This document shows positions 1-62,076 of a stretch of DNA of 62,076 nucleotides, piece by piece (the stretch's first letter is position 1; each line of letters starts with the position of its first letter). The DNA is from Frankia torreyi (GTDB lineage: Bacteria > Actinomycetota > Actinomycetes > Frankiales > Frankiaceae), in the NCBI RefSeq assembly GCF_000948395.1, contig NZ_JYFN01000024.1, positions 7,606-69,681 on the forward strand, given 5' to 3'. The translations under genes and the position numbers were made by a program. The notes beneath the pieces were generated by a model, which did no database searches, was not told the DNA's origin, and saw nothing but the letters and a program-made list of their open reading frames with translations.

Positions 1-75
1 GGGCCGCCACGGCGCGACCATGACGACGACGATCAGCAGCCCGACCACGATCGCCGCGCTGGCCAGGTGGATCAT
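1..75 (-). CDS. 5' end of a membrane protein gene, cut by the window edge
   Basis: Only the first 25 codons are inside the window. Read on the minus strand from an ATG at 75, they give a short basic start followed by a continuous hydrophobic stretch rich in Ala, Val, Leu and Ile, as expected for an N-terminal transmembrane helix or uncleaved signal anchor. An AGAGG sequence lies seven bases upstream of this ATG. A GTG seven codons further upstream is an alternative start. Nothing beyond the first membrane segment can be seen, so no function is assigned. Confidence 0.4.
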   Translation of the reverse strand, partial: MIHLASAAIVVGLLIVVVMVAPWRP

Positions 76-757
76 CCGTACGCCTCTGACCTGCACCAGC
101 GTCCACTCCCCCCAGCCGAGCGCTCGATCGCGTCGGGTGGACCGCAGACCCACCCCGGGCCCGCCCGGAGGGTGTCCGTCGTGTCTTTCCAGGACGAGAA
201 GCCTGCGTTCGTGTGTGTGATGCCCGCAACCGCAACGGACGTAGGCCTGCTTCGGCGGCGGAAGTCATGCTGATTACGGAGGAATAGTATCGAATCGGTA
301 CATCTCCGATGAAAAGTCACCCTCCGTGCACCCCTTATCGCCGATAGTGCAAATTTTGCTAATTGACAGATGATGCCTTAGCGTAACGAACAGTCCGAGG
401 GTCCTCGATCAATATGTCGCGATCCTCGTGGGGCGCAGGGACTGGGGGGCAACGTGCGACAGGGTCTTCGGCCTGCCGACCACACGGGCGCGCGGAAGCG
501 TCGCGTGACGTGACCCTTGCCTTCGTTGAGTAGCTCGGCCAATCGCGCGACAGCGTAGCCGACCACGGGGCGAACCCCGTTTGGATGCTGATCTGCCGGC
601 CGGGAACTGGTCGTCCTTTCTCGGGCCGATCACGCGCGCTCCGTTATTGGTCTTTTTGCCGTGCGCCGACCGTGCGCGGATTGGGGGAACGGTGCGGAGT
701 CCGCTACGCGGGGAGAACGCGACCGCATTTTTGGCCGACGGCGTGGGACAGCTCACC
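76..757. other. Long intergenic region
   Basis: About 680 bases lie between the divergent membrane gene and the glycosyltransferase. Roughly 245-420 is clearly more AT-rich than the surroundings, as expected for promoter DNA. A sigma-70-like pair is visible on the plus strand within it. No convincing gene is present: the frames here are short and have arginine/serine-rich shadow composition. Confidence 0.5.
356..384 (+). promoter_or_regulatory. Possible sigma-70-type promoter
   Basis: TTGCTA (356-361) and TAGCGT (379-384) are separated by 17 bases inside the AT-rich stretch upstream of the glycosyltransferase gene. If used, the transcript would have a leader of about 365 nt. An overlapping TTGACA at 363-368 has no equally good partner. 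Sequence match only. Confidence 0.25.
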
Positions 758-2545
758 ATGCCCCTGGAATACCGTCCTTCCGCGCCGCGTCGGGCGGAGG
801 TGGCCCCGGGGCAGTCCGAGATCCGCGTCCAGTCCACCTCCCCGATGAGTCGCCGGCAGCGACGGCAGTACTGGCTGATCGTGGCCGGGTGGATCCTCGC
901 TGTGCTCTTCTTCTGGGTATGGTGGCTGCGCGGGGATCACGTCGGCTCGCTTCCGCTGTTCATACTCATGTCATTTTCTTTTTTCTACGTGGGCGTGCTC
1001 CTGTCGTCGATGTACATGCTTTTCGTGGGACACATGCGGCGACCGACCCCGATTCCAGTGGCCCACGCCGAGCGCGCCGCGCCGATCGGACGGGTAGCCG
1101 TTCTGAGTCTCACCGTGCCCGGCTCGGAGTCGCTGGACATCGTGCGTCGCCAACTCGTCGCCATGAGTCGAATCAGCTATCCTCACGACAGCTGGATACT
1201 CGTCGACAAAATTTCCTCTCCAGAAATAGAGGCGTTGGCCCGATCCATGGGGGTCAAGTATTTCTCGCGCCACGACGAGGCCCGTTGGGGAAAGGTGGGC
1301 GTGGCCGGCTGGAACCGGCGGTTCCCACCCTTCAAGCGGAAGACGAAGGCCGGCAACGTCAACAGCTGGCTCGACGCCTATGGGCACAATTACAGCCATT
1401 TCACGCAGCTTGACATCGACCACATCCCGAATCCGGACTACCTGGACAGGGTCCTCGGTTATTTCGCCGACTCGAAGGTGAAATGGGTACAGGCGCCCAG
1501 CGTCTACGGTAACTTCACCCACTGGACCGCGCGGGGCGCCGCCGAACAGGAACTCGGTCTCCAGGGACCGCTCCAGATGGGTTTCTACGGATTCTCCCGA
1601 ACACCGTTCATCATCGGTAGCCACTGCACGTACGACACCGCCGCGATCCGCGAGATAGGCGGGTTTCAGCCGACTCGAGCCGAGGACCACCTCGACACCG
1701 TCTGCCTCGCCGCCCGCGGATATCAGGGGGTCTTCGTCCCCGACATCCTCGCGGTCGGCGACGGGCCGGAAACATTTGAGACCTACCTGTCGCAGCAGTT
1801 CGCCTGGGCCTACTCGATGATCGAGGTACTGCTTCGCCACACGCCCCGACTGCTCCGGCAGTACAAGCCACGTCAGGCGATGCAGTTCCTTTTCGCGCAG
1901 ACCTGGTACACCTTCTGGTCACTGTCGATGCTCATCCTGTTCACATTGCCGCTGATCTCCCTCTGCCTGAATCAGCGCATCGCGAAGGTGCACTACCTCG
2001 ACTTCGTCGGCCACAGCTTCCCGATGACCGCCATGGCCGCAGCTATCTGGCTGTGGAGCCGGCCCTGGCACCTGCCAGCCGGTGTGCGGCTCACCTGGCG
2101 GGGAATGGTGCTACACGCCGCCCGCTGGATCATCGTTCTTTCCGCGCTCGTCCAGGTCGTGCTACGAGTCAAGAAGCCTTATATGATCACCAAGAAGGGG
2201 GTGGACGGCGACGGCAACGCGATCTCGCTGCGGATGGTCGCGCCGTACATCGCCATGGTGATCCTGCCTCTCGCCGCATGCTGGTGCTACCTTGCCGCGT
2301 ACGGGCCCGGCTCCAACGAGGGCTACCTTCTCTTCGCGCTGCAGGACGCGCTGGTATTCCTGCTGGTGCTGATCTTCGTTATCCTGCAGGAGGTCAGGGC
2401 CACCCCGGGCGGTAGCTCGCAGCTCACCGTTCGACTGCGGCGGCAGGCCGCACCGCTGCTGACCACAGCCGTTCTCGCAGTGGCGACCGCGATCACCGCC
2501 GCCGCCTGCAGCATGCCGATCTGGGGTGCGCTCTCCTCGACCTAG
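758..2545 (+). CDS. Membrane-bound family 2 glycosyltransferase (cellulose/hyaluronan synthase-like)
   Basis: The 595-residue protein has an N-terminal membrane segment pair, a cytosolic GT-A domain and several C-terminal membrane helices. This is the architecture of processive synthases that polymerise and export a polysaccharide from UDP-sugars. The substrate-binding aspartates appear as DID at residues 219-221, the catalytic acid as ED at 309-310, and the product-binding Q(Q/R)xxW motif as QQFAW at 346-350. The frame stays open upstream to 581, but that stretch looks non-coding. The ATG at 758 was chosen; an ATG at 845 is also possible. The polymer cannot be predicted. It stands alone, without cellulase or PilZ neighbours. 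Confidence 0.8.
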   Translation: MPLEYRPSAPRRAEVAPGQSEIRVQSTSPMSRRQRRQYWLIVAGWILAVLFFWVWWLRGDHVGSLPLFILMSFSFFYVGVLLSSMYMLFVGHMRRPTPIPVAHAERAAPIGRVAVLSLTVPGSESLDIVRRQLVAMSRISYPHDSWILVDKISSPEIEALARSMGVKYFSRHDEARWGKVGVAGWNRRFPPFKRKTKAGNVNSWLDAYGHNYSHFTQLDIDHIPNPDYLDRVLGYFADSKVKWVQAPSVYGNFTHWTARGAAEQELGLQGPLQMGFYGFSRTPFIIGSHCTYDTAAIREIGGFQPTRAEDHLDTVCLAARGYQGVFVPDILAVGDGPETFETYLSQQFAWAYSMIEVLLRHTPRLLRQYKPRQAMQFLFAQTWYTFWSLSMLILFTLPLISLCLNQRIAKVHYLDFVGHSFPMTAMAAAIWLWSRPWHLPAGVRLTWRGMVLHAARWIIVLSALVQVVLRVKKPYMITKKGVDGDGNAISLRMVAPYIAMVILPLAACWCYLAAYGPGSNEGYLLFALQDALVFLLVLIFVILQEVRATPGGSSQLTVRLRRQAAPLLTTAVLAVATAITAAACSMPIWGALSST

Positions 2546-2675
2546 ATCCTCCCGCGAAGTCCGCCAGAACCGGGCCATGTTCCTGGGCTTCTGCCGCTGC
2601 CTGCGAGTTGTCCTGAAAGGTTTCTGCGGGCGCCGGCTTGACCTTGACCCTGCGTCGGGGTTCCAGCATGGCGGC

Positions 2676-3647
2676 ATGACCGCTACCAGCCCCGCGATCG
2701 AGGCTTCCGGACTCACCAAGTCCTACGGCGACCACACCGTGCTGGACGGCGTCGACCTGACCGTCCCGGAGGGCACCGTCTACGCCCTGCTCGGACCCAA
2801 CGGCGCCGGCAAGACGACCATCGTCAACATCCTCTCCACCTTGCTGACCCCCGGTGACGGCGAGATCCGCGTCGCCGGCTTCGACGTCCGACGCGAGCCC
2901 GCCGGGGTGCGCGCCGCGATCGGTGTCACCGGGCAGTTCTCGGCGATCGACGAGCTGCTCACCGGAGCTGAGAACCTGCGGCTGATGGCCGACCTGGCGC
3001 ACCTGGACCGGGCGACCGCGACCGCCGCCGTGACCGTGATGCTGGAGCGCTTCGACCTCGTCGACGCGGCCGACCGGCGGGCACAGACCTACTCGGGCGG
3101 CATGAAGCGGCGGCTGGATCTGGCGATGACGCTCATCGCCCGGCCCCGGCTGATCTTCCTCGATGAGCCGACGGCCGGTCTCGACCCGCGCAGCCGTCGC
3201 GCCCTGTGGGCGATCGTGCGCGAGCAGGTCGCCGACGGCGTGACGGTGCTGCTGACGACGCAGTACCTCGAGGAGGCCGACGAGCTGGCCGACCGGATCG
3301 GGGTCCTCGACGGTGGCCGCCTGGTCGCCGAGGGCACGGCGGCGGAACTGAAGCGGCGGGTGCCCGGCGGGCACGTGTCGGTGCAGTTCACCGACGCCGC
3401 GGGGCTGGCCGCGGCAGCGGCGGCGCACCCGGAGGCCACCACCGACGCCGAGGCACTCACCCTGCAGGTGCCGGGCGACGGCAGCATCGCCGGGCTGCGC
3501 CGCGTGCTCGACGGCCTCGACGACGATGGCGTCGCCGGCCTGACGGTCTCCTCCGCCGACCTCGACGACGTGTTCCTCGCGCTCACCGGCCGCGCATCCG
3601 AGGCGCCCGCATCCGAGGCGCCCGCATCCGAGCGGATCCCCGCATGA
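2676..3647 (+). CDS. Daunorubicin-resistance-type ABC exporter, ATP-binding subunit
   Basis: This DrrA-like ATPase of 323 residues energises export of a hydrophobic compound with the permease encoded next to it. The Walker A motif GPNGAGKT, the signature SGGMKRR, the Walker B FLDEPTAGLD and an extra C-terminal domain typical of DrrA proteins are all present. Its last codons carry a 15-bp tandem repeat (3594-3632) encoding repeated Ala-Ser-Glu-Ala-Pro. The stop overlaps the permease start in an ATGA arrangement, which implies translational coupling. The frame is open upstream to 2526, but conserved sequence begins just after the ATG at 2676. Confidence 0.88.
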   Translation: MTATSPAIEASGLTKSYGDHTVLDGVDLTVPEGTVYALLGPNGAGKTTIVNILSTLLTPGDGEIRVAGFDVRREPAGVRAAIGVTGQFSAIDELLTGAENLRLMADLAHLDRATATAAVTVMLERFDLVDAADRRAQTYSGGMKRRLDLAMTLIARPRLIFLDEPTAGLDPRSRRALWAIVREQVADGVTVLLTTQYLEEADELADRIGVLDGGRLVAEGTAAELKRRVPGGHVSVQFTDAAGLAAAAAAHPEATTDAEALTLQVPGDGSIAGLRRVLDGLDDDGVAGLTVSSADLDDVFLALTGRASEAPASEAPASERIPA

Positions 3648-4447
3648 GCACCACCTACATCGTCCGTGACTCGGCGACGATGCTGCGGCGCAACCTGCGG
3701 CACATCCGCCGCTACCCTTCGTTGTCGATCATTCTGGTCGCACAGCCGATCCTGTTCCTGCTGCTGTTCGTGTACGTGTTCGGCGGGACCCTGGGCGCCG
3801 GCCTGCCGGGCCAGACGGGCCAGGCGGGTGGCGGAGACCGCAGGGGCTACCTCGTCTTCATCACGCCGGGCATCCTGTTCATGACCGTCGCCAGCGTCGC
3901 GCTCGGCACCGCGATCTCGACCGCGACCGACATGACCACCGGGATCATCGCCCGGTTCCGCACGATGAACATCGCCCGGGTGTCGGTGCTCACCGGCCAC
4001 GTGCTGGGCGCTGTCATCAGGACCGGCTTCGCCGTGGTGATCGTGACGGCGTTCGCGTTCCTCCTCGGGTTCCGCTCCGCTGCCGGCCCGCTCGGCTGGC
4101 TCGGTGTGATCGGGCTGCTGATCCTCATCGCGTTCTCGCTCACCTGGCTGACCGTCGGCCTGGGCCTGGCGGCGGACAGCGTCGAGACGGCCAGTAACAC
4201 CCCGCTGTTCCTGATGATCCTGCCGTTCGTCAGCAGCGCCTTCGTGCCGACCGACGCGATGCCGACCGGGCTGCGCCAGTTCGCGGAGTACCAGCCGTTC
4301 ACCCCGATGATCAACACCCTCCGCGCGCTCGCCACGGGCGCCGCGACGGACTCCGACCGGTGGCTCGCGATCGGCTGGTGCGTCGCCATCGCGCTGCTCG
4401 GCTACCTCTGGTCGCGTCGGCTGTTCCTCCGCGTGCCCGGGAAATAG
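3644..4447 (+). CDS. ABC-2 type permease of the DrrB family
   Basis: The 267-residue inner-membrane protein has about six predicted helices and the ABC-2 fold. It starts within the stop codon of the ATPase gene (ATGA overlap), so the two form one exporter of the DrrAB type. These usually confer self-resistance or drug resistance, or export a lipid. No biosynthetic cluster lies nearby, so the substrate is open. The MerR regulator begins 12 bases downstream and is probably in the same operon. Confidence 0.87.
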   Translation: MSTTYIVRDSATMLRRNLRHIRRYPSLSIILVAQPILFLLLFVYVFGGTLGAGLPGQTGQAGGGDRRGYLVFITPGILFMTVASVALGTAISTATDMTTGIIARFRTMNIARVSVLTGHVLGAVIRTGFAVVIVTAFAFLLGFRSAAGPLGWLGVIGLLILIAFSLTWLTVGLGLAADSVETASNTPLFLMILPFVSSAFVPTDAMPTGLRQFAEYQPFTPMINTLRALATGAATDSDRWLAIGWCVAIALLGYLWSRRLFLRVPGK

Positions 4448-4459
4448 GACACTGGCGCG

Positions 4460-5227
4460 GTGCTCACGATCAGCCAACTGGCGTCGTACGCGGGCGTCAC
4501 CGTGCGCGCGGTGCGGCACTACCACGCCAAGGGTCTCCTGCCGGAGCCGAAGCGCGACCACTCCGGCTACCGGCGCTACGACGCCCACGCCGTCGTCGAG
4601 CTCGTCAGGATCCGGACCCTCGCCGACGCCGGCGTGCCGCTCGCGCGCGTCCGCGAGCTGTTGGCCGCGGGCGAGGAGGAGTTCGCGGCCGCCGTCGCCG
4701 ACATCGACCGGCGCCTGCGCGCGGAGATCAGGCAGCGGCAGCGGCACCGCGAGCGGATCGCGCAGCTGGCAGCCGGAGACAGCCTGGCCCTGCCGCCGGA
4801 GGCGGTGGCGTACCTCGACCGGCTGCGCGAGCTCGGACTGCCGGACCTGATGATCGAGGGCGAGCGGGACGCCTGGATCCTGGTGGCCGCCAAACTCCCG
4901 GAGCACATGCCGCTCTACATGAAAATGAAGCAGCAGCAGCTCGACGACCCGGCGACGGTCGACCTCTACTGGGATTTCGTCGCGATGATCGACTGGGAGG
5001 TGGACGACCCGCGGTTGACGGCGTTGGCCGACCGGCTCGTCGCCTCTCTCGAGGCCGCCGATGCCGAGGGATGGGATAGCCGCGACCAGGAGATGACCGA
5101 TGAGCTCGCGGAGCTCCTCGACGCGGTCTTCCTCAACTCGGTGCCGATCGCCCGTCGGCTCCTGGCGCGGCTCGAGGAACGCGGCTGGCGCGGCTGGACC
5201 AAGTTCGAGCGGATCTCTCCGCGATAG
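4460..5227 (+). CDS. MerR-family transcriptional regulator
   Basis: The N-terminal 70 residues form a winged helix-turn-helix of the MerR type, beginning LTISQLASYAGVTVRAVRHY and including the GYRRYD segment. A coiled-coil-like dimer helix rich in Arg and Glu follows, then a C-terminal domain of about 140 residues without metal-binding cysteines, so a multidrug-sensor role is likelier than metal sensing. It starts at a GTG only 12 bases after the DrrB-like gene. This suggests local, possibly autogenous, control of the exporter. Confidence 0.85.
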   Translation: MLTISQLASYAGVTVRAVRHYHAKGLLPEPKRDHSGYRRYDAHAVVELVRIRTLADAGVPLARVRELLAAGEEEFAAAVADIDRRLRAEIRQRQRHRERIAQLAAGDSLALPPEAVAYLDRLRELGLPDLMIEGERDAWILVAAKLPEHMPLYMKMKQQQLDDPATVDLYWDFVAMIDWEVDDPRLTALADRLVASLEAADAEGWDSRDQEMTDELAELLDAVFLNSVPIARRLLARLEERGWRGWTKFERISPR

Positions 5228-5273
5228 CGCTGTCGGCGGCGTGAGCGGTGGTCGCCGCACGAGTGTTCGGACT

Positions 5274-5310
5274 CCCGGGCCGGCGGCGGGGCTGCCGCCG
5301 CCGGCCCGGG
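5274..5310. terminator. Bidirectional GC-rich terminator hairpin
   Basis: A perfect 16-bp inverted repeat (5274-5289 and 5295-5310) with a 5-base loop lies between the convergent ends of the MerR gene and the FAD-TPR gene. There is no T-run, as is common in high-GC actinobacteria. Position and stem strength make it a likely shared terminator. Confidence 0.65.
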
Positions 5311-5339
5311 TGAAGCACCGGTCACTCGGTTCGCTCGGG

Positions 5340-8018
5340 TCAGTCGGTCGGTGACGGGCGTCCGGTCTGCTGGCTCGTGAGGAGCTGCGCACGGCGGTGG
5401 ACGTCGCGGGGGGAGCAGCGGCGGTCGAGTCGAGTCCGCAGAAGCGACTGGGCGATGTCGGGCCGGTTGGCCTGGATGGCACAGTAGATCGTGGTGTCCT
5501 CGACGATCTCGCGCTGGGCGGCGCTGCCCCCGAGCCGCTCGACGCCGGGCAACGCGATCAGCGCGTCGGTCGCCCGGTCGGGATCACCGTGCAGGAGATG
5601 CATCAGGGCGTCGGCCAGCGGCGCGACGGTGTCGGTGAACACCGCGTTGCTCCGGGCGGCCGCGGACCGGCGCAGTTGCGCGAGTCGGCGGCAGTCCCCC
5701 ACGGCGGCGAGGGCGACCGCCGAGTGGAGCCCGACGAAGGGCGTCGGCGGATCGACGAGCAACGCGGCGGGAACGGTCTCCAACACCGGTCCGAGTTCCA
5801 CCGACGTCCAGGCGCCGGCCGCGAAGCCGCGCCACAGCAGCGACGCCGAGTCGATCAGCGCCCGGACGCCGGAGACGGCCGGCGGCGCGAGCTGGGTCGA
5901 GAAACGCGCCCGGATCGCGCTGTCGTCACCGAGGGCGAGTTCGTGCAGGGCCGCGTGCCAGGAGAAGTGCGCCCGATGCGACGAATCCGACCCGCAGGTC
6001 GAGATCCAGGCGTCCAACCAGGCCAGCCCCGCCTCATGGTCGCCGGTCTCGTAGTGGACGTGGGTCTTCGCGTGGACGGCGTGGCCGGCGGTCGGTTCGA
6101 CGGCCAGCGCCAGTGCGGCGAGTTCGGCCGCCTCGTCCCAGCGCTCCTGCTCCTGGCGGGTGAAGGCGAGCAGCCCCCGGTACCACCAGTCGTCGCGGTA
6201 GACGGCAGCCAGGCCTTCGACCAGGGCCCAGGCCTCGGCCGGGAGCTCCGTCGCGCCGCTGAACGCGATCGTCGGCACAGCGATGCTGACGGCCAGGGCA
6301 TCTTCCGGGTAGGCGTGGATGTAGCTGAGCAGTGCCGCGGCCGAACCGGCTCCCCCCGGCTCGCGGATGCGGGCGGCGACGACCTCGATGAAGCGTCGCT
6401 CACGCTCGTCGGCCCGGCCGGCGTGGCGTTGCGCGTTCCGCAGAGCCGTTTCCACGTCGACGTCGGCGCCCCACTCGGCACCGAGCAGCGCCAGCACCGC
6501 CTGCCCGAGGGCGAACTGGGGGTCGGCCGCGACCGCTTCGGCCACCAGCGCTTCGGCTCCGGACTGTACCCGCAGGATCCGTCCGAGCCCGGCGACATAG
6601 CGACCGGCCGCCTCCGGGCTGGCGGTGAGGGGCAGGCCGTAGGGGTCGCGCACCCGCCGGACGCCCTGTGGCCCAGGCAGGGCGGCCACGACGGCGCGGG
6701 CGACCGAGGCCGCCTGGCCGCGGATCTCGGGGATCGCCGTGCTCTCCCACAGCTCGCCGCGCCGCAACGGTCCGATGGCCCAGATCGCCGGCCGGGGTCC
6801 GTCGGCCGCGACCAGCCGCCCGGACGCCTCGGTGGCGAAGCCCAGGTCCAGGCTGTCCGGGGTCGCCAGGCCGGTGGCAAGCAGGTTCATGACCAGGGGA
6901 TCATGGCTGGTCCGCACGCCGGCGCCCGCACCGGTGCAGTTGACCACGGCCGCGGCGAGTACCCGCGAGCCGTCGCTGAGCGAGACCTCGACGCCGGCCG
7001 CGGTGTCGGAAGCGTCGACGACCTGCGCGGCGTGCACGACCAGCGATCCCTCGGCGCGGCGCTGCTCCAGCCAGGCGTGGATGGCGGGGTCGACGCGGTG
7101 GCGCACCTGGTCCCAGCGCCGCATCGTCGTGGCGACGAAGCTCGACCGGGCAGCCGCGTCCAGGCGCGACCACAGCTCGGCCGTCACCGGGCGCATCGCG
7201 TCCACGCCCCGCCGCCAGTCGCCACCGGCCGCGCGGATGTGATCGAAGACAAGCCGGCGGGCCTGGGCGAGGCTCACCGGTCCGGCGGGCAACTCCGGGG
7301 CGGCCAGCGGCGGCGCCGGGTCCAGCACGTGGGGGAGCGGAAGCAGCCCGTGACGCGAGGTCACATGCAGGCGCACGCCGGCCCGGCTCCAGCGCTGGGC
7401 CATGTCGGCCATCGTCAGGCCCGAGCCGACGAGCAGCACGTCGCTGCCAGCCGGGACGTGGGGCTGGGAATCCGCCCGCCATGGATCACCGACGAACCGC
7501 GGCGACCGGGCCAGCGCCGGCGGGGCCCACGACGTCGTCGCGGCGCCGTGCCCGAGCGCGAGGACGACACCGTCGACCGGATGGCTGGTCCCGTCGTCGA
7601 GCGTGAGGCGCAGCCGGCGGCCATGCCGGCGGAGGTCCGTCGCGCGAGCGCGCACCCGCTCGCAGTGCACCCCGCTCGCGGCGCGCAGCGTCTCCTCCAG
7701 CGTGTGGCGGAGGTAGTCGGCGTAGAACTGGCGGGGTGCGTAACCCCTGGCTGGAAAGTCGACCGCGACGTGCCGACGAAGCCAGCGCAGGAAGTGCTGC
7801 GGATCATCGTCGAATGCGCTCATCTTCGCGGCCGGGACATTGAGCCGGTGCCGCGGATCCCGGGTCCGATACGCCAGGCCCTCGCCGACGTCGTCCGGTT
7901 CGACGAGCAATATTGTGAACCTGCGGCCGGTAACCGCCACGGACCTTGCCAGCTGGGCGGCGGCGAGGCAACCGCTCGCCCCGCCACCCACCACCGCGAC
8001 GACCACCGGCGCACTCAT
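5340..8018 (-). CDS. FAD/NAD(P)-binding oxidoreductase fused to a TTC38-like TPR domain
   Basis: The first about 457 residues are a flavoprotein of the FAD/NAD(P)-binding (NAD_binding_9) type. It has a dinucleotide motif GGGASG near the start, a second one (VGSGLT) in the middle and a C-terminal cofactor closure. From about nucleotide 6648 downward the remaining 435 residues match the tetratricopeptide protein TTC38 along its whole length: an opening DPYGLPLTAS, a WWYRGLLAF helix pair, HAVHAKTHVHYETG, and a closing LGGSAAQREI segment. Residue total is 892. The ATG at 8018 overlaps the TGA of a 13-codon upstream frame, so translation may be coupled. The reaction is unknown. Both domains are intact and in one frame, so this is a genuine fusion rather than a readthrough. 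Confidence 0.82.
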   Translation of the reverse strand: MSAPVVVAVVGGGASGCLAAAQLARSVAVTGRRFTILLVEPDDVGEGLAYRTRDPRHRLNVPAAKMSAFDDDPQHFLRWLRRHVAVDFPARGYAPRQFYADYLRHTLEETLRAASGVHCERVRARATDLRRHGRRLRLTLDDGTSHPVDGVVLALGHGAATTSWAPPALARSPRFVGDPWRADSQPHVPAGSDVLLVGSGLTMADMAQRWSRAGVRLHVTSRHGLLPLPHVLDPAPPLAAPELPAGPVSLAQARRLVFDHIRAAGGDWRRGVDAMRPVTAELWSRLDAAARSSFVATTMRRWDQVRHRVDPAIHAWLEQRRAEGSLVVHAAQVVDASDTAAGVEVSLSDGSRVLAAAVVNCTGAGAGVRTSHDPLVMNLLATGLATPDSLDLGFATEASGRLVAADGPRPAIWAIGPLRRGELWESTAIPEIRGQAASVARAVVAALPGPQGVRRVRDPYGLPLTASPEAAGRYVAGLGRILRVQSGAEALVAEAVAADPQFALGQAVLALLGAEWGADVDVETALRNAQRHAGRADERERRFIEVVAARIREPGGAGSAAALLSYIHAYPEDALAVSIAVPTIAFSGATELPAEAWALVEGLAAVYRDDWWYRGLLAFTRQEQERWDEAAELAALALAVEPTAGHAVHAKTHVHYETGDHEAGLAWLDAWISTCGSDSSHRAHFSWHAALHELALGDDSAIRARFSTQLAPPAVSGVRALIDSASLLWRGFAAGAWTSVELGPVLETVPAALLVDPPTPFVGLHSAVALAAVGDCRRLAQLRRSAAARSNAVFTDTVAPLADALMHLLHGDPDRATDALIALPGVERLGGSAAQREIVEDTTIYCAIQANRPDIAQSLLRTRLDRRCSPRDVHRRAQLLTSQQTGRPSPTD

Positions 8019-8057
8019 CGGGACCGTCGACAGGACGTGTGCGGACACCTGGGCATA
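8016..8057 (-). CDS. 13-residue upstream leader reading frame
   Basis: An ATG at 8057 is preceded at ideal spacing (6 bases) by a strong AAGGAG, the best ribosome-binding site near the start of the oxidoreductase gene. It encodes MPRCPHTSCRRSR and stops with a TGA that overlaps the oxidoreductase ATG (ATGA). The larger gene has no Shine-Dalgarno of its own at 8018. The arrangement looks like a translationally coupled leader peptide with two cysteines and three arginines in its second half. It could also be a chance frame used only to load ribosomes. Confidence 0.5.
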
Positions 8058-8192
8058 GAGATCTCCTTCTGCGTCAATTCCAGTCCTTATCAGGTTAGGC
8101 GCAGGTGGGGGAGGTCGTAGCCCAGATCGACGGAACGAGGTGTGTGATCCGATTGGCAGCCCCGCGGCCCGGTTCGTCATCGGCGGCCGGGC

Positions 8193-8861
8193 TTACGCCG
8201 GCTCGCCCGCGACGACGACGCCGTTCTCGTAGGCGAGCACCACGGCCTGCACCCGGTCACGCAGTCCGAGCTTGGCGAGCACGGCACCCAGGTGGCTCTT
8301 CACGGTCGCCTCGGTCACGACCAGGCGCCCGGCTATTTCGGTGTTCGACAGTCCTCGGGCGACCAGGACCAGTACCTCCCGCTCGCGTGGCGTCAGGGCG
8401 TTGAGCAGGCCGGGTGGGGTCGGCGGGCGGATGCGGCCGGCGAAGGCCTCGACCAGCCTCCGGGTGACAGACGGTGACAGCAGCGCGTCACCGGCATGCA
8501 GGACCCGGATCGCCTCGATCAGGCGTTCGCGGGAGGCGTCCTTGAGCAGGAATCCGGCCGCCCCGGCGCGCAGCGCGCCGAAGACGTACTCGTCCAGGTC
8601 GAAGGTGGTCAGGATGAGGACGCGCGGCGGCGGGGTGGGCCCGTCGGCGGTCAGGTGGGCGGTGGTCTCCACGCCGTCCATGCGCGGCATGCGAATGTCG
8701 AGCAGGACGACATCAGGTCGCAGTTCCTCGGCCCGTGCGAGCGCCTCCCGGCCGTCGGCGGCCTCGCCGACCACCTCGAAGTCCTCCTGGGTTTCGAGTA
8801 TCAGCCGCAGGCCCGTCCGGATCAGCTCCTGGTCGTCCACGATCAACAGGCGGATGGTCAT
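8193..8861 (-). CDS. LuxR/NarL-family response regulator
   Basis: The 222-residue protein has a receiver domain with the acidic pair Asp9-Asp10, phospho-acceptor Asp55 in VVLLDIRMP and a conserved Lys in FLLKD. A C-terminal LuxR-type helix-turn-helix follows (LTPREREVLVLVARGLSNTE). It is the output half of a two-component system with the kinase encoded 13 bases upstream. A GGAGGGGAG ribosome site fixes the ATG at 8861. It probably controls the ABC exporter genes of the same operon. Confidence 0.92.
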   Translation of the reverse strand: MTIRLLIVDDQELIRTGLRLILETQEDFEVVGEAADGREALARAEELRPDVVLLDIRMPRMDGVETTAHLTADGPTPPPRVLILTTFDLDEYVFGALRAGAAGFLLKDASRERLIEAIRVLHAGDALLSPSVTRRLVEAFAGRIRPPTPPGLLNALTPREREVLVLVARGLSNTEIAGRLVVTEATVKSHLGAVLAKLGLRDRVQAVVLAYENGVVVAGEPA

Positions 8862-8874
8862 CCGACTCCCCTCC

Positions 8875-10044
8875 TCACTCCCCGGTGGTTCGACGGGCCG
8901 GCGCGGCGGGCGCTCCTGCCCCACCGCCCGTCGGCAGGCGGGCCGCCACGCGGAACCCGCCACCGGGCCGGTGGCCGAACTCCAGCTCGCCACCGAGCAC
9001 CGCGACCCGCTCCCGCATCCCGACGAGGCCGTGCCGGGCCGGCTCGCTGGTCATCGAGGCGTCCCGCGGGTCCTCATCACCGACCGGCGCCCGCGCCAAC
9101 CCGGTCGCACCGTCGTCGGTCACCGCCACGTCAATGCTTCCGTCCCGGTAGGCCAGCGTGACCGTCACCTGGCTCGGACGGGCATGTTTCAGCACATTGG
9201 TCAGCGCTTCCTCGGTGATGCGGTAGACGGACAGCTCCAGTCCGCCGGACAGCGCTCTGGGCTTCCCCGTCACCCGTAGCTCGACGGGCAGCCCGGCGGC
9301 ACGGTAGTCGCCGACCAGCTCATCCAGGTCCGTCAGCGCGGGCATGGGGCGGGAGTCGGCGGAGGCGCCGGGTGCGCGCAGCACGGTCAGCATCCGCCGA
9401 AGCTCGGCGAGGCCCTGCTCCCCGCTCGTCTCGACCCGCGCCAGCGTTTCGTCGGCCCGGTCCGGCCTGGTATGCAGCACGTCCCGGGCGCCGCGCACGC
9501 CGAGCAGCATCACGGTCACCGAATGGGCGACGATGTCGTGCAGCTCGCGGGCGATCGACGCGCGCTCCTCGTGGACCGCGATCCGGGCCAGATACTCCCG
9601 CTCACGCTGAAGGTCCTCGGCGCGCTCCTCGAGCGCGCGCACGTAGCGACGGCGGGTCCGCGCGTACGCGCCCAACGCCCACACCGCGGCCGTCACCGGG
9701 ACGGACACGATCGACAGCGCGGCCAGGAGCACCGCGGTGGGCACGAGCGCGACGAGCGCGCGGCGCCAGTCGTCACCCTCGGCGATCGTGAAGAGCGCTA
9801 CCAGGACAGGCACACCGCCCGGTGCGTCACCGGCAGCCACCAGCGCGGCAGCCAGAGCGAGCGTCGCGAGGAGCACCACCCACGGCGCCCGGCGGCGCGC
9901 TGTGAGCGCACCGCCGGACACAACCGCCAGCAGCACCGTCGACACCCGCGCGGTGTGGTCGTCGTTGAGGAGAAGGCTGAGCTCGGCGATCGTGGCGGCC
10001 ACCGTGACGACGAGATCGAACACCAGCCCGCGCCGGATGGTCAT
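8875..10044 (-). CDS. NarL-type sensor histidine kinase (HisKA_3)
   Basis: This 389-residue membrane kinase has four or more N-terminal hydrophobic segments without a large external domain. A coiled region and the HisKA_3 dimerisation helix with phospho-acceptor His in ARELHDIVAHS follow. It ends in an HATPase domain with the N-box EEALTNVLKHA and G-boxes near GLVGMRERV. This type senses membrane state or drug flux and pairs with LuxR-like regulators. The ATG at 10044 overlaps the stop of the permease gene (ATGA), so sensor, regulator and exporter are co-translated. Confidence 0.91.
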   Translation of the reverse strand: MTIRRGLVFDLVVTVAATIAELSLLLNDDHTARVSTVLLAVVSGGALTARRRAPWVVLLATLALAAALVAAGDAPGGVPVLVALFTIAEGDDWRRALVALVPTAVLLAALSIVSVPVTAAVWALGAYARTRRRYVRALEERAEDLQREREYLARIAVHEERASIARELHDIVAHSVTVMLLGVRGARDVLHTRPDRADETLARVETSGEQGLAELRRMLTVLRAPGASADSRPMPALTDLDELVGDYRAAGLPVELRVTGKPRALSGGLELSVYRITEEALTNVLKHARPSQVTVTLAYRDGSIDVAVTDDGATGLARAPVGDEDPRDASMTSEPARHGLVGMRERVAVLGGELEFGHRPGGGFRVAARLPTGGGAGAPAAPARRTTGE

Positions 10045-10766
10045 GCCAGGTCGCGCCGGCGTTCCCCGGCCAACGCCGCGCACATGAGCCCCACCGTCCA
10101 GGCGCCCAGGACGATCGCCGCCGCAGTCAGGGAGAGGCGATCCGGCCCGTGGGACATCCGGGTCAGCACCCCCACCGCGCCGAACGGGGTGTAGTCCGAC
10201 GCGTCCTGCCGGACGAGGTCGAGCAGCGGGTTCACGACGAAGGTGAGGATCAGTGCGCCGGCCGCGGCCAGGACCTGGTTGCGAACCAGCGCGCCGACGG
10301 CCACGCCGATCATCGTCGCGAGCACCGACGACGTCAGCAGGCCCACCGCCACCGCGGTCGCCTCGCGGGCACTCAGGCCGGGGCCGGGCTGCCGAGCCAA
10401 CAGCGGCAGCCCGGCCCCCAGCGACACCGCCACCATGGCCGACCCGACGACCAGACTCACGATCGCGTACGCCGTGGCCCGCGCGAGCAGCAGACGTTCC
10501 CGCGAGGCGCCCGAGGCCAGCGCCGCGGGAGCCGCGGTGCGGTGCCGGAACTCGCCGGCGACACCGACCGCCCCGAGCAGCAGCAACAGGATCGGCATCC
10601 CGGACAGGGCCTCCTCCTTCTCTCCCACCTCGTCGAGCGTCCCCGAGGCAAGCGTGACAATCAGGACGTTCGCGGCCGTCAGCGCGACCGAGGCCGCCGC
10701 GAAGACCAGCGGCGTGCGCGTGGTCAGAATGTTGATCAGCTCGCCCCTGACCAGCCGGCCGGTCAC
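10041..10766 (-). CDS. ABC-2 family exporter permease
   Basis: This hydrophobic 241-residue protein has six likely membrane helices and an EFRHRTAAPAALASGASR loop like those in ABC-2 permeases of antimicrobial-resistance exporters. It overlaps the ATPase gene before it and the kinase gene after it by four bases each. The order ATPase, permease, kinase, regulator is typical of a self-regulated detoxification module. The substrate is not predictable. Confidence 0.82.
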   Translation of the reverse strand: MTGRLVRGELINILTTRTPLVFAAASVALTAANVLIVTLASGTLDEVGEKEEALSGMPILLLLLGAVGVAGEFRHRTAAPAALASGASRERLLLARATAYAIVSLVVGSAMVAVSLGAGLPLLARQPGPGLSAREATAVAVGLLTSSVLATMIGVAVGALVRNQVLAAAGALILTFVVNPLLDLVRQDASDYTPFGAVGVLTRMSHGPDRLSLTAAAIVLGAWTVGLMCAALAGERRRDLA

Positions 10767-11542
10767 GCGTCCTCGCCTTCGGTCAGCCTAAGAAAGACGT
10801 CCTCGAGGGAGAAGCCACTCTCGGCGATCGAAGCCATCCGGCCCTGATGCACAAGACGCCCTCGGTCGATGACGATGACATCGTCGACCGTGCGCTCGAC
10901 CTCGGTCAGCGAATGACTCGACAACACGACGGTGCGGCCCGCGTCGGCCCGTTCGCGCAGCAGGGTGCGCAACCACTGGATCCCGCGCGGATCCAGCCCG
11001 TTCATCGGCTCGTCCAGCACCAGGATGTCCGGATCGGCGAGCAGCGCCGCCGCCAGGCCAAGCCGCTGCCGCATACCGAGCGAGTACTTTCCGACCCTGC
11101 GACGCCCGGCCTGCCCAAGGCCGACCAACTCGACCATCTCGGTGACTCGCGCCCTGGGCAGCCCGGCCAGGGCCGCCAGCGAACGCAGGTGCGCCCGCGC
11201 CGAGCGACCCGGGTGTGCGCCACAGGGCTCGATGAAGACCCCCAACGTGCGCGCTTCCGGCGTGCGCGCCTCGCGGCCGTTCAGCAGCACCTGCCCGGCA
11301 CTCGGCCGGGCCAGCCCACTGATCACTTTGAGCACCGTCGTCTTGCCGGCGCCGTTGGGCCCGAAGAAGCCGGTGACCGCCCCGCCGCGGACGCCGAATG
11401 ACATGTTCTCGATGGCGGTGTGCCTGCCGTAACGCTTCGTCAGACCTTCGACGCTGATCGCGGCGCTCGGCGTGACCGCCGCGCCCGCCGTCACTGAAAT
11501 TCCCATGGCCGACAGAATCCGATCCTTCGATCTCCCGGTCAT
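10763..11542 (-). CDS. ABC exporter ATP-binding protein
   Basis: This 259-residue ATPase has Walker A GPNGAGKT, a signature region SLGMRQRLGLA, Walker B LVLDEPMNGLDP and the H-loop SSHSL. It is the first gene of the minus-strand operon of exporter plus two-component system. The start is uncertain: the ATG at 11542 has no clear ribosome site, and an ATG at 11506 is equally close to the conserved domain. Sequence resembles bacitracin/lantibiotic-type exporters (BcrA-like), but this is only a family-level statement. Confidence 0.88.
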   Translation of the reverse strand: MTGRSKDRILSAMGISVTAGAAVTPSAAISVEGLTKRYGRHTAIENMSFGVRGGAVTGFFGPNGAGKTTVLKVISGLARPSAGQVLLNGREARTPEARTLGVFIEPCGAHPGRSARAHLRSLAALAGLPRARVTEMVELVGLGQAGRRRVGKYSLGMRQRLGLAAALLADPDILVLDEPMNGLDPRGIQWLRTLLRERADAGRTVVLSSHSLTEVERTVDDVIVIDRGRLVHQGRMASIAESGFSLEDVFLRLTEGEDA

Positions 11543-11794
11543 CGCCGTACCGGTGGGTTTCGCGGCTCGACCGTGGGTGGAGATCGCGGCGACCGTCCCT
11601 CCCCCCGGGGGTGGAGGACAACGTCCGCCTGCGCCGGCTTACCGGGGGTCAACCATCAGGGCGGACAGCTACACCGTCACAGGCGATCCGTCCGCCTGCC
11701 AGCGCCTGCTGGCGTGTCTCAGCTAACCCGCGCCGAGGTCAAGGACGACTGCGAGCGACCGGCCCGAGAATCCGGCGACGGCCGGGTGCCGGCG

Positions 11795-12490
11795 CTACCG
11801 CGAGGTCGAGGCGCGGGTGGTTGGTGCCGGCCGGCGGTTCGGGTCCGGGGGAGTGGCGTTGAAGGCGCGCAGGAAGGTGTTGACGCCGGCGGCGATGGCG
11901 GCCTGCAGGTCGTGGTCGGTGACGGCGCGGGTGCCGAGAGCGGACAGCGTCGGGAGATCGCCGGAGACGAGGGCGAGGAAGTGGCCGGCGGCGAGGTCGG
12001 CGTCGTCGATGTCGAGGTGACCGCGATGGGCCAGTCGGGCCAGGCGCCCGGCGAGGGCGATGTGCACGTGGGCGCCGCCAAGGCGCAGGGCATCGTCGAA
12101 CAGGTCGGGGAAGCGGGCGGCCTCGGCGTACATGAGGCGTTGCAGGGCCCAGCCCTCGTCGTTGAGCTGACAGTCGATGACGTTGCGGGCCACCCGGGTG
12201 AGGGCGCCGGCCAGGTCCGCCCCGTCGTCGGGGAGGAGGTCGAGCGCGGCCACGATCCGGTCGCCGGTGCGCTGCGCCCCATCGAGGATGACCGTGCGGA
12301 AGAGGTTCTCCTTGTCCCGGAAGTGGTTGTACACGGTCGGCTTGGCGACGCCGGCCCGTTCGGCGATGGTCTCGACGCGCGCCAGGCCGTAGCCCTCCTG
12401 AACGAACACCCGCAGCGCCGCGTCGAGGATGGCAGCCCGCTTGTCGATCCGGCCGCGCAGCGGTGTCGACGCGTTCCTCCCTGTGGTCAC
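11795..12490 (-). CDS. TetR-family transcriptional repressor
   Basis: The protein has 231 residues. The N-terminal helix-turn-helix is clear (ILDAALRVFVQEGYGLARVE, then AGVAKPTVYNHFRDKE), followed by an all-helical ligand-binding domain with a proline/threonine-rich tail. It starts at a GTG at 12490 and is divergent from the lipase and monooxygenase genes. An AT-rich imperfect palindrome in the shared promoter region is a probable operator, so it likely represses its own gene and the lipase/monooxygenase pair. Confidence 0.87.
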   Translation of the reverse strand: MTTGRNASTPLRGRIDKRAAILDAALRVFVQEGYGLARVETIAERAGVAKPTVYNHFRDKENLFRTVILDGAQRTGDRIVAALDLLPDDGADLAGALTRVARNVIDCQLNDEGWALQRLMYAEAARFPDLFDDALRLGGAHVHIALAGRLARLAHRGHLDIDDADLAAGHFLALVSGDLPTLSALGTRAVTDHDLQAAIAAGVNTFLRAFNATPPDPNRRPAPTTRASTSR

Positions 12491-12526
12491 CCGGCCAGGT
12501 TATCGCTCCGGCGTTACACGCTGACT

Positions 12527-12559
12527 GATATATTAAACTCGATCGTTCAACATAATATC
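12527..12559. promoter_or_regulatory. Probable TetR operator
   Basis: An AT-rich imperfect palindrome has outer arms GATAT/ATATC and a central CGATCG. It lies between the divergent TetR repressor and lipase genes, in otherwise GC-rich DNA. Its length (33 bp) and position suit a TetR dimer-of-dimers site overlapping both promoters. Confidence 0.55.
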
Positions 12560-12597
12560 CGGACAGGAAAAGTTGCCTGGGGTGCGGAGGAGCGGTC

Positions 12598-13416
12598 GTG
12601 ACCCGACAGCAGGAGGCGCACGGCCCAGCCCACGGCCGCGCGATGAGCACGCCGCTGCCCGAGCGTCTGGACCCGCAACTGCGCGCACGATTCCTGCATC
12701 CACCACAACGACGGGTTCTTGATCAACTCTGGCCGGGTGGCCCGGCCACGTTCCCGCAGGACGCGGTGGTGGGCGTCGATCCGGGCCATCGGGTTCCGGT
12801 ACGCAGCTACCGCCCGGCTGACGGGCCCGACCCGGCTCCGGCGGTGCTGTTCGTCCACGGTAGCGGATTCACCATGGGCGAGCTGGAGCAGTTCGACCCG
12901 CACTGCGACTGGTATGCGCGCGCAGCCGAGGCAGTCGTGGTCTCGGTCGGCTACCGACTCGCCCCGACCCACCCCTACCCGGCGGCGCTCCAGGACGCCG
13001 CGGCCGCCTGGCAGTGGCTGCACGACACGGCCGCGCAGCTCGGGGTCGATCCAACGCGATCAGCCATCGTCGGCTCCAGCGCCGGCGCGGCGATCGCCGC
13101 CGGCCTGGCCCTGTACCTGCGCGATCATGGGCAGCCGCTTCCGTCGCTGCTCCTCCTGCACGCCCCGGTACTGGACGACCGGCACCGCACCGCCTCCAGC
13201 CACGCGATCAACGACGAACGCACCTGGCACCGCGCGGCCTCGCTGCGTGGCTGGACCAGCTACCTCGGCCCGGCCGGCCCACCCGGCGGTGAGTCGATCC
13301 CGGCCTATGCCGCTCCCGCCCGCGCGACCGACCTCGCCGGCCTGCCGCCCACCTTCTTCGCCCTCGGCGACCTCGAACTCGCCCGCGACGAGGTGCTCGA
13401 CTTCGCCACCCGATGA
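12598..13416 (+). CDS. Alpha/beta hydrolase (HSL-type lipase/esterase), C-terminally truncated
   Basis: The 272-residue product matches hormone-sensitive-lipase-like esterases. It has the oxyanion HGSGF, nucleophile Ser161 in GSSAG and the Asp region near GDLELARDE. It then stops, right where the family continues for about 40 residues to the HGF motif with the catalytic His. That His is therefore absent and activity is doubtful. Its stop overlaps the ATG of the next monooxygenase gene, so a deletion probably fused the two loci. The start is the GTG at 12598; an in-frame ATG at 12643 is an alternative. Confidence 0.75.
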   Translation: MTRQQEAHGPAHGRAMSTPLPERLDPQLRARFLHPPQRRVLDQLWPGGPATFPQDAVVGVDPGHRVPVRSYRPADGPDPAPAVLFVHGSGFTMGELEQFDPHCDWYARAAEAVVVSVGYRLAPTHPYPAALQDAAAAWQWLHDTAAQLGVDPTRSAIVGSSAGAAIAAGLALYLRDHGQPLPSLLLLHAPVLDDRHRTASSHAINDERTWHRAASLRGWTSYLGPAGPPGGESIPAYAAPARATDLAGLPPTFFALGDLELARDEVLDFATR

Positions 13417-14765
13417 CCGGCTCCCGCCGTCTCCACCTGACGGTACACCTGGTCGGCGCCGCCACCGGGGTGCACCCGGGCGCCTGGCGCTGGCCGGAGG
13501 CCGACCCCTACACCTTCGCCAGCGTCGACCGGTGGGTCGAGGCCGCCCAGGTCGCCGAACGCGGCCTGCTCGACGCGGTCTTCCTCTCCGATGTGCCCGG
13601 GCTGTGGGGTGATCTCACCGACCACCCCCAGGAGGCGTACTACCTCGAACCGACCGTCATCCTCACCGCGATCGCCCGCGCCACCACGCACATCGGCCTG
13701 GTCGGCACCGCGTCGACCAGCTTCAACGAGCCCTACAACATCGCCCGCCGATTCCACTCCCTCGACCTCGTCAGCCACGGCCGAGTCGGCTGGAACGCCG
13801 TCACCACCTTCGTACCCGTCATCGCCGAGAACTTCGGGGAGGCCCGCATCGCCGACCGGGCGGACCGCTACGGCCGCGGCAACGAGTTCGTCGACGTCGT
13901 GCGCGCCCTGTGGGCCAGCTGGCGGCCCGGCGCGCTGCTCGCCGACGTCGCCACCGGCGCGTTCACCGACCGCGGCAAGCTGGTTCCGATCGACCATCGC
14001 GGCGCCACCTTCGTGGTCCGCGGACCGCTGCCGCTCCCACCGTCCGAGCAGGGGTATCCCGTCATCTTCCAGGCCGGCGCCTCCGACCCCGGACGCGACC
14101 TCGCCGCCCGCACCGCCGACGCCGTCTTCTCCGGCGCCACCAGCCTTGACGCCGCCCGCGCGTATGCCGCCGACATCCGCGGCCGGGCGGCCGGCTACGG
14201 CCGCGACCCCGCCTCCATCACCATCCTGCCCGGCCTGATGACCTCCATCGCCAGCAGCGACGCCGAAGCCGCCGATCGGCTGCGCCGTCTCGACGAGCTC
14301 GCCTATCGCGACAGCGCGCGGGCTGTCCTCGCCGACAAACTCCGCCTCGACCCGGACATCCTCGACCCGGAGACCCTGGACCCCGACCGTCCCATCCCGC
14401 CCCACCTGCTGCCGCCGCTGGGCGTGGACGGCGCGGTCGGAGTCCTCGACCTCGGGCTGCTGGAACGGGCCCACCGTGGGCTCAGCGTGCGCGACCTGCT
14501 GCGCCCGCGCTGGGGCGGCCACCTCGTCGCGGCCGGGCCACCCGAACGGGTCGCCGACATCATCGAGGACTGGTACCGGGGCGGCGCCGCGGACGGCTTC
14601 ACCCTCATGCCGGATGTGATCGCCGACGGCCTGCCCGCCTTCGTCGACCACGTCATCCCGATCCTGCGACGCCGAGGGCTGTGGCCCCACGAATATCAGG
14701 AAGCCACCTTGCGGGAGCGGCTCGGCCTGCCGCTGCCCGAAGCAGCCAAGCACGCACTGCCGTGA
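13413..14765 (+). CDS. LLM-class flavin-dependent monooxygenase (NtaA/SnaA/DszA family)
   Basis: This 450-residue TIM-barrel enzyme uses reduced FMN supplied by a separate reductase. Family traits include the opening strand with HPGAWR, the GLVGTASTSFNEPYN segment, and GRVGWNAVT, with the C-terminal PERVAD-DWYRGGAADGF region that closes the barrel. Relatives oxidise chelators, sulfones or long-chain compounds. It overlaps the truncated lipase by four bases and may be under the divergent TetR repressor. It resembles the monooxygenase at 21.6 kb but is a separate paralogue. Confidence 0.88.
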   Translation: MTGSRRLHLTVHLVGAATGVHPGAWRWPEADPYTFASVDRWVEAAQVAERGLLDAVFLSDVPGLWGDLTDHPQEAYYLEPTVILTAIARATTHIGLVGTASTSFNEPYNIARRFHSLDLVSHGRVGWNAVTTFVPVIAENFGEARIADRADRYGRGNEFVDVVRALWASWRPGALLADVATGAFTDRGKLVPIDHRGATFVVRGPLPLPPSEQGYPVIFQAGASDPGRDLAARTADAVFSGATSLDAARAYAADIRGRAAGYGRDPASITILPGLMTSIASSDAEAADRLRRLDELAYRDSARAVLADKLRLDPDILDPETLDPDRPIPPHLLPPLGVDGAVGVLDLGLLERAHRGLSVRDLLRPRWGGHLVAAGPPERVADIIEDWYRGGAADGFTLMPDVIADGLPAFVDHVIPILRRRGLWPHEYQEATLRERLGLPLPEAAKHALP

Positions 14766-14853
14766 CCGTCGTGCTGCCACGGCATGGTCACGTTGCAACC
14801 GGTGGGCTCAGCCAGTCCGAGCACGGTCACGATGCCGCCGGCGCGGCCGCAGA

Positions 14854-15495
14854 TCATCCGAATTGTTGACTCGATGCGTGGGTCGGCTGGCCGTCAGGGG
14901 CACCGCCGTTGTCGGCATCGGCGTGGCGTCTGCGGTAGTTGGCGGAGGCGGTGCGCTCGCCGCAGCGCTTCATCGAGCACCAGCGCCGGCCGCCGGAGGG
15001 TGAGCGGTCGTAGAAGGCGAGCCCGCAGCCCTCGCAGGAGCGCAGGCGGCTCGGCTCGCTCGTGGTCAACAGGTGGACCGCGTCGCGCGCGAGAACGGAC
15101 AGCACGCCGGCCAGGTCGGGCTGCGGGACCTCGATCCGCGCCCACGCATCCCCGCGGAGGAAGGATGTCGGCGTCGGCGCCGCGGCGCAGGTGTTGAGGT
15201 GCCCGACATCCTCGGGATCGGGGCCGGTGCCGGCGAGCCGGGCCTGGACGAGGCGGTCCACGGCGGCGCGCAGTTCCTGGATCCGGTCCAGGTCACGCGA
15301 CGTGAGCCCGGCCGCCGGGGTCGGCAGGTCGAACGTGCCGAGCCACGCCGCCGCGCCGGCTGTCGCGGTGAGCAGATCCGGGCCGCCCGGGGTGCGGGTG
15401 GCGACGAGGTCGAGACAGAGGCTGCCGGTGTCGACCGGCCTGGAGCGGGCGGTCGTGCGCATCGGGGTGGGTTCGGCCGCAACGGATCTGGTCAA
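14854..15495 (-). CDS. CGNR zinc-finger (ABATE domain) transcriptional regulator
   Basis: The 213-residue protein has an N-terminal ABATE domain of about 130 residues and a C-terminal CGNR-type zinc finger. The cysteines are in CEGCGLAFYD and WCSMKRCGER, followed by TASANYRRR. CGNR proteins are predicted stress or metabolite-responsive DNA-binding regulators in actinobacteria. The start is a TTG at 15495 with AAGGAG four bases upstream; an ATG at 15462 is an alternative. It is divergent from the leader/ABC importer cluster and could regulate it. Confidence 0.85.
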   Translation of the reverse strand: MTRSVAAEPTPMRTTARSRPVDTGSLCLDLVATRTPGGPDLLTATAGAAAWLGTFDLPTPAAGLTSRDLDRIQELRAAVDRLVQARLAGTGPDPEDVGHLNTCAAAPTPTSFLRGDAWARIEVPQPDLAGVLSVLARDAVHLLTTSEPSRLRSCEGCGLAFYDRSPSGGRRWCSMKRCGERTASANYRRRHADADNGGAPDGQPTHASSQQFG

Positions 15496-15622
15496 GGGAC
15501 TCCTTGGACTGCCGGAACCTGCAGGTCATCGTCAAGGGATGATGGCATGAGATGCGGGGTCGCTGTCGCACGTCATGCTGGGGTTGCATCGGGTTACCTG
15601 CACAGAATCATTACAACATGGG

Positions 15623-15651
15623 TTGACATCGCCGCTCCGGCCGGCTTTGAT
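15623..15651 (+). promoter_or_regulatory. Sigma-70-like promoter of the importer/monooxygenase cluster
   Basis: TTGACA (15623-15628) and TTTGAT (15646-15651) are separated by exactly 17 bases. This is the best -35/-10 pair in the window. Transcription would start near 15658, just before a short cysteine-containing reading frame and about 470 nt upstream of the lipoprotein gene. Confidence 0.55.
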
Positions 15652-15685
15652 CGGTCGCGTGACGATCGAGGAACCGAGGGCGGAT

Positions 15686-15781
15686 GTGCCGGGCCTGGTG
15701 CCGGGCCTTCGCGCGCTCATGCCGCTCGTCACCTGTCGTGAGGTCGACTTCATGCGTACCGGTAGCGCCATCTGTCGATGA
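15686..15781 (+). CDS. Short cysteine-containing leader peptide
   Basis: The frame ends in CREVDFMRTGSAICR and a stop. This resembles the small actinobacterial leader peptides with pattern (H/x)VDxxRxxSAxCR that precede cysteine and sulfur-assimilation genes. Two starts fit: a GTG at 15686 with GAGGG six bases upstream (31 residues), or an ATG at 15719 (20 residues, the usual family size). It follows a good promoter directly. GC-rich stem-forming sequence begins immediately after the stop (15782-15830). Ribosome stalling at the Cys codons could control the downstream genes by attenuation. Family assignment is from pattern memory and needs a profile search. Confidence 0.6.
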   Translation: MPGLVPGLRALMPLVTCREVDFMRTGSAICR

Positions 15782-16126
15782 GGGGCGGGGCCCCCAGGCG
15801 GTGCCCCCGAGCGTGAGCGCTCCACACGCACAGATCCCCTCCCGAACAGCGGCCCCTCCCGAACAGCGGCCCCTCCTGAGTAGTTCCCCCTCCACAGTCC
15901 ACCCGCGCTCCAGAGGCGTGGCGCCGGGTTCGGACACGTCCCCCTGATGCGCCGTCGCCGGGCCCCCAGACCCGGCCGGACGGTCGGGCCGAGGACGGCA
16001 ACCCCGACAACGACGTCGACAACAGCGACGGGACCTCCCTCCCGTCGCGCGAACCATCACGCCCGTCGTGCGACGACCGCCGGCACAGCCATGGCGGCAC
16101 CCGAACGATCCCCCGATCGGAGAGAC
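15782..16126 (+). other. Leader region between leader peptide and importer genes
   Basis: About 345 nt would form the long 5' untranslated part of the cluster mRNA. Immediately after the leader stop, GGGGC/GCCCC and GAGCG/CGCTC pairs can form stems. A 17-bp direct repeat (15836-15852, 15853-15869) with a partial third copy follows. No known riboswitch consensus was recognised and no convincing gene is present. Confidence 0.4.
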
Positions 16127-17680
16127 ATGATCAGAACGAGGAAGCGGCGCATCGGCGTGCTCACCGCACTGGTGACGGCCGGCGCACTTCTGGCCGGATG
16201 CTCGACCAGCGCGGCCGCCGGCGGGGGGAGCGGCTCGGACACGGTCCACTGGGGGACCAAGCAGATCGCGACTGCCTGGGACCCGGTCGTCACCGGATCG
16301 ACCGGGGCGACGAACTACCTCACGCCCATCTACGAGTCGCTGTTCACGCTGAACGAGAAGCGTGAGGTGAAGCCGGCTCTCGCCGAGAGCTACTCGTACA
16401 ACCAGGCCGGCGACCAGATCACCATCCGGCTGAAGCCCAAGCTGACCTTCCAGGACGGGACGCCGGTCAACGCCGAGGCCGTCAAGTTCCACATCGACCG
16501 GATCAAGTCGCAGCAGAACTCGGCGCTGAAGGGGTCGTACAACAACGTCAAGTCGGCGACCGTGATCGACGACCTCACGGTGCGGCTCGACCTCGGCCAG
16601 CAGGACTACCAGATCCCCCGCCTGCTCTCCGTGCGCGGCGGCATGCTGCCCAGCAAGGCGGCCGCGCAGGCGGATCCGGTCAAGCTCAGCCAGACGAACC
16701 CGGTCGGCGCCGGTCCGTACAAGGTCGTGGAGATCGTCCCCGAATCGAAGATCGTCCTGGAGAAGTGGGACGGCTACTGGGACGCGGCGAACATCCACGT
16801 CAAGCGGATCGAGATCAACTTCGGCATCGACGCGAACACGCTCGTGCCGGGCCTGCAGTCCGGCGTGTACAACTTCGCCCAGATCGACGGCTCGCAGATC
16901 CAGCAGGCCCGCAGCGCGGGTTTCGACATCCTGGCGGGAGTCAACCGCCAGTGGGGGTCGACCTTCCTGAGCCTCAACGTCAACAAGGCGCCGTTCACTG
17001 ACCCGAAGGTCGTCGAGGCGATCCGCTACGCCGTCAACCCCGCCGAGTTCGCCACCAAGCTCGGATTCGGTGAGGGCGAGCCCAGCCACCAGCCCTTCCC
17101 CAAGGGGCACCCGGCCTACGTCGACGCGCTGGACTCCGAGCACCCCTACAACCCGGCCCGGGCTCGGGAGATCCTGGCGAAGGCCGGCTACGCGGACGGT
17201 GCCATCTCCTTCGACATCGCCGGCGTCGCCACCAACTTCGACCAGGTTGCGGAAGTCCTCCAGGGGCAGCTCAAGGCCGTCGGCATCAGGACGACCATCA
17301 AGCTGACCGACTTCGCCAACTGGGGCAAGGGGTACTACGGCAAGACGCTCGCCGCGTCGATCTTCGGCTACGTCGGCCGTGACTCCCACGTCCAGGCGCT
17401 CACCGAGCACTACGACACCGGCGGGGTGCTCAACCTGAGCTCGCCGTACACGTCCGCGCCCTTCCAGCAGGCGCTCAAGGCGGTCCGGGCCACGCCCCTC
17501 GACTCGCCGGACTACCCGTCCCGCCTGCAGGCCGCCGCGAAGGCCGGCTACGAGAACGGCTCCACGGTGTCGCTCTACACCTACGCCTCCGCCATCGCCA
17601 AGAAGAAGTCGCTGTCCGACCTGCCCGCGATCGACGGCTTCCTGAGCTGGAAGGGCGTCACCTTCACCCACGGCGACTGA
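16127..17680 (+). CDS. Peptide/nickel-type ABC importer, substrate-binding lipoprotein (family 5)
   Basis: The 517-residue precursor has a twin-basic signal peptide and a lipobox LLAGC with lipidated Cys25. The family 5 (DppA/OppA/NikA) binding fold follows, with typical segments such as PALAESYSYN, LRPKLTFQDGTPVNAEAVKFHIDRI-like sequence and NPARAREILAKAGY. It captures the substrate outside the cell and delivers it to the two permeases that follow. The ATG at 16127 sits two bases after GGAGAG; the frame is open upstream, but that stretch is proline/arginine-rich leader DNA. The monooxygenase neighbours suggest a small organic substrate rather than a peptide. Confidence 0.92.
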   Translation: MIRTRKRRIGVLTALVTAGALLAGCSTSAAAGGGSGSDTVHWGTKQIATAWDPVVTGSTGATNYLTPIYESLFTLNEKREVKPALAESYSYNQAGDQITIRLKPKLTFQDGTPVNAEAVKFHIDRIKSQQNSALKGSYNNVKSATVIDDLTVRLDLGQQDYQIPRLLSVRGGMLPSKAAAQADPVKLSQTNPVGAGPYKVVEIVPESKIVLEKWDGYWDAANIHVKRIEINFGIDANTLVPGLQSGVYNFAQIDGSQIQQARSAGFDILAGVNRQWGSTFLSLNVNKAPFTDPKVVEAIRYAVNPAEFATKLGFGEGEPSHQPFPKGHPAYVDALDSEHPYNPARAREILAKAGYADGAISFDIAGVATNFDQVAEVLQGQLKAVGIRTTIKLTDFANWGKGYYGKTLAASIFGYVGRDSHVQALTEHYDTGGVLNLSSPYTSAPFQQALKAVRATPLDSPDYPSRLQAAAKAGYENGSTVSLYTYASAIAKKKSLSDLPAIDGFLSWKGVTFTHGD

Positions 17681-17720
17681 ACCGGCGCAGGCGGGGTCCG
17701 TGCAGACGGGCCCCGCCTGC

Positions 17721-17774
17721 CCGACCGACCCCGCCGACCCGACCGACCCCGCCGACCCGACCGACCCCGCCGAC
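17721..17774. repeat. 18-bp tandem repeat, three copies
   Basis: Three perfect head-to-tail copies of an 18-bp C-rich unit lie between the lipoprotein gene and the first permease gene. They could form a weak transcript spacer. They belong to the many short tandem repeats scattered in this window. Confidence 0.9.
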
Positions 17775-17819
17775 CAGCGAGTAGCCCGCACGACGAAAGA
17801 TCAACGGGAGTAGAAGCCA

Positions 17820-18842
17820 GTGTCCGCACCACCGCCCGCGCTCACCGCGCCGCCTGCCGCCCATCGTGGCGTGGTCGCTCACCGGATCGGCCGGGCGGCC
17901 GCCTCGACCGCCCGGCTGCTCGCGATCTTCGTTCCGGTGTTCCTGCTCGGCACCTTCCTCACCTACCTGCTCGGGCATCTCAGCGGGCGCAGCCCCGCCT
18001 ACCTGCAGCTCGGCGACGCGGCCTCCCCGCAGGCCGTGGCGGTCATCGAGCACAAGTGGGGCCTCGACCGCCCCTTTCTCGTCCAGTACGGGGACTGGCT
18101 CGGCTCGGTCCTGCACGGCGACCTGGGAACGAGCTGGTACAACGGGCTCAGCGTGGCGCACGCGCTCGGCCAGCGGGCCGCGATCACGCTCTCGGCCGCC
18201 GGGGTCGCCCTCGTCCTCGGCATCGTGTTCGGATTCCTGCTCGGCGCGCTCGCCGCCCACTTCCACACCCGCTGGCCCGACCGGGCGATCACCACCTTCA
18301 CCACGGTCATCTCGGTGCTGCCGCCGTTCATCGTGGGGATCGGGCTGGCGGCGGTGTTCGCGGTGAGCCTGCAGCTCCTGCCGGCCGCCGGCTACGTGCC
18401 GATCCAGGCCGGGCTGGGCCCGTGGCTGAGCCATCTCCTCCTCCCCGCGATCGCGCTCAGCTTCGACACGGCCGCCGACGTGGCTCGGCAGCTGCGCAAC
18501 GGCCTGGTGTCGGCCTACCGCGGGAACTACGTCACCGGCGCGATCGTGCGCGGCCTCGGCCCGCGCCGGATCTTCTTCGTGCACGTGCTGCGCAACGGCA
18601 TCGCGCCGGCGTTGGCGGTCCTCGGCCTGAAGTTCCCCAACCTGCTGGGCGGCGCGGTGATCATCGAGGCGATCTTCGGGCTCTCCGGGTACGGCGTGTA
18701 CGCCAGCCAGGCCGCGGTCCGCGGCGACGTGCCGGCCGTCCAAGGCGTGCTCGTCGTCTCGGTCGTCCTCGTCGTGGTGTTCAACCTGCTCGTCAACATC
18801 GTGCTCAACCGCGTCACCCCTGACGCCGACCGGGGAGTCTGA
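17820..18842 (+). CDS. ABC importer permease (DppB family)
   Basis: The 340-residue membrane protein has a long basic N-terminus, six helices and the DppB/OppB layout: first helix, a long external loop with LDRPFLVQYGDWL and GDLGTSW, then the core with the EAA-type loop (VRGLGPRRIFFVHVLRNG) that contacts the ATPase. It starts at a GTG with GGGAG nine bases upstream. It pairs with the permease encoded three bases downstream. Confidence 0.92.
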   Translation: MSAPPPALTAPPAAHRGVVAHRIGRAAASTARLLAIFVPVFLLGTFLTYLLGHLSGRSPAYLQLGDAASPQAVAVIEHKWGLDRPFLVQYGDWLGSVLHGDLGTSWYNGLSVAHALGQRAAITLSAAGVALVLGIVFGFLLGALAAHFHTRWPDRAITTFTTVISVLPPFIVGIGLAAVFAVSLQLLPAAGYVPIQAGLGPWLSHLLLPAIALSFDTAADVARQLRNGLVSAYRGNYVTGAIVRGLGPRRIFFVHVLRNGIAPALAVLGLKFPNLLGGAVIIEAIFGLSGYGVYASQAAVRGDVPAVQGVLVVSVVLVVVFNLLVNIVLNRVTPDADRGV

Positions 18843-18845
18843 GGC

Positions 18846-19754
18846 GTGATCAGAACCGTGTTGCGGCTCACGACCGCGCGGGTCGCCCTCGCGCTGCTCG
18901 CGATCATCGCCCTCGTGACCGTGCTGGGCCCCGTCCTGGCGCCCTACGACCCGCTCAAGGGCGGCGACCAGACGCTCGCGGGGCCCTCGGCCAAGCACTG
19001 GCTGGGCACCGACTACATCGGCCGCGACGTGCTCAGTCGCATCCTCGCCGGCGCGCCGCTGAGCATCGTGAGCGCGCTGGAGGTCGCCGGGATCGCCCTG
19101 GTGCTCGGCACGATCCCCGGCATCCTGTCGGTCTATCTCGGCTCGGTGTTCGAGTGGCTGAGCCTGCGGGTCGTCGACACGTTCATCGCCCTGCCGTTCC
19201 TCGTCTTCGCGGTCGCCATGACGGCGTTGCTCGGCAACGGGATCACCCAGGCCATGATCGTTGTCGGCATGCTCCTCGCGCCCGTGTTCTACCGGGTAAG
19301 CCGGGCGGCGACGATGTCCGTCGCCCGGTCGCAGTACGTGGAGGCGGCCTCCATCGCCGGGGCGTCGACGTCCTGGATCGTCCGCAGTCACGTGTGGTCC
19401 AAGGTGCTGCCGTCGATCGCCGTCACCCTGGCCACCACCCTCGGCATCGGGCTGGTGGTGATCTCGAGCCTGACCTTCCTCGGGATCGGGATCCAGCCGC
19501 CCACCCCGACCTGGGGCGGGATCCTCGCGTCCGATCTGGGTTACCTCGCTCAGAAGCCGTACGCACCGATCTTCCCGACCCTGCTCATCCTCGCCGCCGT
19601 CCTGGCCTGCAACCTCCTCGCGGACGCCATCCGGGACGCCGCGGGCGAGACCGGCCGCGCCCTGACCGGCGCGAAGACCGCCAGGTCCAACCGGACACGG
19701 CGGCTCGCCGCCCTGGCAGACCTGGCGGACCCGGCAGATCCGTCCCGGCCATGA
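18846..19754 (+). CDS. ABC importer permease (DppC family)
   Basis: The 302-residue membrane protein has the DppC/OppC N-terminal motif GPSAKHWLGTDYIGRDVLSR and an EAA loop near VEAASIAGASTSWIVRSHV. The C-terminal tail is Ala/Asp/Pro-rich. It begins with a GTG three bases after the DppB-like gene and ends in an ATGA overlap with the ATPase frame. It forms the second half of the transmembrane channel. Confidence 0.92.
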   Translation: MIRTVLRLTTARVALALLAIIALVTVLGPVLAPYDPLKGGDQTLAGPSAKHWLGTDYIGRDVLSRILAGAPLSIVSALEVAGIALVLGTIPGILSVYLGSVFEWLSLRVVDTFIALPFLVFAVAMTALLGNGITQAMIVVGMLLAPVFYRVSRAATMSVARSQYVEAASIAGASTSWIVRSHVWSKVLPSIAVTLATTLGIGLVVISSLTFLGIGIQPPTPTWGGILASDLGYLAQKPYAPIFPTLLILAAVLACNLLADAIRDAAGETGRALTGAKTARSNRTRRLAALADLADPADPSRP

Positions 19755-19768
19755 CTGAGGAGCAGCAG

Positions 19769-21556
19769 ATGACGCCGAGCGTGGCTGGTCCCGCCGACCG
19801 AGACGCGGTCGACCGCGACACGGTGCTCACGCTGACCGATGTGCGGATCCACAACGACGCCGCCGACGAGGAGCTGGTGCACGGCGTGAGCCTGCGGCTG
19901 AGGCGCGGCGGGGTCGTCGGCATCGTCGGGGAGTCCGGCAGCGGCAAGTCGCTGACCTGCAAGGCCGTGCTCGGCGTCCTGCCGGAGCACATCGAGGTCG
20001 CAGGCGGCTCGATCGAGCTGCTCGGCCGCGACGTCACCGGCCTGTCCCGGCCGGAGTGGACGGCCCTGCGCGGCACCTCGATCAGCGCCGTCTTCCAGGA
20101 CCCGGCGTCGTACCTCAACCCGTCGATCCGGGTCGGCAAGCAGGTCCAGGAGGTACTGCGGGTCAAGCAGGGGCTCAGCCGGGCCGCGGCGAAGCAGCGG
20201 GCCATCGAGCTGCTCGACGCCGTCCACCTGCGTGATCCCGACTACGTCTACGAGCAGTACGTGCACGAGCTGTCCGGCGGGATGCTGCAACGCGTTCTCA
20301 TCGCCATCGCGATCTCCCTCGAGCCCGAGGTGCTCATCGCGGACGAGGCGACGACCGCGCTCGACACCACGGTGCAGGCCGGCATCCTCGACCTGCTCGT
20401 CGAGCTGAAGGAACGGATCGGGCTGTCGCTCATCGTCGTCTCGCACGATCTCGCCGTCGTGGCGCAGCTCTGCGACGAGGTGCTCGTCATGCGTGAGGGG
20501 CACGTCGTCGAGCAGGGCCCCACGGCCGCGATCCTGCACGCTCCGCAGCACGAATACACGCGGCTGCTGGTCGCCGAGCACGAGCAGTACGGCCTGAGCG
20601 CCGCCGCCTCCTCCGCCTCCGGTCCGCGCCTGCCGGTGTCGGAGCCGGTGTCGGTGTCGGTGTTGGAGCCGGTGTCGGTATCGGTGTCGGTACCGGCGCC
20701 CAGGAGTTCGAGCGCGCCTGAGTCGACGGAGCCGGTCCTGCGGGTCGACGGGCTGGGCGTCCACTTCGGCCGTGGCCGCGGGCGCAAGCAGGCGCTCGAG
20801 GACGCCTCGCTGGTGATCCGCCCGGGCGAGACCGTCGGCGTCATCGGCGAGTCCGGGGCGGGCAAGTCCACCCTCGCGCGCGCGGTGCTCGGCCTGGTGC
20901 GGGCCACGGCCGGCTCCGTGCACGTCGGCGGACGCGACGTCACCCACCTGTCGGGGCGGGAGCGGCGGGCGTTCGGCCGCGACGGTGTCGTCCAGTACGT
21001 GTTCCAGGATCCGCTGCGCAGCCTCGATCCGGAGCACACCGTCGCCGCGTCCGTCGCGGAACCGCTGCGCATCCGCGGCGGGTTCGACCGGGCGGCGATC
21101 GACGCCGCCGTCCGCCGTCAGTTCCGCGCTGTCCGGCTCGACGAGTCACTGCTGGACCGGTTCCCCGGCGAGCTCTCCGGCGGGCAGCGCCAGCGGGTGG
21201 CGATCGCCCGCGCGCTCATCGGCGAGCCGCGCCTGCTGATCCTGGACGAGCCGGTGAGTGCCCTGGACTCGGCCAACCGCGTCGCGATCCTCGAACTGCT
21301 CCGCGAACTGCGCTCCACCGTCGACGTCGCGATGCTGTTCATCTCCCACGATCTCGGGTCGGTCGCGGGGATCTCCGACCGGACGATCGTGCTCTACCGC
21401 AGCCGGATCGTCGAGGCCGGCGACACCGCGCGCATCGTCACCGCCCCCACGCACCCCTACACCCGGCTGCTCGTGGGCTCGGCGCCGACCCTCACCTCCG
21501 GACCGACCGACCGCGTGCAGCGCGAACGGTTGCGGGCCGGACTCGCCGTCTCCTGA
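19769..21556 (+). CDS. Fused double ATP-binding subunit of the importer (DppD-DppF type)
   Basis: A single chain of about 595 residues carries two complete ABC ATPase domains. Each has its own Walker A (GESGSGKS and GESGAGKS), signature (LSGGMLQRV and LSGGQRQRV) and Walker B (LIADEATTALD and LILDEPVSALD). The linker (about 20635-20700) is a simple Val-Ser-Glu-Pro repeat. An ATG at 19751 overlaps the DppC stop, but the ATG at 19769 has a GAGGAG site six bases upstream and was preferred. With the preceding genes it completes one importer. Confidence 0.92.
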   Translation: MTPSVAGPADRDAVDRDTVLTLTDVRIHNDAADEELVHGVSLRLRRGGVVGIVGESGSGKSLTCKAVLGVLPEHIEVAGGSIELLGRDVTGLSRPEWTALRGTSISAVFQDPASYLNPSIRVGKQVQEVLRVKQGLSRAAAKQRAIELLDAVHLRDPDYVYEQYVHELSGGMLQRVLIAIAISLEPEVLIADEATTALDTTVQAGILDLLVELKERIGLSLIVVSHDLAVVAQLCDEVLVMREGHVVEQGPTAAILHAPQHEYTRLLVAEHEQYGLSAAASSASGPRLPVSEPVSVSVLEPVSVSVSVPAPRSSSAPESTEPVLRVDGLGVHFGRGRGRKQALEDASLVIRPGETVGVIGESGAGKSTLARAVLGLVRATAGSVHVGGRDVTHLSGRERRAFGRDGVVQYVFQDPLRSLDPEHTVAASVAEPLRIRGGFDRAAIDAAVRRQFRAVRLDESLLDRFPGELSGGQRQRVAIARALIGEPRLLILDEPVSALDSANRVAILELLRELRSTVDVAMLFISHDLGSVAGISDRTIVLYRSRIVEAGDTARIVTAPTHPYTRLLVGSAPTLTSGPTDRVQRERLRAGLAVS

Positions 21557-21614
21557 CGCCGCCGACCACCTGACGCCGCCGACCACCTGATCCCGACGAT
21601 CACAAGGGAAGACC

Positions 21615-22982
21615 ATGACAAGACAGGTGCGGCTCTGCCTGAACCTGCAGGCGACCGGCCGCCACGACGCGGCCTGGAAGACCCTGCCGCCGACCTCGGA
21701 CTGGATCGCCGGCATCGACTACTACACCGAGATCGCGCGGCTCGCCGAACGGGCCCGCTTCGATGCGATCTTCATCGCGGACCGCCTTGGTTCGCTCGAC
21801 GCCGCCTCCTACCGTCGGCCCTGGCGCGGGACGGATCCGACCGTCCTGCTCGCCGCGCTGGCGCGCGAGACCGAGCACATCGGACTCGTGTCGACCAACC
21901 CGGCCATCCACGGCAACCCGTTCCTGCTCGCCCGCTCGATCGCGACCCTCGACCACGTCAGCAAGGGACGCGCCGGCTGGAACATCATCACCAGCCAGGA
22001 GGACGTCACCCGCTCCGCGCTCGGCGTCGACGAGATCCTCGAACCGCAGGCGCGCTACCGCAAGGCCGAGGAGTTCATCGCCGCCGTCGACGCACTGTGG
22101 GCCTCGCTTCCCGAGGAGGCGGTGGTCGCCGACGCGGAGGCCGACCTTTACATCGACGCGCGGCGCACCCGGCCGGTGGACGTCGCGGGCGAGTTCTACC
22201 GGACGTCCGGGGTGCTCCCGCTGCCCGGCGGCTACCAGGGCCGCCGCCCGGTGCTCTTCCAGGCCGGGGCGTCGAGACAGAGCAAGGAACTGGGCGCCCG
22301 CTGGGCGGACGCGCTGTTCACCTCGCAGCGGCTTCCGGAGCTGTCGCGGGAGTTCTCGGCCGAGGTCAAGGGGCTCGCGGCGAAGAACGGGCGGGATCCC
22401 GACGATCTCCTCGTCCTGCCAGGTCTGTTCACCGTCCTCGGGGCGACCGAGGCCGCGGCCCGCGAGCGCAAGCGGGAGCTGGACGAGCTGCTCGCCGTGG
22501 GGCCGCTGGTCGAGCTCCTCACCGCACAGTTGGAGTTCGACGTCTCCGGGCTCGACCTCGACGCGCAGTTGCCCTACTCCGAGCTGGCGGCGCGCGCGGC
22601 CGCGCCGGCGGTGACCGCGCGTCGGGACCAGCTCGTCGCCGAGGCGCGACGCCGGGGGCTCACCATCCGCCAGTTGCTGTTCCACAACCTCTCCGGCGGC
22701 CAGCGAATGATCGTGGGCACCCCGGAGCAGGTCGCCGACGACATCGTGGAATGGGTCGACACCCGGGCGTCGGACGGCTTCGTCATCAACATCGACGTCC
22801 AGCCCGCGGGCTTCGTCGAGTTCATCGACGGCGTGGTGACGGAGCTGCAGGACCGCGGCCGGTTCCGGCGCGAGTACGCCCACGACACCCTGCGGGACAA
22901 CCTCGGGATCTCCGGCGCGGCGCGCGGCGCCGCCGCGACGGGGGAGTCCAGCGATCCGGTCCGCGACGGGGGGCGGCGGTAG
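21615..22982 (+). CDS. LLM-class flavin-dependent monooxygenase (NtaA/SnaA/DszA family)
   Basis: This 455-residue FMNH2-dependent TIM-barrel oxygenase has family segments LCLNLQATGRHDAAWK, HIGLVSTNPAIHGNPFLLAR and GRAGWNIITSQ, with PEQVADDIVEWVDTRASDGF near the C-terminus. AAGGGAAG precedes the ATG at 21615. It lies directly after the importer and likely starts oxidation of the imported compound. The NtaA group acts on chelates, sulfones and sulfonates; the exact substrate is unknown. No flavin reductase gene is visible nearby. Confidence 0.9.
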   Translation: MTRQVRLCLNLQATGRHDAAWKTLPPTSDWIAGIDYYTEIARLAERARFDAIFIADRLGSLDAASYRRPWRGTDPTVLLAALARETEHIGLVSTNPAIHGNPFLLARSIATLDHVSKGRAGWNIITSQEDVTRSALGVDEILEPQARYRKAEEFIAAVDALWASLPEEAVVADAEADLYIDARRTRPVDVAGEFYRTSGVLPLPGGYQGRRPVLFQAGASRQSKELGARWADALFTSQRLPELSREFSAEVKGLAAKNGRDPDDLLVLPGLFTVLGATEAAARERKRELDELLAVGPLVELLTAQLEFDVSGLDLDAQLPYSELAARAAAPAVTARRDQLVAEARRRGLTIRQLLFHNLSGGQRMIVGTPEQVADDIVEWVDTRASDGFVINIDVQPAGFVEFIDGVVTELQDRGRFRREYAHDTLRDNLGISGAARGAAATGESSDPVRDGGRR

Positions 22983-22984
22983 CC

Positions 22985-24832
22985 ATGCCCGCACGCAACG
23001 AGATCAGTCGCGGCAAGCGGCAGGTCGACGCCCTCGTGTTCCCGCGGACCGACCCCGCCGAGCGGGTCGACGTCCTCGTGGTCGGCGCCGGACCCAACGG
23101 CCTCGGCACCGCCCTCGAGCTCCACCGGCACGGGGTGGGGGCCGCGGTGGTGGATGCCGCGCCCGGGGCGACGCTGGTCCGGGCCGGCGCCGCCGGGTAC
23201 ACGCCCCGCGCGCTCGAGGTCATCCGCGGGTGGGGGCTGCTGCAACGGATCCAGCACGCGTGGACCTTCCCGCCGGAGTGGAACACCGGCAATCTCCTGC
23301 TCACCTCGCTCGCCGGGCACCAGCTCGCGGGGACCACCCTGCGGTCGTTCGGGCTCGGCACGACCGGCCGGTACTCCACCGAGACCATGCTGCGCCGGCC
23401 GCAGACGGTGTTGCAGCGCGTCTTCCTCGACCGGCTCGCGGAGATCGGCACCGCGGTCTCGGGCGGCTGGCGAGTCGAGGACCTGGCGAGCGACCCCGAC
23501 GGCGTGACGACGACGGTGGTCGAGGTCGAGACCGGCCGGCGGCGCACGATCCGCTCCCGGTACGTCGTCGGCGCCGACGGCGGGACAAGCACGGTCCGCA
23601 CGCTGGCACAGATTCCGCGCTCGGGCAGCTACGCCGAGGAGCGGTACTTCCGGTTCGTCGTGCGGACCACCTCGGACACCTCGGCCGCGCTCGGGGCGTT
23701 CCCGCCCGCCACCGCCGTGATCTACAACGACCGCTACTGCGGGTTCCTCGCGGCCCTGAACGAGACGGACTGGCGGGCGTACGCCGGGCCGTACCCGCTC
23801 GACCGTGATCCGACCACGGACGAGCTGATCAAACAGGCCCGGGCGGCGTTCGGCTTCGACGTCGACCTCGAGGTCGTGTCGCTCACCCCGTTCTTCAAAA
23901 GCACCCGCATCGCCGACACCTTCTACCGCGACCGGGTCGCGCTGGTGGGCGACGCGGCGCATGTCCGCACGCCGGGCGGCAACCTGTGCGAGGGCTTCGG
24001 CGACGTGGTGAACCTCGGCTGGAAGCTCGCGGCCGTGCTGCGCGGCCAGGCCGGCCCGCGCCTGCTCGACTCCTACGACGAGGAGCGCCGCCCGCACAAC
24101 TGGCGGATCGCCGACTACGCCCTGGCGGAGGATCAGCGGCACACGGCCGCGTACGAGCATGTCCGCGCCCTCGGGGTCCCGGCCGACGCCGACACCAGCC
24201 CGGACGCGGCCCGCCGGCGCGCCGAGATCGGCGAGATCCTCGGGGCGGGCCGCAGCCTGCCGCTCGGGGTGGTCTTCGACGAGCGGTACGACGCCTCGTC
24301 GGTCATCCGGTACGAGGATGGGCAGATCGAGGCCGAGGCGCCCTGGGATGCCTTCGCGTACGCCGACGACGCGCGACCGGGCCACCGGGCGCCGAACGGC
24401 AACCTCGACCCCTTCGGGTTCACCCTCTACGACCGGATCGGCTCCCACGTCGCGCTGCTCGTCCTCGCCGACGACACCGGCACCACCGGCACCGCCAGCA
24501 CCGCCAGCACCGCCAGCACCGTCGGCACCGCCAGCACCGTCGGCGCCTTCGAGGCGGCGGCCGACGCCCGGGGCATCGAGCTCGAGGTCATCCACCTGCC
24601 GGATCCGGCGGCGCGCGAGCTGTACGGCGCCCCGTACGCGCTCGTCCGGCCGGACCATCACGTCGCCTGGCGCGGCGACGGCAGCGACCTCGGCGGCCTC
24701 GACGCGGGCGCGGTGCTGGATCTGGTCTACGGCCGCGGCCAGCTCTCAGCCCAGCCCCCGGCTCAGCCCCAGGCCCAAGCCCCGGCCCGCACCGCCGACT
24801 CCCGCCAACTCGTCGACTCGACCGAACGGTGA
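22985..24832 (+). CDS. FAD-dependent aromatic-ring-type monooxygenase (PheA/TfdB family)
   Basis: The 615-residue flavoprotein hydroxylase has the FAD-binding GAGPNGLG near residue 35, the YVVGADGG segment that binds both FAD and NAD(P)H, and VALVGDAAHVRTPGGNLCEGFGD binding the FAD phosphate region. A thioredoxin-like C-terminal domain follows. Between the last two is a Thr/Ala/Ser-Thr repeat (about 24477-24545) and the tail is Gln/Pro/Ala-rich. It starts three bases after the luciferase-like gene, so the two oxygenases probably act in sequence. Confidence 0.9.
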   Translation: MPARNEISRGKRQVDALVFPRTDPAERVDVLVVGAGPNGLGTALELHRHGVGAAVVDAAPGATLVRAGAAGYTPRALEVIRGWGLLQRIQHAWTFPPEWNTGNLLLTSLAGHQLAGTTLRSFGLGTTGRYSTETMLRRPQTVLQRVFLDRLAEIGTAVSGGWRVEDLASDPDGVTTTVVEVETGRRRTIRSRYVVGADGGTSTVRTLAQIPRSGSYAEERYFRFVVRTTSDTSAALGAFPPATAVIYNDRYCGFLAALNETDWRAYAGPYPLDRDPTTDELIKQARAAFGFDVDLEVVSLTPFFKSTRIADTFYRDRVALVGDAAHVRTPGGNLCEGFGDVVNLGWKLAAVLRGQAGPRLLDSYDEERRPHNWRIADYALAEDQRHTAAYEHVRALGVPADADTSPDAARRRAEIGEILGAGRSLPLGVVFDERYDASSVIRYEDGQIEAEAPWDAFAYADDARPGHRAPNGNLDPFGFTLYDRIGSHVALLVLADDTGTTGTASTASTASTVGTASTVGAFEAAADARGIELEVIHLPDPAARELYGAPYALVRPDHHVAWRGDGSDLGGLDAGAVLDLVYGRGQLSAQPPAQPQAQAPARTADSRQLVDSTER

Positions 24833-24914
24833 GGACCCGCTGCTCGCGGTCCGTTCCCCGGGCGCTGGTCGGCGGCCCGCACTTCACCACAATCCTGCAT
24901 TGGAGGTCCTGACG

Positions 24915-25931
24915 GTGACCGTGGACGTGACGTCGTCTCCGCAGCGCGGCCTGTCGCTGTTCCTGACGATCCCCGCGGACGGCGAGCCCGCCCGCACGTA
25001 CAACCAGTCGCTCGAGGTCATCCGCCTCGCGGAGGAACTCGGCTACGAGACGGCCTGGGCCGCGGAGGCGCACTTCACCCTCATCGGGCTCCCGTCCGCG
25101 CTCACCTTCCTCGCGGCGGCGTCGCAGACCACGACGACGATCAGGCTGGGAACCGCGGTGGTCCCGCTCACCTTCGACAACCCGATCCGGTTGGCCGAAA
25201 CGGCGGCGCTGGTCGACGCGCTCAGCGGCGAGCGGCTGGAGTTCGGCGTCGGCAAGAGCAACGGCGGGGGTTTCTCCACCGTCGCCTTCGAGGCTTTCAA
25301 CCTGTCCGAGGACGACCGCGAGTCGCTGTACGCCCACGCGCTCGCCGACCTGCGTCGGGCCCTCGGTGGCACGATCGCCGCCGGCGACAAGGAGGTGAGC
25401 GTGTACCCGCCGCCGGCCGGGCTGCTGCCGCGGCTGTGGCAGGCGACCGGGAACCCGCGGACGGCGGCCGAGATCGGGCGCGCCGGTGACCGGCTGCTCC
25501 TGCACCGCCTCGTCCCGTCCGGGGACGCCGGCGAGGTCCAGGCGGGTCTCATCAGCGACTACCTCGACGCCCACACCGGTGAGCGCAGCCCGCGGATCGG
25601 CATCTCCCGCGTCGTGCTCCCGGCGGCGTCCAAGCGCGACGCGATCGCTCTGCTCGACTCCGAGCTGCGCCGCAACCCCGGCCAGTACGTCACCCCGGGC
25701 GGCCCGCCGGCCACGGCCGAGGAGTTCCTGACCAGGTCGAACGTGAAGTACGGCGACCCGGACGACGTCGTCGAGCAGCTCCTGCAGGACGCCGCGTTCA
25801 CGCGGTCGACCGACTACCTGTTCAGCGTCCCGCTGCCGCAGTCCTCCCCCCAGTTCCGCGACGGACTTCGGCTGATCGCGCAGGAGATCTTCCCGCGTCT
25901 CCCGGCGCACGACCGGGCCCCGACGGCGTGA
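24915..25931 (+). CDS. LLM-class luciferase-like monooxygenase
   Basis: This 338-residue protein belongs to the bacterial-luciferase superfamily (alkanal monooxygenase/F420 type). Features are the opening LSLFLTIPADG, AEEAHFT-like WAAEAHFTLIGLPSA, and IRLGTAVVPLTFDNPIRLAE. The GTG at 24915 is placed seven bases after GGAGGT; the frame is open far upstream inside another gene's shadow. It is the third flavin-dependent oxygenase in the cluster. Its partner cofactor, FMN or F420, cannot be decided from the sequence read here. Confidence 0.86.
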   Translation: MTVDVTSSPQRGLSLFLTIPADGEPARTYNQSLEVIRLAEELGYETAWAAEAHFTLIGLPSALTFLAAASQTTTTIRLGTAVVPLTFDNPIRLAETAALVDALSGERLEFGVGKSNGGGFSTVAFEAFNLSEDDRESLYAHALADLRRALGGTIAAGDKEVSVYPPPAGLLPRLWQATGNPRTAAEIGRAGDRLLLHRLVPSGDAGEVQAGLISDYLDAHTGERSPRIGISRVVLPAASKRDAIALLDSELRRNPGQYVTPGGPPATAEEFLTRSNVKYGDPDDVVEQLLQDAAFTRSTDYLFSVPLPQSSPQFRDGLRLIAQEIFPRLPAHDRAPTA

Positions 25932-25979
25932 CCGGCAACGACGGCGTGACCGGCAACGACGGCGTGACCGGCAACGACG
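25922..25979. repeat. 18-bp tandem repeat across a stop codon
   Basis: Just over three perfect copies of an 18-bp unit begin in the last codons of the luciferase-like gene and run into the short gap before the DUF1684 gene. The repeat supplies the stop codon of the upstream gene. Confidence 0.9.
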
Positions 25980-26016
25980 TCAACGTGCACGGACCATCGA
26001 AGGTGAGGAATCGACC

Positions 26017-26934
26017 ATGACCACTGCCACCGAGACCGCGACTGCCACCGAGACCGCGACTGCCACCGAGACCGCGACCGCCACCGAGACCGCAACTGCA
26101 ACCGAGACCGCGCGAGCCGAATGGGACGCGTGGCGGGAGGAGGCGGAGCAGCAGCGGCGCGAGCCATACGGATTCCTCGCCTACAGCGCACTGCACTTCC
26201 TCGACGGCGAGCCCGGCCGCGTCGAGGGCTTCCCGGGACGGTGGGCCACGGGCGAACAGGGGCCGATCGTCGAGCTCGACGAGGGAGAGTCCCTCACCGT
26301 CGACGGTGAAGCCGTGACCGGGCGCCATGTCTTCGGCCCCGTCCGCGAGCGGGAGTTCCGCAGGGCGGCGTCGTTCGGCGACGTCGTCGTCGAGCTGTCC
26401 CGCCGCGGCGGGCACGACCTGCTCCGCTCGCTCGATCCCCGGCACCCGCTGCGCGAGACCTACGTCCGGACGCCGGCGTTCGACTACGACCCCGCCTGGG
26501 TGATCCCGGCCGAGTTCGCGCCGTATTCCGCCCCGCGCCCGATCGAGGTCGCCGCGGCGGTCGACGGCATCGTGCACACCCACGAGGCCATCGGAGAAGC
26601 CGTCTTCGCCCTCGACGGTGCCGAGCTGCGGCTGATCCTCCTGCGCGCCGAGCATCTCGCGGGCGCCGGACTCATCCTGTTCACCGATGCGACGAGCGGC
26701 GTCACCACCTACCGCGCCAGCCGCCGGCTGATCACGCCCCTGCCCGTCCCGGGCAGCATGCAGCTCGTGCTCGACTTCAACCGCGCCGGAAACCTGCAGT
26801 GCGCCTACACCCCGTACGCCCCCTGCCCGCTCGCCCCGCCGCAGAACCGCCTCACGATCCCGATCGAGGCGGGCGAGCAGATCCCCACCTTCCGTCCCGA
26901 GCCCGCCGAGACCGGGGAGCACCCCGCGTCCTGA
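26017..26934 (+). CDS. DUF1684 protein with an N-terminal Thr-Glu repeat
   Basis: The 305-residue protein starts with about five copies of an 18-bp repeat giving an acidic Ala-Thr-Glu-Thr tail. It then matches DUF1684: EWDAWREEAEQQRREPYGFLA near the start and the hallmark C-terminal FNRAGNLQCAYTPYAPCPLA with PPQNRL and IEAGEQIP. GTGAGGA precedes the ATG at 26017. DUF1684 proteins often travel with oxygenase clusters; their reaction is unknown. The last about 150 bases recur at 34719-34874. Confidence 0.88.
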   Translation: MTTATETATATETATATETATATETATATETARAEWDAWREEAEQQRREPYGFLAYSALHFLDGEPGRVEGFPGRWATGEQGPIVELDEGESLTVDGEAVTGRHVFGPVREREFRRAASFGDVVVELSRRGGHDLLRSLDPRHPLRETYVRTPAFDYDPAWVIPAEFAPYSAPRPIEVAAAVDGIVHTHEAIGEAVFALDGAELRLILLRAEHLAGAGLILFTDATSGVTTYRASRRLITPLPVPGSMQLVLDFNRAGNLQCAYTPYAPCPLAPPQNRLTIPIEAGEQIPTFRPEPAETGEHPAS

Positions 26935-27100
26935 TTACCGGCAGGTGCTCTTGTCCGGGACACGGGGGCATAGCTCCGCCATTCATCGCTGGTGAGGCCG
27001 CCGCCCGCAGCGGCGCAGGATCGCTCGATCAGATGAGTGGAGCGGTCGATCTGAGGTGCCCTTTTTCTTCCGGACAGGGTGAACATCGACCCCGCGGCGC

Positions 27101-27118
27101 GGAACCGCGGAACCGCGG
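27101..27118. repeat. GC-rich palindromic repeat downstream of the sigma gene
   Basis: Two copies of GGAACCGC-type sequence lie eight bases beyond the end of the sigma factor gene. The same core forms a longer perfect palindrome at 29124-29145 on the other side of the sigma/DGPF pair. It may act as a terminator for the minus-strand operon. Confidence 0.5.
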
Positions 27119-27125
27119 AAGACGG

Positions 27126-28481
27126 TCACGCCAGCGCGGCCGCCTTGTGTATGAGGACCGCTCGTTCGCGGGCGTTGCGGCAGAGTCGGGCGGCGAGTTC
27201 CAGCTCGGATCGGGCCTCCGTCGTTCGGCCGAGCCGGCCGAGCAGCTCGCCGCGCACGCTCGGGAGCAGGTACGACCCCGCCAGCCGGTCGGTGGCGACG
27301 AGGTCGTCGACGATGGCCAGTGCCTGCCGCGGTCCCTGCGCCATCGCGACGGCGACGGCTCGGTTGAGTTCGACGACGGGGGACGGAGCGACGCGGCCGA
27401 GCGCCTCGTAGAGGAGCACGATCCGCTCCCAGTCGGTCTCCGGAACCGACGGCGCTGACGCGTGGCAGCCGGCGATCGCCGCCTGCAGCCCGTACGGTCC
27501 GAGGCCGGCGGCCCCGAGCGCCGCGGCCCGGTCGAGGGCGGCCAGGCCGCGGCGGATCGCCGAGCGGTCCCAGCGGCGCCGGTCCTGATCCGCCAGGAGC
27601 ACGGCCTCGCCGTCGGGACCGGTGCGGGCGGGGAAGCGGGCGGCGGTGAGTTCGCACAGGGCGAGCAGCCCGTGCACCTCCGGTTCGGCGGGCATCAGGG
27701 CGGCCAGCGTCCGGGCCAGCCGGATGGCCTCGTAGGCGAGGTCGGGGCGCAGCAGGCTGTCCCCGGTGGTCGCCGTCGAGCCCTCCGTGAAGATCACGTA
27801 GAGCACGCTCAGGACACCACCGAGCCGGCCGCGTCGTTCCTCGGCCGGCGGCAGGGCGAACGGCACCCTGGCCGCGCTGAGGGTCTTCTTCGCCCGGGTG
27901 ATCCGCGCCTGGACCGTCGCGACGGGTACCAGGAACGCCCGGGCTATCTCCTCGCTCGTCAGCCCGCCGACCGCGCGCAGCGTCAACGCCACGCGGGCCT
28001 CGGGGGAGAGCACCGGGTGGCAGGCGACGAACGTCAGCGCGAGGACGTCGTCGTCGATCCGGTCGGGATCCCACGGCAGGTCGTCCGACCGGTCCGCCGG
28101 TGGCACCGAGCCCGAGGCCGAGCCCGAGGCCGAGGCAGAGCCCGAGGCCGAGTACAGGCTCGAGCTGGTCTCGCCCTCGGCGAGCTGGCCGGCGAGCAGG
28201 GCGTGGCGCTCGTCGAGGGCCGACCGGCGGCGGAAACCGTCGATGGCGCGCCGCCGGGCGGTCGTGAGTAGCCAGCCCACCGGGTTCGCCGGCACGCCGT
28301 CGCGCGACCAGGCGACGAGCGCCTGGGCCACCGCCTCCTGCGCGACATCCTCGGCGAGGTCGACGTCCCCGGTGTAGCGGGCCAGCGCGCCGACGATCCG
28401 GGCGGAGGACATCCGCCAGACGGCCTCGACGGCCCGCCGGGCCGACTCGTCACGCGGCGGACCATCGACGGCCGCGGGCAT
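27126..28481 (-). CDS. ECF42-group RNA polymerase sigma factor with C-terminal TPR-like domain
   Basis: The 451-residue protein has sigma region 2 (ALARYTGDVDLAEDVAQEAV and RRRAIDGFRRR), a linker with Ser/Ala/Gly repeats, and region 4 (LTSEEIARAFLVPVATVQAR). A long helical C-terminal part of about 200 residues follows (GLLALCELTAARFPAR; VELNRAVAVAMAQGP). This extension and the adjacent DGPF gene define the ECF42 group, which lacks an anti-sigma factor. The ATG at 28481 overlaps the stop of the DGPF gene (ATGA). Members are thought to be controlled through their own C-terminal domain. Confidence 0.9.
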   Translation of the reverse strand: MPAAVDGPPRDESARRAVEAVWRMSSARIVGALARYTGDVDLAEDVAQEAVAQALVAWSRDGVPANPVGWLLTTARRRAIDGFRRRSALDERHALLAGQLAEGETSSSLYSASGSASASGSASGSVPPADRSDDLPWDPDRIDDDVLALTFVACHPVLSPEARVALTLRAVGGLTSEEIARAFLVPVATVQARITRAKKTLSAARVPFALPPAEERRGRLGGVLSVLYVIFTEGSTATTGDSLLRPDLAYEAIRLARTLAALMPAEPEVHGLLALCELTAARFPARTGPDGEAVLLADQDRRRWDRSAIRRGLAALDRAAALGAAGLGPYGLQAAIAGCHASAPSVPETDWERIVLLYEALGRVAPSPVVELNRAVAVAMAQGPRQALAIVDDLVATDRLAGSYLLPSVRGELLGRLGRTTEARSELELAARLCRNARERAVLIHKAAALA

Positions 28482-28900
28482 CAGAGCTGGCCGGTCCGCT
28501 CGCGCCACGCCCGCTCCCTGATGACCCACTCGTTGTCCTGCGGGAACTCGTCGATGGTCGGCACCCGGCGGATCTCGCACTTTGCGCCGGCACTCGCCGG
28601 CAGGCGCCGGGCCCACTGCACCGCCTCCTCCTTCGACGCGACGTCGATCAGGTAGAAGCCGCCGAACAGCTCCTTCGTCTCGCCGTAGGGGCCGTCGGTG
28701 ACCACCGGAGTCTCGCCGCCGAAGTCGACCACCACGCCCTGGGCCGGATCGTCGAGGCCCTCGGCGGCGACGAGTACGCCGGCCCGGATCAGCTCCTCGT
28801 TGAAACGGCCCACCGTCTCGAGCATCTCCTCGAAGGGTGTCGACATCATCTTCGCCAGGGACTCGTCCGTGGCCCGCATGATCAGCATGTACTTCGCCAT
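28481..28900 (-). CDS. DGPF/YCII-domain protein, partner of the ECF42 sigma factor
   Basis: This 139-residue protein of the YciI/DGPF superfamily has the diagnostic DGPYGETKE followed by GFYLIDV. It starts with MAKYMLIMRA after a strong GAGGAGGT. DGPF proteins adjoin ECF42 sigma factors across actinobacteria and are usually their main target gene. The role is uncertain, possibly binding of a small molecule or reactive compound. A matching ECF42 promoter lies about 50 bases upstream. Confidence 0.9.
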   Translation of the reverse strand: MAKYMLIMRATDESLAKMMSTPFEEMLETVGRFNEELIRAGVLVAAEGLDDPAQGVVVDFGGETPVVTDGPYGETKELFGGFYLIDVASKEEAVQWARRLPASAGAKCEIRRVPTIDEFPQDNEWVIRERAWRERTGQL

Positions 28901-28948
28901 CGTTGACCTCCTCGAGCACGGGTCGCCTACCGACCCTCTCACCACCAG

Positions 28949-28975
28949 GTCGAACGGCACAGCCGCCGATCGACA
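28949..28975 (-). promoter_or_regulatory. ECF42-type promoter of the DGPF-sigma operon
   Basis: On the minus strand TGTCGA (28975-28970) is followed after 17 bases by CGAC (28952-28949). ECF42 sigma factors in Streptomyces are reported to use TGTCGA at -35 and CGA(T/C) at -10. The start of transcription would lie about 40 bases upstream of the DGPF ATG, with the ribosome site in between. This implies autoregulation of the pair. Confidence 0.6.
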
Positions 28976-29010
28976 CGGCACCCGGACGAAAATTCGACGC
29001 CTGCTCTGTG

Positions 29011-29082
29011 GCCGGCATCGAGTCGGGGGCCGGCATCGAGTCGGGGGTCGGCATCGAGTCGGGGGTCGGCGTCGAGTCGGGT
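29011..29082. repeat. 18-bp tandem repeat, four copies
   Basis: Four head-to-tail copies of an 18-bp unit with a few substitutions lie upstream of the ECF42 operon promoter. They are outside any supported gene. Confidence 0.9.
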
Positions 29083-29123
29083 CGGCATGACTGCTCGATC
29101 GGTCGCGGGGCCGCCGGCCGGGT

Positions 29124-29145
29124 CCGCGGTTCCGCGGAACCGCGG
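29124..29145. repeat. Perfect 22-bp palindrome
   Basis: A self-complementary sequence is built from three CCGCGG blocks separated by TT and AA. It shares its core with 27101-27118, so the two flank the ECF42/DGPF pair. It may be a terminator or protein site; no T-run follows. Confidence 0.6.
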
Positions 29146-29270
29146 CGAGGCTCAGGTCAGGTCGGGTTGAGCCGGCCATCCACAGATCGGGGGCGGCGAA
29201 ATCGGCGTTACGCTGGGTGAACGGATGTGGTCTGTCCGGCCCTCCGAAGGAGGCCCGCCAGCACGTCGGG

Positions 29271-29520
29271 GATGATCAGCCTTGTCTGGATGCATCAGCG
29301 GATCACGGCGGGGGAGTACGAGTCGTGGTCCGAGGAGCAGTGCGCGGGCATCGAGATCGTGGACGGGCATGGTCGTCGTGAGCCCCGGCGCGTCCAAGCG
29401 GCACAACCGCCTGGTCAAGATCCTCGCGGTGGCATTGGAGGCCGCCGCCGGTGCCGCCGTCGCCGTCGCGGATGTCGATGCCGCCGTCGGTGTGCTCGGC
29501 GAACTGCGCGAGGAACGCGA
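29271..29520 (+). pseudogene. Broken Uma2-family (DUF820) nuclease-like gene
   Basis: Two frames together give the start of an Uma2 protein: a frame with MHQRITAGEYESWSEEQCAG and EIVDGH, then, one frame over from about 29370, VVVSPGASKRHNRL followed by an ALEAAAG helix. The junction is explained by one extra G after the GAC GGG CAT codons. After about 29500 the family similarity is lost and the usual VVEVVSPxS core is missing, so the gene is both frameshifted and truncated. Uma2 genes are abundant and expendable in actinobacteria. Confidence 0.6.
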
Positions 29521-29747
29521 TGCTGTCCTGGGCGATCCGGGCCAGGAATGGCTGGGTGTAGTAGGTCCGGCAGATGCCGCTGGACCGGCCGGTCGGACGT
29601 CCCTTCCAGCAGCCCCGACCTCCCGGTTGGGGTGAACGGGTGAACGGCGGAATCTCTCCATCCCTCGACCTTGGCGGCACGCGGGGCACCCACGAGATTG
29701 TCGCGAGCGTACGCGCGCGGTTGCGGTGGGGCAGGAAGATATGGGTC

Positions 29748-30113
29748 ATGCACGGTGACGCGGATGTGGTTGGGCTGGAGCGGGTCGTCAAGTCCTATGG
29801 CGGTGGTCTGGCCGCGGTGACGGCGCTGGAGAACATCACGCTGCCGTTCCGGTTGTCCGGAACCCGCGCCGACCGCGCCTGGGTGCGCGAGGCGGTGGCG
29901 CGCACCGGCCTGCAGGAGCGGGTCCGACACCGCCCGGCGGCGCTGTCCGGCGGGCAGCAGCAGCGGGTGGCCATCGCCCGGGCGCTGGTCACCTGTCCGG
30001 AGATCGTGTTCGCCGACGAGGTCGTGTTCCTCTCCGACGGCCGCATCGTGGACACCGTGCCCCACCCGTCGGCGGAGGCGGTGGCCCGGCGCCTGCTCGG
30101 GCTCGGGGGGTGA
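29748..30113 (+). CDS. ABC exporter ATPase remnant lacking Walker A and Walker B regions
   Basis: The 121-residue frame is a LolD/MacB-type ATPase with two in-frame internal losses. It reads VVKSYGGGLAAVTAL and jumps straight to ENITLPFRLSG, skipping Walker A and the Q-loop. It keeps the signature LSGGQQQRVAIARAL, then jumps from EIVFADE to VVFLSDGRIVD, skipping the rest of Walker B, the D-loop and the H-loop His. Frame and stop are preserved and the stop overlaps the permease GTG. It cannot hydrolyse ATP as written. It is either a decaying gene or a coupling leader for the permease. Confidence 0.7.
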   Translation: MHGDADVVGLERVVKSYGGGLAAVTALENITLPFRLSGTRADRAWVREAVARTGLQERVRHRPAALSGGQQQRVAIARALVTCPEIVFADEVVFLSDGRIVDTVPHPSAEAVARRLLGLGG

Positions 30114-32653
30114 CGGTGCTCTGGTTGGCGCTGCGGACCCTGCGGACGCGCAGGTCCGTCTTCCTCGGCTCGGTCGTCGCCCTGGTGTGTACCTGTGCGC
30201 TGATCACCGCGTGCGGGCTATTGTTCCAGTCCGCGCTCACCTCCCATCCGCCGACCGAGCGCTACCGGGACGTTCCCCTAGTGGTCGCGGGCAGGCAGTC
30301 ACTGGCCTTCACCTACGGCTCGGGGGACGGGAAGAACACCGAGCACGTGGCCCTGCCGGAGCGGGTGCGCCCCGCGGCGGACCTCGCCGACCGGCTGCGT
30401 GCCGTCCCCGGCGTGGCCGGGGTGGTCCCGGACGTCTCGCTGCCCGTCGGACTGGCCATAGCCGGAACCGAGATCATCACCCCCGACACCGTGCAGCTCC
30501 ACGGCTGGGGCAGCGCCCGGCTCACCCCCTACCGGTTGACGAAGGGACGCGCACCGGCCGGCCCCGGGGAGGTGGTGGTCGACACAGACCTCGCCCGCGG
30601 CGCGCATCTCGCCCCCGGAAGCCGGGTGACCGTGGCCGCCACCGACCGGGTAGCAGGCGGTTACACCGTCGTCGGTGTCGCCGCCCCCCACAGCGCCGAT
30701 CCGAGGCCCGCCGTCTTCGTCTCCGACGCCGAGGCGAGCCGCCTCACCGCGGGCCTGGTGGACGTCTTCGGTGTCTATCCCGCCCCCGATGCCGACTCCA
30801 CCGCCGTGGCCAAGGCGGTCCGCCGGGCCGTGCGGGGCCTGCCGCTGTCGGTGCGCACCGGCGACGGCCGGGGCACCGCCGAGTTCCTCGACGTGGACAG
30901 CGCCCTGGAGAACGTCGTCGCGCTCAGCGCGACCTTCGGCGGCATCTCGATGGCGGTCGCGCTGTTCGTCCTCGCCGGCACCCTGGCGTTGTCGGTGCAG
31001 CAGCGCCGGCGCGAACTGGCCCTGCTGCGCGCGGTCGGTGCCACCGGACGCCAGATCCGCCGCCTGGTCGGCGGGGAGACCCTGGCGCTCAGCCTGCTCG
31101 CCTGCCTGCCTGGCCTGGTGGGCGGCGCCGCGCTGGCCTGGGTTCTTCGCGCCGTCCTGGTCGACCACGGGGTGGCGCCCGCAGCGATGCGCCTGGACGT
31201 GGGATGGATCCCGCTGCTCGTCGCTGCGGGCGCCACCGTGCTCACCGCGCAGCTCGCCGTCCTGGTAAGCGGGCTGCGCGCGGGTCGCCTGCGCCCGGCG
31301 CAGGCCCTGTCCGATGCCTCCGCGCCGCCTGCCCGCCTCGGCTTCGGCCGGTTCCTGCTCGGGCTGCTGTGCGCGGCCGGCGGGATCGCCGTGGTCGCCA
31401 CGACCCGCTTCCTCACCGGCGGCGTGCTCACCGCCATCGCCGCCGGAGCCGTCCTGCTCCACCTGTTCGCCGCCGGCCTGCTCGGACCGCTGGTGGCCCG
31501 CCTGACCCTCGCCCTGCTCGGCCCCTTCATCCGCGGCCTGTCCCGCACCTCCGGCTTCCTCGCCGTGGCCAACAGCAGGGCCCACACCCGCCGGGTCACC
31601 GCGGTGTTCACCCCTCTCGTGCTGTGCACCGCGCTGGGCGGAACACTGCTGTTTCTCCAGACCAGCCGCTCCCACGCCAGCGAGGTGCAGGGCCGCGACC
31701 GCGTCCTGGCCGACCAGGCGTTGACCACCCGGCAGGGACTGCCGGCCGGCTTCGTCGACACCGTCCGCGCCACCCCCGGCGTCACCGCGGCGGCCGGCCT
31801 CACCCCCACCACCGTCGTCACCGGCGGATCGGATGGCTACGCCGCCCAGGCCGTCACCTTCGGCGGCGCGCCTGGCACCCCCGGTGGCACCTCCGGCCTG
31901 CTCGACCTCGACGTCACCGCCGGCTCACTGGCCGACCTGCGCGGCGACACCGTCGCCCTGAGCGCCGATCAGGCCCACGGCAAACACGTGGGCCGTACGG
32001 TCCGGCTGTGGCTCGGCGACGGCACCCGACGCGACCTGCGACTGGTCGCCGTCTACCGGCGCAACATCGGGTTCGGCGACTACCTCCTGCCGTACGCGGT
32101 CGTCGCCACCCACACCACCAGCCCCCTGATCCAGACCGTCCTGGTCGACACCGCACCCGGAGCCCACCTCGACTGGCAGACACTGACCACCGCCTACCCC
32201 GGGTTGCACGTCCATGACCATGCCGCCCTCACCGACGCCGAACAGCGGCAGGAAGACCTCAACGCCTGGACCAACTACCTCCTGGTCGCCCTGCTCCTCG
32301 CGTTCGCCGCGATCGCCGTCGTCAACACCCTGGTCACGGCCACCCTCGAACGCGGCCGGGAGTTCGCCACTCTGCGACTGACCGGCGCCACCCGCCGCCA
32401 GGTGCTACGCATGGTGCGCTGGGAGGCCGTCCTCATCACCGCCATCGCCCTCGTCGTCGGCGCCGCCATCACCGCCGTCACGCTGGTGCCCTTCAGCCGG
32501 GGCATCAGCGGGACCGGCACACCGTATGTGCCACCGCAGTGGGCCGCCGCTCTGCTGGGCTCGGGCCTGCTCCTGGCCATGGCCGGCAGCCTGCTTCCCG
32601 CCCGTGCCGTCCTGCGCACCCCACCGGTCCAGACCGCGGGAACGGGACGGTGA
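30110..32653 (+). CDS. FtsX/MacB-type ABC transporter permease, duplicated (847 residues)
   Basis: This large permease has two FtsX-like halves. Each has a first helix, an extracytoplasmic domain and a three-helix C-terminal bundle: ALSVQQRRRELALLRAVGATG marks the first bundle and TATLERGREFATLRLTGATR the second. Such proteins move lipids, peptides or drugs, or signal across the membrane. The GTG start overlaps the stop of the ATPase remnant. The gene itself is intact, while its expected ATPase is not, so it may use another ATPase or be on the way to loss. Parts of it recur at 35235-35677. Confidence 0.88.
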   Translation: MTVLWLALRTLRTRRSVFLGSVVALVCTCALITACGLLFQSALTSHPPTERYRDVPLVVAGRQSLAFTYGSGDGKNTEHVALPERVRPAADLADRLRAVPGVAGVVPDVSLPVGLAIAGTEIITPDTVQLHGWGSARLTPYRLTKGRAPAGPGEVVVDTDLARGAHLAPGSRVTVAATDRVAGGYTVVGVAAPHSADPRPAVFVSDAEASRLTAGLVDVFGVYPAPDADSTAVAKAVRRAVRGLPLSVRTGDGRGTAEFLDVDSALENVVALSATFGGISMAVALFVLAGTLALSVQQRRRELALLRAVGATGRQIRRLVGGETLALSLLACLPGLVGGAALAWVLRAVLVDHGVAPAAMRLDVGWIPLLVAAGATVLTAQLAVLVSGLRAGRLRPAQALSDASAPPARLGFGRFLLGLLCAAGGIAVVATTRFLTGGVLTAIAAGAVLLHLFAAGLLGPLVARLTLALLGPFIRGLSRTSGFLAVANSRAHTRRVTAVFTPLVLCTALGGTLLFLQTSRSHASEVQGRDRVLADQALTTRQGLPAGFVDTVRATPGVTAAAGLTPTTVVTGGSDGYAAQAVTFGGAPGTPGGTSGLLDLDVTAGSLADLRGDTVALSADQAHGKHVGRTVRLWLGDGTRRDLRLVAVYRRNIGFGDYLLPYAVVATHTTSPLIQTVLVDTAPGAHLDWQTLTTAYPGLHVHDHAALTDAEQRQEDLNAWTNYLLVALLLAFAAIAVVNTLVTATLERGREFATLRLTGATRRQVLRMVRWEAVLITAIALVVGAAITAVTLVPFSRGISGTGTPYVPPQWAAALLGSGLLLAMAGSLLPARAVLRTPPVQTAGTGR

Positions 32654-32683
32654 TGGCCGCCTGCCGGGCAAGCAGGCGCACCT

Positions 32684-34327
32684 GTGGCCCCGAGGATGGG
32701 TAGGCGGTTGCGGCGGTGGCTGCGCCGCCCCGCCGTCGCCGCCGCCTCCGACGGGTGGGGCGAGCGGGATCATCTGCCGGCACCCGCGACGACCGAGCGG
32801 GTCCTTGCCGCGGCCGGGGGAGCCGATCCGAACGTCGGTCCGGCGGAGTTCGCGACCGCGCTGCTGATCGTGGCCCGCGACGGCGACCCGGCCCTGCGGG
32901 CGGCGGTCGTGACCGCGCTCGGCACGGCCGGGGCACCGTGGTGGTTGGCGGTGGACCAGGCGTTGCGGCAGCGGTGGTGGTGGGCGCCGGCCTGGTCGCG
33001 GCGCCTCGCGGCGGACCTGGCCGACGGCGAGGTGGACGAGCTGCGGCTGGTCGTGGCCGGCTGCCACCATGACGGGCGGATCCGCGAGGCGGCGGTCGTC
33101 CGCCTGGCCGACTGCGAACACCCGGCGGCGGTCGCGGTGCTCGCGCTTCGTGCCTGCGACTGGGTGGCCGAGGTGCGGAGCCGGGCGCGGTCGGTTGTCG
33201 AGGGTTGGCCGTCGCCGCCGGGCGGGCCGGCGCTGAGCACGCTGGCGGAGCTGGCGTTCGCGCTGCGCGGACGGCGTGCGGGCGGCTGGTTGGCGCAGCG
33301 GGTCGACCAGGTGCTGCGGGACCTGCCGGCGCAGCGGCTGGACCCGCTGCTGTCGGCCCGGGACCGCGGAACGCGGCGGGCCGCCTACTGCGCCGCGATC
33401 GCCGCCGGCCAGTTGAGCCTCGACCGGCTGACGACGGCGGCGATCAGGGAGGGTGACCTGCCGATCCGAACGATGTGCGCCCGGGCCGCGGTCCGGGCCG
33501 CGGCCGGTCCGGCGCACCTGCACGCGATGCTGGCCAGCCGCACCGCGCTGGTCCGGGCCGAGGCGCTGCAGGCGCTGATCGTGACCGGTGACCTCGACGT
33601 GGCCGAGGCGGCGTTGGCCGATCGGCATCCGCTGGTGCGGGGCATCGCGCAGGCGGCTGTGCGCCGCACGGGCGGGGATCCGGCCGAGCACTACCGCCGG
33701 CTCGCCGCGCGGCAGGCACCGGAGCTCGGGGTGATCGCGGGGCTCGAGGTCACCGGGGAGCTCGGGGTCGTCGCGGGGCTCGGGGAGACCGGCGTGGCTG
33801 ACGACGCCGACGTCGTCGCACGATGGCTGGCGCATCCGCGGGCCCGCGTCCGGGCGGAGGCGATCCGCGCGCTGCGGCGCCTCGGGGTCACTCGGCCAGC
33901 CGAGCTGGTGCCGATGCTGCGGGACGAGTCGCCCGCGGTCGCCCGCCAGGCGGTGGCGTCTCTGCGGGGTCAGATCGGCGCCGTCGCACCGGCCGTCCTG
34001 GAAGGGCTGCTCGACGCGGACAACCCGCCGTCCCTGCGGCTCGCCGGTTACCGGCTGCTGATCGCCGGGGATGCCTGGCAGCGGCTGGCCACCAACCTGA
34101 GACTGCTCGGCGACGCCGACGAACGGCTGCGTGCCAGCGCGCGGGCCGACGTGACCGCGTGGCTGGTCAGGGAGGCGGCCGCGACGTTCCACGAGCCGAG
34201 CCGCGAGCGCGCCGCCGAGCTCGCCGGCCTGATCGAAGCTGCCCGCCCGATCCTCGGCGATCATCGAGCCCAGGTGCTGCGGTTCCACGCCGGTCTGGAC
34301 GTCCTATCTACTCGGGGTCGCAGATGA
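32684..34327 (+). CDS. HEAT-repeat protein
   Basis: The 547-residue protein consists of Ala/Leu/Arg-rich helix pairs of HEAT/PBS-lyase type, for example RDGDPALRAAVVTALGTAG, HPRARVRAEAIRALRRLG and DESPAVARQAVASLRG. An N-terminal basic stretch precedes them. No catalytic motif or signal peptide was seen, so a scaffold or binding role is likely. It starts 30 bases after the FtsX permease at a GTG (32684) or an ATG four codons later. The same start region is duplicated at 35698, where the gene is cut after about 15 codons. Confidence 0.72.
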   Translation: MAPRMGRRLRRWLRRPAVAAASDGWGERDHLPAPATTERVLAAAGGADPNVGPAEFATALLIVARDGDPALRAAVVTALGTAGAPWWLAVDQALRQRWWWAPAWSRRLAADLADGEVDELRLVVAGCHHDGRIREAAVVRLADCEHPAAVAVLALRACDWVAEVRSRARSVVEGWPSPPGGPALSTLAELAFALRGRRAGGWLAQRVDQVLRDLPAQRLDPLLSARDRGTRRAAYCAAIAAGQLSLDRLTTAAIREGDLPIRTMCARAAVRAAAGPAHLHAMLASRTALVRAEALQALIVTGDLDVAEAALADRHPLVRGIAQAAVRRTGGDPAEHYRRLAARQAPELGVIAGLEVTGELGVVAGLGETGVADDADVVARWLAHPRARVRAEAIRALRRLGVTRPAELVPMLRDESPAVARQAVASLRGQIGAVAPAVLEGLLDADNPPSLRLAGYRLLIAGDAWQRLATNLRLLGDADERLRASARADVTAWLVREAAATFHEPSRERAAELAGLIEAARPILGDHRAQVLRFHAGLDVLSTRGRR

Positions 34328-34471
34328 TCGACGTTGAGTAGCCTCGGACCAGAACCCCTCGCCGCAATCCGCCCCGCCCCGGATCGGACTTACTCGTCCA
34401 GGAAGCGCCGGGGTACAGGAGGCGCCGGGGGAATGGGAAGAGCGGACCGCACGGCGTGCCTCCGAGCTCCG

Positions 34472-34695
34472 TCAGAGCACGGAGTCCGGTGGGAACTCGA
34501 CCGGGTAGGGCTCGGTGAAGTCGGCCGAACGGCTCACGTCGTGCCAGGCGAGGTCCGCCGCCAGGAGGCGGCGGTCCAGGGCGATCGACCCCTCGGCGGC
34601 GTTCACGCCCAGCGGCAGGTGCTCCGGGATGTCGCGGCGCCGGGCCAGGGCGACGAGGATCTCCGCCGCCCGCGCCGGGTCGCCCGCGGGGCCGG
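34472..34695 (-). pseudogene. 3' fragment of a short-chain dehydrogenase gene (copy 1)
   Basis: Only the C-terminal about 75 residues of an SDR enzyme remain: GDPARAAEILVALARR, LPLGVNAAEGSIALDRRL, then WHDVSRSADF and a TEPYPVEF tail with a stop. The cofactor-binding and catalytic parts are missing. Upstream sequence changes abruptly into a DUF1684 fragment on the opposite strand near 34716. The last 47 bases recur with two mismatches at 37638-37684. Confidence 0.7.
34481..34527. repeat. 47-bp direct repeat, left copy (SDR gene tail)
   Basis: This segment matches 37638-37684 at 45 of 47 positions in the same orientation. The two copies bracket about 3.1 kb holding the DUF1684 and permease fragments, a luciferase-like gene and an XRE regulator. 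Confidence 0.9.
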
Positions 34696-34718
34696 ACTCG
34701 CTCTGGCGCACCCGCCTC

Positions 34719-34874
34719 AACCGCGCGGGGAACCTGCAGTGCGCCTACACCCCGTACGCTCCCTGCCCGCTTGCCCCGCCGCAGAACCGCCTCCCGATCC
34801 CGATCGAAGCGGGCGAGCAGATCCCCTCCTTCCGGCCCGAGCCCGCCGAGATCGAGGAACGCTCCGCGTCCTGA
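34719..34874 (+). pseudogene. Duplicated 3' end of the DUF1684 gene
   Basis: The last 51 codons of the DUF1684 gene at 26017-26934 are repeated here with few changes (NRAGNLQCAYTPYAPCPLA, PPQNRLPIPIEAGEQIP), including the stop. Similarity continues about 40 bases past the stop. There is no start or N-terminal part. The junction with the SDR fragment lies near 34716. It marks the left end of a decayed second copy of the 26.8-32.7 kb block. Confidence 0.85.
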
Positions 34875-35234
34875 TGACCGGCAGATGCTCGTGTACGGGA
34901 CGCCCGGGGGCCTAGCGCAGCCGCTCACCTGCGCCTTTTCCGGTGTTCGGTGACGGCCTGTGATGTCCGACGGTGCCGTCTCGCCGCCGGACGGTTCGCC
35001 GGAACCGCCCCGCGAGAGGTGTGCGTGGGAACGGAGCCACGTGGTTGTTCTGTACGGACAAATCGGACGCCGAACCGTACAGAAGAACCACGGTGGCGGC
35101 TCTCCCACGCATCTGCCCCGAACCGCGGGCCGTCGTCCGTGCAGCGCCCGGCTCTAGCCACATCGCGACGTCACGCAGCGTGAAAGCAGGACAGGAAGCG
35201 GACTCCCGAGGCGCTGCATGAGCGCCGCCATTCA
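34875..35234. other. Gap with a long imperfect hairpin
   Basis: About 360 bases lie between the DUF1684 tail and the permease remnant. The first about 40 bases continue the DUF1684 duplication. A strong inverted repeat lies at 35037-35095. No gene was recognised. Confidence 0.5.
35043..35089. repeat. Inverted repeat (15-bp arms, one mismatch)
   Basis: GGTTGTTCTGTACGG (35043-35057) pairs with CCGTACAGAAGAACC (35075-35089) across a 17-base loop. Pairing extends outward by several bases with one bulge. It could be a terminator, a regulator site or the ends of a very small mobile element. No open frame lies inside. Confidence 0.7.
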
Positions 35235-35677
35235 CCGCCCACCGAGCGCTACCGGGACGTCCCCTTGGTGGTCGCGCGCCGGCAGTACCTGGCCTTCGCC
35301 TACGGCTCGGGGGATGGGAGAAACACCGAGCACATGGCCCTGCCGGAGCGGGTACGCCCCACGGCGGACCTCGCCGCCCGGCTACGTGCCCTCCCCGGCG
35401 TGGTCGGCGTGGTCGGCGTGGTCGCGGACGTCTCGCTGCGGAGGCCGTCACCGTCCTCATCACCGCCATCGCCCTCGTCGTCGGCGCCGCCATCACCGCC
35501 GTCACGCTGGTGCCCTTCAGCCGGGGCATCAGCGGGACCAGCACGCCGTACGTGCCACCGCAGTGGGCCGCCGCTCTGCTGGGCTCGGGCCTGCTCCTGG
35601 CCATGGCCGGCAGCCTGCTCCCCGCCCGCGCCGTCCTGCGCACCCCACCGGTCCAGACCGCGGGAACGGGACGGTGA
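35235..35677 (+). pseudogene. Internally deleted second copy of the FtsX permease gene
   Basis: Bases 35235-35439 match the start of the permease (about 30246-30443) and 35441-35677 match its last 230 bases (32423-32653), about 97 percent identical by eye in the second half. The 1.98 kb between is missing, and the start codon region is replaced. A six-base ACCGTC insertion at the junction and a nine-base duplication (GTGGTCGGC) add further damage. The stop codon is retained. Confidence 0.85.
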
Positions 35678-35742
35678 CGGCCGCCTGCCGTGGAAGGAGG
35701 CGCACCGGTGGGCGCGAGGATGGGTAAGCGGCTGCGGCGTCA
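35678..35742 (+). pseudogene. Duplicated 5' end of the HEAT-repeat gene
   Basis: The spacer and first codons of the HEAT gene recur after the permease remnant, including an RBS-like AAGGAGG, a GTG at 35708 and GAGGATGGGTAAGCGG. Similarity ends near 35735, and the convergent luciferase-like gene ends at 35740. Only the first about ten codons survive. Confidence 0.7.
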
Positions 35743-36708
35743 GATCCCGCGGCGCGGCGAGGCCGGCTGGTTCGCGTGGACGAGCGGGCCGGCGCCGAGC
35801 AGGTGCAGGGTCCGCGCGCGTTCCTCGGCCGTGCCGACCAGGCTCACCAGCACATCGGTGGCGCCGAGCGCGGCATAGGCGGCCAGCCGGTCGACGACCG
35901 CACTCTCGTCGCCTACGACGGCGATCGCGCCCGGCTCGGTGAAACCGTCGCGGTCGAGGGCCGTGCGGTAGGACGGCAGTGCCGCGTAGTCGGCGTACTC
36001 GGCGTTGAGCTCGGTGCGAATCCGGTCCGGTGCGGACGTCACCGCCACCGGCAGCCCGACGACGACGCGCGGCGCCGGCCGGCCGGCGTCCCGGGCGCCC
36101 GCGCCGATCAGCGGGACCACGTGGTCACCGATGGTGCGGGGTCCGGCCAGGAAGGTAATCGTGCCGTCGGTGCGTTCCCCGGCCAGCCGCAGCATCGTGG
36201 GGCCGAGAGCGCCGAGCAGCACCGGGACGCGGACCCTCGCGCCGGGCACGGCGCTGCCGGCGGGGTCGGATCCGATTCCCGTGGCGCCGGGAACACGGCG
36301 TCCGTCGAGGATCGGCAGCAGGGTGTCGAGGTGGGTGCGCAGCGCGGCGACCGGCCGGTGGAATGGCTGCCCGTAGATCTCCAACAGCCCGGGGTGGCTG
36401 ACGCCGAGCCCCAGGGTGAACCGGCCGTGCGCCGCAGCCTGCGCCGTCAACGCCTGCCCGGCCAGCACCCGGGGATGGCGCGGCTGGACGACGACGACGG
36501 AGGTGCCCAGCTCGATGCCCGGCACCTCGCGGGCCACCGCGGTCAGTACACCGATGGCGTCGTAGCCGTAGCCCTGCGGCAGCCAGGCGGTGGACACCCC
36601 GGCGGCGGCCACCGTCCGGGCGATCGCCACAAGGTCGTCGATGAGGTTGCCGGAACCGGGAGTGCCGAGGCCGGCAGCAAGGTTGACGCCGATACGAATC
36701 ACGTCCAC
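35740..36708 (-). CDS. LLM-class F420-dependent oxidoreductase-like protein
   Basis: The 322-residue product is a luciferase-superfamily TIM barrel of the F420-dependent type. It opens with IRIGVNLAAGLGTPGS and contains WLPQGYGYDAIGVLTA, GTSVVVVQPRHPRVLAGQAL and RFTLGLGVSHPGL. Substrate unknown. The GTG at 36708 was chosen because upstream starts would overlap the divergent regulator, which begins at 36750; a GTG at 36702 is also possible. Its stop lies at the edge of the duplicated block. The divergent XRE gene is a probable regulator. Confidence 0.83.
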   Translation of the reverse strand: MDVIRIGVNLAAGLGTPGSGNLIDDLVAIARTVAAAGVSTAWLPQGYGYDAIGVLTAVAREVPGIELGTSVVVVQPRHPRVLAGQALTAQAAAHGRFTLGLGVSHPGLLEIYGQPFHRPVAALRTHLDTLLPILDGRRVPGATGIGSDPAGSAVPGARVRVPVLLGALGPTMLRLAGERTDGTITFLAGPRTIGDHVVPLIGAGARDAGRPAPRVVVGLPVAVTSAPDRIRTELNAEYADYAALPSYRTALDRDGFTEPGAIAVVGDESAVVDRLAAYAALGATDVLVSLVGTAEERARTLHLLGAGPLVHANQPASPRRGI

Positions 36709-36749
36709 CAGCGTGGTCGAAGGTTGGAACGCAGACCAGGAGCCTGCTG

Positions 36750-37586
36750 ATGGTGCCAGTGGAAGTGACACCCTGGACGGCCACGACGGCCACGACGGCC
36801 ACGACGGCCACGACGGCCACGACGGCCACAGCAGACACGGCGGCTGCTCGGCGACGTGAGCTCGGGGCCTGCCTGCGGGCGTACCGCAGGCTGGTCGAAC
36901 CGGCCAGCGTCGGACTCCCCGCCGGTGGGCGTCGCCGCGTCCAGGGGCTGCGCCGCGAGGAACTCGCGTCCCTGGCCGGCGTCAGCCTGACCTGGTACAC
37001 CGGGCTGGAGCAGGGCCGGGCGACGGCCTCGGCGCAGGTCCTCGACGCCGTCGGCCGGGTGCTGCGCCTCGACGAGGTGGGCCGGCGGCACCTTCGCCGG
37101 CTGGTGGCGCCCGAGCCGCCGGCGATCGCCCCGCCCGGCGAGCATCTGCGTGGGCTCGCCGGCCTGCTGGACGGCTGGCCGGCGAGCCCGGCGGCTCTGC
37201 TCGACCACCATCTCGACATCGTCGCCACCAACGCGGCCTGGGCGCGGGTCTGGGGCGATCCTGCCGGGTACGAGCCGGCACGCCGGCACGTGCTCTCGCT
37301 GCTCGCCGCCGCGTCGGCGCCCGCCGAGCTGCTGCTGCCGGTGGCACGGCAGTTCCGCATGGCCGCCGACCTGCATGCCGGTGACCCGCGGATCGCCGAG
37401 ATCGGCGCGCTGCTGCGTGCGGACCATCCGGCCCTGGGCCTGGTGTGGGACTGCCGGGGAATCGGCGCGTTCGGCCATCCGATGTTCGACCTGGCCGGCG
37501 AACCGGCGGCGGCACATCTGCTGCATCCCACCGGCCATCCCGAGATCGCCGTCATCGTCGCCGCGCACCCGCGCCGGACGACCTGA
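36750..37586 (+). CDS. XRE-family regulator with MmyB-like ligand domain
   Basis: The 278-residue protein begins with a Thr/Ala tail produced by six 9-bp repeats (36777-36830). A helix-turn-helix follows (RRRVQGLRREELASLAGVSL, then WYTGLEQGR), and a C-terminal MmyB-type PAS-like domain (ALLDHHLDIVATNAAWARVW) that in relatives binds fatty acids. AGGAG sits seven bases before the ATG. It is divergent from the luciferase-like gene, a typical regulator-enzyme pair in actinobacteria. Confidence 0.88.
   Translation: MVPVEVTPWTATTATTATTATTATTATADTAAARRRELGACLRAYRRLVEPASVGLPAGGRRRVQGLRREELASLAGVSLTWYTGLEQGRATASAQVLDAVGRVLRLDEVGRRHLRRLVAPEPPAIAPPGEHLRGLAGLLDGWPASPAALLDHHLDIVATNAAWARVWGDPAGYEPARRHVLSLLAAASAPAELLLPVARQFRMAADLHAGDPRIAEIGALLRADHPALGLVWDCRGIGAFGHPMFDLAGEPAAAHLLHPTGHPEIAVIVAAHPRRTT
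36777..36830. repeat. 9-bp tandem repeat, six copies, in a regulator gene
   Basis: Six perfect copies of a 9-bp unit encode a Thr-Ala-Thr run directly ahead of the DNA-binding domain of the XRE regulator. Slippage would lengthen or shorten the tail in frame. Confidence 0.92.
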
Positions 37587-37628
37587 CCCGACACGCGTCT
37601 TCCTCCCACCTTGCTCAACGAACCTGCC

Positions 37629-37712
37629 TCAACCCGCGGAGTCCGCCGGGAACTCGACCGGGTAGGGCTCGGTGAAGTCGGCCGCGGGGCCGGACCCGCG
37701 CCGGCGCACCCG
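37629..37712 (-). pseudogene. 3' fragment of a short-chain dehydrogenase gene (copy 2)
   Basis: About 18 C-terminal codons of the same SDR tail as at 34472 (FTEPYPVEFPADSAG then stop) are present. They are followed by another matching stretch, GCGGGGCCGGA and GGCGCACCCGC, with about 160 bases deleted in between. It is an orphan gene end without coding capacity of its own. Confidence 0.65.
37638..37684. repeat. 47-bp direct repeat, right copy (SDR gene tail)
   Basis: This segment matches 34481-34527 at 45 of 47 positions in the same orientation. Confidence 0.9.
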
Positions 37713-37755
37713 CGCCTTCATGGCGCCCACGGTGCTCGCGTACTCGGCGTGCGGG

Positions 37756-38193
37756 CTACGGACCGTCGTCGTGAAACCTGTCCAGTTCGGCGTTCCAGTC
37801 GACGTGGTCGCCTTCCGCGCCGGAGGGAACCGCCGCCAACGTGTCGTTGATGAACGCGGCGACCTGTTCGTGGCGGAGCTGGACCTCGGTGTGCCGGGAC
37901 GCCGACTTCAGCGACAGGACCAGCAGGCGGGTCCCGTCGTGGAACGCCGGGCGCACCTCCACGGCGCCGACACCGGTCGGCCGCCGGGCGCCGTCGATCA
38001 GGAGCTGACGAGCGAAGGTCCAGGTGACTGTCTGCACGGTACTCGTCCGTAGCCGCAGGCTGACGGCGAACGGATCGGCCCGATCGAAGCGGAGCGCCGC
38101 GGGCAGCGGCGCGCGGGTGCCGTCCGGCTGGACGAGGAAGGCCGACAGCTTCGACTCGAAGGGATTCGCGTCCGGCGGACGGCGCTGTGACAT
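37756..38193 (-). CDS. SsgA-family sporulation/cell division protein
   Basis: The 145-residue protein matches the SsgA-like family, found only in morphologically complex actinobacteria, where members position septa and Z-rings. The order fits: FDRADPFAVSLRL (DP-x-AV core), VTWTFARQLLIDG (W-x-FAR-x-LL), RPTGVGAVEVRP, then a hydrophobic strand and VAAFINDTLAAVPSGAE. GGGAGGG four bases upstream supports the ATG at 38193. No whi or dcw genes are nearby, so it is one of the scattered paralogues. Confidence 0.87.
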   Translation of the reverse strand: MSQRRPPDANPFESKLSAFLVQPDGTRAPLPAALRFDRADPFAVSLRLRTSTVQTVTWTFARQLLIDGARRPTGVGAVEVRPAFHDGTRLLVLSLKSASRHTEVQLRHEQVAAFINDTLAAVPSGAEGDHVDWNAELDRFHDDGP

Positions 38194-38535
38194 GCCACCC
38201 TCCCGCTTCCACCTGTGTCGACCGCCGAACAACGCGGCGGTCCGCCGACCCGGCCCGACATCCCCGTCCATCGTCACACGCCGGCGCAACCTGCGTGCGC
38301 CCGCCTCTCGGGCGGGGCGACGAACGGTGTGACGGACGCGACTCGCCGCCCCCAGGCCTGCGCCGGAGGACCATCTCGACCGGGGGCGCACCGATTCTCG
38401 GCTGGCGTCGGCGTGGCTCGCAACGGCCATCCGCCCGATCTTGCTATTCGCCATACTTCGTACGCTTTTCATCGCATTAGTCCGAACTAGCCCTTTTGTG
38501 GGGCCTAATTACCATTTCGCACTAGCGTCGGGGCC
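38194..38535. other. Divergent promoter region
   Basis: About 340 bases separate the SsgA-like and esterase genes. The last about 110 bases are AT-rich for this genome. A TAGCGT at 38523-38528 sits seven bases before the esterase ATG, as for a leaderless transcript. No gene is seen. Confidence 0.5.
38523..38528 (+). promoter_or_regulatory. -10 element for a leaderless transcript
   Basis: TAGCGT fits TANNNT and is followed by seven bases and then the ATG at 38536, where no Shine-Dalgarno is present. The same hexamer and spacing occur before the rhodanese gene at 49700. Confidence 0.45.
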
Positions 38536-39570
38536 ATGAGAGCACGGAGTTGGAGACGGCGGATCACGCTGCCCGCGGTGGTCGCGGTGAGTGCGCTGAT
38601 CGGCCTGGTCATAGTGGGTTCCCCGGCGCAGGCGGCGTCGTGTACGGCGCTCGGGGCCACCAGCGACGACGGATCGTCCGTCACCTGTGTCACCTATCCG
38701 ACGTCGGACGATGCGCGCCTGATCGACCTCACCGTTCATTCGGCGGCCATGAACGCGAACGAGATCGTGCGAATCCTGCTGCCGACCGGCTATGACCCGC
38801 AGGCCGATCGGACCTGGCCGACGCTGTATCTGCTGCACGGCGCGGGCAGCGGGACGTCCGGCCACGTCGACTGGACCACCAATACCGACGTCGAAAGCCA
38901 GACCGCCGGACACGGCGTGATAGTCGTCATGCCCGACGGCGGGAACGTCGGTTACTACAGCGACTGGATCGCCGATCCGCAGAAGTGGGAGACCTTCCAC
39001 CTGGTCGAGCTGCGGCAGTTGCTCGAACGCAACTACCATGCCGGTCCCGACCGGGCAATCGCCGGCCTGTCGATGGGTGGGTTCGGCGCGGTGTCCTACG
39101 CGGCCCGGCATCCCGACGACTTCAAGGCGGTGGCGTCCTACAGCGGCGCCCTGCACCCCTACGCCGACTACCCGACCATCAGGACGCAGGTGTGGTCGGC
39201 CGGCAAGGACGTCCGGACGCTGTGGGGCGACCCGACGACCACGTCCGGGGCGGCGACCTGGCAGCAGCACGACCCGTACTACCTGGCCGACAAGCTGACC
39301 GGCATCCCGATCTACGTCTCGTCCGGTGACGGCACCAGGGGTCCGAACGATCCCGACCCCGGCTCCACCAACACGGAGGCGATCGTCAACTCCGAGAGCC
39401 AGGCCTTCACTCAGAAGCTCAACGACGCCTACGTCGCCGCGCACCCCGGAGCCACCGGCGATCCGCTGCTCACCACCCACTTCTACAGCCCCGGCGTCCA
39501 CATCTGGAGCTACTGGACCCAGGAACTGCACGCCTCACTTCCCCTGCTGTTCTCCGCGATCGGCGCGTAG
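38536..39570 (+). CDS. Secreted esterase of the antigen 85/esterase D type
   Basis: The 344-residue precursor has a Sec or Tat-like signal peptide (RRR near residue 7-9, hydrophobic core, cleavage near AQAAS). An alpha/beta hydrolase domain follows, with LYLLHGAGS as oxyanion region, nucleophile Ser179 in GLSMGGFG and probable catalytic His322 in GVHIWSYW. Relatives include mycolyltransferases, feruloyl esterases and other secreted acyl esterases. The GLSMGG motif and secretion are clear, while the substrate is not. A leaderless start is likely. Confidence 0.87.
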   Translation: MRARSWRRRITLPAVVAVSALIGLVIVGSPAQAASCTALGATSDDGSSVTCVTYPTSDDARLIDLTVHSAAMNANEIVRILLPTGYDPQADRTWPTLYLLHGAGSGTSGHVDWTTNTDVESQTAGHGVIVVMPDGGNVGYYSDWIADPQKWETFHLVELRQLLERNYHAGPDRAIAGLSMGGFGAVSYAARHPDDFKAVASYSGALHPYADYPTIRTQVWSAGKDVRTLWGDPTTTSGAATWQQHDPYYLADKLTGIPIYVSSGDGTRGPNDPDPGSTNTEAIVNSESQAFTQKLNDAYVAAHPGATGDPLLTTHFYSPGVHIWSYWTQELHASLPLLFSAIGA

Positions 39571-39585
39571 CGGCGGCCGAGCGGT

Positions 39586-39603
39586 GGCTCCCGTCGGGGA
39601 GCC
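39586..39603. terminator. Bidirectional terminator hairpin
   Basis: GGCTCCC and GGGAGCC form a 7-bp stem with a GTCG loop, 15 bases after the esterase stop and before the convergent gene end at 39654. Confidence 0.6.
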
Positions 39604-39653
39604 GCGCTCATGTGGCTCCGCCGCCGGTCGCGGGTTGCGGTGCAGGTCTGCCG

Positions 39654-40124
39654 TCAGCCCGGCCGGTGGCGGAGCCGGGCGCGCGCCGCGAACCCGGCCA
39701 CGAACGCGGCGAACGCCACGAATCCCACCGCGGCGGCCCGCCCGGTCGCGTGCGGGTGTCCGGGCAGGGCGGCGGGGATGCTCGGCTCCACCCGGCGGCT
39801 GCCCACGGTCAGACCCCCGAGGCGGGAGTCGACGTCGGCCCCGATGGTGACGAGGGGACCGGCCGGTCCGTGGATCTCGACCGTCATGCCCTCGGCGGCG
39901 AGGACGTCGGCGACGTGGCGCAGGCCGGCGCGTCCGGCGGGAACCGTGGCCGGCAACACGCCAGCCGGGAGGGCGGCGAGGAGGTCCCCCGCGACCGACC
40001 ACAGCTGCCCCGGCTGACCGGTGGTGATCCGGATACGGTCGCCGGACGCTTCGAAGCGTCCGCCGACCGGCCCGGAGCCGTCCTCGACGCTGAAGGCGAC
40101 GTCACCGGAGAATCGGGCTGTCAC
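39654..40124 (-). CDS. Hypothetical protein with C-terminal membrane anchor
   Basis: The 156-residue protein starts FSGDVAFSVEDGSGPVGGRF after a GTG and looks mostly beta-rich. Near the C-terminus it has one hydrophobic stretch (AAAVGFVAFAAFVAGF) followed by a basic tail, typical of a tail-anchored protein with the bulk in the cytoplasm. Its GTG shares one base with the TAG stop of the 80-residue gene upstream (TAGTG), so the two are co-translated. The family is not recognised. Confidence 0.65.
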   Translation of the reverse strand: MTARFSGDVAFSVEDGSGPVGGRFEASGDRIRITTGQPGQLWSVAGDLLAALPAGVLPATVPAGRAGLRHVADVLAAEGMTVEIHGPAGPLVTIGADVDSRLGGLTVGSRRVEPSIPAALPGHPHATGRAAAVGFVAFAAFVAGFAARARLRHRPG

Positions 40125-40366
40125 TAGCGCGCGGCGCCGTTGGTGAAGGCGCCGGGCGAGTCGTTGTCCGAGGTGGCGATCCGCAGTGTGCCGTGCAGAC
40201 GCCAGGTCGCGCGCGCGGCGTCGGGCCCGGTGTCCCGCGGAACCTCGACGAGCATGTCGACAAACTGGTAGTTGATCGCGGCGCCCTTGCCGGTCAGGAA
40301 GGACCACAGGTCCTTGCCCAGGTCCGTCCAGTCGACGACTGCGCGGTCCTTACTGGTCTGCGTCAT
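40124..40366 (-). CDS. Small hypothetical protein
   Basis: An 80-residue acidic protein, first gene of a two-gene operon with the tail-anchored protein. It has a good GGGGAG ribosome site and an ATG start at 40366. It contains a DWTDLGKDLWSFLTGKG helix and a strand-rich second half (ATWRLHGTLRIATSD). No family recognised; the pair may form a complex at the membrane. Confidence 0.65.
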   Translation of the reverse strand: MTQTSKDRAVVDWTDLGKDLWSFLTGKGAAINYQFVDMLVEVPRDTGPDAARATWRLHGTLRIATSDNDSPGAFTNGAAR

Positions 40367-40589
40367 GATTGTGCTCCCCTGGTTGTCGACCAGGCGCGGA
40401 ATTCGCGAAGCTCGCGCCCACCTCGAAAGTACGACGGCCGACCCCGAACCGCACCTTGAAGCGGCTGGTCGAGGCGCTGTTCCCCCATCGTCGCGACGGA
40501 AACCGGTATTCAGCCGGAGAACAGTGAGGACAGGGGAACGACAAAGCGGGTCGACCACGCGAATTGGGTCGGTAGAACCGGCGATGGGA

Positions 40590-41258
40590 TCACGCGGAGT
40601 CGGGCGGGGATGCGGCCACCGCCGTCCATCCATGCTCCAACAACGCGAAGATCCGCTCCAGGGCGGCGTTACCGGGGTTCCCGTCGGCCGCCGGTTCCGC
40701 CTCGGGGCCGATGCCGATGCGCGCGGCGGCGAGATGGGCGGCCGCCAGGGCGAAGTGGGCGAGGGCCAGGCATGCCGGGTCATCCGCGGGCAGTCCGCTG
40801 GACTCGGCGATCGCCGCCGCCAGCGCGGTCTCGTGGCGCAGCCACATCCGGCGGGAGTGCTCGCGCAGCTCGGGCGTGCCGTCGACCAGGGCGTGGAAGT
40901 CGCGCAGGCGCGGGTCGGCGCGGCGCTCGGCCGACCGGGCGCTGGTCAGGTGGTTGCGCAGGGCCTGGGGGATCGACTGGCCGGCCGGGCGGTCGCGGAC
41001 GGCGGCGACGAGGGCGGCCTCGCGGTCGGCGTCCTCGTCGAACAGCAGCGCCACCTTGCCCTCGGGGAAGTGCTTGAACAGCGTCGTCACCGACACGTCC
41101 GCCGCCTCGGCGATCTCGCGGACCCCGACCGCGTCGAATCCACGCTCCAGGAACAGCGCCAGCGCCGCGTCGGCCAGCGCCTGACGGGTGGCCGCCTTCT
41201 TGCGCTCCCGGCGTCCCACCGACGGGGTCGTCTGCTCCACGCCGCCACAGTACCGCAT
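40590..41258 (-). CDS. TetR-family transcriptional regulator
   Basis: The 222-residue protein has an N-terminal helix-turn-helix (ALADAALALFLERGFDAVGV, then ADVSVTTLFKHFPEGK) and a helical effector domain. The start could be the ATG at 41258 or a GTG at 41240. It is divergent from the broken FAD monooxygenase at 41411, and a small palindrome lies just upstream, so it probably regulated that gene. TetX-like monooxygenases and TetR regulators are a common resistance pair. Confidence 0.87.
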   Translation of the reverse strand: MRYCGGVEQTTPSVGRRERKKAATRQALADAALALFLERGFDAVGVREIAEAADVSVTTLFKHFPEGKVALLFDEDADREAALVAAVRDRPAGQSIPQALRNHLTSARSAERRADPRLRDFHALVDGTPELREHSRRMWLRHETALAAAIAESSGLPADDPACLALAHFALAAAHLAAARIGIGPEAEPAADGNPGNAALERIFALLEHGWTAVAASPPDSA

Positions 41259-41260
41259 GG

Positions 41261-41273
41261 TTGAGCTGCTCAA
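41261..41273. promoter_or_regulatory. Short palindrome, possible TetR operator
   Basis: TTGAGCTGCTCAA, with five-base arms around CTG, lies directly upstream of the TetR start. It is followed by an A/T-rich promoter stretch toward the divergent monooxygenase gene. Confidence 0.4.
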
Positions 41274-41410
41274 AAAATGTATCCGTTGCACTTTTGAAGT
41301 CGTTCTGATTTTCTGGGCGTGTCCGGAGACGGCGGACCGGCGGAGGCGGAGCCATAGCGCTGCCGTCCCCGCCCTCGCTCGCCGCCCATCGACATGACAG
41401 GAGCACGATC

Positions 41411-42588
41411 ATGGAAGTGTCTGTCCACCCCACCAAGATCGCCGTCGTCGGCGCCGGCCCCGGCGGCCTGACCTGCGCCCGGGTCCTGCAGCGCCACGGC
41501 ATCGACGTCACCGTCTACGACCTCGACGCCTCGGTCGACGCTCGTCCACAGGGCGGCAGCCTCGACATGCACGCCGACTCCGGCCAGGTCGCGCTCGCCG
41601 CAGCCGGCCTGCTCGACGCCTTCCATGCGCTGGCCCGGCCGGAGGGGCAGCAGATGCGCGTGCTCGGTCGCGACGCCGGAGTGCTGCTCGACCTTGTCCC
41701 CGATCGGGGGGACGATGGTGCCCCGGAGATCGATCGCGGGCAGCTCCGCGCCCTCCTGCTGGACGCACTGGTTCCCGGCACGGTCCGGTGGGGTCACTCG
41801 GTGACCCGTCTCGAGCCACTCGGCGGCGGCGCCCACCGGTCCACTTCGCCCACGGCACGTGCGCCGAGCATGTCCTGGTCATCGGCGCGGACGGGGCCTG
41901 GTCCCGGGTCCGGGCGCTGCTCGGTGGCGCCGTCCCGGGCTACTCGGGCGTGACGTTCGTCGAGGCCCACTTCGACGACGCCGACCGGCGCCACCCGCGG
42001 GCCGCGGCCCTCACCGGCCAGGGACTGATGATGGCGCTGCACGACAACCGCGGGCTCATCGCCCAGCGCAACAGCGGCGGCCACATCCGCGTCTACATCG
42101 CCCTGCGCACCGAGCTTGACTGGCACGAGGTGGCCGGCGTCGACCTCGCCGACACCGGGCGCGTCCGCGAGGTGCTGCTGGCGGAATTCACCGGCTGGAG
42201 CCCGTCCCTGCTCACGCTCATCACCGCCAACGACGGCCCGTACCTCAACCGGCCGATCCACGCCCTGCCCGTCCCGCACACCTGGCCGCACACCCGCGGA
42301 CTGACCCTGCTCGGCGACGCGGCGCACCTCATGTCGCCGTTCTCCGGGATGGGCGCCAACCTCGCGATGCTCGACGGCGCCGACCTCGCCCGGGCCATCG
42401 CCGCCCAGGCCGGCGCCCCGAACCCGGACGGCCCCGCGGGCAGCCTGGACGCCGCCGTTCGCGCCTACGAGAGCGTGATGCTGCCACGATCCGTGGAGGC
42501 CGCCGCCGGCGCCGCCGGGGCGATCGCCGCGGCCATCGCGCCCGACGCCCCGGCGGGGATCCTCACCCATCTGGCGTCCCGGCAGTAA
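41411..42588 (+). pseudogene. FAD-dependent monooxygenase (TetX-like), frameshifted
   Basis: The first frame (41411 to about 41840) has the FAD motif GAGPGGLTCARVLQRHG and RPQGGSLDMHADSGQ. The second frame (from about 41838 to 42588) continues without loss of homology: GADGAWSRVR, then LLGDAAHLMSPFSGMGANLA. One missing base near 41838 in a CACCGGTCCAC context explains the switch. Together the parts would make a complete enzyme of about 392 residues. Either the gene is freshly inactivated or the base is a sequencing error. Relatives hydroxylate tetracyclines or polyketides. Confidence 0.8.
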
Positions 42589-42733
42589 GGGCGCCGCCCG
42601 CGGACCGGGTGGCCCGCGGACCGGGTGGCGGGCGGGCCGGGGGCGGGTGGCGCGCGCGGGTGGGGCGTTCTGGGAGAAGCTGGGACCAGCGCGTCCCGAT
42701 CGGCGGATGCCGCGACTGTGAGGGGCGGTCACC

Positions 42734-43021
42734 ATGATCCGGCTCAGCGTGCTGTACCCGAGGACCGAGGGTGCGACGTTCGACCACGACTACTATCGGG
42801 ACTCCCACATCCCGATGGTCAGCGGGATGTGGGGCGTCTCGGAGGTCGAGATCGACCGCGGGCTGGACGGCCCGTATGTCGCCGTCGCGCACTTCCGGTT
42901 CGCCTCGATCGAGGCGATGAAGGCGGCGATGTCCCGCGGCGACGGCAGGGCGATCGGCGCCGACGTCGCGAACTACACCACGATCACCCCGGTGATGCAG
43001 ACCAGCGAGGTGACGGGCTGA
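42734..43021 (+). CDS. EthD-domain protein
   Basis: The 95-residue protein has the EthD fold signature: IRLSVLYPRTEGATFDHDYY, then RDSHIPMVSGMWG, and a C-terminal strand with ANYTTITPVMQTSEV. EthD was first linked to ethyl tert-butyl ether breakdown and the fold is related to monooxygenases of the dimeric alpha/beta barrel group. GAGGGG precedes the ATG. It is two bases ahead of the DUF2252 gene; the link is probably incidental. Confidence 0.87.
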   Translation: MIRLSVLYPRTEGATFDHDYYRDSHIPMVSGMWGVSEVEIDRGLDGPYVAVAHFRFASIEAMKAAMSRGDGRAIGADVANYTTITPVMQTSEVTG

Positions 43022-43023
43022 GC

Positions 43024-44343
43024 ATGGCGACGCCCGGCACCGACCCCGAGCGCGCCCAGGTCCTCGCCGACGTCTTCGCCGCCGCCTTCGGCGAGCTGAT
43101 GGCGGCGGAGCCCGGGGCGTTCCGGCGGAAGTTCCGCAAGATGGCGGCGACGCCGTTCGCCTTCTACCGGGGCTCGGCGGCGCTGTTCTACGCCGACGTC
43201 CACGCCCTCGACGACCCCTTCCTGGACGAGCGGACCAGCCGGATCTGGATCCACGGCGACCTGCACGCGGAGAACTTCGGCACGTACATGAGCAGCAACG
43301 GCGTGCTCGTGTTCAACGTCAACGACTTCGACGAGGCCTACGTCGGACCGTTCACCTGGGACCTGCGGCGCCTCGTCGCGAGCCTGGCCCTGCTCGGGCG
43401 CGCCAAGGCGCTCAGCGACGCGGTGATCACCCGGCTCGTCGAGGCGTGCGTGGGCGCCTACGCCGACCGGATCCGCGAGCTTGCCGAGGGCGGCGACGCG
43501 TCGTCGTCGGACCTGTTGACGCTCGCGACCACCTCGGGGGTGGTCCACGCGTTCCTCCAGCAGGCACGGCGCTCCACCAGGGTGGGACTGCTCGACGAGC
43601 TCACCGTGGTCGAGGGCCACGACCGTCGGTTCGCCCGGGACGACGGCATCAGCCCGGTGGACGAGGCCACCCGGGCGGGCGTCCTCGCCGCGTTCGAGCG
43701 CTACGTGGACACGGTGCCGCCGGACCGGCGCACCCGCCCGGTGTCGCTGACGGTCAAGGACGTCGTGCTCCGCCGCGGGGTGGGCATCGGCAGCGCCGGC
43801 CTGCCGTCGTACAGCCTGCTCGTCGAGGGGCAGACGCAGGCACTGGACAACGACGTCGTCCTGTACATGAAGCAGGGGCAGGTGCCGGCGGTCAGCCGGT
43901 TCGTGTCCGACGAACGGATCCGCGACTACTTCGAACACCAGGGGCACCGCACGGCGCTGTCGCAGCGCGCGTTGCAGGCGCACAGCGACTCCTGGCTCGG
44001 CCACACGGAGCTCGACGGCGTCGGCCAGCTCGTCGCCGAGGTGTCGCCGTACGCGCAGGATCTGGACTGGTCGGAGGTGAACGAACCCGAGCAGATGCTC
44101 GCCCTGGTCGCCGACCTCGGCCGTTCCACCGCCCGGATGCACGCCGTCGCGGACGACGAGAGCGAGCACGACCTGGTGAGCTTCTCCACCGAGGACGCGA
44201 TCCACGGTGCGATCTCGCGCGACGCCAAGGCGTTCGTCGCCTCGCTGGTCGACTTCGCCCACGACTACGGCGCCCAGGTCCACCGTGACCACCAGCTCTT
44301 CGTCGACATGTTCCGCAACGGCCAGCTCATCGACGTGGGCTGA
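43024..44343 (+). CDS. DUF2252 protein with kinase-like HGDLHAENFG motif
   Basis: The 439-residue DUF2252 member contains RIWIHGDLHAENFGTY followed by FNVNDFDEAYVGPFTWDLRR. These resemble the catalytic and metal-binding loops of aminoglycoside phosphotransferase-like kinases, so a small-molecule or protein kinase activity is possible but unproven. It starts two bases after the EthD gene; the open frame continues upstream, but conserved sequence begins here. Confidence 0.85.
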   Translation: MATPGTDPERAQVLADVFAAAFGELMAAEPGAFRRKFRKMAATPFAFYRGSAALFYADVHALDDPFLDERTSRIWIHGDLHAENFGTYMSSNGVLVFNVNDFDEAYVGPFTWDLRRLVASLALLGRAKALSDAVITRLVEACVGAYADRIRELAEGGDASSSDLLTLATTSGVVHAFLQQARRSTRVGLLDELTVVEGHDRRFARDDGISPVDEATRAGVLAAFERYVDTVPPDRRTRPVSLTVKDVVLRRGVGIGSAGLPSYSLLVEGQTQALDNDVVLYMKQGQVPAVSRFVSDERIRDYFEHQGHRTALSQRALQAHSDSWLGHTELDGVGQLVAEVSPYAQDLDWSEVNEPEQMLALVADLGRSTARMHAVADDESEHDLVSFSTEDAIHGAISRDAKAFVASLVDFAHDYGAQVHRDHQLFVDMFRNGQLIDVG

Positions 44344-44382
44344 GCGGGACATGGCAGCCGTCTCCTCTGACGGGGCCGCCGC

Positions 44383-45039
44383 TTACGCGGGGGTGGCGCG
44401 CACGTACACGTTGTCGGAATAGGAGTGGGCCCGGAGGTCGAACGGTCCGCCACAGGTGATCATGACTAGCTGCCGTGGGCCCTGCGTTCCGGCGAAGGCC
44501 GCCGGATCGACGCCGCCGGCCTTGGCACGGGCGGAGACCCGCCTGACCCGCCACGCGGTCTGCTCCCCGCGTGCGTCACTGGTGTAGACGAGGTCTCCGG
44601 CGTGCAGGTGGGCCAGCCGTCCAAACGCGAAGGGCGGCATTCCCCGCCAGTTCACGTGCCCGACGAGGGTCACCTCCCCGGAGCCGGCGTCCAGCGCGGC
44701 CGAACCGGACCACAGCCCGACCTCGGACGGCGCCTGCGGCGGAGTGAGGACGCCCTGGTCCTCGGTCGCCCGGCCGATCCTGGCGGTGACGCCGAGCGCT
44801 GGTATCCGGAGGCTGGATGCCGGCAGATCGGACTGGTGCCGCGGGATCTGGACCGTGCGCGCCCCGCCGGATCCGGGCGATGGCCCGGGCCGGTGCGGCC
44901 CGCCGGTCTCAGGCAGCGGGGCGGCCACCGGGGCAGGTCTGGCCGGCCATCCCAGGACGATCAGCGCGATCCCGGCCAGCATGATCCCGGCGAGGGTCAG
45001 GGCACCGAGGACGGGCAGCGAGGCGGCCGGGCGCCTCAA
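44383..45039 (-). CDS. Class F sortase
   Basis: The 218-residue transpeptidase has an N-terminal membrane anchor, a proline-rich stalk and the sortase barrel. TLVGHVNWRG holds the catalytic His and LVMITCGGPFD the nucleophile Cys196, with a C-terminal SYSDNVYVRA strand. The residue before DN in that strand is Ser; the nearest Arg is at 214. Class F enzymes are the common actinobacterial type and anchor surface proteins. The TTG start overlaps the stop of the repeat protein before it (TTGA), tying enzyme to substrate candidate. Confidence 0.9.
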   Translation of the reverse strand: MRRPAASLPVLGALTLAGIMLAGIALIVLGWPARPAPVAAPLPETGGPHRPGPSPGSGGARTVQIPRHQSDLPASSLRIPALGVTARIGRATEDQGVLTPPQAPSEVGLWSGSAALDAGSGEVTLVGHVNWRGMPPFAFGRLAHLHAGDLVYTSDARGEQTAWRVRRVSARAKAGGVDPAAFAGTQGPRQLVMITCGGPFDLRAHSYSDNVYVRATPA

Positions 45040-46181
45040 CGCCGGCGTCTGGTCCGCCGGGCCCCGAGCGCCCCGAGTGCGGCGAGCGCGCAGCCGGCGG
45101 TGACCGTGCCGAGTACGACCAGCTCAAGACCGCTGCGCCTGGGCTCGTCGGGCTGCCCTCCCGCCACGGCCACCGGCGGATGAGCAGCCTGCTGGCTCCC
45201 CGGCGCCGGCGACACACCACCGTGGCGCTGCGAGGAACCGGGCTCGGTCCGGCCCGGGCCGCCGCCGGACCCGTTACCCGGGCCAGGGCCGGAGCCGTCA
45301 CCAGGGCCGGAACCGCCTGCCACCGCGCCGCCGCCCACGATGGCGCCGCCCGCCGCGGGGCCACCGAAGTTGGGGCCACCGAAGCCGGGGCCACCGAAGC
45401 CGGGGCCACCGAAGCCGGGGCCACCGAAGCCGGGGCCACCGAAGCCGGGGCCACCGAAGCCGGGGCCACCGAAGTCGGGGCCATCGAAGCCGGGGTGAGG
45501 GGGAAGGATGCCGGGGAATCCGGGTAGCCACGGCGGGAGCGGGAAGACGACGATCGGCTTGCCGCTCGGGATCGGCACGCTGGCGAAGGCGGGCGGCGCG
45601 ATCACCCGCCCACCCTGAGCGGCTGCGGACGCGTTCGCCACGTTGGTGATGACGCCCGCCGCGACCTCCGCGGACGTGATCGTATGATCGGGAACGGTGC
45701 AGGTCACAGCCTGCTTCGGGAGGAGCGACGGGGCGGGGCAGCGGACCGGGCCAGCCTTGGGATCGTGCACGGTCACCGCGGACACCACCGTGTGCCCGGT
45801 GTTCGCGACCGTGATCGTCCAGTGCACCCGGTCACCTGGACCGATCCTGCCGTCCCTGTCCGCGTCCACCACGGTGCCGCGCTTGGTGGCGGCCAGCGCG
45901 GGTGTTCCCAGGAGGATGAGGCCGACGGTGGTCTGCGCCGAGTCGCCGTCCGCCCTGGCAGGCAGCGCCGGCAGGACGACCGTCATCGCCAGCAGCACGG
46001 CCGTCGTCAGAGCCGTCGTCAGAGCCGCCGACAGCGGCCGGTCAGGGAGACCCTTCGGTGTCGCCGGGCCGGCCGGGGGGCGACGGATCGGCCGACGACC
46101 GATCATGACGTCGTGGCCGCTGTCGCGCCCGCCGAGTCCGTCAACGGTCCCGCCATCGCAAGTTCCCCCACCCAGCGTCAT
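45036..46181 (-). CDS. Secreted repeat protein with DUF11-like domain, candidate sortase partner
   Basis: The 381-residue protein has an N-terminal signal segment and a DUF11-like beta domain (DRVHWTITVANTGHTVVSAV; VTCTVPDHTIT). Next comes a nine-copy 15-bp repeat giving Gly-Phe-Gly-Gly-Pro units and a Gly/Pro/Ser-rich stretch. A C-terminal hydrophobic helix is followed by RRTRRRR, which has the outline of a cell-wall sorting signal. A clear LPxTG was not seen before the helix, only GGQPDEPRRSG. It overlaps the sortase gene. The start is taken as the ATG at 46181; an ATG at 46106 is an alternative. Confidence 0.75.
   Translation of the reverse strand: MTLGGGTCDGGTVDGLGGRDSGHDVMIGRRPIRRPPAGPATPKGLPDRPLSAALTTALTTAVLLAMTVVLPALPARADGDSAQTTVGLILLGTPALAATKRGTVVDADRDGRIGPGDRVHWTITVANTGHTVVSAVTVHDPKAGPVRCPAPSLLPKQAVTCTVPDHTITSAEVAAGVITNVANASAAAQGGRVIAPPAFASVPIPSGKPIVVFPLPPWLPGFPGILPPHPGFDGPDFGGPGFGGPGFGGPGFGGPGFGGPGFGGPGFGGPNFGGPAAGGAIVGGGAVAGGSGPGDGSGPGPGNGSGGGPGRTEPGSSQRHGGVSPAPGSQQAAHPPVAVAGGQPDEPRRSGLELVVLGTVTAGCALAALGALGARRTRRRR
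45357..45491. repeat. 15-bp tandem repeat, nine copies
   Basis: Nine near-identical 15-bp units within the sortase-partner gene encode the Gly-Phe-Gly-Gly-Pro stalk. No spacers are present, so it is not a CRISPR array. Confidence 0.95.
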
Positions 46182-46351
46182 GAACTGCTACTCAGAGTAA
46201 CATGGCGCGGTCGTGGCCCGTGGTCAAGTCGGCGGTGCCAGGGGTGCGCTCGAGGACAGGTCCGGCCCCGTGGCGGAGGAGCGGCCAGCCTGCGCAACCG
46301 TGTTGTACAGACGTCGGCGCTGTACAGACATCGGATGATTGTGCGGGGCGC

Positions 46352-46411
46352 GGCCGCACCCTGGCCAGCGGCGGCCAGGACAGCGCCGTCCGGCTCTGGA
46401 CCCTCGCCTGA
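46352..46411 (+). pseudogene. Orphan 3' end of a WD40-repeat gene
   Basis: The last 19 codons of a WD40 blade remain (LASGGQDSAVRLWTLA and stop) with no upstream blades. Just upstream a 14-bp TGTACAGAC(G/A)TCGG sequence is directly repeated (46305-46335). WD40 genes are frequent in these genomes; this one has been lost except for its tail. Confidence 0.55.
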
Positions 46412-46433
46412 GCGCACCGGGTCGGCCCGCCGG

Positions 46434-47177
46434 TCAACCGGCCGCGACGACGCTCCGTCCGCGGCCCCAGCCCCGGCTGTCGAGGTCGGTCAGGACGCGG
46501 ATCATGTCGTCGTTGGTCTGCCGGGTGGTGGCCCGCACCAGCTCGGTCAGGGCGGGGCCGGCCTTCTCGGGAGAACCGCAGTCGAAGGGCGGCTGCGGGT
46601 CGTATTCCATGGCGAGCTGGGCCATTTTCGCGACGTCGTCGCCGAACATCCGCGCGAGCAGCGTGAGGCCGAAGTCAAGGCCGGCGGTGACGCCGCCGCC
46701 GGTGATCCGGTTACGGTCGATCACGACACGGTCGTTGACGTTCTCGGCGCCGACCAGGGCCAGCACGTCGCGGCCGGCCCAGTGGGTGGCAGCCCGGTAG
46801 CCCCGCAGCAGTCCGGCGGCGCCGAGGAGCAACGAGCCTCCGCAGACGGCGGTGACGTAGCGGGCCCGCGAGCCTCGGTCGGCGAGGAAGGCGAGGACGT
46901 CGGCGTCCGCCGCAGCGGCCTGGTCCCGTCCGCCGGGGACGAACAGGACGTCGACGTCCGGCGGGCAGTCGGCCAGGGTCGTCGTCGGGATCACCGCCAC
47001 GCCGGTGTCGGACATGACCGGGTCGAGCGTCCGCCAGACCAGATGCACCTCCATGACGGGGGCGAGAGCGGTCTGCGGGCCGATCAGATCGAGCAGGGTG
47101 AGCCCGGGGTACAGCAGCATCGCAGCCCGTGGCGGGGTGGGCGTGGGCGTGGGCGTGTTGGCCGTGCGATCGGTCAT
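46434..47177 (-). CDS. DJ-1/PfpI family protein (isonitrile hydratase-like)
   Basis: The 247-residue protein has the class I glutamine amidotransferase-like fold: AAMLLYPGLTLLDLIGP at the start, VLFVPGG, and the nucleophile elbow VTAVCGGSLLLGAAGLL with the reactive Cys. A C-terminal DNA-binding domain is absent, so it is an enzyme rather than a GlxA-type regulator. The closest functional analogue is isonitrile hydratase (InhA). A short Thr/Pro repeat follows the start. GGAGGAG precedes the ATG. Two palindromes lie upstream. Confidence 0.88.
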   Translation of the reverse strand: MTDRTANTPTPTPTPPRAAMLLYPGLTLLDLIGPQTALAPVMEVHLVWRTLDPVMSDTGVAVIPTTTLADCPPDVDVLFVPGGRDQAAAADADVLAFLADRGSRARYVTAVCGGSLLLGAAGLLRGYRAATHWAGRDVLALVGAENVNDRVVIDRNRITGGGVTAGLDFGLTLLARMFGDDVAKMAQLAMEYDPQPPFDCGSPEKAGPALTELVRATTRQTNDDMIRVLTDLDSRGWGRGRSVVAAG

Positions 47178-47196
47178 CGATAACTCCTCCGGTTCG

Positions 47197-47208
47197 GCGG
47201 TAAACCGC
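47197..47208. promoter_or_regulatory. Palindrome upstream of the DJ-1 family gene
   Basis: GCGGTAAACCGC has five-base arms around AA. It lies 20 bases upstream of the start codon in the probable promoter/leader of the minus-strand gene. A regulator is not identified. Confidence 0.35.
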
Positions 47209-47231
47209 GTAATACGGGGCTGGCCCGTCTC

Positions 47232-47254
47232 CCGACCCCGGAATGCGGGGTCGG
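47232..47254. promoter_or_regulatory. Hairpin upstream of the DJ-1 family gene
   Basis: CCGACCCCG and CGGGGTCGG form a perfect 9-bp stem with a GAATG loop. It could terminate transcription arriving from the SMI1 gene or be an operator. Confidence 0.45.
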
Positions 47255-47363
47255 TGCCGACGCTATCGATGGGGTGCGGCGCCGACCGCCGGCCGGCGTG
47301 ACAATGTTCGACGGGAAATTGCCAGCCTGATCGATGGCCGGGCGGCGCGTCCACGCCGAGGAT

Positions 47364-47552
47364 TCAGTGCGCCGCCGCCCAGGGGGCGACGCTGCCGACC
47401 CGGTTGATCGAGTAGCGCAGGATGAACCCGTCGCCCTTCGGGCCCGGGAAGTCGGCGTCCGGGTTCGCGTAGACCTTCGTCAGGCTGTTCAGCAGATCCA
47501 GGGCGCCGCCGGCGGTGACCGTGGCCGTCGCCTGCAGGACGGCTACTCGGCT
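47364..47552 (-). pseudogene. Duplicated 3' end of the F420/FMN-binding (PPOX) gene
   Basis: Bases 47352-47552 match the end of the gene at 48347-48766: ATATVTAGGALDLLN here against ATATVTTGGAWDLLN there, ending PWAAAH instead of PWAAAR. One base is deleted near the upstream junction. There is no start. The fragment overlaps the final codons of the SMI1/KNR4 gene, so that gene's C-terminus was set by the rearrangement. Confidence 0.85.
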
Positions 47553-48136
47553 GCCTCCTGCTCCATGAAGACCCGGTCGGCGTGGAAGATCTCCGCAAAG
47601 CTCGCGAAGCGTTCCAGGCTGCCGTACTTCGGCGTGAACTCCCAGGCCACCCATTCGCCGTCCGGGCCGGGATCGGCCGGATCGAGCAGCCAGAAGTCCT
47701 CGCCGCTCGCGATCACCAGCGATCGACGGAAGACCGACAGCAGGTCGTCGAGGTCCTGTCCGTCGTTATGCGGCTCTCCGTAGAGGTTGATGAAACCGGC
47801 GCCGTCTACGGTGTCGCGGAACCAGTCGACGTCGGTGCTCGCGTGCAGCTCGTCGATCCACCCGGCGAGGTTGGGCCATCCGTCGCTTGTCGCCAGAAAG
47901 CTGCGGAAGGTCGGCGGGAAACGGACCGCCAGGCGTTGCTCGGCCGCCGCCACCGTCTGCTCGGCCGCCGGCTCGTGACCTACCCAACGATGCTGGATCT
48001 GCTCGTCGGAGAGCTCGTCTGGATCGGCCGTGCGCAGATACGTCTCGCTGTACTCGCGCAGATAGTCGCGCCACTGCTCGGGGGTCGTCAGCGCGGGTGC
48101 GGCCAGGGGCGCGTCGCCGTCGGCGAGATTCGACAC
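47543..48136 (-). CDS. SMI1/KNR4-family protein
   Basis: The 197-residue protein has the SMI1/KNR4 fold: a helix with AAAEQRLAVRFPPTFRSFLATSDGW, then WWLLDP-like FWLLDPADPGPDGEWVAWEF and YGSLERFASFAEIF. In bacteria these proteins commonly act as immunity proteins against secreted polymorphic toxins, but no toxin gene is next to it. AAGGAGG supports the GTG at 48136. The gene is bracketed by direct repeats of the neighbouring PPOX gene's 3' end, which indicates arrival or shuffling as a cassette. Confidence 0.85.
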   Translation of the reverse strand: MSNLADGDAPLAAPALTTPEQWRDYLREYSETYLRTADPDELSDEQIQHRWVGHEPAAEQTVAAAEQRLAVRFPPTFRSFLATSDGWPNLAGWIDELHASTDVDWFRDTVDGAGFINLYGEPHNDGQDLDDLLSVFRRSLVIASGEDFWLLDPADPGPDGEWVAWEFTPKYGSLERFASFAEIFHADRVFMEQEAAE

Positions 48137-48346
48137 GAATCCGGCCTCCTTGTCGGGAACGTCAGTATTCTGCCATTCGACAAGCTATCACGGGCCGATG
48201 TTCGCCCCGGACGAGCGCAATGTTGTTTCCCGCGAAATCGACCTGCCGCAACGAAAGTTCGTTCGCGGCTCCCGGCTTTGGCCGATGAGTTCGGTGAGGG
48301 CACGGGTATGCCGTCCTTCATCCGCCGGCCTACCGGCGGCCGAGGT

Positions 48347-48766
48347 TCAGCGCGCCGCCGCCCAGGGGCCGATGCCGCCGACGCGGTCAATCGAGTAGCG
48401 CAGGACAAGGCCCTCGCCCTTCGAGCCTGGGAATTCGGCCTCCGGGCTTATGTAGACCTTCGCCAGGTCGTTCAGCAGGTCCCAGGCGCCGCCGGTCGTG
48501 ACGGTGGCCGTCGCGCGTAGGACGGCGTACTCGGCCAGGTAGGCTCCCGGCACCCTCGGCGCGGAGAAGGAAAGCACCACGCGGGGATCGCGTTCCACGT
48601 TGCGCACCTTCACGTAGCGGCCCATATGGCCGCTGACGACGTCGTCGCCGTCCAGGCCGATCCAGATGACGCTTACCTGCGGGCTGCCGTCCGGATTGAT
48701 CGTCGTCAGGTGCGCAAGCGGACCACTGGAGATCAGGTCGCGGAGTTCCGGTGTCAGCAGCGTCAT
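48347..48766 (-). CDS. PPOX-class F420-dependent oxidoreductase
   Basis: The 139-residue split-barrel protein matches the TIGR03618/PPOX family: LAHLTTINPDGSPQVSVIWI at the start and a VRNVERDPRVVLSF strand that lines the cofactor site. It binds F420 or FMN and reduces small substrates. GGAGGGGAG precedes the ATG at 48766 and a TAGGCT -10-like element is nearby. Its last 190 bases are copied at 47352-47552. Confidence 0.88.
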   Translation of the reverse strand: MTLLTPELRDLISSGPLAHLTTINPDGSPQVSVIWIGLDGDDVVSGHMGRYVKVRNVERDPRVVLSFSAPRVPGAYLAEYAVLRATATVTTGGAWDLLNDLAKVYISPEAEFPGSKGEGLVLRYSIDRVGGIGPWAAAR

Positions 48767-48857
48767 CGCTCGATGCTCCCCTCCATCTCGATCAGCCTAG
48801 CAACTATCGGGAAATCCCCCGCGCGATGACGGGGTGCGGCGCGGCCGCCGTGCTCGC

Positions 48858-49700
48858 TCAGCCCTCCTCGGGGCCGGTGGCGACGGGACGGTCGGGCAGG
48901 TTCGACCACTGGGACCAGGAGCCCGGGTAGAGCGCCGCGGGGTGACCGGCGATGGCCAGCGCCGCGACCTCGTGGGCGGCGGTCACGCCCGAGCCGCAGT
49001 ACACCCCGACGGGCCGCTCGCCGGTGACGCCGAGCGCCGCGAACCGGCGGGCGAGCTCGGCGGGGGAGTGGAACGTCCCGTCGGCGCTCAGGTTGTCCCC
49101 GGTCGGGGCGCTGTGGGCGCCGGGGATGTGCCCGGCGACCGGGTCGACCGGTTCGACCTCGCCGCGGTAGCGCTCGCCGGCCCGGGCGTCGAGCACGATC
49201 CCGTCGCGGGCCAGCGCCGCGACCCCGTCGGCGTCGAGCGTCGGCAGCGCGCCGGGGACGAGGGTGATGTCGCCGGGCGGCGGCTGGACCGGCTCCGTCT
49301 GGAGCGTCCCGCCCGCGGCCGTCCAGGCGGCGAGCCCGCCGTCGAGGATCAGCACCGGCTCGACCGAGGCCCAGCGCAGCAGCCACCAGGCCCGCGCCGC
49401 CGACATCGCCCCCGAGTCGTCGTAGACGACGACGGTGTCCCCGGCGGACAGCCCCCAGCCGCGGGCGGCGCCCTGCAGCGCGGCCACGTCCGGCAGCGGA
49501 TGACGGCCCTGCGCGGGCACGGGCGGCGCGGCGAGCTCGGTCTCGAGGTCCACGAAGACCGCCCCGGGGATGTGCCCGGCCAGGTAGCCGTCCCGCCCGG
49601 GCGGACCACCGAGCTGCCAGCGGACGTCGAGCACCCGCGGGGGCCGCGCGGAGTCGAGGAGCCGGGCCAGGTCCGTCGCGGAGATCAGCACATCGCTCAT
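48858..49700 (-). CDS. Two-domain rhodanese (thiosulfate/3-mercaptopyruvate sulfurtransferase)
   Basis: The 280-residue enzyme has an inactive N-terminal rhodanese domain (PPRVLDVRWQLGG, VFVDLETEL) and a C-terminal catalytic domain with Cys235 in VYCGSGVTAAH. The loop CGSGVT points to the mercaptopyruvate sulfurtransferase type. It transfers sulfane sulfur to cyanide or thiols. The ATG at 49700 lacks a Shine-Dalgarno but has TAGCGT seven bases upstream, so the mRNA is probably leaderless. Confidence 0.92.
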   Translation of the reverse strand: MSDVLISATDLARLLDSARPPRVLDVRWQLGGPPGRDGYLAGHIPGAVFVDLETELAAPPVPAQGRHPLPDVAALQGAARGWGLSAGDTVVVYDDSGAMSAARAWWLLRWASVEPVLILDGGLAAWTAAGGTLQTEPVQPPPGDITLVPGALPTLDADGVAALARDGIVLDARAGERYRGEVEPVDPVAGHIPGAHSAPTGDNLSADGTFHSPAELARRFAALGVTGERPVGVYCGSGVTAAHEVAALAIAGHPAALYPGSWSQWSNLPDRPVATGPEEG

Positions 49701-49707
49701 GCCCCGG

Positions 49708-49713
49708 ACGCTA
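49708..49713 (-). promoter_or_regulatory. -10 element for a leaderless transcript
   Basis: On the minus strand TAGCGT, seven bases and then the rhodanese ATG follow in order. No ribosome site is present between. Confidence 0.45.
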
Positions 49714-49802
49714 CCGTCGGGGGCCCGGCGCCGCGCCGTCCGCCACCTGGTCCGTATTCGGAGATTTGTCGCCCGGGACGGATTCGTGCAAGGCTCGGCG
49801 CG

Positions 49803-50672
49803 ATGGCGATCGGGGTCGACGGGGTGCGGGTCGGGCACTGGACCGATCCGGTGGGCGTCACCGGATGCACGGTGGTGGAGCTGCCGGTGGGCACGGTGGC
49901 CTCGGCGGAGGTGCGCGGCGGGGCGCCGGCCTCGCGCGAGCTCGACGCCCTGGCGCCGCACATGGCGCTGGCCAGCATCGACGCCGTGCTGCTGACCGGC
50001 GGTTCGGCGTTCGGCCTGGCCGCCGCCGACGGGGTGATGCGCTACTACGCCGAGCGCGGTCGCGGTGTGCCCACGAGCGGCGGCCCGGTGCCGGTCGTGC
50101 CGGCACTGGCCCTGTTCGACCTCGCCGTTGGCGCACCCACCGCCCGCCCGACCGCCGACGCCGGCTACCTCGCCGCGCGGGCGACCGGCGGCGAGCAGGT
50201 GCTGCGCGGCCGGGTCGGCGCCGGCACAGGGGCGTACGCGAGCCAGTGGCGCGGGCCCGAGTACCGCGGCCCCGGCGGGCTCGGCCACGCGTACCGGTGC
50301 CGCGGCGAGGTCAGTGTCGCCGCGTTGTGCGTGGTCAACGCGTTCGGGGACATCGACCACGGCGGCGATCCCGTCCCCCTCGACGCCGCCGAGTCGCAGT
50401 GGCGACCCTTCGACCTCGCCGCCGGGCGGACCCACACCACGATCGGAGTGGTGGTCACCAACGCGCGGCTGGACAAGACGAGCTGCCTGCTGGTCGCGCA
50501 GGGCGCCCACGACGGGCTGGCGCGGGCCATCACCCCGCCGCACACCCGTCTCGACGGCGACGCCTTCGTCGCCGCGGCAACCGGCCGGGTCGAGGCCGAC
50601 GTCGACCTCGTCCGCCTGCTCGCGCTGGCCGCCGTCACCGCCGCCATCCGCTCCGTCGACCGCTCACCCTGA
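49803..50672 (+). CDS. P1-family peptidase (DmpA/L-aminopeptidase type)
   Basis: The 289-residue protein matches family S58 N-terminal nucleophile hydrolases: GVRVGHWTDPVGVTGCTVV at the start and VLLTGGSAFGLAAADGVMRYY. In the C-terminal part NARLDKTSC marks the self-cleavage region, followed by HDGLARAITPPHTRLDGDA. These enzymes cleave N-terminal residues from peptides or amides. The start is the ATG at 49803. A terminator-like hairpin follows the stop. Confidence 0.9.
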   Translation: MAIGVDGVRVGHWTDPVGVTGCTVVELPVGTVASAEVRGGAPASRELDALAPHMALASIDAVLLTGGSAFGLAAADGVMRYYAERGRGVPTSGGPVPVVPALALFDLAVGAPTARPTADAGYLAARATGGEQVLRGRVGAGTGAYASQWRGPEYRGPGGLGHAYRCRGEVSVAALCVVNAFGDIDHGGDPVPLDAAESQWRPFDLAAGRTHTTIGVVVTNARLDKTSCLLVAQGAHDGLARAITPPHTRLDGDAFVAAATGRVEADVDLVRLLALAAVTAAIRSVDRSP

Positions 50673-51052
50673 CCTGACCTGACCTGCCCCGACCTGTCGG
50701 GGCGTCGGCTCAGGACGTTGGCGGTCGTCTCGGGCGGGAACGCTGTGCGTCCTTGGCCGTTCCGCGGATACCGTCCGCCGTCGGCCCGGTGACGGGTCCC
50801 GAGGCGGACATTCCGATCAGCGGTACCGACCGGCCGAGGCTGCTCGATGAGTACGCCGCGGTAGCCATCACGGACGGTGTGTTCCGGCGGCTTCTGCTGG
50901 AGCTCGGTTGACGCTGCTCGACGAGCCGGCCTTCCGGGCGTTCGTCCGGGGCGGGGCACCGTCGATCGACGTGAAGACCGCTTTCCCGGCGATCACGACG
51001 TGGGTCAGTCGTGCGCTTCACGGTGGTACGGCCGTTCTGAGCGGTGGAGCGG
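50673..51052. other. Gap with a hairpin and two short overlapping frames
   Basis: After the peptidase come three GACCT repeats and the hairpin at 50686-50703. Further on, a frame from a GTG at 50789 (40 residues, contains RLLDEYAAVAITDGVFRRLL) ends in a TGA that overlaps a TTG at 50908. That TTG opens a second frame beginning TLLDEPAFRAFVRGGAPS, which loses plausible composition after about 40 codons. The look is of a decayed pair of small genes, but no family was recognised. Confidence 0.35.
50686..50703. terminator. Terminator hairpin after the P1 peptidase gene
   Basis: GCCCCGA and TCGGGGC form a 7-bp stem with a four-base CCTG loop, 13 bases after the stop codon. Confidence 0.6.
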
Positions 51053-51502
51053 TCAGCGGGTGGGGCGACGCCGCCGCTGGTTGTGCCGGGCGGGGGCGGC
51101 AGTGGGCCTGCGCCGGTTCGGGGCAGCCGGCTGGTCGGCGTCCTGCGCGGTCGCGTCCTGCATGGTTGCGTCCCGCATGGTCGCGTCCTGCGCGGTCGCG
51201 GCCGGCGTCGGGTCCGCCGGCGGAGCCTGGAAGACGACGCTGGCGACCTGGGTGGCCGAGATCGGATGCGCGCTGGCCTCCGCGGCGGGCTGGGCGAAGT
51301 CCGGGATCCGGAAGGGGCGGGTCGTGGGCGGCGGAAGCTCGCGCCTCGGCTGCGTGCGGGCCGTCCGCGGCGCGGAGAAAGGATGGATCGATGAGGTGGC
51401 GATGAGGGGTGTCTCGCTTTCGGGGACGGATCGTCGGACGACGATCGGTATGGCGACCGCGCCAGAGCCGTCGGCCGCGGCGCGAAGCCTGCGGACCGAC
51501 AC
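51053..51502 (-). CDS. Low-complexity hypothetical protein
   Basis: The 149-residue Ala/Pro/Thr/Arg-rich protein starts at a GTG and includes a Asp-Ala-Thr-Met-(Arg/Gln) repeat. It ends in a strongly basic tail (NQRRRRPTR). It is 17 bases downstream of the small barrel-domain gene, in an operon-like setting. No signal peptide or domain was seen. It is probably disordered, perhaps nucleic-acid binding; coding status is only moderately certain. Confidence 0.45.
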   Translation of the reverse strand: MSVRRLRAAADGSGAVAIPIVVRRSVPESETPLIATSSIHPFSAPRTARTQPRRELPPPTTRPFRIPDFAQPAAEASAHPISATQVASVVFQAPPADPTPAATAQDATMRDATMQDATAQDADQPAAPNRRRPTAAPARHNQRRRRPTR

Positions 51503-51519
51503 GACCCGTGGGCGGCTCG

Positions 51520-51741
51520 TCAGAGCCGGTACATCCGGCTGAACGGACTCGGGATGCGCTCCTGCCGGGAGCCGAAATCAACATCCACGGAGGTGTCTCC
51601 GGTGACCCCGATGACCCGGCCGAGCCCGTACACGTCATGCGTGACGCGGTCACCGACCGAGAACCGCTCCTGGGCGGGGACCGCCGGAACCTTGAAGGGG
51701 CTGTTGGGTAGGCGACGTCGGGGCACCGCTGACTCGGTCAT
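51520..51741 (-). CDS. Small CarD/Tudor-like barrel protein
   Basis: The 73-residue protein has one recognisable unit: RFSVGDRVTHDVYGLGRVIG followed by DTSVDVDFG and a basic end. This is the five-stranded barrel seen at the start of CarD/TRCF interaction domains and the end of UvrD-like helicases. It may bind RNA polymerase or nucleic acid. Start ATG 51741; an earlier GTG-like start is unlikely. Small conserved proteins of this kind are common in actinobacteria. Confidence 0.72.
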   Translation of the reverse strand: MTESAVPRRRLPNSPFKVPAVPAQERFSVGDRVTHDVYGLGRVIGVTGDTSVDVDFGSRQERIPSPFSRMYRL

Positions 51742-51841
51742 CAGCTCCAGTATGCACGTCCGCGCGGGGATGGCCAGTCGCCGGCCGTGCCGGGGCCCGG
51801 GCGTCACCCATCGGTGGCCGGAAAGGGTGCGTACGCGCGGC

Positions 51842-51847
51842 TAGTCT
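51842..51847 (+). promoter_or_regulatory. -10 element for a leaderless transcript
   Basis: TAGTCT is followed by seven bases and then the GTG at 51855 of the phosphatase gene, which has no Shine-Dalgarno. Confidence 0.4.
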
Positions 51848-51854
51848 GTGTGCT

Positions 51855-53180
51855 GTGGAACGCGGGCCGGTGAGGGGACGGGCCCATCCGATGCAGGATC
51901 CTGGTACACGGGTGGCCGACCCCGTCCGCCTGGCCGCCGTCCGCGGGTGCGGTCTGCTCGACACCGACCCGGAGGAGCCGTTCGACCGGCTGACCAGGCT
52001 GGCCGCGATGATGCTGGACGCTCCGCTGGCGATGCTGACCGTGATCGACGACCGTCACGTCTTCGTCAAGTCGCAGTCCGGCGTCAGGCCCGAGTCCGGC
52101 GTCAGGCCCGAGGCCGGCGTGGATCCGGCGGCCCGGACCGGCCGGCGTCACCCGCTCGCCGAGGCGTTGTGCCCACTGGTCATCGACGCCGCCGGGCCGA
52201 TCGTCGTGCCCGACACGGCGGCGGACACCCGCACCCGGGGCAACCCGATGAACGTCACGCTCGGGGTGGCGGCGTGGGCGGGCCATCCGGTCTTCGGTCC
52301 GGACCGTCAGATCGTCGGGGTCTTCAGTGTCGCGGACGACCATCCGCGCCCGTGGACCGCCCGCGACCGCACCATCCTGGAGACGCTGTCCGAGGCGGCC
52401 TCCGGCGAGATCGCGTTGCGGGCGACGCTCGCGCGCGCCACCGAGCTGGCCCGCACCCTGCAGGCGAGCCTGCTGCCGCCCCGACTCCCCGAGGTGCCGG
52501 GCCTGGACCTGTCGGCCCGGTACCGGCCGGCCGGCGACGGCTCCCAGGTGCTCGGCGACTTCTTCGATGTCTTCGACACCGGGCCGGCCGGTCTGGGCGT
52601 CGTGCTCGGCGACGTCGCCGGCAAGGGCGTCGAGGCGGCCCGAGTGACCGCCCTGGCCCACTACACGATCCGGGCGGCAGCGAGCCACAGCACCAGTCCC
52701 GCCGCCATCCTGGGCCAGCTCAACACGGCGCTGCTGACGCAGCGCCCGGACAGCGAACGTTTTCTGACCGCCGCCTATCTGGACGTCCGCAACGCGCGCT
52801 CGGGCCGCCGGCTCACCCTCTGCTCGGCCGGCCACACCCCCGTCCTGCTGCGTCGCGCCGACGGTGACGTACAGCCGGTCGGCGTGCACGGCCTCGTGCT
52901 CGGGCTTTTCGACGACGCCGAGCTGGTGGACACCCCGATCCGGCTGAACCCGGGCGACATGCTCCTGCTGTACACCGACGGCGTCACCGAGGCGCGCCGC
53001 GGCCGCGAACAGTACGGCGACGAACGACTCCGCTCCCTGGTCGGCGCCCTGGGCCCGGTCACCGCCGAACGGCTGACGGCGGCGGTCGAGGCCGCGGTCC
53101 TCGATTTCGCCGAGGGCGCACCGCACGACGACATCGCCATCCTCGCGCTCGGACTGCCGAGCGAGCCCGGCTCCCGCTGA
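51855..53180 (+). CDS. GAF-domain PP2C-like serine phosphatase (SpoIIE/RsbU type)
   Basis: The 441-residue protein has an N-terminal GAF sensor domain (FDRLTRLAAMMLDAPLAMLT, then LCPLVIDAAGP and VFSVADDHPRPW) and a C-terminal SpoIIE phosphatase domain. Metal-binding aspartates lie in VLGDVAGKG, GDMLLLYTDGVTEARR and HDDIAILAL. It probably dephosphorylates an anti-anti-sigma factor in a partner-switching stress pathway, though no anti-sigma or STAS gene is adjacent. An 18-bp repeat sits in the GAF domain (about 52075-52125). GTG start, probably leaderless. Confidence 0.9.
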   Translation: MERGPVRGRAHPMQDPGTRVADPVRLAAVRGCGLLDTDPEEPFDRLTRLAAMMLDAPLAMLTVIDDRHVFVKSQSGVRPESGVRPEAGVDPAARTGRRHPLAEALCPLVIDAAGPIVVPDTAADTRTRGNPMNVTLGVAAWAGHPVFGPDRQIVGVFSVADDHPRPWTARDRTILETLSEAASGEIALRATLARATELARTLQASLLPPRLPEVPGLDLSARYRPAGDGSQVLGDFFDVFDTGPAGLGVVLGDVAGKGVEAARVTALAHYTIRAAASHSTSPAAILGQLNTALLTQRPDSERFLTAAYLDVRNARSGRRLTLCSAGHTPVLLRRADGDVQPVGVHGLVLGLFDDAELVDTPIRLNPGDMLLLYTDGVTEARRGREQYGDERLRSLVGALGPVTAERLTAAVEAAVLDFAEGAPHDDIAILALGLPSEPGSR

Positions 53181-53289
53181 CCGGACCGGCACCCCCGCGG
53201 GCCTCCCGACTCACCGGGAACGTGGCTGCCGGTGGACCCGGCTGCCGGTGGACCCGGCTGCCTGTGGACACGGCCAGTGCGGGCACGGT

Positions 53290-54969
53290 CTAGGAAGGCG
53301 GCAGTTGCGGCGGGGGCAGCGCGCCCTCCTCGTGATCGAGCTCGTCCTCGAGCAGGCGCAGGGAGGCGTCGGACAGGTGGCCGGTGTCCCGCCAGAGCTG
53401 GAGCTCGTCGCGTTCCGCCTCGATCATCGTGCGGCGGACCCGGCTGAACGCCTCCGTGAGGCTCGCGGTGGGGGGCCGGCCGGCGTCGGCGCGCTTCAGC
53501 GCGCGCAGGCTGTCCTCGCTGCGCCGCTTGCGCTCCTCGGCGACCGTGCGCAGGCGCAGGATGAGATCGTCGGGAAGCTGGCCGCGATCATGCAGAGCGG
53601 CCAGGGTCCGCAGGCCGGCGTCGGCCGCCGCGACCCGGGCGCGGGCGCGCTGCCGCCGGCCCTCGTCGAGGTCGGGCCGCACCCCCAGCCGGTGCAGGAC
53701 CGGTCCGAAGGTGAGCCCCTGGCCGACGAGCGTCACCAGCACCGCGACGTAGGCACAGAACACCAGCAGGTCCCGATGCGGGAACCCGGTCCCGTTGACG
53801 GACAGCGGCAGCGCGAAGACCGCGGCGAGGGAGATCACTCCGCGCATCCCGGACCAGGACAGCGCCACCAGTTCGCGGGTCGAGAGGTACGGATGGGGGG
53901 ACAGGAAGCGCGGGCGGGTCGGCGGCGTCTCGGGGGTCGGCGGCGTCTCGGGAGTGGGCGGTGTCTCGGGAGTGGGCGGTGTCTCGGGGGTGGGCAGCAT
54001 CGCGGGTAGCAGCAGCCACAGCGGCCGGACCAGCACGATCGCGCCGACCGTCACCGCCGTCGCGGCCGCGACGGTCGAGCGCGGATAGTCACCGATCGCC
54101 GGGATGACCGCCGCGAGCTGCTGGCCGATCAGCAGGAAGACGAAGCCCTCCAGCAGCAGGTCCACGAGCCGCCACACCGCGCGCGCATGCAGCCGCGCGG
54201 GCCCGGACAGCAGGCTGCGGGACTGGGAACCGAGGATCAGTCCCGCGGTCACCACCGCGAGGACCCCGGAGGCGTGCAGCGCCTCCGCCGGCACGTAGGC
54301 GGCGAAGGGTGTCGCCAGGGAGACGGTCGTCTCGGTCACGGGGTCCTCGATGCGCCGCCGGAGCTGGCCGATCAGCCAGGACACGGCGAGTCCGACGGCG
54401 AGCCCGCCGACGACCGCGAGCAGGAAACGTCCGGCGACCAGCGGGACGTCGAACCGTCCGTCGACCACCGCGGCCACCGCCACCGTGTACAGGGTCAGCG
54501 CCGTCGCGTCGTTGAAGAGGCTCTCGCCCTCGATGACGGTGCGCAGTCGGTCCGGCAGGCCCACCCGCCGTCCGATCGACAGGGCCGACACCGCGTCGGG
54601 CGGCGCCAGCGCTGCCCCGAGAGCGCAGGCGGCGGCGAACGACAGGCCCGGCACCACGGCGACGAGCGCCGCCCCGGTGACCACCGCGGTGACGACGACG
54701 AGCAGGACGGACAGCGAGACCACCGCGCGCAGGTTGGCGCGGATCTCCACCAGGCTTGAGCTCAGGGCGGCGGAGTAGAGCAGCGGTGGAATGATCAGTG
54801 CGAGGACGAGGTCCGGCTCGAGCCGCACGGTGGGCCCGGGCAGCAGCGCGTAGACCGCGCTCGCCACGACCAGCAGCACGGGCGCCGGCAGGCCGAACCG
54901 GCGGGCCGTCAGGGCGGCCGTCACCACGAGTGCGACTCCGAGCAGCCCGAAGGCTATCTCTCCCAGCAC
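53290..54969 (-). CDS. CPA1-family Na+/H+ antiporter
   Basis: The 559-residue protein has about 12 membrane helices and CPA1 landmarks: [40 protein letters not shown] (acidic transport pair) and [19 protein letters not shown] cytoplasmic C-terminal helical tail follows. It exchanges protons for Na+ or K+. A hydrophilic loop carries four 18-bp repeats coding for Pro-Thr-Pro-Glu-Thr-Pro. The start is uncertain because four in-frame 18-bp repeats upstream each contain GGAGGGG plus a GTG; the one nearest the first helix (54969) was chosen. Confidence 0.9.
53921..53992. repeat. 18-bp tandem repeat, four copies, in the antiporter gene
   Basis: Four copies with minor changes encode a proline-rich insertion in a loop between membrane helices of the antiporter. 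Confidence 0.92.
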
Positions 54970-55038
54970 ATGCCGCCCCTCCAGCACATGCCGCCCCTCC
55001 GGCACATGCCGCCCCTCCGGCACATGCCGCCCCTCCAG
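54967..55038. repeat. 18-bp tandem repeat carrying repeated ribosome sites and start codons
   Basis: Four 18-bp units precede the antiporter. On the minus strand each reads GGAGGGG, six bases, then GTG, and all four GTGs are in the antiporter frame. Copy number would change the number of possible starts. Confidence 0.92.
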
Positions 55039-55101
55039 CACGCGCTGTCCCCGGTCTTGCGCGACCCGCACCGACGGACACCGGCGGCGCGGCCGGGACC
55101 G

Positions 55102-55287
55102 TCAGAGATCAGGACGGCCCTCGGTCAGCCAGGCCTCGACGTCGCGCGCCCGCCACAGGACAAAATGGCCCACGGAGTGGATGGGGGAGGGGAAATCGTC
55201 GCGGGCGCACAGCCCACGGGCGCGATGCGCCGAAATCGACAGCCGATGAGCGATATCGGCGGTGGTCCACAGATCGTCTACCGCCAT
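55102..55287 (-). CDS. AlpA/excisionase-like helix-turn-helix protein
   Basis: The 61-residue protein is a single winged helix: [20 protein letters not shown], then the sheet and a [13 protein letters not shown]-terminal helix typical of MerR-like AlpA/Xis proteins. It may be a small regulator or a relic of an integrated element. No integrase or att site was seen nearby. ATG start at 55287. Confidence 0.75.
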
Positions 55288-55296
55288 ACCGTCATG

Positions 55297-55485
55297 CTAT
55301 GCGACAACGGCACGCCCCGCCGCCGCCGCCGGGGTGCCCTGCCCCGCCCGCGCCGGGGACCACGGACGGGCGTGCACGGCACCGCGGACGGTCGGTTCCG
55401 CTCGGCGTACGCGCCGCATGCGGGTACGCTGGCCGACGTTGCTCTTCTTGGTGCCGCCGGTCACCTTCAGGATGGCACGAGCCAT
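55297..55485 (-). CDS. Possible small basic protein
   Basis: A 62-codon frame from an ATG at 55485 begins [16 protein letters not shown] and has a run of Arg ([12 protein letters not shown]). Its first half looks unlike shadow translation. It ends ten bases before the AlpA-like gene on the same strand. No Shine-Dalgarno is visible, and it lies antisense to the cspA leader, so coding is uncertain. Confidence 0.3.
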
Positions 55486-55566
55486 CGACCGGAGCGGATC
55501 CGGTCGGCGGAAGTACGGCGGTGTGTCGTGTGGATGCGCCGCGGCAGGAACAGTAGAGGAGCGACT

Positions 55567-55773
55567 GTGTCAGCAGGAACCGTGAAGTGGTTCAACGCCG
55601 AAAAGGGCTTCGGTTTCATCTCGGTGGACGGTGGGGGCGGCGACGTCTTCGTCCATTTCTCCTCGATTGTGAGCGAGGGCTTCAAGTCCCTCGACGAGGG
55701 GCAGCGCGTCAGCTTCGACATCGAGCAGGGCCAGAAGGGTCTGCAGGCCGCCAAGGTCCAGGCCATCGCCTAG
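55567..55773 (+). CDS. cspA: Cold shock protein, CspA family
   Basis: The 68-residue OB-fold protein has both RNA-binding motifs: [15 protein letters not shown] (RNP1, KGFGFI) and DVFVHFSSI (RNP2, VFVHF). It melts secondary structure in RNA and acts as a transcription antiterminator or chaperone. The GTG start is five bases after GAGGAG. Many paralogues occur in actinobacteria, so cspA is a family label only. Confidence 0.93.
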
Positions 55774-56007
55774 CTGGCGGCTCTCACGGGCCGCCCGTCC
55801 CACGGCTCCCGGCCGCGCCGGGTGCGAACTGGACGGGCCGCTCGGGCGGGCCGCGTGCTCACCGGCGCACACGGCCCGCCGCCCGCCGCCCGTCTCGGCG
55901 TCGCACCGACGGCGCGCGGATGGCACACCGGCGCGCGCGGATGGCCGTCCGATACCGCCCACCGCCAGTTCGGCACGTTCCGCGGTGCTGTTCGGGCCAG
56001 CCCAGGT

Positions 56008-56952
56008 TCAGGCGGATCGGTGCAGGGCGGCGCCGACGAAGGCGAGCTGGGCCGGGGCGACCGCGCGCCAGTAGGTCGGGGTGTGCCCGCCCGGGCCGAG
56101 ACTGTGTTCCTGTGGCCGCAGGTCCGCGACGGCCTGCCGGGAGACGGCGGCGAACGGGTCGTCGTCGCCGCAGTCGATCCGGTACGCCACCCCCGGCGCC
56201 GGCGCGGTCCCCAGGATCCGGTGCGCGGCGAAATCGGCGGCGGAGTCGAACGCGCCGGGGGCGCTGGCGCCGTAGCTGCGCCACATCGCCGGGCTGCTCG
56301 CCGCCGCCGCGACCACGAGGTCGGGATGGCGCCGGGCCAGCAGCAGCGCGCCGTATCCGCCCATCGACCAGCCCAGCGCCGCCATCCGGGCCGTGCGCAG
56401 GCCCGCCGTGGCCAGCCGGGGCCGGATCTCGTCGAGGATCATCGCCTCCGGATCGTCGCCGGCGGCCCGCCGATGCCAGTAGGTCGTGCCGCCGTCCACG
56501 GTCACCAGGGCGAACGGCGCCACGCCCGCTCCGATCGCGGCCGGCAGCAGGCCGTCGAGGCCCAACAGGCCGACGGCGCGGCGTGCGTCGTCGCCCCGCC
56601 CGTGCAGCACGAGGCACACGGGCAGGCCGCGCCCGCCGCCCGCCGGGGTGACGGTGACCATCGTGACCGGCCGGCCCCGGGCTGCGCTGGTGAACGTCGT
56701 GGCGGTCACCACGGCCGGGCCGGTGGCCGGCTCCGGTGACGCCGCGACCGGTGACGCCGCGCCGTGTGCCGTGCTCTCGGGGCCGGCACGCCGGGCGGCG
56801 GAGGGCGTCGTAGGCTCTGCCGCGCCGGGCCCGTCGGCGGTCGAGGAGCGGCCGACGCCGCCGGCGACGAGTCCGGCGGCGACGGCGCCGGCCGCCGCGA
56901 CCGGTGCCGCGATCACGAGGGCTCGCCTGCTCGGTCGCATGGTGCCGATCAT
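56008..56952 (-). CDS. Secreted alpha/beta hydrolase (esterase D-like)
   Basis: The 314-residue precursor has a Tat-like start (MRPSRRALVIAAP) with an Ala/Gly core, a Ser/Pro/Thr-rich linker and an alpha/beta hydrolase domain. The motifs are LVLHGRGDDA for the oxyanion region, GWSMGGYG for the nucleophile Ser and a late GGHTPTYW that should hold the catalytic His. Probably an exported esterase, loosely related to the one at 38.5 kb. Start at the ATG 56952 or the ATG four codons later. Confidence 0.85.
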   Translation of the reverse strand: MIGTMRPSRRALVIAAPVAAAGAVAAGLVAGGVGRSSTADGPGAAEPTTPSAARRAGPESTAHGAASPVAASPEPATGPAVVTATTFTSAARGRPVTMVTVTPAGGGRGLPVCLVLHGRGDDARRAVGLLGLDGLLPAAIGAGVAPFALVTVDGGTTYWHRRAAGDDPEAMILDEIRPRLATAGLRTARMAALGWSMGGYGALLLARRHPDLVVAAAASSPAMWRSYGASAPGAFDSAADFAAHRILGTAPAPGVAYRIDCGDDDPFAAVSRQAVADLRPQEHSLGPGGHTPTYWRAVAPAQLAFVGAALHRSA

Positions 56953-57112
56953 TCCATCCGGCCCGTGCGGGCCAGCCCGTGAGGCCGACGTGACCTACCC
57001 GCCGGACCGCGCGGCGTGCACGCTGTGCACGCCGAATTCAGTGCATTCTTCGTCCGCTATGGGCCTCATCACTCGGCGTCCCAGAGCCGTGTCGGTGAGG
57101 GACCGTGGTCGG

Positions 57113-57529
57113 GTGACCGATGATGACGACGACTGGGCCCCGCCGCCCGTGCCCTTCGGTGGCGGCGATCCGGCGGTGGCCGCCGCTGAGGCGCTGGCCG
57201 AGGCCGAGGCCGCGCTGCGGACCGGCGCCTGGCGGCCGGACCCGGACGAGATCGACGCGGCCGTGACCATCCTGCACCGGATGGATCTCGGCCGCCGCAA
57301 CCCCGACATCCCCCTGCGGCGCACCGCCCATCGCGCGCTGGATGAGACCTATCCGCAGCTCACCGTCTGGCGGGCCCGCCCGATGTACCTGTACGCGGCG
57401 GTGAAGACCGTCCAGTTGCTCGCCGCGGGCCCGCCGACCGGCGCCAACGCCGCGGCCGCCCACGCCGCCTGGGAGCGTCTCGGTGAGCTGTTGGGCGACG
57501 TGACCGCGAACGTCCAGGCCGGCCCCTGA
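57113..57529 (+). CDS. Hypothetical acidic protein
   Basis: The 138-residue protein begins with an Asp-rich stretch (TDDDDDWAPPPVPFGGGDP) and continues with amphipathic helices rich in Ala and Leu. No signal, membrane segment or family was recognised. The start is a GTG at 57113; an ATG at 57059 is an alternative. It could belong with the NERD-helicase gene 190 bases downstream, but no direct link is visible. Confidence 0.55.
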   Translation: MTDDDDDWAPPPVPFGGGDPAVAAAEALAEAEAALRTGAWRPDPDEIDAAVTILHRMDLGRRNPDIPLRRTAHRALDETYPQLTVWRARPMYLYAAVKTVQLLAAGPPTGANAAAAHAAWERLGELLGDVTANVQAGP

Positions 57530-57715
57530 CCGGGTCGCCGGTAGACCGCGGCGCCCGCGGTGGAACCGCCGTCGCCGCACCCTCCTTCCCATGTGCGGTC
57601 GCCCCATGTGCGGCTGCGGAGTGTGGCAGCTACAGGACGCCATCGGCGGCAAACGCCGCTAAAGAGCCAACATAGGCATACCATTCCTGGTGACTCTCGG
57701 TGGGGAGGAGATGAC

Positions 57716-59908
57716 ATGTCGCCAGGTCGGTCGGGCGTGCCCCAGGCCGAGCCGTCGGCGTTCGGTCAGGCCGTCCTGATCGGGATGGAGATCGACGGCG
57801 TCCAACGGCAGATCCAGCACCTGACCGACCTGCTCCGCGAGCTACGCCGCAGCCGCCGGGCCTGGGAGGCGGGGGCGCGAGGAGAGCGCGACGTCGTCCG
57901 GGTGCTCGTCGGGATGGACGACGCCGGGTGGCGGGTGCTGCCGGACCGCCGGTGGCCCGGCACCCGCCGTGCCAACATCGACGTGCTGGTGGTCGGCCCG
58001 GGCGGCGTCTTCGTGGTGGACGTGAAGAACTGGCGTGAGGCCAGGGTCGACGGCGGCCGGCTGTGGCGGGGCGACGAGGACGCCGAGGACGAACTGCGCA
58101 AGCTGACCGATCAGACGGCGGCCGTCGAGCAGGTGCTGGCGGACGCCGGTCTGCCGCCGACCGAGGTGGTGCCGCTGCTGGTTCTCGTGGGGCGGCGGGG
58201 CACCGAGCAGCTCGACCGGGTGCAGGTCACCGGCGAACTCGATCTCACCCGCAACCTGGTGCGGCGTGGCCTGCGGCTGGAACCCGCCGTCGTGGAGCGG
58301 GTGCTGGCATGCCTGGACGAGGCGTGCCCGCCGATGCGCGAGGCTGCCGCGGACGCCGCTGCGACGGCGCCGCCGGCCAGGCAGGCAGCGGACGCGGACG
58401 GTGTGTTCAGCCGGGACGAGCTGTTCAGCCGGGACGAGCTGTGGCGGGAGCTCGTCGACGCCGCGGCCCGCGAGCCGATCGAGGCGTGGATGACCTGGCT
58501 GCATCCGATGCAGGCCCGGCTGGTCTGCCGCCGCTCGTCCGGACCGGCCCGCATCCGTGGCGCGGCGGGCACCGGCAAGACCGTCGTCGCGCTGCACCGG
58601 GCCAAGTACCTGGCCGCCCGCGGGGACCGGGTGCTGTTCACCTCGCTGGTCCGCACCCTCGGGCCGGTGAACCGGGCGTTGCTGGCCCGGATGGCCCCCG
58701 AGCATGTCGGCCGGATCGAGTTCACCACGGTCGACGCTCTCGCCGTTCGCCATCTCGAGCAGCGGGGCGAGCGTGCCCGCTACCAGCAGGGAATCGCCGA
58801 CAACTGCTTCTGGCTGGCGTGGGGGCGCGTCGGCCTCCCGTCGGTCCTGGGCCGTTCCGGGGTGGAACCGGGGTACTGGCGGGACGAGATCGCGACCGTC
58901 ATCAAGGGCCGGGGCCTGACCGGCTTCGAGCAGTACGCCGAGCTTGCCCGGATCGGACGCAGCATGCCGCTGCAGCCGACGCACCGGCGCGCCGTGTGGG
59001 AGCTGTACGAGCACTACGAGCGGCTGCGGACGGCCCGCGGGGTCCTCGATCGCGGCGACGTGCTCCTGCTGGCCCGCGACCTGGCGAGGGAGCGCGCCGG
59101 CGGCGAGTTCGACGCCGTCATCGTCGACGAGGTGCAGGACCTGACCTGCGTCGGCCTGCAGCTGCTGCACGCCCTCGTCGGCGACCGACAGGACGGCCTG
59201 CTGGTCGTCGGGGACGGGCAGCAGTCCGTCTACCCCGGCGGGTTCACGCTGGCGGAGGCCGGCGTGTCCGTCGTCGGGCGGTCCACCGTGCTCGCCCGCA
59301 ACTACCGCAACCGCGAGGCGATTCTGCGCTACGCCCAGCAGGTGGTCGCCGGGGACAGCTTCGACGACCTCGACGTCGCCGGTGAACGCGGCCGGCGCGA
59401 CGTCGAGATCGACCGTCCCGGTGGTGAGATCGACGAGGTCGCCGTCACCGGCCCGGCCGAACAGGCCGCGGCGCTGCGCGCGGATCTGGTCGACGCCCAC
59501 GACGGCCGCGGGGTCCGCTACGGCGACATAGCCCTGCTCGCCCCGACCAACGACGCGGCCGCTCGCTGGGAGCGCATCCTGCTCGGAGCCGGCATCCCGG
59601 CGGTGCCGCTGTCCAGGTACGACGGGACGACGTCTCATGCGGTGAAGGTGGGCACCTACCACCGATCCAAGGGCCTGGATTTCGCCCGCGTGTACATCCC
59701 GGACCGCAACCGCTTCCCGCGCCCGCGACGCGCCACCGAGTCGGACGACGCCTACCGCGAGCGCGCTGTGCTGGAACGCCGCCAGCTCTACGTCGCCCTC
59801 ACGCGGGCCCGCGACAGCCTCTGGGTCGGCCTGCGGGAGCCGGTCGGTGCTGGCGCGGGTGCGGGCAGGGCCAGCCGCCGCGTTGACGACAAATCGTCGC
59901 GCTCCTAG
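57716..59908 (+). CDS. NERD-domain UvrD-like helicase
   Basis: The 730-residue protein has a NERD nuclease-related domain (GERDVVRVLVG, NIDVLVVGPGGVFVVDVKNW) followed by an SF1 helicase. The motor has Walker A GAAGTGKT at residues 282-289, Walker B VIVDEVQDL near 470, and late motifs GTYHRSKGLDF and YVALTRAR. NERD nucleases fused to UvrD-type motors are suspected in DNA repair or defence. The ATG at 57716 is preceded by GGGAGGAG. A short 18-bp duplication lies in the linker (58405-58440). Confidence 0.87.
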   Translation: MSPGRSGVPQAEPSAFGQAVLIGMEIDGVQRQIQHLTDLLRELRRSRRAWEAGARGERDVVRVLVGMDDAGWRVLPDRRWPGTRRANIDVLVVGPGGVFVVDVKNWREARVDGGRLWRGDEDAEDELRKLTDQTAAVEQVLADAGLPPTEVVPLLVLVGRRGTEQLDRVQVTGELDLTRNLVRRGLRLEPAVVERVLACLDEACPPMREAAADAAATAPPARQAADADGVFSRDELFSRDELWRELVDAAAREPIEAWMTWLHPMQARLVCRRSSGPARIRGAAGTGKTVVALHRAKYLAARGDRVLFTSLVRTLGPVNRALLARMAPEHVGRIEFTTVDALAVRHLEQRGERARYQQGIADNCFWLAWGRVGLPSVLGRSGVEPGYWRDEIATVIKGRGLTGFEQYAELARIGRSMPLQPTHRRAVWELYEHYERLRTARGVLDRGDVLLLARDLARERAGGEFDAVIVDEVQDLTCVGLQLLHALVGDRQDGLLVVGDGQQSVYPGGFTLAEAGVSVVGRSTVLARNYRNREAILRYAQQVVAGDSFDDLDVAGERGRRDVEIDRPGGEIDEVAVTGPAEQAAALRADLVDAHDGRGVRYGDIALLAPTNDAAARWERILLGAGIPAVPLSRYDGTTSHAVKVGTYHRSKGLDFARVYIPDRNRFPRPRRATESDDAYRERAVLERRQLYVALTRARDSLWVGLREPVGAGAGAGRASRRVDDKSSRS

Positions 59909-59953
59909 CGTGTGAGCGGCGTCACCTGACGGAATGGACGGGAGGTCGGCCGG

Positions 59954-61759
59954 GTGCGGGACCGCGTGGCGATCGTGACGGGTGGCGGGGGCGGCATCGG
60001 TTCGGCGGTGTCGGTGGAGCTCGCCCGGCGCGGCGCCACCGTCGTCGTGCTGGACAGCGGCGACGGCCTGCGCGGCGAGCCGCTGGGGGAGCGCAGCGCC
60101 GAGCGGACCGTCCGGCGCATCGAGGCGGAGGGCGGGCGTGCCGTCGCCGCGCCGATCTCCGTCACCGACGCCGACGCCGTGCGGGGGCTCGTCGAGGAGA
60201 CGGTCGCCCGGTTCGGCTCGTTGGACATCGTTGTCAACACGGCCGGGATCCTGCGTTTTCCCCGCATCGCCGACGCCTCGGCGGAGGACTGGGCGGCGGT
60301 GCTCGGCGTCCACCTCGGCGGATATCTCAACCTGCTGGCCGCCGCGCTGCCGTGGATGACGGCCGGCGGGTACGGCCGGATCGTGGGCGTCACCTCCGGC
60401 GTCGGGCTGGCGCGGACCTCGGTCGACGGGCCGGCCTACGGCAGCGCCAAGCGGGCCGTCGCCGCCCTGACCTGGCAGCTCGGTCCGGTCCTGCCGGCGG
60501 GGGTGGCGGTGAACGCGCTGTCGCCCATCGCCGCCACCCGGATGGTGACCGAGGGCCTCGTCGCCGCCGGCGCCGATCCGCGCGGCCTCGACCTGTCCGC
60601 GATGCCGCAGCCGGAACACATGGCTCCCGCCGCCGCCCGCCTGGCGAGTGAGGAGTTCGGCTGGTGCCGCGGGCGGGTGCTGTTCTCCGCCGGTTCGGAG
60701 CTGTCCCTGATCGCGCCGCCGCGCCTGGTCGAGGCGGTGGCGACGGGCGGCGCGGGCGCGGCCGCCGCGCTGGGCGCGCTCGTGCGGCCGGTGCTGGCGC
60801 CGGCGCAGGCGCAGCAGCGCTCGACCGGCGGCTCGAACCCGCGCTCCGCCCCGCTCGTAGCCGCGCCTCCAGGTTCGGCCGCGCCGGCCGGTTCCGCGGA
60901 ACCGGCCGGCTCCGTCGGTGTGGTCGGGCCGGCCGGTTCGGCGGGGCGGGCCTGCCTCGTCGTCGGGGACGATCGCGCGCTGACCGGGCAGCTCACCGGG
61001 GCGCTCGCGCCGTGGGGTTACAGCACCGTCGCGGCGCCGGTCGGCGACACCGGGACCGGCGACGCGGCGGCCGGCTTCGCCGCGGCCGAGCAGGGCATCC
61101 GCCGGGCCGCGGCGGGCACGGGGGCCGGGCTCGACGCCGTGGTCGTCATCCACGGCGCCGACGCGACCAGCGCCGGCGGGGAACCGGGCGGGGACTGGCA
61201 CGCGATCCTGACCAGCCACGCGGGGACGGCGGCGACGATCCTCGGGCATGCCGCGTGGTCCCGCGCCGCCGCGCGGCACGTGGCGGCGACCGGACGGGCA
61301 CTGCGCGTCGTGCATGTCGTGCCCGCGCTGACCCCCGGCGGCCGCAGCGCCGCCCAGGCCGTCACCCAGCTCGCCCGTTCCGTCAACGACACCCCGATCA
61401 CCCCGGCCGGGCCCGGACTGTCCGGCCCGATCGGCCCCAACGGCCCGGACGGCTCCAACGGCCCGGACGGTGCCGGCGGCCCGGACGGTGCCGGCGGCTC
61501 GGGGGGCAGGCTGCTGGAGTTCGCGGTCAGCGCGGAGAGCCCGTACCCGGCCGACCGCGTCGGGCTCGTCGAGCTGGTGGCGAGCCTCGTCGCCGCGCCG
61601 GACACGGCGCCGTTGGCCGGCGCCGAACTCGTCGTCCGGCCCGGCTGGCTGGGCCTGCGCGCGCACCCGGCGCCGGCCGTCACCGCGTCGCTGGCCGGGG
61701 CCGAACCTGGCCCCTGGATCGACGACGTGCTACGCGACGCCCTCGCACCGTTCGGCTGA
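59954..61759 (+). CDS. Two-domain short-chain dehydrogenase, second domain degenerate
   Basis: The 601-residue protein opens with a normal SDR: TGGGGGIG cofactor motif, VVNTAG, a Ser near 148, and Tyr162 with Lys166 in YGSAK. After an Ala/Pro/Ser-rich linker (about residues 285-330) a second Rossmann-like unit begins (ACLVVGDDRALTGQLTGALA; DAVVVIHGADATS). It lacks the glycine motif and the YxxxK pair. A Gly/Pro/Asn repeat lies near the end. Multidomain SDRs of this kind are known in lipid and polyketide metabolism. It runs toward an amidohydrolase and may belong to a catabolic operon. Confidence 0.82.
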   Translation: MRDRVAIVTGGGGGIGSAVSVELARRGATVVVLDSGDGLRGEPLGERSAERTVRRIEAEGGRAVAAPISVTDADAVRGLVEETVARFGSLDIVVNTAGILRFPRIADASAEDWAAVLGVHLGGYLNLLAAALPWMTAGGYGRIVGVTSGVGLARTSVDGPAYGSAKRAVAALTWQLGPVLPAGVAVNALSPIAATRMVTEGLVAAGADPRGLDLSAMPQPEHMAPAAARLASEEFGWCRGRVLFSAGSELSLIAPPRLVEAVATGGAGAAAALGALVRPVLAPAQAQQRSTGGSNPRSAPLVAAPPGSAAPAGSAEPAGSVGVVGPAGSAGRACLVVGDDRALTGQLTGALAPWGYSTVAAPVGDTGTGDAAAGFAAAEQGIRRAAAGTGAGLDAVVVIHGADATSAGGEPGGDWHAILTSHAGTAATILGHAAWSRAAARHVAATGRALRVVHVVPALTPGGRSAAQAVTQLARSVNDTPITPAGPGLSGPIGPNGPDGSNGPDGAGGPDGAGGSGGRLLEFAVSAESPYPADRVGLVELVASLVAAPDTAPLAGAELVVRPGWLGLRAHPAPAVTASLAGAEPGPWIDDVLRDALAPFG

Positions 61760-61784
61760 TCGGCCCCGTCCCCGGGAGGCTGCT

Positions 61785-62076
61785 GTGGAACATCCGCAAC
61801 GGGTCGTCGACGCCCACGTCCACCACTGGGATCCGGCGCGCACCGAGTGGTACCCGTTCCTCGCCGCCGACGCCTCGCTCGCCGCCGTCGGCATGCCCGA
61901 CGCCGACCGGATGCGCCGGCCGTTCGATCAGTCGACGTACCTCGCCGAGGCGAGCCGCTGGAACGTCGAGGCGTACGTGCACGTGACCGCCGCGCCCGAG
62001 CACTTCGTGGCCGAGACCGCCGAGATCGCCCGCCTCGCCAAGGCCACCGGCCAGCCGCAGGCGATCATCGGCGGGG
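61785..62076 (+). CDS. Amidohydrolase (metal-dependent TIM-barrel hydrolase), 5' part
   Basis: The window ends inside this gene after 97 codons. It starts at a GTG with GGGAGG five bases before it. VDAHVHHWDP carries the HxH metal ligands of the amidohydrolase-2/ACMSD group, followed by an EWYPFLAADA segment typical of 2-pyrone-4,6-dicarboxylate-lactonase-like members. It follows the SDR gene by 25 bases and is probably co-transcribed. Confidence 0.85.
   Translation, partial: MEHPQRVVDAHVHHWDPARTEWYPFLAADASLAAVGMPDADRMRRPFDQSTYLAEASRWNVEAYVHVTAAPEHFVAETAEIARLAKATGQPQAIIGG

Follow-up and report, generated by a model that had tools for sequence, protein, structure and literature searches.

The systems closest to the protein described here are, for its flavin half, the FzmM/CreE-type L-aspartate N-hydroxylases, which form nitrosuccinate (PDB 8cp2, 8cp5), and the ornithine and lysine N-hydroxylases PvdA, SidA, KtzI and DesB, and, for its other half, the standalone bacterial TTC38/StaR-like tetratricopeptide repeat (TPR) proteins. 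We take animal TTC38 to belong to this last family, and we know of no biochemical role for TTC38; a CDD entry presumably groups it with StaR, encoded in a cluster for a glycopeptide antibiotic, and offers a role in connection with flavoproteins as a guess. The literature searched on StaR, YdhS and PF13454 yielded no function, and for human TTC38 it offered just an association of the locus with serum metabolites that are not named (PMC5780481). In FzmM, Asn62 is positioned over the flavin C4a, and the aspartate ligands are Arg13, Arg276, Asn413, Arg416 and Arg577 (PMC10404684). SznF and the MetRS-cupin hydrazine synthetases, multi-domain enzymes that form N-N bonds, combine N-hydroxylation with a second domain of the His-metal type, which processes the N-oxidised intermediate (PMC11705231).

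The window analysed here, a 62,076-nucleotide stretch of Frankia torreyi DNA, contains a gene (5340..8018, minus strand) that encodes a PF13454 flavoprotein and a complete TTC38-type TPR superhelix as one continuous chain. The frame is open throughout 5340..8180 (-), with in-frame starts upstream of 8018; the ATG at 8018, common to all Frankia copies, yields a protein of 892 residues, and no stop or frameshift was found between the two halves. The full-length frame recurs, at 85–95% identity, in the majority of Frankia genomes and in several from Parafrankia and, as a single frame, in all 36 Streptomyces loci examined, so the fusion is not a sequencing artefact. The in-frame joining of a flavin oxidoreductase to a complete TTC38-type protein, as proposed in the earlier note, is thus borne out, and the frameshift that might have split the halves into separate genes is absent. 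In the full-length AlphaFold2 model (pLDDT 87.5, pTM 0.62), the relative placement of the two domains is uncertain, and the interdomain linker (residues 449-457; 6648..6674, -) falls below a pLDDT of 50 at residues 450-453. On the opposite strand, a 907-aa open frame (5397-8120, +) runs antisense to the gene and is likely a shadow ORF arising from high G+C codon use.

The N-terminal domain (residues 1-448; 6675..8018, -) matches the PF13454 NAD_binding_9 profile over residues 8-157 with E = 1.3e-43 and 149.1 bits, above the curated cut-off of 21.8, as the earlier note had anticipated for this half. Its best solved homologue in profile searches was the aspartate N-hydroxylase FzmM (E = 1.7e-18), and its predicted model superposed on FzmM (8cp5) with Z = 30.3 and an rmsd of 2.8 Å over 439 residues at 23% identity. 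Like FzmM, the model has FAD and NAD(P) dinucleotide domains with an inserted helical substrate domain, as in class-B enzymes, together with a GxGxxG FAD site. Asn60 (7839..7841, -), present in 42 of 43 relatives, aligns with the catalytic Asn62 of FzmM. The ornithine hydroxylase PvdA scored below FzmM in the structure comparison (Z = 27.9); PvdA, KtzI and SidA, also returned by VIA, and DesB have the class-B flavin monooxygenase fold in common with the domain (Z = 24–28), but at 10–18% identity, with a different substrate domain and without a TPR domain. We therefore read the oxidoreductase half as a putative class-B flavin N-hydroxylating monooxygenase, an assignment well supported by fold and residues, which refines the previous label of "FAD/NAD(P)-binding oxidoreductase".

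At the same time, the differences from FzmM extend to the substrate pocket. Tyr50 stands in place of FzmM Trp51, and of the five aspartate ligands the two that could be mapped are both replaced (Arg13 by Ser15 and Arg577 by Ile429; the alignment does not cover Arg276, Asn413 and Arg416). Aspartate is therefore an improbable substrate, and the reaction may also be a different one. From these comparisons, the domain keeps the fold and the oxygenating residue but probably not the aspartate pocket. The Frankia enzyme also differs in carrying the TTC38 domain, and no recognisable nitrosuccinate cluster was seen in the window.

The flavin fold of this domain is also found in reductases: thioredoxin, ferredoxin and bacillithiol disulfide reductases were among the Foldseek and VIA matches, and the four invariant histidines of the TTC38 half (see below) could hold a redox metal. 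The N-terminal domain might accordingly be an NAD(P)H-dependent reductase or oxidase, with the TTC38 part housing or binding the metal centre or partner that accepts its electrons. We consider this quite unlikely, since the top matches by Z score and by profile are N-hydroxylases, the catalytic Asn is kept, and the CxxC pair typical of disulfide reductases is absent from the translated domain.

The C-terminal half (residues 458-892; 5343..6647, -) aligns end to end with standalone bacterial proteins of about 440 aa, found by tblastn in plasmid records of Sinorhizobium, Roseomonas and others and annotated as "tetratricopeptide repeat protein". Residues 458-885 are 31% identical to the Sinorhizobium protein over 440 columns (pairwise E = 9e-34), and in an alignment of 22 rows the similarity spans all 435 C-terminal residues. 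This agrees with the claim that the half follows the TTC38 pattern from opening to closing motif: fused and standalone forms have in common the D-x-x-GLPL start, HxxxH, HxxWH and the GGSxAQR end (residues 830-836; 5511..5531, -), in which Gly830 is kept in 62 of 62 sequences, Gly831 in 60 and Arg836 in 59. The standalone members are without a flavoprotein, whereas the Frankia protein is joined to one. Pfam and NCBIfam returned no TTC38 match to this half, which is uninformative because no TTC38 model turned up in either. We use the name TTC38 on the strength of general background and of motifs named in the earlier note, taking the unlabelled bacterial standalone proteins to be its representatives in the comparison.

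Modelled alone, the C-terminal domain is all helical (AlphaFold2 pLDDT 92, pTM 0.90), with about 25 helices. Structure comparison matched it to TPR superhelices (Z up to 15.8), and its sequence fits the consensus TPR in part; the fold search returned many TPR proteins, with no relative standing out. Separately, a standalone 436-aa protein from a small genome of another family in the same phylum (L062:8405-9715, genome G218) is 43% identical to the fused C-terminal domain, far closer than the other standalone proteins, and groups with Frankia in the tree.

Across 62 sequences of this half (46 fused and 16 standalone, at ~24–95% identity), eight residues are invariant: His649, His653, His684, Trp687, His688, Arg730, Phe761 and Gly830. 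His649 and His653 form an HxxxH motif (6060..6074, -) on one helix (645-658), while His684, Trp687 and His688 form an HxxWH motif (5955..5969, -) on a helix (679-696) two helices further on. The groove of a TPR solenoid is usually lined by alternate helices, and the spacing of the two histidine pairs would therefore place them in the groove. As the same residues are invariant in fused and standalone forms, the TTC38 part appears to have a putative active or ligand site of its own; their pattern is more in keeping with catalysis, or with the binding of a ligand or metal, than with a simple adaptor, and metal binding is suggested by histidine conservation.

The main rival reading gives the TTC38 part the role of ordinary TPR domains: it would be a non-catalytic adaptor that controls the oxidoreductase or delivers proteins or peptides to it as substrates. 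The TPR superhelix fold is consistent with such a role, the best solved matches being protein-binding TPR subunits and the peptide-binding Rap/NprR regulators, and at least one close relative of the N-terminal domain, 73–76% identical to fused N-domains, manages without the TTC38 part. Adaptor TPRs, however, are not expected to hold four His, a Trp, an Arg and a Phe invariant at ~24–95% identity in both fused and standalone proteins, and standalone TTC38-type proteins exist with no adjoining PF13454 oxidoreductase; we regard the adaptor reading as somewhat unlikely. The earlier note had suggested that the TTC38 repeats serve the oxidoreductase as a regulatory or substrate-presenting domain. 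A working link between the halves is supported by conservation and, among Frankia copies, a dN/dS of ~0.2, but the specific role is disfavoured by the many standalone proteins and by the eight invariant residues, which suggest a separate site.

The fusion is not confined to Frankia and Parafrankia, where the named loci nearest to the window gene are those of Frankia gtarii and Frankia sp. QA3. Streptomyces also has it, at 44–49% overall identity, in ~35 of 296 genomes (37 hits with E < 1e-95), and the N-terminal domain in Streptomyces is nearly always within a fused frame. The fused proteins are annotated just as "FAD/NAD(P)-binding protein". The architecture is conserved in Frankia and Streptomyces and is not unique to this genome. 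Split versions encoded side by side, which the earlier note proposed to look for, were not found among the genomes surveyed; in three of them (G042, G035 and G043) the two parts are separated or one is missing.

Pairwise dN/dS among Frankia copies was 0.22 for the N-terminal and 0.17 for the C-terminal domain, showing that both halves are under purifying selection, and rose to ~0.63 over the linker region (residues 441-458), where selection is relaxed, and to ~0.6 in the linker and tail. That two distant groups of actinobacteria retain the fusion, with these low values in both halves, supports a working link. A neutral joining of two domains that do nothing together is accordingly very improbable and already largely refuted. 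Such a reading could draw on the closest N-only relative, from S. coelicoflavus, which is without a TTC38 part, and on decayed copies: the fusion is broken in Parafrankia soli and absent or remnant in other genomes, including two other Frankiaceae. Retention across Frankia and Streptomyces with selection on both halves of the Frankia copies argues the other way. The Parafrankia soli copy (NRRL B-16219, L043:5929-8197) has a frame change after about residue 424 and some 145 residues missing, and genomes G008 and G016 have nothing but remnants.

The same three fused groups appear in the N-domain and C-domain trees. Several independent fusions were considered and set aside, as a single fused group was not rejected in the C-domain tree (p = 0.19). 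The N-domain tree did reject it (p = 0.0003), owing to the N-only protein of S. coelicoflavus, which groups there with the two fused proteins to whose N-domains it is 73–76% identical; we read this N-only form, from its placement, as a probable later loss of the TTC38 part. The F. torreyi genome also encodes a second, standalone PF13454 protein (L202:4091-5638, contig C135), distantly related (30% over 247 residues) and adjoining a Sir2-family gene.

In the window, the fusion gene is flanked on one side by a NarL-type response regulator and kinase with an ABC pair, and on the other by a MerR regulator and an ABC transporter; these neighbours are not common to other Frankia, except partly QA3. 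Frankia DNA similarity stops at 5338 and 8137 with differing neighbours, which had suggested a solo mobile gene. The loci showed no terminal sequences in common; in the nearest relative (G002) the contig that carries the gene also carries, 7 kb away, the flanking DNA of the window copy; and flank and gene are comparable in their divergence. These findings favour local rearrangement, combined with a higher degree of conservation in the gene, as the origin of the boundaries. PADLOC gave no match to anti-phage defence.

A hint of sulfur metabolism comes from N-only PF13454 relatives: sulfur-acquisition genes adjoin six of the 13 annotated loci sampled, with none at the other seven. The six neighbourhoods comprise cysDN-ssuABC, tauABC, Rrf2 with cysTW, sulfonate receptors, Rrf2 with sfnB, and ssuD. 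Near the fusion itself, cysC, cysN or ssu genes lie ~4–8 kb away in a few loci, and a divergent Rrf2 regulator adjoins 10 of 36 fused Streptomyces loci; one such regulator contains no cysteine in its full sequence and is thus not of the iron-sulfur type. No sulfur genes were seen near the Frankia copies. On these raw neighbour counts, a role for the fusion in sulfur metabolism is plausible and is treated as a lead. PF13454 flavoproteins also recur, sometimes as tandem pairs, in sulfonate, taurine or sulfate acquisition clusters (L194, L195, L145, L150), a role that to our knowledge is undescribed.

Upstream of the Frankia gene, a conserved region (8019..8137, -), ending where the Frankia DNA similarity ends, forms a putative promoter plus leader. 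It includes most of a candidate leader mini-ORF, MPRCPHTSCRRSR (8015..8056, -), which overlaps the main start as ATGA, is served by a ribosome site AAGGAG at 8063-8068 and has been seen so far in Frankia and Parafrankia only. Across 13 aligned Frankia/Parafrankia copies its start codon, both Cys codons and a CGA-CGG pair are fixed, and the Cys codons are always TGT, whereas the fusion gene itself uses TGC over TGT, 64 to 5. By analogy, the mini-ORF could be a candidate cysteine-sensing leader of the kind described in mycobacteria (Canestrari 2020, cited in PMC9031893). No RNA structure was detected over the Frankia leader (z = -0.17). In two Streptomyces loci a small ORF ends in TGATG at the fusion-gene start (L071, upstream of 9019, -; L050:6475-6624); the two are unlike each other, and one is cysteine-rich. 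A general pairing of peptide precursor and enzyme was rejected, as no small ORF is present in most of the Streptomyces copies read and the two that occur are unrelated to the Frankia mini-ORF.

Taken together, the reading we prefer, with about an even chance of being right, is a two-domain enzyme in which the flavin monooxygenase half acts with a TTC38 half that binds and perhaps converts the product. NADPH would reduce FAD bound in the N-terminal domain, a C4a-hydroperoxyflavin would form over Asn60, and a small amine or amino-acid-like substrate, perhaps sulfur-containing, would be oxygenated. The TPR groove, through its set of four His, Trp and Arg, would then bind the substrate or an unstable oxidised product, and might convert it, possibly with a metal. 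The covalent link between the halves would keep the intermediate from escaping, as in other pairings of N-hydroxylation with a second metal site; the likeness to SznF and the MetRS-cupin enzymes is in idea only, as the folds are unrelated and there is no sign of N-N bond formation in the Frankia fusion. The monooxygenase part of this scheme is well supported by fold and residues, and the part assigned to the TTC38 half is suggested by conservation.

Fusion to a recognisable flavin enzyme narrows the search for a TTC38 role to the oxidation of small molecules, and the invariant positions single out exact side chains for mutation in this family. Records labelled "FAD/NAD(P)-binding protein" may thus hide a defined two-domain enzyme family. 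More speculatively, and in our judgement unlikely as a whole, TTC38 proteins may be overlooked TPR-fold enzymes whose groove set of four His, Trp and Arg forms a metal-dependent active site acting on small metabolites oxygenated at N or S. In that case a single polypeptide would cover the two steps in the actinobacterial fusion, and the animal protein would catalyse the second of them on its own particular metabolite.
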